In this document: positions 1 to 19,726 of the stretch, piece after piece | Layout: the number at the start of each line of letters is the position of its first letter | Numbering within the stretch: position 1 is the first letter of the stretch | NCBI GenBank assembly: GCA_001789205.1 | Contig: MFYT01000110.1 | Location: 1-19,726, forward strand | Length of the DNA stretch: 19,726 bases | Direction of reading: 5' to 3' | DNA from: Candidatus Raymondbacteria bacterium RIFOXYA2_FULL_49_16 | Lineage (GTDB): Bacteria; Fibrobacterota; OXYB2-FULL-49-7; XYB2-FULL-49-35 | Notes under the pieces: model-generated | The model's database searches: none | What the model was told of the DNA's origin: nothing | What the model saw: the letters and a program-made list of their open reading frames with translations, nothing else | Position numbers and translations under genes: made by a program

Positions 1-143
1 TCAATTGAGGTCATTAGTTGCAGAATGACGCCCGTACACACAAGGCTATTCATCAATTGAGGTCATTAGTTGCAGAATGACGCCCGTACACACAAGGCAT
101 TCATCAATTGAGGTCATTAGTTGCAGAATGACGCCCGTACACA
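1..143. repeat. 51-52 bp tandem direct repeats (2 full units plus a 40 bp partial)
   Basis: Units run 1-52, 53-103 and 104-143. The first 40 bases of each are identical, and the units differ only by a one-base length change in the 3' linker. Each unit opens with the palindrome TCAATTGA and contains a 6 bp stem (GTCATT/AATGAC, 10-29 in unit 1) with an 8 nt loop. The motif GCCCGTACA that ends each conserved part recurs once more at 174-182, so a decayed fourth copy may lie there. The array starts at the first base of the window and probably continues to the left. It lies downstream of the minus-strand lipoprotein gene. Function unknown. Confidence 0.9.
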
Positions 144-165
144 TACGATTAAAGGCGTCTTGATA

Positions 166-198
166 AGATAGGCGCCCGTACAGGCCTCGCGCCTATCT
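166..198 (-). terminator. Hairpin at the 3' end of the PL26-like gene
   Basis: A perfect 10 bp inverted repeat, AGATAGGCGC (166-175) and GCGCCTATCT (189-198), encloses a 13 nt loop and overlaps the stop codon (193-195) of the minus-strand gene. No T-run follows on the minus strand, so it is not a textbook intrinsic terminator. It could stabilise the mRNA 3' end or be part of the neighbouring repeat structure. Confidence 0.4.
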
Positions 199-2661
199 CC
201 CTTTAGTATTCATCACCTGCAAATACTTCCCCCCATACCCGAATACCTGCACAAGCGTTTTCTGTCCGCAGTAGGTAGAGGGTAGCTGTTTCTCGGCTGA
301 TTCGAAAAGCTCAACGCCTTTTTTCCGGTACGCGTCCCTATTAGGATCTTTGTCATTGGCCCATGAATAGGCGGCCAGTACCGCGTCCGAGACCATAAAG
401 TCCACGCTCCACCAGGACGACTTGTCCGAACGAAGCACAAGATCGCCCACATCCAGCAATGTCGCGCGCGCATCTGAGAAATCACGATCGTGTCCGTCAA
501 CAGCCTCTTTCCAGGAAAGAAAATAGTCCAGATTCCTTCCCAGCATGCCCATGCCCATGTCAACGCCCGGCTTCCTGCCGCCTGGTTGCACCATGCGTAT
601 CAGTTCCATTGCCTGGTCATAGTAACGCTGCTCCCCGGTAATGAGATAGGCGTTCATCTGGCCCAGCAGCAGGTTCGGATATCCCCGTGGATTGTTGTCG
701 AGTCCTTTTTTCTTGAGCCAGACATATCGCTGCCGAGCATCCTGGGAAAATTCCGCGTTTTCAAGTGCAGCGTCGAGCACAAACCGTATGCCGGAAAGGT
801 AAAAATACTGGAACAATCCATGCGTATACTGGTGGCCTGTCTCGGGCCCGCCGCTCGCGTAGGTGATGTTGAATTTTGTCCCTTCAATGGGAAAGGACCG
901 GTGACCGGACCGCCAGGCAGCGCACCCGTGCGTCGTATGCGCGAACATGCCGTGGTTGTAGGGCGAAAGGTCGCCGCACGTATGATAAATATCGATATCA
1001 GCGCTGTGGCGCGCCTGTTCCTCCGCCAGAGTGAACCACGCGCGCTCCCCGGAACGGACCCACTGTCCAAAAGCCCCATCCGCGACATCGTATTCATTGT
1101 TGTAATGGGAAACGGGGAAATCATATCCTCCCTTTTTCGTGTGGTCGCATTCGTGGTCGGCAAAAGCGTCGCCAAAATCACGCCACCCCCATTCGTCAAT
1201 AACCCAACGCTGGGAAAAATAGGTCCTTTGTACAGGGCCTGTGGGGGCAATGGCCGATGCGCTGGTATGTTCATAATTTTTTGCACGCACTGTATCAACA
1301 GGCCCAAAGGGAAAGAAGGCCTTTGTCGACATATAATAGGCGGGCAGCGCTCGAAGCAAGAGCGGATACTGCGCAGCGGTCAGCAAATGGGTAATGTCCA
1401 CGATAGGGCTCTTTGCGGGATTGAAAAAAGTGACGGTAAGCTCATGCGTTTTCTGTTCGCCGCCGCGGAGTTCGTACCAGTCGCCAAACGAGCCGGGAAA
1501 CAGATGTGCGGCGCACGCTGAATCGCCGATGGAAAGCGCTGCGGGAAAATTTTGCCAGAAATGGCGCATGCCCAGGCCAATGCCGCTGTTCTTTGATGAA
1601 ACAACCAGCACACCGCGCGCCTGATCGCCCTGCGCCAGCACTGTCCGGCTCTGCGAAAGCCTGAACCCCTGGTACCGCATAGGCACCCTGTAAAACCTGT
1701 TCATATGCGTCTGCGCATTCCAGCTCTTTCCACCGCTCGATTCCTGATGCAGCAGTACTGGCGTGTTAAGACCCGATGCAAGGGTGACCGGCAGCGGCAC
1801 TTCTGTTGTATCCCTGCCGATAAGCGCCTCGGTGTATGCAGCCGGGTCTGTTGGCCGCAACACAAGGCTCATATCCCTGAAAAAAAGGGACCCTGCTGCT
1901 CCAAGGTCCCAATTGTTTCCTTTGTGGTTTTCAGGGCGGGGATTTTTCAGCGTATGGAACAACCGCACAGTCGCCGAACCAGCGAAAAACTGCATGCGGA
2001 GAACATAATGCACAAGGGTGTTTCCCTCGGGATCGAGGTAGCCGCCCGTGGCTTTGAGTGTCACACTTTCGCTTCCGGAATCCTCGACAACGATATAGGC
2101 GGATCCATTCATGCGGCAGGTGTTGCCTAGCGTATCCACAAGAAAAAAGCCGCTTCTCCCGGATTCATCCATGATGGTGCGGCCGTTCATTGACACCTTC
2201 CTGAACAGGGAAAATGAGGAGGCGTCCAGGGTGAAAACCGCGGCGCCAGTATTGACTGTTATGCTGTCATTGTCCCTTGTCAGGGAAAGGATCTGGTGCG
2301 CGGGACGCACAGTCATGGAGACCAGCGTATAGTTCCTTGTCTCTCCCGGGGCAAATGGCTGACCGAAAAACTCCACCAGGGCCCAGCGCACCCCTTTGTT
2401 TTTCCAGAATGAAAGCGGTATGATCTGGGCGGCCACCGGAACGCCGCGAGGATCGAGCACACGAAGATCGGAAGCGGACGCTATGGTTGAAGGGGCAAAG
2501 GGAATGCCCGACTGAATCCAGGGACGGCCCTGTACATACGGCGTGCTGTTCGTGACTGTAAGCGGTATTTCCACGTCCCTGGTCCTCAGCTTCTGACCAG
2601 GCATAAGCCCGCACCCTGCAAAACAGACGCACCCAGCGAAAGCTATGATCATCGCCTTCAT
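193..2661 (-). CDS. RIFT-barrel lipoprotein, PcRGLX/YetA-like (PL26-type exo-rhamnogalacturonan lyase candidate)
   Basis: Predicted outer-surface lipoprotein of 822 aa that probably degrades a pectin-type polysaccharide. The start at 2661 is chosen over the longer frame (2724) because it is preceded by AAGGGAG and begins a lipoprotein signal: basic MK, a short hydrophobic run, then lipobox F-A-G-C with Cys17. Residues about 28-105 resemble the N-terminal RIFT-barrel domain of the PcRGLX/YetA family (pattern 'PLTVTN..P...G.P...GIPF', then 'GVRWALVEF'). A central all-helical region carries the family's conserved aromatic and polar clusters: WGWRDFGD at 491-498, HYNNEYD at 519-525, ARHSADIDIYH at 550-560, and a GHQYTHGLFQYFYLSG stretch near 609-624. 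Length fits PL26-type enzymes. It is divergent from two beta-helix proteins, which suggests a shared substrate. Family membership is judged from remembered motifs; lyase activity and substrate are inferred. Confidence 0.75.
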   Translation of the reverse strand: MKAMIIAFAGCVCFAGCGLMPGQKLRTRDVEIPLTVTNSTPYVQGRPWIQSGIPFAPSTIASASDLRVLDPRGVPVAAQIIPLSFWKNKGVRWALVEFFGQPFAPGETRNYTLVSMTVRPAHQILSLTRDNDSITVNTGAAVFTLDASSFSLFRKVSMNGRTIMDESGRSGFFLVDTLGNTCRMNGSAYIVVEDSGSESVTLKATGGYLDPEGNTLVHYVLRMQFFAGSATVRLFHTLKNPRPENHKGNNWDLGAAGSLFFRDMSLVLRPTDPAAYTEALIGRDTTEVPLPVTLASGLNTPVLLHQESSGGKSWNAQTHMNRFYRVPMRYQGFRLSQSRTVLAQGDQARGVLVVSSKNSGIGLGMRHFWQNFPAALSIGDSACAAHLFPGSFGDWYELRGGEQKTHELTVTFFNPAKSPIVDITHLLTAAQYPLLLRALPAYYMSTKAFFPFGPVDTVRAKNYEHTSASAIAPTGPVQRTYFSQRWVIDEWGWRDFGDAFADHECDHTKKGGYDFPVSHYNNEYDVADGAFGQWVRSGERAWFTLAEEQARHSADIDIYHTCGDLSPYNHGMFAHTTHGCAAWRSGHRSFPIEGTKFNITYASGGPETGHQYTHGLFQYFYLSGIRFVLDAALENAEFSQDARQRYVWLKKKGLDNNPRGYPNLLLGQMNAYLITGEQRYYDQAMELIRMVQPGGRKPGVDMGMGMLGRNLDYFLSWKEAVDGHDRDFSDARATLLDVGDLVLRSDKSSWWSVDFMVSDAVLAAYSWANDKDPNRDAYRKKGVELFESAEKQLPSTYCGQKTLVQVFGYGGKYLQVMNTKGR

Positions 2662-2688
2662 AATTAAGCTCCCTTCGCTCTTTTCACT

Positions 2689-2717
2689 AAAATAACTCGT
2701 GCATACGCGGGATGCAA
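2689..2717 (-). promoter_or_regulatory. Predicted promoter of the PL26-like lipoprotein gene
   Basis: On the minus strand TTGCAT (2717-2712) is followed after exactly 17 nt by TATTTT (2694-2689), then a short leader with AAGGGAG before the ATG at 2661. The hexamers and spacing are identical to those in front of the transglutaminase-like gene (10691-10719). Confidence 0.6.
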
Positions 2718-2730
2718 CGCTCAATTGCCC

Positions 2731-2759
2731 TTGATCCTGTCACTGATGAAATATATTTT
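2731..2759 (+). promoter_or_regulatory. Predicted promoter of the first beta-helix gene
   Basis: TTGATC (2731-2736), 17 nt, TATTTT (2754-2759), pointing toward the ATG at 2791. It is divergent from the lipoprotein promoter with 13 nt between the two -35 boxes, so one regulator could act on both. Confidence 0.5.
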
Positions 2760-2790
2760 AATCTTAATTAGGGGGAGAAAGGGCCGTCGT

Positions 2791-4008
2791 ATGGTCCGGA
2801 AATTAGTTTTTTTCCTTTGTCTGTTGATTTTCCTTTCCACATTTGTCCACAGCCGTAAAATCGAATTCAACGGTTCCGACATCCGGCAGGCCATGAAGTC
2901 CCTGGAAAGCAACGATACCCTGCTCATTTTCAAAGGTGTATACGCCATTTCCGGCGCAGGGTGGATGGAAAACAAGGAGAACATAGCCTTGATTTCACGG
3001 GACGGCCCGGGAAAGGCCATTATCCGCGCCATGGGAAAAGACCATGTCAAGGAACCAATCTCCTTTTTTAAATGCAAAAACATCACGGTTGATGGCCTCG
3101 AAGTCCGCAATGCGGGCAGTAACCTCCTCAAGACGAGCGGATGCGAGAACGTGGTGATCAGGAACTGTTACCTGCACACGGCCTTTGGCATGAGCGACTG
3201 TATAAAGGTCTGCAGCGATGGCAAGGGCGGATATTCGAAAAACGTCCTTATAACCGGGTGCATCATCCATTCACCCGGGCTCAATAGCGGCGTTGGCGCC
3301 ATGGAATTCGAGGAAAACCTCGATTTTATGCATACGGCGCATGCGGTGGTACGCGACTGCTGGATGTTCCATATCGACACACTAGGTAACCAGTTGGCCT
3401 ATGCAAAGGGCGGAAGCAGAGACATTCTTTTTGAAAACTGTCTCTTTGGCCCCCAGTCGGCCATTGCGTGGGACCCGGCAGTCGGCGGTGGTGTTGCGAA
3501 CGTAAAAGAGGGATACAATGTCGAAAACGAGACCGTCATTAATTGCGTGTTCATCGACTGCCCCCATGGCGCAATAGGATCGTTCGGGACAAAAAATTAC
3601 ATGATCCGCAACAACGTTTTTTTCAATTGCGGCCACAGGACTCGTGAAAGCCCTCCCCAGATGGGAATTATCCACGTGAAAAACGGCGGCGGCGCAGCCA
3701 GGAACAGCGTGGATTTCCGCATTTCCGGCAACATCTTTTACAATGACAAAGGAAAGGACGTCTATGCCTTGTGCGCACAAGGCGTTCTGATTAATGGTAT
3801 GCAGCATGACAGCAATTCTTATTTCAATAAAAACGCCAATGTCCTCGCTTCGTCCGAGTATGACCCAAAGCAGGAAAAACATGCAACATGGGCGGATCCA
3901 TTCAACGGCAGACCGCCCCTATTCAAAATGCCCGCTTTAGATTCAACATGGAATTGGAATCGACTCGATTCGCTCCGCAGGGCAGTCATGGCAACATTCA
4001 GGAAATAA
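2791..4008 (+). CDS. Secreted right-handed parallel beta-helix protein (first paralog, no sorting domain)
   Basis: 405 aa secreted protein, probably a carbohydrate-active or carbohydrate-binding beta-helix. Start ATG 2791 is chosen because it opens a clear signal peptide (MVRK, then a hydrophobic core, cleavage likely after VHS at residue 21) and has purine-rich GGGGGAGAAAGG upstream; an in-frame TTG at 2725 adds only an implausible extension. From about residue 60 to 345 it shows regular beta-helix rungs, with recurring units such as 'NITVDGLEVRNAG', 'NVVIRNCYL' and 'NVLITGCIIHSPG'. It is clearly paralogous to the next gene: segments such as CLFGPQS.IAWDPAVGGGVA and GIIHVK.GGGAA are shared. 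It stops right after the helix and lacks the C-terminal domain of its paralog. No specific lyase family or catalytic residue is recognised. It may act with the divergent PL26-like lipoprotein. Confidence 0.8.
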   Translation: MVRKLVFFLCLLIFLSTFVHSRKIEFNGSDIRQAMKSLESNDTLLIFKGVYAISGAGWMENKENIALISRDGPGKAIIRAMGKDHVKEPISFFKCKNITVDGLEVRNAGSNLLKTSGCENVVIRNCYLHTAFGMSDCIKVCSDGKGGYSKNVLITGCIIHSPGLNSGVGAMEFEENLDFMHTAHAVVRDCWMFHIDTLGNQLAYAKGGSRDILFENCLFGPQSAIAWDPAVGGGVANVKEGYNVENETVINCVFIDCPHGAIGSFGTKNYMIRNNVFFNCGHRTRESPPQMGIIHVKNGGGAARNSVDFRISGNIFYNDKGKDVYALCAQGVLINGMQHDSNSYFNKNANVLASSEYDPKQEKHATWADPFNGRPPLFKMPALDSTWNWNRLDSLRRAVMATFRK

Positions 4009-4015
4009 AATTTCA

Positions 4016-4050
4016 TTGAATTAATTTAAGCGTTAAAGTAATTTTATAGT
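4016..4050 (+). promoter_or_regulatory. Predicted promoter of the second beta-helix gene
   Basis: The gap between the paralogs (4009-4072) is AT-rich. TTGAAT (4016-4021), 17 nt, TAATTT (4039-4044) fits the TTG-N20-TAnnTT pattern used elsewhere in the window. An overlapping TATAGT (4045-4050) is an alternative -10. The start codon at 4073 has a strong AGGGGG (4061-4066) six bases upstream. The gene may therefore have its own promoter as well as read-through. Confidence 0.4.
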
Positions 4051-4072
4051 ATTAATAAAAAGGGGGCTTTTT

Positions 4073-5719
4073 ATGAGAATAACACCTGTATTGTTCCTGC
4101 TGTATTTTGTTTTATTTCCAAGTACCGTGAGCGCCAGGCAGGTAACACCGACTGTCGCTTATATATATTCGGTCTTTAGCAGGCTTGCCAGTAACGATAC
4201 ATTCATGCTTCCCGCTGGGACCTATTATCTATCGTCCCGTGCGCAGCTGTCAGACCTGGTAAATGTTGCTGTCATTTCCCGCGACGGTCCTGGCAAGGCT
4301 GTCATTATTGGAACAACACCAGCCAGTAATGCGGAATCAATAGTCTTTGAAAAATGCTCAACCGTCTCCATTATCGGGATTGAAATACGGCAGAGCGGCG
4401 ACAATATCCTCAAATTCGGAGGATGTACCAATGTCCTTGTCAAGGACTGCTATATCCACAACGCCTCAAACCAGGGAGACTGCATCAAGGCAACCCAGCA
4501 CGGGGCTGACAATACAATGACATCAAATATAACCATTCAGGGCTGCATCATTCATTCACCCGGCCACACGTCGTCGACCGAGTTCGAGGAATGCTTCGAT
4601 ATGATGTACACGCGCAATGCTTTAATAACGGACTGCTGGTTCTTCCTCACCGATACGGGCGGAAACCAGCTCTCGTATCCCAAAGGCGGGTGCGAGGACA
4701 TTATTTATGAACGCTGCCTCTTTGGCCCGCAGTCAACCATTGCGTGGGACCCGGCAGTGGGCGGCGGGGTCGCAAGCGTGACATCGGGCTTCAATGTGGA
4801 GCGTGAAACCATACGCAGCTGCGTGTTTTTCGACTGCCATAGCGGCGCGGTCGGATCGTTCGGCAGCAAGGATTTCTGGATTTATAACAACACCTTCATC
4901 AACTGCGCCCACCGCACGGACAGAAGCCCCCAGTACCTGGGTATCATCCATGTGAAACACGGCGGCGGCGCCGCGGCGAACAGTGAAAACTTCTATATCT
5001 ACAACAACGCGTTTTACAACAACCAGCAAAAAAACGTGTACATTTTTTGTACGCAGGGTGTGACCGCACTGAACGTCAACCATGACTACAACGCGTATTA
5101 CAATACAGGATCCATCCTGACAACCGTGGATTACAACCCTGCCACCGAGGGCAACCGGGTGACCGCGAACCCCTATGCGGCAGGCGCGCCGGACATCCCC
5201 GCGCTGCCCAATGTCACCATATCATCGCATACGTGGGCGCAGCTCGATTCCTTAAAAAAACTCATTATACGCCAGTGCCGCACTGCCGCAGGGGCCTCGG
5301 TCATTGACCATGGCACTGCCGCGAACGCCACTCCCTATCCCGATGTAACCGCTGACATAGAAGGTCTTTCAAGTCCCTATAACAACGTATACGACATCGG
5401 CGCCTATGAATATGATCCCTCGGTAACGGTTGAACAAAACCCGCCCGCGGCGCAAACCCCTGGCATTGCGGTCTGGCCCAATCCTTTTAATCCTGTTGTG
5501 ACAATAGCGGTCAATGGTCAACGGCCCACGGGAAAGGGAACTACGCTGTGCTCATTGTATGACGCCCGGGGAAAACTGGTCAAAAAGGTCTTTGCAATCC
5601 GCGCTGGCAGCGGTGCGTACCTGACCTGGGACGCGACAGGCATGGCATCAGGCGTATATACGATACGGACAGTGATTGATAATATGAGCTATTCAAAAAG
5701 AATCATTCTTACCCGATAA
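4073..5719 (+). CDS. Secreted right-handed beta-helix protein with FlgD-Ig/Por-type C-terminal domain (second paralog)
   Basis: 548 aa. The signal peptide ends near VSA at residue 21. Residues about 60-360 form the beta-helix, colinear with the preceding paralog over its full helix (shared blocks NQL.Y.KGG, CLFGPQS.IAWDPAVGGG, GIIHVK.GGGAA). A linker (about 360-455) follows, and the last 90 residues form a small Ig-like domain with the PNPFNP motif near its start, 'LYDARGKLV' in the middle and 'GVYTIRTV...KRIILTR' at the end. This architecture is typical of FlgD-Ig-like or type IX secretion sorting domains in the FCB group, so the protein is probably exported and surface-attached or released by a sorting machinery; no such machinery is encoded here. 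The start has a good ribosome binding site. Enzymatic activity is not assigned: it could be a polysaccharide lyase, an esterase or a binding protein. It is likely a tandem duplication product with the upstream gene. Confidence 0.82.
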   Translation: MRITPVLFLLYFVLFPSTVSARQVTPTVAYIYSVFSRLASNDTFMLPAGTYYLSSRAQLSDLVNVAVISRDGPGKAVIIGTTPASNAESIVFEKCSTVSIIGIEIRQSGDNILKFGGCTNVLVKDCYIHNASNQGDCIKATQHGADNTMTSNITIQGCIIHSPGHTSSTEFEECFDMMYTRNALITDCWFFLTDTGGNQLSYPKGGCEDIIYERCLFGPQSTIAWDPAVGGGVASVTSGFNVERETIRSCVFFDCHSGAVGSFGSKDFWIYNNTFINCAHRTDRSPQYLGIIHVKHGGGAAANSENFYIYNNAFYNNQQKNVYIFCTQGVTALNVNHDYNAYYNTGSILTTVDYNPATEGNRVTANPYAAGAPDIPALPNVTISSHTWAQLDSLKKLIIRQCRTAAGASVIDHGTAANATPYPDVTADIEGLSSPYNNVYDIGAYEYDPSVTVEQNPPAAQTPGIAVWPNPFNPVVTIAVNGQRPTGKGTTLCSLYDARGKLVKKVFAIRAGSGAYLTWDATGMASGVYTIRTVIDNMSYSKRIILTR

Positions 5720-5730
5720 GGCGCGCGGCC

Positions 5731-5760
5731 TGCCGCACACGCGGTCATGGGTGTTTTTTT
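5731..5760 (+). terminator. Weak intrinsic terminator candidate
   Basis: Downstream of the beta-helix stop, CCGC (5733-5736), loop ACAC, GCGG (5741-5744) forms a short stem, with an alternative 4 bp ACAC/GTGT stem ending at the T-run. Seven Ts follow at 5754-5760. The stem is short, so termination would be modest. Confidence 0.3.
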
Positions 5761-5809
5761 ATTATTTTCTAAGAATCTCTCCTGATAAAAAAGTATTTTC
5801 TATGCCGTC

Positions 5810-7324
5810 ATGGATCGCCATATATTCACGGAAAACATCCTCGAACTCATCCGCCGCACCTCGGTTTTTCTGTCCGCTGACGTGGCAGAGGCGCTTGCAG
5901 CGGGCCGAAAATTGGAGCAGGAAGGGTCGCGCGCCGCGTTCGCGCTCGATCTTGTGCTCCACAACATCGGCATGGCAAAGCAGGCCGCTCTCCCTATCTG
6001 CCAGGACACGGGCCTCCAAACATTTTATATAAAACACCCTGTTGGCTTCAATACTCTATTGCTGGAAAAAGCCATCATTGACGCTGTTGTTACGGCAACG
6101 GAAAAAGGATTTCTGCGTCAGAACTCCGTGGACAGCCTAACGGGAAAAAATTCCGGCACCAATACTGGACCCGGCAGTCCGGCCATTCACGCCGAAGCGT
6201 GGGAACAGGATTTCATTGACATACGGATGATCCAGAAAGGCGGCGGGTCGGAAAACGTCAGCGCCCAGTATTCACTGCCCGCGTCCATCCAGGGGAAAAA
6301 ATGCGGCCGCGACCTTGCGGGCGTGCGCGCCTGCATTCTTGATGCGCTGCACCATGCCCAGGGAAAAGGGTGCAGCCCGGGTTTTATCGGCGTATGCGTG
6401 GGCGGTGACCGGGCCGCGGGATACGATCACGCCAAACAACAGATGCTCCGCCCAACCGACGATGTCAATTCTGTTCCCGAACTTGCGGAGCTTGAGGCGC
6501 GCATTCTGACCGAGGCCAACCAGCTCGACATTGGTCCCATGGGTTTTGGCGGCAAGACAACGCTCCTCTCCTGCAAAATCGGGTGTCTCAACCGCGTGCC
6601 CGCGAGTTTTTTCGTCACCACGGCCTATATGTGCTGGGCATTCCGCAGGCGGGGCGTGGCGCTGAATCCCGATGGCACTGTGCGGGAATGGCTGTACCAG
6701 GCGCCCGGCGAATTTGAAAGACCCGTTGCTGTTCCCCGGTCCGTCCTTGCCGCGAGCGCGTTGAAAAAGATCATGTTTCCCGCATTAGCTGAAACCATCA
6801 GGTCCCTTGTGGTTGGCGACGTGGTGCTGGTCAGCGGGACCATTTTCACGGGTCGCGACGCGGTCCACAAATACCTCGCCGAGGGCGGCGAACTTGACGC
6901 GATCAGAAACGGCGTCATCTACCACTGCGGTCCGATCATGATCAAGGAAGGCGGCGGCTACCGTACCCTTGCCGCGGGCCCGACAACATCCATCCGCGAA
7001 GAGCCCTATCAGGCAAAGATCATCGAAAAATTCGGCGTCCAGGCGGTCATCGGTAAAGGCGGCATGGGTGCGGCCACACTTGAGGCCCTCAAGAAGCAGG
7101 GCGCGGTCTACCTGCACGCTGTTGGCGGCGCCGCTCAAGTGTACGCGCAGTGCGTCAAAAAGGTGGGGAAGGTCTACCTGTCTGAATTCGGCAGCCCCGA
7201 GGCGGTCTGGGAACTTGCGGTTGAGGACTTTCCCGCGGTCGTGACCATGGATTCGCACGGCTACTCCCTTCACATGGATATCATGCAGCGGTCAACGGAC
7301 GTACTCAGGCATATTCTTAAATAA
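5810..7324 (+). CDS. fumA: Fumarate hydratase, class I ([4Fe-4S], alpha and beta domains fused)
   Basis: Interconverts fumarate and (S)-malate in the TCA cycle or its reductive branch; cytoplasmic. 504 aa in the single-chain arrangement. The N-terminal domain (about 1-300) has the class I signatures PICQDTG (Cys64), GVCVGGDR (Cys196) and a third cysteine in 'YMCWAFRR' (Cys275), which by family analogy bind the iron-sulfur cluster. The C-terminal domain (about 310-500) has '[16 protein letters not shown]', [25 protein letters not shown] and [10 protein letters not shown]. Class I enzymes are oxygen-labile, which fits an anaerobic or microaerophilic host. The ATG at 5810 has no clear Shine-Dalgarno. 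TATTTT lies at 5794-5799, ten bases upstream, so a very short leader is possible, though no matching -35 is visible. icd follows after 14 bp, making an operon. Paralogous tartrate dehydratases share the fold, but the TCA neighbours favour fumarase. Confidence 0.93.
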
Positions 7325-7338
7325 CCAAGGAGCACCAC

Positions 7339-8562
7339 ATGGCACCAGGCGAAAAAATTCAGATCAGAAACGGCGCGCTCTTGACCCCGGACAACCCGAT
7401 CATCCCTTTCATACGGGGCGACGGCACAGGTCCTGACATCTGGAACGCTTCGGTGATGGTGTTCGACGCTGCCGTGAAAAAAGCCTATAATGGAAAGCGC
7501 GCCATTGCCTGGAAAGAGGTGTTTGCCGGCGAAGAGGCCTTCAAGAAAACCAATTCATGGCTGCCCGAGGAGACCCTTGCCGCGTTCCGCGAATACCTGG
7601 TGGGCATCAAGGGGCCGCTCACCACGCCGGTCGGCGGCGGTATCCGCTCGCTCAACGTGGCCCTGCGCCAAGAACTCGACCTCTACGCATGCGTGCGGCC
7701 AGTGCGCTGGTTCCAGGGCGTTCCCAGCCCAGTCAAAGACCCTGGCGCTATCGATATGGTCATTTTTCGTGAGAATACCGAGGACGTCTACGCGGGCATT
7801 GAATGGGCCGCGGGAACGCCTGAGGCGAAAAAGATCATTGATTTCCTGCTGAAAGAGATGAACGTTAAAAAAATCAGGTTCCCGGAGACCTCCGGTATCG
7901 GCATTAAACCCATGTCCAGCGAGGGGACCGAGCGGCTTGCCCGCGCAGCCATTGAGTATGCCATTGCCAATGGCCGGAAAAGCATTACCCTTGTACATAA
8001 GGGCAATATACAGAAATACACCGAAGGCGCCTTTCGCGACTGGGGCTATGCGCTGGCAAAAAGAGAATACGGCGCTGTCTATTACCAGGGCGGTCCATGG
8101 CAAGTCATTAAAAAGGACGGCAGGGAGATCATTATGAAGGACATTATTGCCGACGCCTTTTTACAGCAGATCCTCACGCGGCCGCGCGAATACGACGTTA
8201 TCGCCACACCCAACCTCAATGGCGACTATATTTCTGACGCGCTCGCCGCCCAGGTGGGCGGCATTGGCATTGCCCCGGGCGCCAATATCAATTATACCAC
8301 TGGCCACGGCATTTTCGAGGCCACGCACGGTACTGCCCCAAAATACGCGGGTCTGGACAAGGTAAACCCCGGCTCGGTCATTCTCTCGGGTGAGATGATG
8401 CTGCGCTATATGGGTTGGACCGAGGCCGCTGACCTGATCGTCGCGGCTTTGGACAAGACCATTGGCCAAAAAAAAGTGACCTATGATTTCGCCCGCCTTA
8501 TGGAGGGGGCGCATGAAATAAAATGCAGTGAGTTTGGCAAAGCGGTCGCCGGGAATATGTGA
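7339..8562 (+). CDS. icd: Isocitrate dehydrogenase, NADP-dependent
   Basis: Oxidative decarboxylation of isocitrate to 2-oxoglutarate with NADP; cytoplasmic TCA enzyme. 407 aa, about the length of the E. coli enzyme. Visible landmarks: [11 protein letters not shown] (25-35), the substrate loop [18 protein letters not shown] with Ser104 at the position phosphorylated in E. coli, [13 protein letters not shown] (144-156), Lys221, and the metal-binding aspartates in LNGDYISD (296 and 300). The cofactor determinants Lys335, Tyr336, Val342, Tyr382 and Arg386 match the NADP-type set, so NADP is predicted rather than NAD. The start has AAGGAG (7327-7332) six bases upstream. It sits 14 bp after fumarase in the same operon and converges with the transglutaminase-like gene 26 bp beyond its stop. 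Only the regulatory serine is seen; no AceK is in the window. Confidence 0.96.
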
Positions 8563-8575
8563 CCTCAGCGACCGT
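8542..8575. terminator. Inverted repeat at a convergent gene junction
   Basis: CGGTCGC (8543-8549) pairs with GCGACCG (8568-8574), plus a G.T pair outside, around an 18 nt loop that contains the icd stop codon. A smaller overlapping GTGAC/GTCAC repeat is an alternative. It lies exactly where icd meets the minus-strand gene ending at 8589. Neither strand has a T-run, so bidirectional termination is only a possibility. Confidence 0.35.
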
Positions 8576-8588
8576 CACGGACAAGTGC

Positions 8589-10664
8589 TTACCGCAGCAT
8601 CACGATCTTGCGCGTTGCGCTCTGGATTGGCGTGGAGAGCCGCACATAGTAGACGCCACAGGGGACCGCGATGCCCCGGCTGTTGACCCCGTCCCATATG
8701 GTCCGGTACGCGCCAGGGGAAAAGGCGCCTCGCTCAAGCACCCGTATAAGCTCTCCCTTTGCATTATATACGGCCGCAGTCACCGGTTTTGCGCCAAGGC
8801 CGCCAATGGTGAAATTGATCGTTGTTGAACGGCCAAAGGGATTGGGTTCGTTGGGTCCGATGACCAGACCAGCCGTTAAAGCGGAAGTGTTGCCTTTTTC
8901 CGCTGACACGTCGCTGTAAGTGGGATGGTTCTGCAGATCGGTCAGCAGCACGCCGCCCGCCACTTCCATGGTAATCGCATAGTTTGGATCCTGCACCAGC
9001 GCGCTCCCCGCATTGACAGTATAGTCAATAACTCCCGCGTTGCCGGCGATATCCTCCGCGGTAAAGGTGCGCGTTACTGAGTCCCTGCCCCCGCCGCTTA
9101 TATTAAAAACATGCTTCACAATCAGATCGTTCAGGTAATCCTGCGTAAGATGACAGGTGTGGTAATGGGTATACAGAAAACTCGCATCGTGCTCCGCGGC
9201 CATGGCGATTTTCCGCGAAAACGACCCATCGGCCACCTTCTGCCGTTCAAAACTGATTGGTCTGTCCGCTCCTATGCAATATCCGCTCACCGAAACAGGT
9301 ATGGCCTTGCCGTTGTCGAGAAGGGAGGCGGCGACAGCGTCAGCGGAAGACGCCTTATGACTGGGCCAGACATAGGTCATGGTAAGGGTCTCGTCATTGT
9401 CGTATAAGTTGAACCTGACATTGTTGTTTCCCGGACGCAATGTGGGCAAAGCGCCGGGCCGCAGCTGTCCAATGGTGACGATGTTCAACCCTGAAATGAC
9501 GCCAGTGCCCGACACCCTGAGCAGATAATCATAGTTTTCCTGTATGGTAAGGGTGTCGTAAAGCTCCCATTTGCTGTACAGGTTATTGCCCGCGTTGAAA
9601 TGGACCTCTTTCAACAAAGTACCCGTACCAGTGACCGTTGCGTTTGTGCTATAGATGGGATACGGTGAACGGACCGCCCATATCACGTACCCGTTGGTGA
9701 GATGCACGCCGTCCGATTCGAGAGTGGCGTTGCTCTCGTCATAGATGCCATCCAGGTAATCGGCATACCCGCTCCGCAAGGTAGGCGCATACGTCAAACG
9801 TGAGTTGCCGAATACAGCGGGAGTGAAGAACGGGGTATTTGCATGCGGATGGGTATACGACGCGTTCAGCGGTTCGTAAAACCGCTCCATCTTCTCGCCA
9901 ATGCGCAGGCAAAAGCTCATATCAGCGCCCCCGCCGTTGGCCGGTGCCGGAGTTATACTGCAATTGCCCGATGCAAGAGCGCCTTTGATAAAAGCAAGAT
10001 CACTGCCGTAGCTCCAAAAATAAGCGGATTTTATAGGGCTTTGGTCCCAGGTGGAACCATGGGTTGTGGCATAGGCAAGGCCATAGACATTGCCGCTGGC
10101 GTCCGCTGCCCAGCCGCCTTCGTCCCAATCAAAATAGTGCCATCCGTCGTTGTAGTTCACCTCGCAGACAAGGTGGGCGCTGTTGGAAAGCTGCCATCGC
10201 TGCGCCTGATAACCGAGTAAGGTGTAATAATTGTACATGTTCCCCGCGACCGGCCCGCAGTAGCCGTATCCGAACACATTGAAATACTTCATCGGATCAA
10301 AAATATCCATGAGACGGCCGCGCTGGCCTTTGGGAAATTCCTGGTATGTTGTCGGACCGTGGAAAATATAATCGTTCTTTCTGGCATAGGTGCAGATACC
10401 GCCCCAGTCGGAATAGACATAGATATCGCACCGGTGCTCGCCAGCGCATACGGAATCGTGCAACGCCTTGAAAAAAGCGGAGGGATCAGCGGGATTGTAC
10501 ACGGGGAACGACGGACAATTGTCGTGGGTAGTGGTACTTTTGCCCGCGCTCCAGGTGTTGAGGTCGTGGTCCACAAGAATCCACGGGTTTCTGATCCGGG
10601 CGTCCGCCTGTCCGGCAAAAAAGGCAATGGCCAGAATTCCAGCCATGAGTATAGTTGATTTCAT
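8589..10664 (-). CDS. Secreted transglutaminase-like protein with FlgD-Ig/Por-type C-terminal domain
   Basis: 691 aa exported protein. ATG 10664 is preferred over ATG 10670 because AAAAGGGGG then sits 7 rather than 1 nt upstream; the signal peptide ends near ADA at residue 22. In the N-terminal third a papain/transglutaminase-type triad is readable: Cys136 in 'GYGYCGPVAG', His164 in 'SAHLVCEV' and Asp179 in 'GWHYFDWDEGGW', with the spacing and aromatic context of bacterial transglutaminase-core domains. The middle is beta-rich and unrecognised. The last roughly 85 residues are an Ig-like sorting-type domain (NEPNPF, 'YNAKGELIRVLERG', 'GVYYVRL', terminal RKIVMLR). The substrate could be a protein or a peptide bond in an extracellular polymer; whether it is a protease, amidase or crosslinker cannot be told. 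It interrupts a run of TCA-cycle genes on the opposite strand. No homolog of known function is recalled. Confidence 0.75.
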   Translation of the reverse strand: MKSTILMAGILAIAFFAGQADARIRNPWILVDHDLNTWSAGKSTTTHDNCPSFPVYNPADPSAFFKALHDSVCAGEHRCDIYVYSDWGGICTYARKNDYIFHGPTTYQEFPKGQRGRLMDIFDPMKYFNVFGYGYCGPVAGNMYNYYTLLGYQAQRWQLSNSAHLVCEVNYNDGWHYFDWDEGGWAADASGNVYGLAYATTHGSTWDQSPIKSAYFWSYGSDLAFIKGALASGNCSITPAPANGGGADMSFCLRIGEKMERFYEPLNASYTHPHANTPFFTPAVFGNSRLTYAPTLRSGYADYLDGIYDESNATLESDGVHLTNGYVIWAVRSPYPIYSTNATVTGTGTLLKEVHFNAGNNLYSKWELYDTLTIQENYDYLLRVSGTGVISGLNIVTIGQLRPGALPTLRPGNNNVRFNLYDNDETLTMTYVWPSHKASSADAVAASLLDNGKAIPVSVSGYCIGADRPISFERQKVADGSFSRKIAMAAEHDASFLYTHYHTCHLTQDYLNDLIVKHVFNISGGGRDSVTRTFTAEDIAGNAGVIDYTVNAGSALVQDPNYAITMEVAGGVLLTDLQNHPTYSDVSAEKGNTSALTAGLVIGPNEPNPFGRSTTINFTIGGLGAKPVTAAVYNAKGELIRVLERGAFSPGAYRTIWDGVNSRGIAVPCGVYYVRLSTPIQSATRKIVMLR

Positions 10665-10690
10665 ATGCATGCCCCCTTTTCTAGATACCT

Positions 10691-10719
10691 AAAATATCAT
10701 TAATGCTGTTTTGATGCAA
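10691..10719 (-). promoter_or_regulatory. Predicted promoter of the transglutaminase-like gene
   Basis: On the minus strand TTGCAT (10719-10714), 17 nt, TATTTT (10696-10691). This exactly matches the hexamers and spacing of the promoter at 2689-2717. Its -35 box overlaps that of the divergent mdh promoter by three bases. Confidence 0.6.
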
Positions 10720-10739
10720 TTATTTTATATTAATAGAAT
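10711..10739 (+). promoter_or_regulatory. Predicted mdh promoter
   Basis: TTGATG (10711-10716), 17 nt, TAGAAT (10734-10739). A start about seven bases later leaves a short leader with AAGGAG (10751-10756) before ATG 10763. The -35 overlaps the opposing promoter's -35 at 10714-10716, so the two promoters should compete for RNA polymerase. Confidence 0.6.
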
Positions 10740-10744
10740 TTTAG

Positions 10745-11701
<957 letters not shown>

Positions 11702-11702
11702 A

Positions 11703-11772
11703 AAAGGCGCGAGGATCGAGGCGCGAGACAGGAGATCGTACGCGGACCTCATTCCTCGGGCCTCGTGCCTTT
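11703..11772. repeat. Long imperfect inverted repeat between mdh and the prenyl synthase
   Basis: Arms 11703-11721 and 11754-11772 (19 nt each) pair with three mismatches: pattern AAAGGC-R-CGAGG-NN-CGAGG and its complement, separated by 32 nt. The right arm runs into TTTGTTATT, so the structure could serve as an mdh terminator or attenuator. The motif GGCGCGAGG in the left arm also occurs, as CCTCGCGCC, at 185-193 at the far left of the window. That suggests a dispersed intergenic repeat family. Confidence 0.6.
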
Positions 11773-11790
11773 GTTATTGAGAGTCTTATT

Positions 11791-12810
11791 ATGGACAACG
11801 ACCTTCTCTATGCCTGGAGCCTTCTGCCCAAAGTTTCGCGCAGCTTCGCCTTTGTGACCGAATACCTGTCACGGGACACAAAATCCAGAATCGGCGATTC
11901 GGTCATGGTATTCTACCATGTCTGCCGCGTACTCGACACCATAGAAGATTCAAGCATCCCTAACGCCGGGAAGGAATCGCTCTATCACAAATTCCTCGAC
12001 GCGCTCAAACAAGAGAATCAGGCCCACAAATTATTGAGCGATTCCTCAATCCTGTCCACAAACCAGGGATACATCGAACTCATGGACAACGCAGGCCGCA
12101 TCATCGGTGTATTCACCACCCTGCCCGAAAACGCAAAGGAGATCATCCGCAGATATGCAGGAGAAATGGCACAAGGCATGCACCACTTTGGAATGCGATC
12201 CATACAGACATTCGACGATCTTGACGCCTATTGTCATCCGGTCGCGGGCATTATTGGATACGCACTCACCGAGCTCTTTCATACCAACGGCCATGTGCCC
12301 GACGCGGATCACGGACGCATGGAAAAAGGCCGCCATTTCGGCCTTGCCCTGCAAAAAGTCAATATCATCAGGGATTTTGGCCAGGACCTGGCCCACGGCC
12401 GCCATTTCTGGCCCATTGACCTCCTGGTCCGGCACGGGGTCTCGTTTAACACTATAACGGAAAAAGACAACGCTCCGGCCGCCCTTAAAACACTCGATGA
12501 AATAATACTGCACAGCCGGACCAACGTGGACAATGCCATGGACTACTTCTGCGCGATCCCGGAAAATGAGGAAAGCGTACGCATGTTCTGCGGCATTTCA
12601 CTTGTCCTTGCGCTTGAAACGCTTGAGCGGGTAAAAAACAACCCCGCGGTGTTCAAACCCAATCCCAACAGCGAACCGCTCTCCTCGCTCAAAGTCTCAC
12701 GCATCAGTTTCATGGCGCTCGTGGCTTCAATCAAGGCAAACATCAGCGACAACGCCTGGTTTATCCGCAAATACGATAGTCTGAAATCAACCATCTATTC
12801 CCATGGCTGA
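11791..12810 (+). CDS. Squalene/phytoene synthase family protein (squalene-synthase-like)
   Basis: Head-to-head condensation of two prenyl diphosphates, most likely farnesyl diphosphate to presqualene diphosphate or squalene. 339 aa. The first aspartate motif is DTIED (49-53) within 'DSVMVFYHVCRVLDTIED'. The second, 'KVNIIRDFGQDLAHGRHFWP' (189-208), has Asp195 and Asp199. 'YCHPVAGIIG' (148-157) is the third conserved block. Wording of these motifs is closer to farnesyl-diphosphate farnesyltransferases than to HpnC/HpnD hopanoid proteins or CrtB. No C-terminal membrane anchor is seen. ATG 11791 is chosen because upstream in-frame sequence runs through an inverted repeat into mdh; a weak GAGAG lies 7 nt upstream. 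The gene overlaps the following glycosyltransferase by 8 nt. No squalene cyclase or desaturase is in the window, so the end product is unknown. Confidence 0.85.
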   Translation: MDNDLLYAWSLLPKVSRSFAFVTEYLSRDTKSRIGDSVMVFYHVCRVLDTIEDSSIPNAGKESLYHKFLDALKQENQAHKLLSDSSILSTNQGYIELMDNAGRIIGVFTTLPENAKEIIRRYAGEMAQGMHHFGMRSIQTFDDLDAYCHPVAGIIGYALTELFHTNGHVPDADHGRMEKGRHFGLALQKVNIIRDFGQDLAHGRHFWPIDLLVRHGVSFNTITEKDNAPAALKTLDEIILHSRTNVDNAMDYFCAIPENEESVRMFCGISLVLALETLERVKNNPAVFKPNPNSEPLSSLKVSRISFMALVASIKANISDNAWFIRKYDSLKSTIYSHG

Positions 12811-14245
12811 CAAAAAAAGCCTCTCTATCCTCGCCCTCATTCTTGTCGCAGGCGCGTTCCTGCGGTTCTTCCACCTGGGGACCGAAAGCATCTGGCTCGA
12901 TGAGCGTTATTCAATCAAACTGGCCTCCCTCCCTCTCGCGTCAATAATTGAAGAGACATCGCGCGACGTGCACCCCCCGCTCTACTACTTCCTGCTGAAA
13001 TACTGGTCAGGCGGCTTTGGTGTTTCCGAGGCCGGCGTCAGAAGCTTTTCGGTCATCACCGGACTGCTGCTCATCGGCTTCTCTTTTTTATTGGGAAAGC
13101 GGCTTGCGGGCGCCGCGGCCGGCCTCTGCATGGCGCTCTGCGTGGCCCTGTCGCCCTTCCACATCCGTTATTCGCAGGAAGCCCGGGGATACGAACTCAT
13201 GGCCTTGCTTGCCTGCATCTCCTTTCTTTTGTTCATGGACCTGCTCGATGGTAAAAAAAGCTGGCGGCCTCTCGCCGGGCTCATCATGACAACCTCGCTT
13301 CTGACCTATGTTCACGCGTTTGGCTTCTTTGTGCTCTTGGCGCACGATGCCGCGTTTGCCGGTCTGCTGCTCCTTAACGTCCCGCGTGTCAGGGAACGGG
13401 CCGTAGAGCTGCTTATCATGAACGGCGCTGTTGCGGCGCTGTTTCTGCCCTGGGCGAAGATATTGCTCCAGCAGATCAAGGCCATCCAGGGCGATTTCTG
13501 GATTCCCCCGCCCACCCTGTTGTCGCTCCCCGCGGCCGGTATCGAGTTTTCAGGTTCGCTCCCCCTGTTTTGCCTGCTGGCACTCCTTGCCGTTACAGGG
13601 TGCGTTGCCCTGGCGCGCCACAAGGCGCCCGAAACCCTTCTCGTCATTGCATGGCTCATCGTGCCCCTTGCGGCACCGCTGGTAATTTCCTTTATGTCAA
13701 CCCCTGTCTTTATCCCCAAAGCATGCATGGCCTCGTCCCTCGCCTGGTATGCGCTTGTCGCCATTGGCGTGTCGGCCATCAAGCGGCAATCGCTCAAAGC
13801 GTATTTCACCATTGCGTTCGCGGGTTTTACCGCGTTGGCGCTCCACCCCTATTATACGGCGGCGCACAAACCTCAATGGCGCGATGCCGCGGCCTATATT
13901 GACAGCAGGGCGCTGCCCGGAGAGACCCTGCTTTTCCACGCCTGGTACGGCGAAGAGGAATACGCGTACTACTCCCAGCGGCGCGATCTTGTCAGCATGG
14001 GGTTTCCTCCGGCAGGCGCTTCTCCGACGCAACCCGTTGTGGAGGCATTTGCCAAAAAAATGTCTGACCAGCAGCGGCTCTGGCTGGTGGTGGCCCATCC
14101 CGAAGGACCGGCAGGCCTGCCGGTCTCTGCATTGGCCCGCTTGTACCGGATCGCGGGAAAAAAGACCTTTCAAGTCCTGAAATACACGCGCACCCAATGG
14201 ACCACAGGTATCGAAATCTACCTGTTCGAAAAAAACCAACGCTGA
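12803..14245 (+). CDS. GT39-type membrane glycosyltransferase (ArnT/PMT-like)
   Basis: 480 aa integral membrane protein of the PMT_2/GT39-GT83 superfamily. These transfer a sugar from a polyprenyl-phosphate donor to lipid or protein on the periplasmic side. The first transmembrane segment is followed by the loop signature WLDERYSI (31-38) with catalytic-type Asp33-Glu34, then DVHPPLYYFLLKYW (55-68), and SQEARGY (124-130), all diagnostic for this superfamily. About nine to eleven hydrophobic segments follow to about residue 360, and a soluble C-terminal domain (about 365-480) contains 'PQWRDAAAYI', as in many GT39 members. The start overlaps the prenyl-synthase stop by 8 nt, implying translational coupling. 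The acceptor and sugar are unknown; the isoprenoid and PAP2 neighbours suggest polyprenyl-linked chemistry. Confidence 0.85.
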   Translation: MADKKSLSILALILVAGAFLRFFHLGTESIWLDERYSIKLASLPLASIIEETSRDVHPPLYYFLLKYWSGGFGVSEAGVRSFSVITGLLLIGFSFLLGKRLAGAAAGLCMALCVALSPFHIRYSQEARGYELMALLACISFLLFMDLLDGKKSWRPLAGLIMTTSLLTYVHAFGFFVLLAHDAAFAGLLLLNVPRVRERAVELLIMNGAVAALFLPWAKILLQQIKAIQGDFWIPPPTLLSLPAAGIEFSGSLPLFCLLALLAVTGCVALARHKAPETLLVIAWLIVPLAAPLVISFMSTPVFIPKACMASSLAWYALVAIGVSAIKRQSLKAYFTIAFAGFTALALHPYYTAAHKPQWRDAAAYIDSRALPGETLLFHAWYGEEEYAYYSQRRDLVSMGFPPAGASPTQPVVEAFAKKMSDQQRLWLVVAHPEGPAGLPVSALARLYRIAGKKTFQVLKYTRTQWTTGIEIYLFEKNQR

Positions 14246-14273
14246 ACCGTTTTTTATTATATTTATCCAGATT

Positions 14274-14882
14274 ATGAAAACTTTTTTTATCCTTATCATT
14301 GGCGCCTTTGTTTCGTTCCTGCAGACCAGCTGTTCTCCGGCACGGCCCGCAGCAACCCAGGCGCCTGTGCCAACAAGCGCTCAGAATAAAAATCCCGCCC
14401 CGCAGGCCGGATCCGTACCGCGGCCGGCCACGCAACCCGCACAAAAAAAAGACGAACCTGTCGCCGTAGTAAAGCGGGAAAAGGGGGATTTCCACCTCAC
14501 AGCGGTTGATTCAGCCTCAATGGGAAACGAGATACTCCTTTCAACGGCCAAGATCAAGAGTGAGAATGTGATCGAAGGCGCTGACCAGAAAAGCAACGGC
14601 CAGGAACTAACGGACAAAGAAAAGACTGAGTTCAAAATAGTCAATGGGTTCCGCATCCAGGTCTATGCCACCACGGATTTTAAAGAAGCGGAACGTAAAA
14701 AAGAAGATCTCCAGCTTGGTATCGAAGACAGGGTCTATGTGGTCTACGAAGCGCCGTTCTATAAAATCCGGGTGGGAAATTTCGAGACCGAAGCCAAGGT
14801 AAAAGACCTTAAAAAGACGCTTGGCGAAATGGGCTACGAAACCTGGATTGTGCCTTCAAAGATACGGACAAGCGGCAAATAG
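14274..14882 (+). CDS. SPOR-domain lipoprotein
   Basis: 202 aa lipoprotein. The signal sequence ends in LQTSC with lipidated Cys20. A Pro/Ala/Gln-rich, low-complexity linker spans about 22-65. The C-terminal SPOR domain (about 124-198) shows 'GFRIQVYATTDFKEAERKKEDL', 'VYVVYEAPFYKIRVGNF' and 'AKVKDLKKTLGEMGYETWIV'. SPOR domains bind denuded septal peptidoglycan, so a role at division sites or in envelope remodelling is likely. It follows the glycosyltransferase after 28 bp and converges with the LytM peptidase gene, leaving only 9 bp between the stops. No good Shine-Dalgarno is seen; the leader is AT-rich with TATATT upstream. Ligand binding by this particular protein is inferred from the domain. 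Confidence 0.85.
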   Translation: MKTFFILIIGAFVSFLQTSCSPARPAATQAPVPTSAQNKNPAPQAGSVPRPATQPAQKKDEPVAVVKREKGDFHLTAVDSASMGNEILLSTAKIKSENVIEGADQKSNGQELTDKEKTEFKIVNGFRIQVYATTDFKEAERKKEDLQLGIEDRVYVVYEAPFYKIRVGNFETEAKVKDLKKTLGEMGYETWIVPSKIRTSGK

Positions 14883-14891
14883 CGGAAAAAT

Positions 14892-15839
14892 TCAGTCTAC
14901 GATAAAATCATTGGGCAGAATATAGGTCTCAGGATCAATAGGATGCCGGTACTTTCGGACTTCATAATGCAGGTGCGGACCGGTTGAAAGCCCCGTGCTT
15001 CCCACATATCCGATGATTTCCCCCCGTTTCACATACCGTCCGTCAATCACTCCCGTGGCGCGCATGTGCGCGTAAATCGTGGTGAACTCGTTTCCATGGT
15101 CCAGGAACACATAGTTTCCATAGGTTTCTGAACGGCCGGTCTTGGCAACGCCCGCGGCCGACGCCCTGATGGGCGTGCCTTCAAAATTAGCGATATCAAC
15201 ACCCTCGTGCATGCGGGCTTCATGAAAAATAGGATGCGTGCGCACGCCAAATCCAGAGAGGAGCCAGCCGTTTATTGGCGCGATTGAGGGAACATGGTCC
15301 ATCCGGTATTTCTTGTCTTTCAGGTATCCGCTGAAATCAGTGAGACTATAGTCGTGAAAATCGTACTGGCGCAGGAGTTTATCAACGCGCTCCGCCAGAC
15401 GCCGCAGTTCGATCTCGTGCCGTGTGGCAAAGACCGACTCAATGTCGTCGTCCGTGGCTGGACCGCCAACGCCCACCTGCCGCACTTCATCACTAACAGC
15501 CACGGCGCCGTACATGGAGCGCCTGCAGTCGTCGTCTGAGAAAAGTCTGGTAATATACTCCTCCTGGGAGGAGACAAAGTCGCGCATCTCCCGTATTTCG
15601 CTCATTAGTCTGGTGTTTTTGCATTCGGAGAAAAACGTGACGCTTCTAGCGATGCCAAGAAAAAGTGCCAGGGAAGCAAGGAGAAGGTATCCGGCAACGG
15701 ACATACAGAGAACAGACTTGCAGCAGCGGATCAGGAAAGGCCTGGCGCGCAAGGTGCAGATTTTACCGCGTCCTTCGCACTGGACAACGATGTCATTAAG
15801 CGCTGCTCTCTTTTTTTTCACCATATCGCGTTGCCGCAT
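14892..15839 (-). CDS. Membrane-anchored M23/LytM metallopeptidase
   Basis: 315 aa peptidoglycan endopeptidase candidate. A basic cytoplasmic N-terminus precedes one membrane segment (about 44-66). A helical, probably coiled-coil region spans about 74-165, and the LytM domain fills 190-315. Zinc ligands by family analogy are His211 and Asp215 (MHEGVD) and His291 (HLHYEV), with catalytic His258 (IYAHM) and His289. All are present, so the enzyme should be active. The context 'GFGVRTHPIFHEARMHEGVDIA' is typical of the family. The start (ATG 15839, alternative ATG 15824) lies inside the upstream PAP2 gene, overlapping it by 44 or 29 nt, which indicates one transcript and translational coupling. 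No Shine-Dalgarno stands out. Convergent with the SPOR gene; both fit cell-wall remodelling. Confidence 0.9.
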   Translation of the reverse strand: MRQRDMVKKKRAALNDIVVQCEGRGKICTLRARPFLIRCCKSVLCMSVAGYLLLASLALFLGIARSVTFFSECKNTRLMSEIREMRDFVSSQEEYITRLFSDDDCRRSMYGAVAVSDEVRQVGVGGPATDDDIESVFATRHEIELRRLAERVDKLLRQYDFHDYSLTDFSGYLKDKKYRMDHVPSIAPINGWLLSGFGVRTHPIFHEARMHEGVDIANFEGTPIRASAAGVAKTGRSETYGNYVFLDHGNEFTTIYAHMRATGVIDGRYVKRGEIIGYVGSTGLSTGPHLHYEVRKYRHPIDPETYILPNDFIVD

Positions 15840-16377
15840 AGTTCACTGCTTTAAAAAAAACAAGACCAAGGATTGCTCCGGCAAGAGCCCCTGCCGCCAC
15901 ATCGCCGGGATAATGGACCCCGGTATAAATGCGCGAAAAAGACACAAGCGCTGCCAAGAAAGAAAAATATACCCTATATTTAGTATAAAGGGAAGAAAAA
16001 AATACAGCTTGAGCGAAAATATTGAAAGCGTGGGCCGAAGGGAAGGAATACGACCGGTACGTTCCTATAAGAAATCTGCCGCCTTCAACCAGGGCCGCCG
16101 GGTCGCACGGCCGCAGCCGCTTGAAAAACGGTTTGAGTACCCGGACGCACAACGGATCGCTTATCGCGATCAGCACCAGCGCGGCCGCAATGACCCAAAG
16201 CCCCTTCTTCTTTTCTTTCCTCAGGAAAAAAAAGAGGGCCACGAGCACCGGCGCTATCCAGTAGCGTCCATTGGTGATAATGGGGAAACATGCGTCAAAA
16301 ATAGGGTTTGCAATATCCCGATTGAGCGCCAAAAAGAGCGCCCTGTCCAGGTTTGCGAGATGGGCAAGAAAGGTCAT
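15796..16377 (-). CDS. PAP2-family phosphatase (lipid phosphate or undecaprenyl diphosphate phosphatase-like)
   Basis: 193 aa membrane protein with all three PAP2 motifs: Lys82-x6-Arg89-Pro90, PSAH (113-116, His116) and Ser148-Arg149-x5-His155-x3-Asp159. It should dephosphorylate a lipid (di)phosphate, for example a polyprenyl diphosphate, at the outer face of the inner membrane. Several hydrophobic segments span the protein. ATG 16377 is chosen over ATG 16413 because the shorter form starts with the common PAP2 beginning 'MTFLAHLANLDRALFLALN', and a TTGCAT-N17-TATCTT promoter ends just upstream and would lie inside the longer version. The resulting leader is only about five bases, so the mRNA may be nearly leaderless. 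The downstream LytM gene overlaps it. Divergent from a degenerate PAP2-like gene. Confidence 0.88.
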   Translation of the reverse strand: MTFLAHLANLDRALFLALNRDIANPIFDACFPIITNGRYWIAPVLVALFFFLRKEKKKGLWVIAAALVLIAISDPLCVRVLKPFFKRLRPCDPAALVEGGRFLIGTYRSYSFPSAHAFNIFAQAVFFSSLYTKYRVYFSFLAALVSFSRIYTGVHYPGDVAAGALAGAILGLVFFKAVNYAATRYGEKKESSA

Positions 16378-16388
16378 TTTCAGGAAAT

Positions 16389-16417
16389 AAGATATGTTAT
16401 GGGCGGTCGGCATGCAA
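16389..16417 (-). promoter_or_regulatory. Predicted promoter of the PAP2-LytM operon
   Basis: On the minus strand TTGCAT (16417-16412), 17 nt, TATCTT (16394-16389). Same -35 hexamer and spacing as the promoters at 2689-2717 and 10691-10719, with one base different in the -10. It supports the downstream start codon at 16377. Confidence 0.5.
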
Positions 16418-16432
16418 TTATATTTATTGTAC

Positions 16433-17116
16433 GTGGGAACGCGAACACTCCGTCAGGTGAGTCTCATTTCCGTGTGTATGTTTTGCCTGAACGCGCACTG
16501 CGCCGCGGCCGTTCCGGGCATTGACGCACGGGTATTTTATGCCATTAACAGCACCCGCAACACCTTTTTCAACGGCGCGTCACTTGTTCTCTACGATGCG
16601 GTGTGGCTGTCGCCTGTTCTCTATACGTATTCGCTCGGATACGGCCATTTCAAACAGGACGAGGGCGCCCGGACCTTTGGAAAAATCGGTCTTGCCTCAA
16701 CCGCCTCCTCTCTGGTTCTGGTGCAGACCATGAAATACGTTGTCCAACGGGAACGTCCCGCAGTGTCGCTTCGTCATGTGCGCGGCAGCTATGCTCCCGG
16801 CCTGCTCGCGTTTCTTCTCCCCCCTGAAAAATATTCGTGCCCCTCACAAACAGCCGCGCTTGCGGCATCGCAGGCAATTGTCTGGGGAACAGCCTATCCT
16901 GACTGGCAGCGCTGGCTGGTGGCGCTTGCGCTGCTCAACGGCTGGGCAGGCATATACGAAGGCGCCGACTATCCCCTCGACGTTGTTGCCGGATACGCCG
17001 TTGGCGCAGGATCTGCCTTTGCCGCCATGGCGCTCATGAAAACATACAGTCCCAAGCTCGATATCAGGAACGCATCGGTTCGCGCCCCTATCATTATTAT
17101 TACACGGAATTTTTAA
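16433..17116 (+). CDS. PAP2-like protein with missing catalytic residues (putative pseudoenzyme)
   Basis: About 227 aa from GTG 16433; ATG 16394 or 16412 would extend it. GTG is preferred because it opens a plausible signal peptide (MGTRTLRQ, hydrophobic stretch, cleavage near AHCAAA), although no Shine-Dalgarno supports any start. Motif 1 is intact: Lys101-x6-Arg108-Pro109. Motif 2 reads PSQT (137-140) where active enzymes have PS(G/A)H. Motif 3 reads A172-G-x5-D179-x3-D183 in place of S-R-x5-H-x3-D. Thus both catalytic histidines and the motif-3 arginine are gone while the spacing and flanking residues (IY.G..YP.DV.AG) persist. The fold is probably kept, but phosphatase activity is unlikely; it may bind a lipid phosphate. 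It is divergent from an intact PAP2 gene and lies 13 bp before the next gene, so it is likely the first gene of an operon. Confidence 0.78.
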   Translation: MGTRTLRQVSLISVCMFCLNAHCAAAVPGIDARVFYAINSTRNTFFNGASLVLYDAVWLSPVLYTYSLGYGHFKQDEGARTFGKIGLASTASSLVLVQTMKYVVQRERPAVSLRHVRGSYAPGLLAFLLPPEKYSCPSQTAALAASQAIVWGTAYPDWQRWLVALALLNGWAGIYEGADYPLDVVAGYAVGAGSAFAAMALMKTYSPKLDIRNASVRAPIIIITRNF

Positions 17117-17129
17117 TTAAGGAATTGCC

Positions 17130-17756
17130 ATGATCCAGAAAAATCCCTATCTTCTTCCGGGCATTGCCCTCGCCGTACTCGTTGTCCTCTTTGTTTTCCA
17201 AAGCAAACAGCAAAAAAAAGGTCCTGTTGCGGCCAAAGCACAGGAGGTTCGCCGCATGGTCTGTGTGATGGACAACGACGGCGATAGCCTGGTCTGGAAG
17301 GGGACCTTCTTTCCCTGCGGTGCGGACAAGAGCGCGCGTGCCGGCGCTCTCATCCCCGGCCCGTTTTCCGAAGGCGCGTTTGAATTCGACATCTTTTCAC
17401 TGGGAGCGCATCCTGGCATGCTCGCGGGCCTGTGCGATACCGCGAACGACCCCTGCGCCAACGGAGGAACGCTCTTTGCCATTGCGGCAACAGACCAGGG
17501 AACAACTCTCTCTCTTTCCGCTCAGGGAGTGTCGATTAAAACTCCGCTTGCTCCTATCACGGTCCCGGTACGCGTGGTGTGCGAATGGCGCGGCAAAGAA
17601 GCGGTGCTGTATATAAACGGAATCAGGGAGGGTACGCTTGCCCTGTCCCGGCCGCTGGAGGAAACAGACGCGCTCTTTTTTTGCGCGCTGCCCGACACCG
17701 GATCCGGCCAGACCGGGCCCGTGGTACGCTCTCTAAAACTTTTCTTGAATCGGTAA
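17130..17756 (+). CDS. Membrane-anchored protein of unknown function, possibly a beta-sandwich (LamG/concanavalin-like) domain
   Basis: 208 aa. One N-terminal membrane segment (about 8-24) is followed by a basic Lys/Gln stretch, so the body is probably periplasmic. The remainder (about 40-208) is beta-rich with five cysteines. 'VRVVCEWRGKEAVLYINGIREGTLAL' near 150-176 resembles the strand pair seen in LamG/concanavalin-type folds, but I cannot assign a family. The start has AAGGA (17119-17123) six bases upstream and lies 13 bp after the PAP2-like gene, so the two are probably cotranscribed. A diverged copy of its 3' end (the DTGSGQTGPVVRSL region, 17694-17737) occurs again at 18577-18620, beyond the MNT-HEPN pair. 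That suggests it once had a tandem paralog. Confidence 0.7.
   Translation: MIQKNPYLLPGIALAVLVVLFVFQSKQQKKGPVAAKAQEVRRMVCVMDNDGDSLVWKGTFFPCGADKSARAGALIPGPFSEGAFEFDIFSLGAHPGMLAGLCDTANDPCANGGTLFAIAATDQGTTLSLSAQGVSIKTPLAPITVPVRVVCEWRGKEAVLYINGIREGTLALSRPLEETDALFFCALPDTGSGQTGPVVRSLKLFLNR
17694..17737 (+). repeat. Left copy of a 44 bp direct repeat flanking the MNT-HEPN pair
   Basis: This segment in the 3' end of the membrane-anchored gene matches 18577-18620 at 37 of 44 positions without gaps. Both copies keep the same reading frame (DT..GQ.GPVVRSL). The MNT-HEPN genes lie entirely between the copies. Confidence 0.85.
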
Positions 17757-17857
17757 GCAGAAAAGGCGGCGGACGCACCGGGGGCCTTCCATAGCTTGCA
17801 GTGTCATAGGAAAAAGGGTATTTTTAATCAAGGATCCAAAATACGGGAAAACATATT
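17757..17857 (+). promoter_or_regulatory. Promoter region of the MNT-HEPN operon
   Basis: This 101 bp gap starts GC-rich, with a short AAGGC/GCCTT inverted repeat (17763-17767, 17784-17788), and turns AT-rich. TTGCAG (17796-17801), 17 nt, TATTTT (17819-17824) is a good promoter match to the window's pattern. A weak GGGA lies about ten bases before ATG 17858. Confidence 0.5.
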
Positions 17858-18172
17858 ATGAATAATAATCTGGCAAAAGAAAAAATTCATGAGGTTGTGA
17901 AAAACAACATAGTGACGTCACAAATCATCCTTTTTGGTTCGCAGGCGCGTGGAACCAGCGGACCAAACAGCGATTATGACGTCCTTGTGATTACACCCTT
18001 AAAACTTACCCCCCATGAAAAACTGCCGTATAAAACAATCATACGGAAGCAGTTATTGACGATGGGGATTTTTTCCGATATTCTTATACAGCATGAAGAT
18101 GAAGTAGTGGCAAAAAATGAACTTCCCGGTCATATTGTTAGGCGAGCGATGGAAGAAGGTATTGCCATATGA
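17858..18172 (+). CDS. MNT-type nucleotidyltransferase (antitoxin-like, MntA family)
   Basis: 104 aa minimal nucleotidyltransferase of the DNA polymerase beta superfamily. The signature GSQARG (27-32) followed by SDYDV (38-42) gives metal-binding Asp39 and Asp41, and 'FSDILI' provides a third acid, Asp74; all three are present, so catalysis is possible. In characterised MntA-HepT pairs such proteins transfer AMP to the HEPN partner and neutralise it. Its stop overlaps the HEPN start by four bases (ATGA), giving tight coupling. It has its own predicted promoter. The gene is visibly more AT-rich than the genes to its left, suggesting recent acquisition. Role as antitoxin is inferred from family and partner only. 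Confidence 0.88.
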   Translation: MNNNLAKEKIHEVVKNNIVTSQIILFGSQARGTSGPNSDYDVLVITPLKLTPHEKLPYKTIIRKQLLTMGIFSDILIQHEDEVVAKNELPGHIVRRAMEEGIAI

Positions 18173-18567
18173 CAGAACCAATCCGGGAATACGTTACCCA
18201 ATGGCTTATAAAAGCCAATGAAGATATTGCCGTAATTGAACGATTGTTTTTATCCAAGCCTGAAGAGGTGACGGGTGCCATCTGCTTTCATTCTCAGCAA
18301 GCTGTTGAGAAATTTCTCAAAGCCTTCCTTGCTTCCAGGAAGAATGATTTCAGACCAACCCATGACGTTGATTTTCTTCTGAGCGAATGTGTTAAAATAG
18401 ACCAAGCAGCTTTTTTAGGATTGGATCTGAAAAGCCTGGCTGATTTCGCTGTCAATGTCCGCTATCCTGACGATTTTTTTGTTCCTGAAATGGATGAGGC
18501 ACTCTCGTGTTCGGAATTGGCAAAAACAGTTAAAAAAATTGTCGAAAAAACTATCCCATTTGTTTAA
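18169..18567 (+). CDS. HEPN-domain protein, partner of the MNT nucleotidyltransferase
   Basis: 132 aa, all-helical HEPN domain: 'QWLIKANEDIAVIERL' helix 1, 'CFHSQQAVEKFLKAFL' (39-54) helix 2, 'RPTHDVDFLL' (62-71), and an ARYPD-like 'VRYPDDFF' (97-104). In toxin-type HEPNs an R-x4-6-H motif cleaves RNA. Here the only nearby arrangement is Arg57/Arg62 with His65, spacings of seven or two, so the canonical RNase motif and the RX4HXY AMPylation site are not recognisable. It could be a non-toxic HEPN of the older HEPN/MNT class or use different residues. Start ATG overlaps the MNT stop. Nine bases after its stop the remnant of a neighbouring gene begins. Confidence 0.85.
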   Translation: MTEPIREYVTQWLIKANEDIAVIERLFLSKPEEVTGAICFHSQQAVEKFLKAFLASRKNDFRPTHDVDFLLSECVKIDQAAFLGLDLKSLADFAVNVRYPDDFFVPEMDEALSCSELAKTVKKIVEKTIPFV

Positions 18568-18576
18568 AAATCTGAT

Positions 18577-18645
18577 GACACCAGTGCCGGCCAGATCGGG
18601 CCCGTGGTGCGCTCGTTAAATGATGCCCCTGACAGCTGGGTCTGA
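18577..18645 (+). pseudogene. 3' remnant of a paralog of the membrane-anchored gene at 17130-17756
   Basis: Read in frame from 18577 it encodes DTSAGQIGPVVRSL followed by a short unrelated tail and TGA at 18643-18645. The first 14 codons correspond to the C-terminal DTGSGQTGPVVRSL of the upstream gene: 44 aligned bases, 37 identical. Differences include synonymous third positions (GTA/GTG, TCT/TCG, CTA/TTA), as expected for an old coding paralog rather than a fresh duplication. No start codon or gene body is left; the MNT-HEPN pair occupies that place. Confidence 0.65.
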
Positions 18646-18650
18646 AATGT

Positions 18651-18670
18651 CTGCGCGGGAAAGCGCGCAG
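18651..18670 (+). other. GC-rich hairpin at the start of the transposase gene
   Basis: A perfect 7 bp stem, CTGCGCG (18651-18657) and CGCGCAG (18664-18670), has a GGAAAG loop. Its last base is the first base of the transposase GTG codon. Subterminal hairpins are a known feature of IS91-type ends, so this may mark the element's 5' (ter) end; alternatively it limits translation of the transposase. Confidence 0.55.
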
Positions 18671-19677
18671 TGCCATGTGAAGTAACCCAGGTCGTACAAA
18701 AAGTTTACCATCCCCGCGAACACGATAGCTCCCCTTTCTTCAAAGTCATAACCAGCCATTTTGAGGCATTTGAAAGGCTGTATCCGGAGAGGTTTCAGGG
18801 AAAGTACGGCTTCTGGCGTCCAGTAATACGTTCGTCCCTCGATAAGTTCCTGAAATGCGGGGACCTGAAAGAAGGCTTTGCCCGCGTCCGCTGTCCTGAT
18901 TGCGGCGAGGAATTCTTCGTAGCCTATTCCTGCCGCCAGAGGTCTTGCTGTCCCTCCTGCGACCAGAAACGGGCTCTTTTACTGGGTATCCGGCTTGCAG
19001 AAGTAATTCTTGCACCCATCCCCCACCGGCAATGGGTCTTCACAATCCCCAAGCGGCTGCGCATCTATTTCCGGTTTGATCGTTCATTGCTTGGCAAGCT
19101 CTGCCGGTCAGCGTATGAAACGGTTCGCGAGGCTTTGGCTGCCGAAACAGGTGATGATATTGTGTCGCCCGGCATGATTGCAACCGTACAGACTTTTGGC
19201 GATCTAATTCACTGGAATGCGCATATACATGCGCTCGTATCTGAGGGCGGGTTTACCGAGAACGGCCATTTTGTGCGTGTGCCGGAAATGGATAAGGCCT
19301 ATTACCTTTCCTTGTGGCAAGACAAGGTTTTCGACCTGCTGATGCGCGAGGAGAAGATAAGCGAGGATGTTGTCCGGGACATGCGCACGTGGAAACATTC
19401 GGGTTTCAGCATTGATTGCAGCGTTAAAATAGCGGCGGGCGATAGCGAATCAATCAAGCGCCTTGCGCAATACATTGGCCGCTGTCCATTCAGCCTTGCC
19501 AGAATCATCAGCATAGACCAGGACGAGATAATTGAGCGTATCCTGAAGCACTGTGGCCTCTGGAAAGACCCGCTTCGCTCTCGCGAAAGCGAGGCGAGAT
19601 CTCAGCCAAGACCGCCGCCCGAAATCTGCGTTAAGTTCCCCGCCCTCGAAGAACCGTTGCCCGATTACTTGTGCTGA
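18670..19677 (+). CDS. IS91-family transposase, internally shortened
   Basis: 335 aa rolling-circle (HUH) transposase. The N-terminal zinc-binding domain carries the Cys cluster RCPDC (75-78), SC (88) and CCPSC (93-97). The catalytic HUH motif is HIH (185-187) in 'FGDLIHWNAHIHALVSEGGF'. A candidate nucleophile is Tyr268 in 'LAQYIGRCPFSLARI'. Directly after SLARI (about residue 279) the sequence jumps to 'ISIDQDEIIERILKHCGLW', which in full-length relatives sits near the C-terminus after 'MRIISFI'. Roughly 100 residues that normally lie between appear missing without a frameshift, against a usual length of about 400 or more. The element is probably inactive. The start is GTG; no ATG is available until residue 169. 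A proline-rich tail ends the protein. The right end of the element is not resolved; 19678-19726 shows nothing recognisable. Confidence 0.85.
   Translation: MPCEVTQVVQKVYHPREHDSSPFFKVITSHFEAFERLYPERFQGKYGFWRPVIRSSLDKFLKCGDLKEGFARVRCPDCGEEFFVAYSCRQRSCCPSCDQKRALLLGIRLAEVILAPIPHRQWVFTIPKRLRIYFRFDRSLLGKLCRSAYETVREALAAETGDDIVSPGMIATVQTFGDLIHWNAHIHALVSEGGFTENGHFVRVPEMDKAYYLSLWQDKVFDLLMREEKISEDVVRDMRTWKHSGFSIDCSVKIAAGDSESIKRLAQYIGRCPFSLARIISIDQDEIIERILKHCGLWKDPLRSRESEARSQPRPPPEICVKFPALEEPLPDYLC
19575..19597. other. Hairpin with GAAA loop inside the transposase gene
   Basis: TCGC-T-CTCGC (19575-19584) and GCGAGGCGA (19589-19597) pair over nine base pairs with one bulged T around a GAAA tetraloop. It encodes the low-complexity RSRESEARS tail segment of the transposase. 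It may be a small palindromic insertion or chance. Confidence 0.45.
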
Positions 19678-19726
19678 GTTACTATGTTATGCAATAAAAA
19701 AGCTACCTTCCTTATTAAGCCGACCT

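Follow-up and report, generated by a model that had tools for sequence, protein, structure and literature searches.

The gene at 16433-17116 of the window, by which we mean the whole stretch of 19,726 nucleotides that was analysed (all of contig C110), probably encodes a retained PAP2 pseudoenzyme, a candidate that we know from a single case. The earlier note had proposed a pseudoenzyme from the sequence, and this reading proved correct at the level of a candidate: residues that are central to PAP2 catalysis are lost within a PAP2 fold, and the reading frame is intact and natively coded. In bacteria, the lipid carrier used in cell-wall synthesis is recycled by PAP2 proteins, and stimulation of a cell-wall synthase in vitro has already been seen with an inactive PgpB mutant. 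A naturally inactive protein of this fold would be a test case for its non-catalytic roles in bacteria, although a singleton for which no orthologues were found does not amount to a family and serves as a lead.

Fold and catalytic motifs

The protein is 227 residues long when read from the GTG at 16433, and at most 240 when read from an ATG at 16394. The ATG has AGGA upstream, whereas the GTG yields the more classical signal peptide. Hydropathy peaks at residues 9-27 (numbered from the GTG), and alignment together with hydropathy places a predicted signal ahead of an IDxxxF helix; this signal-like segment is absent from the intact PAP2 phosphatase encoded next to the gene (Table 1). The Pfam PAP2 family matched the protein with 40.4 bits (3e-10), above the cut-off of 27.2 bits, and NCBIfam returned sub-threshold similarity to undecaprenyl-diphosphatases and nothing else. 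A sequence search of the PDB gave no match. For the fold we used an AlphaFold2 model, built from a 31-row alignment of PAP2 homologues, with a pLDDT of 77.9 overall and 87-96 around motifs C2 and C3. Compared by Foldseek and VIA-align, the model resembled Aquifex LpxE (6ebu; Z 18.6, 2.8 Å over 154 residues) and B. subtilis PgpB (5jki; Z 17.6, 3.1 Å over 168), followed by other PAP2 and vanadium haloperoxidase entries. Since the alignment behind the model consists of PAP2 homologues, this match is partly expected. The structure prediction called for in the earlier note thus points to a PAP2 helical core, and the family match and the predicted fold agree with its description of a PAP2-like protein at this place.

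Table 1. Positions of the candidate, its motifs and the neighbouring genes in the window.
Feature	Positions	Strand	Basis
M23 peptidase, 44-nt overlap with the 3' end of the intact PAP2 gene (envelope context)	14892..15839	-	Pfam Peptidase_M23 5.7e-31
Intact PAP2 phosphatase (start probably 16377), divergently transcribed	15796..16413	-	Pfam PAP2 2e-19; PAP2 clade of the phylum
PAP2-fold pseudoenzyme candidate	16433..17116	+	Pfam PF01569, AlphaFold2 model, PDB matches 6ebu, 5jki
N-terminal signal-peptide-like segment, RTLRQ-VSLISVCMFCLNA-HCAAA	16433..16516	+	Sequence reading, hydropathy, Bacteroidota alignment
Motif C1 KYVVQRERP, kept (K101, R106, R108, P109)	16733..16759	+	Translation, conservation alignment
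Motif C2 PSQT (residues 137-140; CCC TCA CAA ACA), His to Thr	16841..16852	+	Alignment
Motif C3 WAGIYEGADYPLD (residues 171-183), Ser to Ala, Arg to Gly, nucleophilic His to Asp, last Asp kept	16943..16981	+	Alignment
Downstream orphan protein, N-terminal membrane anchor and probable beta-rich domain	17130..17756	+	Sequence reading, single-sequence model

Of the three PAP2 signatures only the first is matched. The C1 consensus KxxxxxxRP is preserved, as the earlier note had it, whereas C2 (PSxH) reads PSQT and C3 (SRxxxxxHxxxD, with the nucleophilic histidine) reads AGIYEGADYPLD. Alignment with 128 PAP2 homologues, also suggested in that note, bore out its claim that both catalytic histidines and the motif-3 arginine are gone: the C3 histidine and the C3 arginine are present in 128/128 homologues and the C2 histidine in 127/128, where the candidate has Asp, Gly and Thr, respectively. 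The three residues lost belong to the eight most conserved functional positions; the other five, namely the lysine, arginine and proline of C1, the serine of C2 and the last aspartate of C3, are unchanged. Nearly all structural Gly, Pro, Tyr and Asp positions are retained in the same alignment, and four moderately conserved non-catalytic positions are also altered. The motif-3 pattern had itself retrieved 71 of the 128 loci, so the conservation of C3 is independent evidence only in the remaining ones, where there were no exceptions either; about 30 additional relatives outside the alignment all carried the His and Arg residues. Among the roughly 160 relatives inspected, the sole other protein lacking the C2 histidine was a PAP2-like protein of a Dehalococcoidia bacterium (L072). 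The claim that all motif spacings are kept held within the motifs and from C2 to C3 (34 residues, as in the intact neighbour), but not from C1 to C2, where the candidate is five residues longer (36 vs 31).

How these losses would affect catalysis may be judged from E. coli PgpB. There, activity falls below detection in the C3 histidine mutant H207A, whereas H163A (C2 His) and R201A (C3 Arg) retain 27% and 25% of the activity on C55-PP and under 0.5% of that on PGP (PMC7413402). Because the latter two mutants keep about a quarter of the C55-PP activity, loss of the C2 histidine and the C3 arginine alone would not predict an inactive protein, and the replacement of the nucleophile by aspartate is the decisive change. 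By analogy to these mutants, we consider it well grounded that the candidate would have no PAP2 phosphatase activity, as no phospho-histidine could form without its nucleophile. An aspartate in this place might conceivably serve as the nucleophile instead.

Coding integrity and distribution

The frame is open across all 227 codons, although about 3.5% of random substitutions in it would create a stop and a median of 21 substitutions would bring the first one. With a codon model built from the other genes of the window, the frame scored 0.193 and none of the other five exceeded -0.01, which agrees with the open reading frame described in the earlier note. Few genes in the window have a codon usage as native as this one (synonymous codon score 0.137, with 0.140 for fumA and 0.035 for the intact PAP2 gene). 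The open frame and the native codon usage make a sequence error or an old decay unlikely; these statistics do not gauge selection after the catalytic loss, which may be recent enough that decay does not show. The assembly is estimated to be 100% complete with 0.63% contamination.

Orthologues with the same losses, which the earlier note had proposed to look for, were found in none of the over 1,100 genomes searched. These comprised 167 genomes of the phylum, screened by sequence and by subfamily profile, and nearly 1,000 from other phyla (82 of a KSB1 phylum, 395 of Bacteroidota, 17 of Zixibacteria, 249 of Gemmatimonadota and 245 of Marinimicrobia, with phylum names taken from locus titles). 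Genome contigs, viral contigs, phages and plasmids likewise yielded none, the second scan of genome contigs having used a pattern with a canonical motif 3 that is blind to sequences with these losses. The genome searches, within the phylum and outside it, returned PAP2 proteins only, and the members inspected were canonical. The host genome was the only member of its family among the genomes searched. In the literature that we searched, no natural PAP2 pseudoenzyme of a bacterium was described.

Origin and genomic neighbourhood

An intact PAP2 phosphatase is indeed encoded back to back with the candidate, as the earlier note had stated. It carries the motifs KPFFKRLRP, PSAH and SRIYTGVHYPGD, and it groups with the common PAP2 clade of the phylum in trees and by profile scores. 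The implied pairing of the two proteins did not fare as well. The candidate scored 91 bits with the profile of a signal-peptide-bearing Bacteroidota PAP2 subfamily vs 58 with that of the phylum, while the intact neighbour scored 73 vs 243. The 91 bits are the best score of the candidate among five subfamily profiles, but members of that subfamily all scored higher when left out of their own profile (140-304). The candidate and the Bacteroidota subfamily also share the wording around RERP...EKYSxPS, and the core of the candidate is less hydrophobic than that of 126 of 129 relatives. In the trees, which carry warnings at the placement of the candidate, it was not the sister of the intact PAP2, and its terminal branch was very long (2.1-2.9 changes per site); however, a sister relation was not rejected by the AU test (p 0.22). 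Because the two proteins score best in different subfamilies, the candidate is probably no copy of its neighbour, and we favour an independent origin. A recent tandem duplication of the intact gene was considered and is disfavoured by the trees and the profile scores, the AU test not rejecting a sister position.

The genome encodes a third PAP2 protein on contig C39, with the motifs YSGH and R-x5-H-x3-D and a C terminus ending in SF. A short C-terminal strand with a terminal Phe, resembling an outer-membrane beta-signal, is found in the candidate (17096-17116), in signal-peptide PAP2 proteins and in this third PAP2 (loci L125, L128, L129, L126, L131 and L031).

Downstream, a gap of 13 nt separates the stop codon of the candidate from the next ATG, which is preceded by AAGGA. 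This spacing and the putative ribosome-binding site suggest an operon of the two genes, in line with the operonic arrangement with an anchored protein proposed previously. The downstream protein had no match in Pfam or NCBIfam and no homologue in the 167 genomes of the phylum, and its PDB sequence matches were at chance level only. A low-confidence single-sequence model (pLDDT 45) places a helix at residues 8-27, followed by strands. No promoter consensus site was detected in the divergent region between the two PAP2 genes.

Further along the plus strand, a nucleotidyltransferase gene (MNT, GSQARG...DYDVLV) and a HEPN gene overlap by 4 nt (17858-18567). Their GC3 is 0.36-0.39 vs about 0.6 in the neighbours, and they are a probable horizontally acquired, toxin-antitoxin-like pair. 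The pair is flanked by a 44-nt direct repeat (17694-17737 and 18577-18620, 84% identical) that duplicates the 3' end of the downstream gene on its far side, as though the insertion of the pair had left another copy of this end behind. The contig ends with an IS91-type transposase gene (Zn_Tnp_IS91 and Y2_Tnp; 18670-19677, plus strand).

Candidate functions and known systems

In our estimate the chances are about even that the candidate is an exported or inner-membrane PAP2-fold protein whose chemistry is lost and which is kept as a non-catalytic scaffold of the envelope, together with the downstream anchored protein. A protein of this kind, closest to the signal-peptide-bearing subfamily, would have lost PAP2 chemistry with its nucleophile. 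It may then, and this we hold with less confidence, have been retained as an envelope protein with a binding or scaffolding role. Gene order and precedent suggest that it could act with the protein encoded just downstream. Such a role would parallel that of PgpB(D211E), an inactive mutant that retains its stimulation of PBP1B in membranes (PMC6053597). We propose a scaffold or binding protein because of this precedent and that of the eukaryotic PLPPRs, PAP2 relatives that are non-catalytic and modulate signalling by lipid phosphates (PMC9520309), and because phosphate sensing is disfavoured.

The strongest competitor, to which we attach about half that weight, is that a former signal-peptide PAP2 phosphatase was recently inactivated and now evolves under relaxed selection, with no function. 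The single copy with no orthologue sharing its losses in the genomes searched, the long terminal branch and the four altered non-catalytic positions all speak for such a history. It sits less easily with a frame still open over 227 codons, in which a median of 21 random substitutions would bring a stop, with native codon usage, with the near-complete retention of structural positions and with a gene preceded by a ribosome-binding site 13 nt downstream. That an ordinary PAP2 was turned into this sequence by sequencing or assembly error is very improbable: the gene is present in one genome only, as an error would be, but at least five wrong codons would be needed in two separate motifs, all of them in-frame substitutions and never a frameshift, despite the assembly quality given above.

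The earlier note had suggested a sensor of lipid phosphates, or a regulator of the intact PAP2, and this we consider rather unlikely. The adjacency and divergent orientation of the two genes would suit it, as would the PLPPR precedent and the retention of R108 and S138, two phosphate-holding residues. Indeed, the tight binding of phosphate by the nucleophile-less PgpB H207A was ascribed to R104, S161 and R201 (PMC7413402). However, the equivalent of R201, the third of these residues, is Gly in the candidate and an Asp is added in the pocket at the nucleophile position, which weakens the case for sensing. As for regulation, nothing was found that links the candidate to its neighbour: their best profile scores fall in different subfamilies, and no conserved pairing was seen elsewhere. 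It is more doubtful still that D179 has joined D183, K101, R108 and S138 in a new site for catalysis or for binding a metal or cation, for example that of an Asp-nucleophile phosphotransferase. The replacement is chemically competent, and C1, the C2 serine and the C3 aspartate are kept beyond what a mere scaffold needs; but the C2 histidine and the C3 arginine are gone as well, the arrangement is conserved in no relatives, and no PAP2 with an Asp nucleophile was found in the literature searched.

Among known proteins, the signal-peptide PAP2 proteins of Bacteroidota (L125, L128, L129 and L126) share with the candidate the N-terminal signal-like segment, the R(E/D)RP...KYSxPS wording, a modest hydropathy and the C-terminal Phe ending; unlike it, they keep both histidines and the arginine, and identity is only 25-30%. 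LpxE and B. subtilis PgpB share its fold, the C1 motif, the C2 serine and the C3 aspartate, whereas the nucleophilic histidine, the C2 histidine and the C3 arginine are lost in the candidate. The Dehalococcoidia protein (PANTAAM; L072:2853-3435) likewise lacks the C2 histidine within a similar Q/N-TAA wording, but its SR...H...D motif is intact and its C1 lysine is lost, an independent and partial loss. Another parallel is given by the animal PLPPR/PRG proteins, PAP2-family members with substituted catalytic and phosphate-binding residues that are judged non-catalytic (PMC9520309); these are eukaryotic and have cytosolic C-terminal domains, unlike the protein described here. PAP2-family pseudoenzymes are thus already known in animals, and the present gene adds a bacterial candidate, as a single case.
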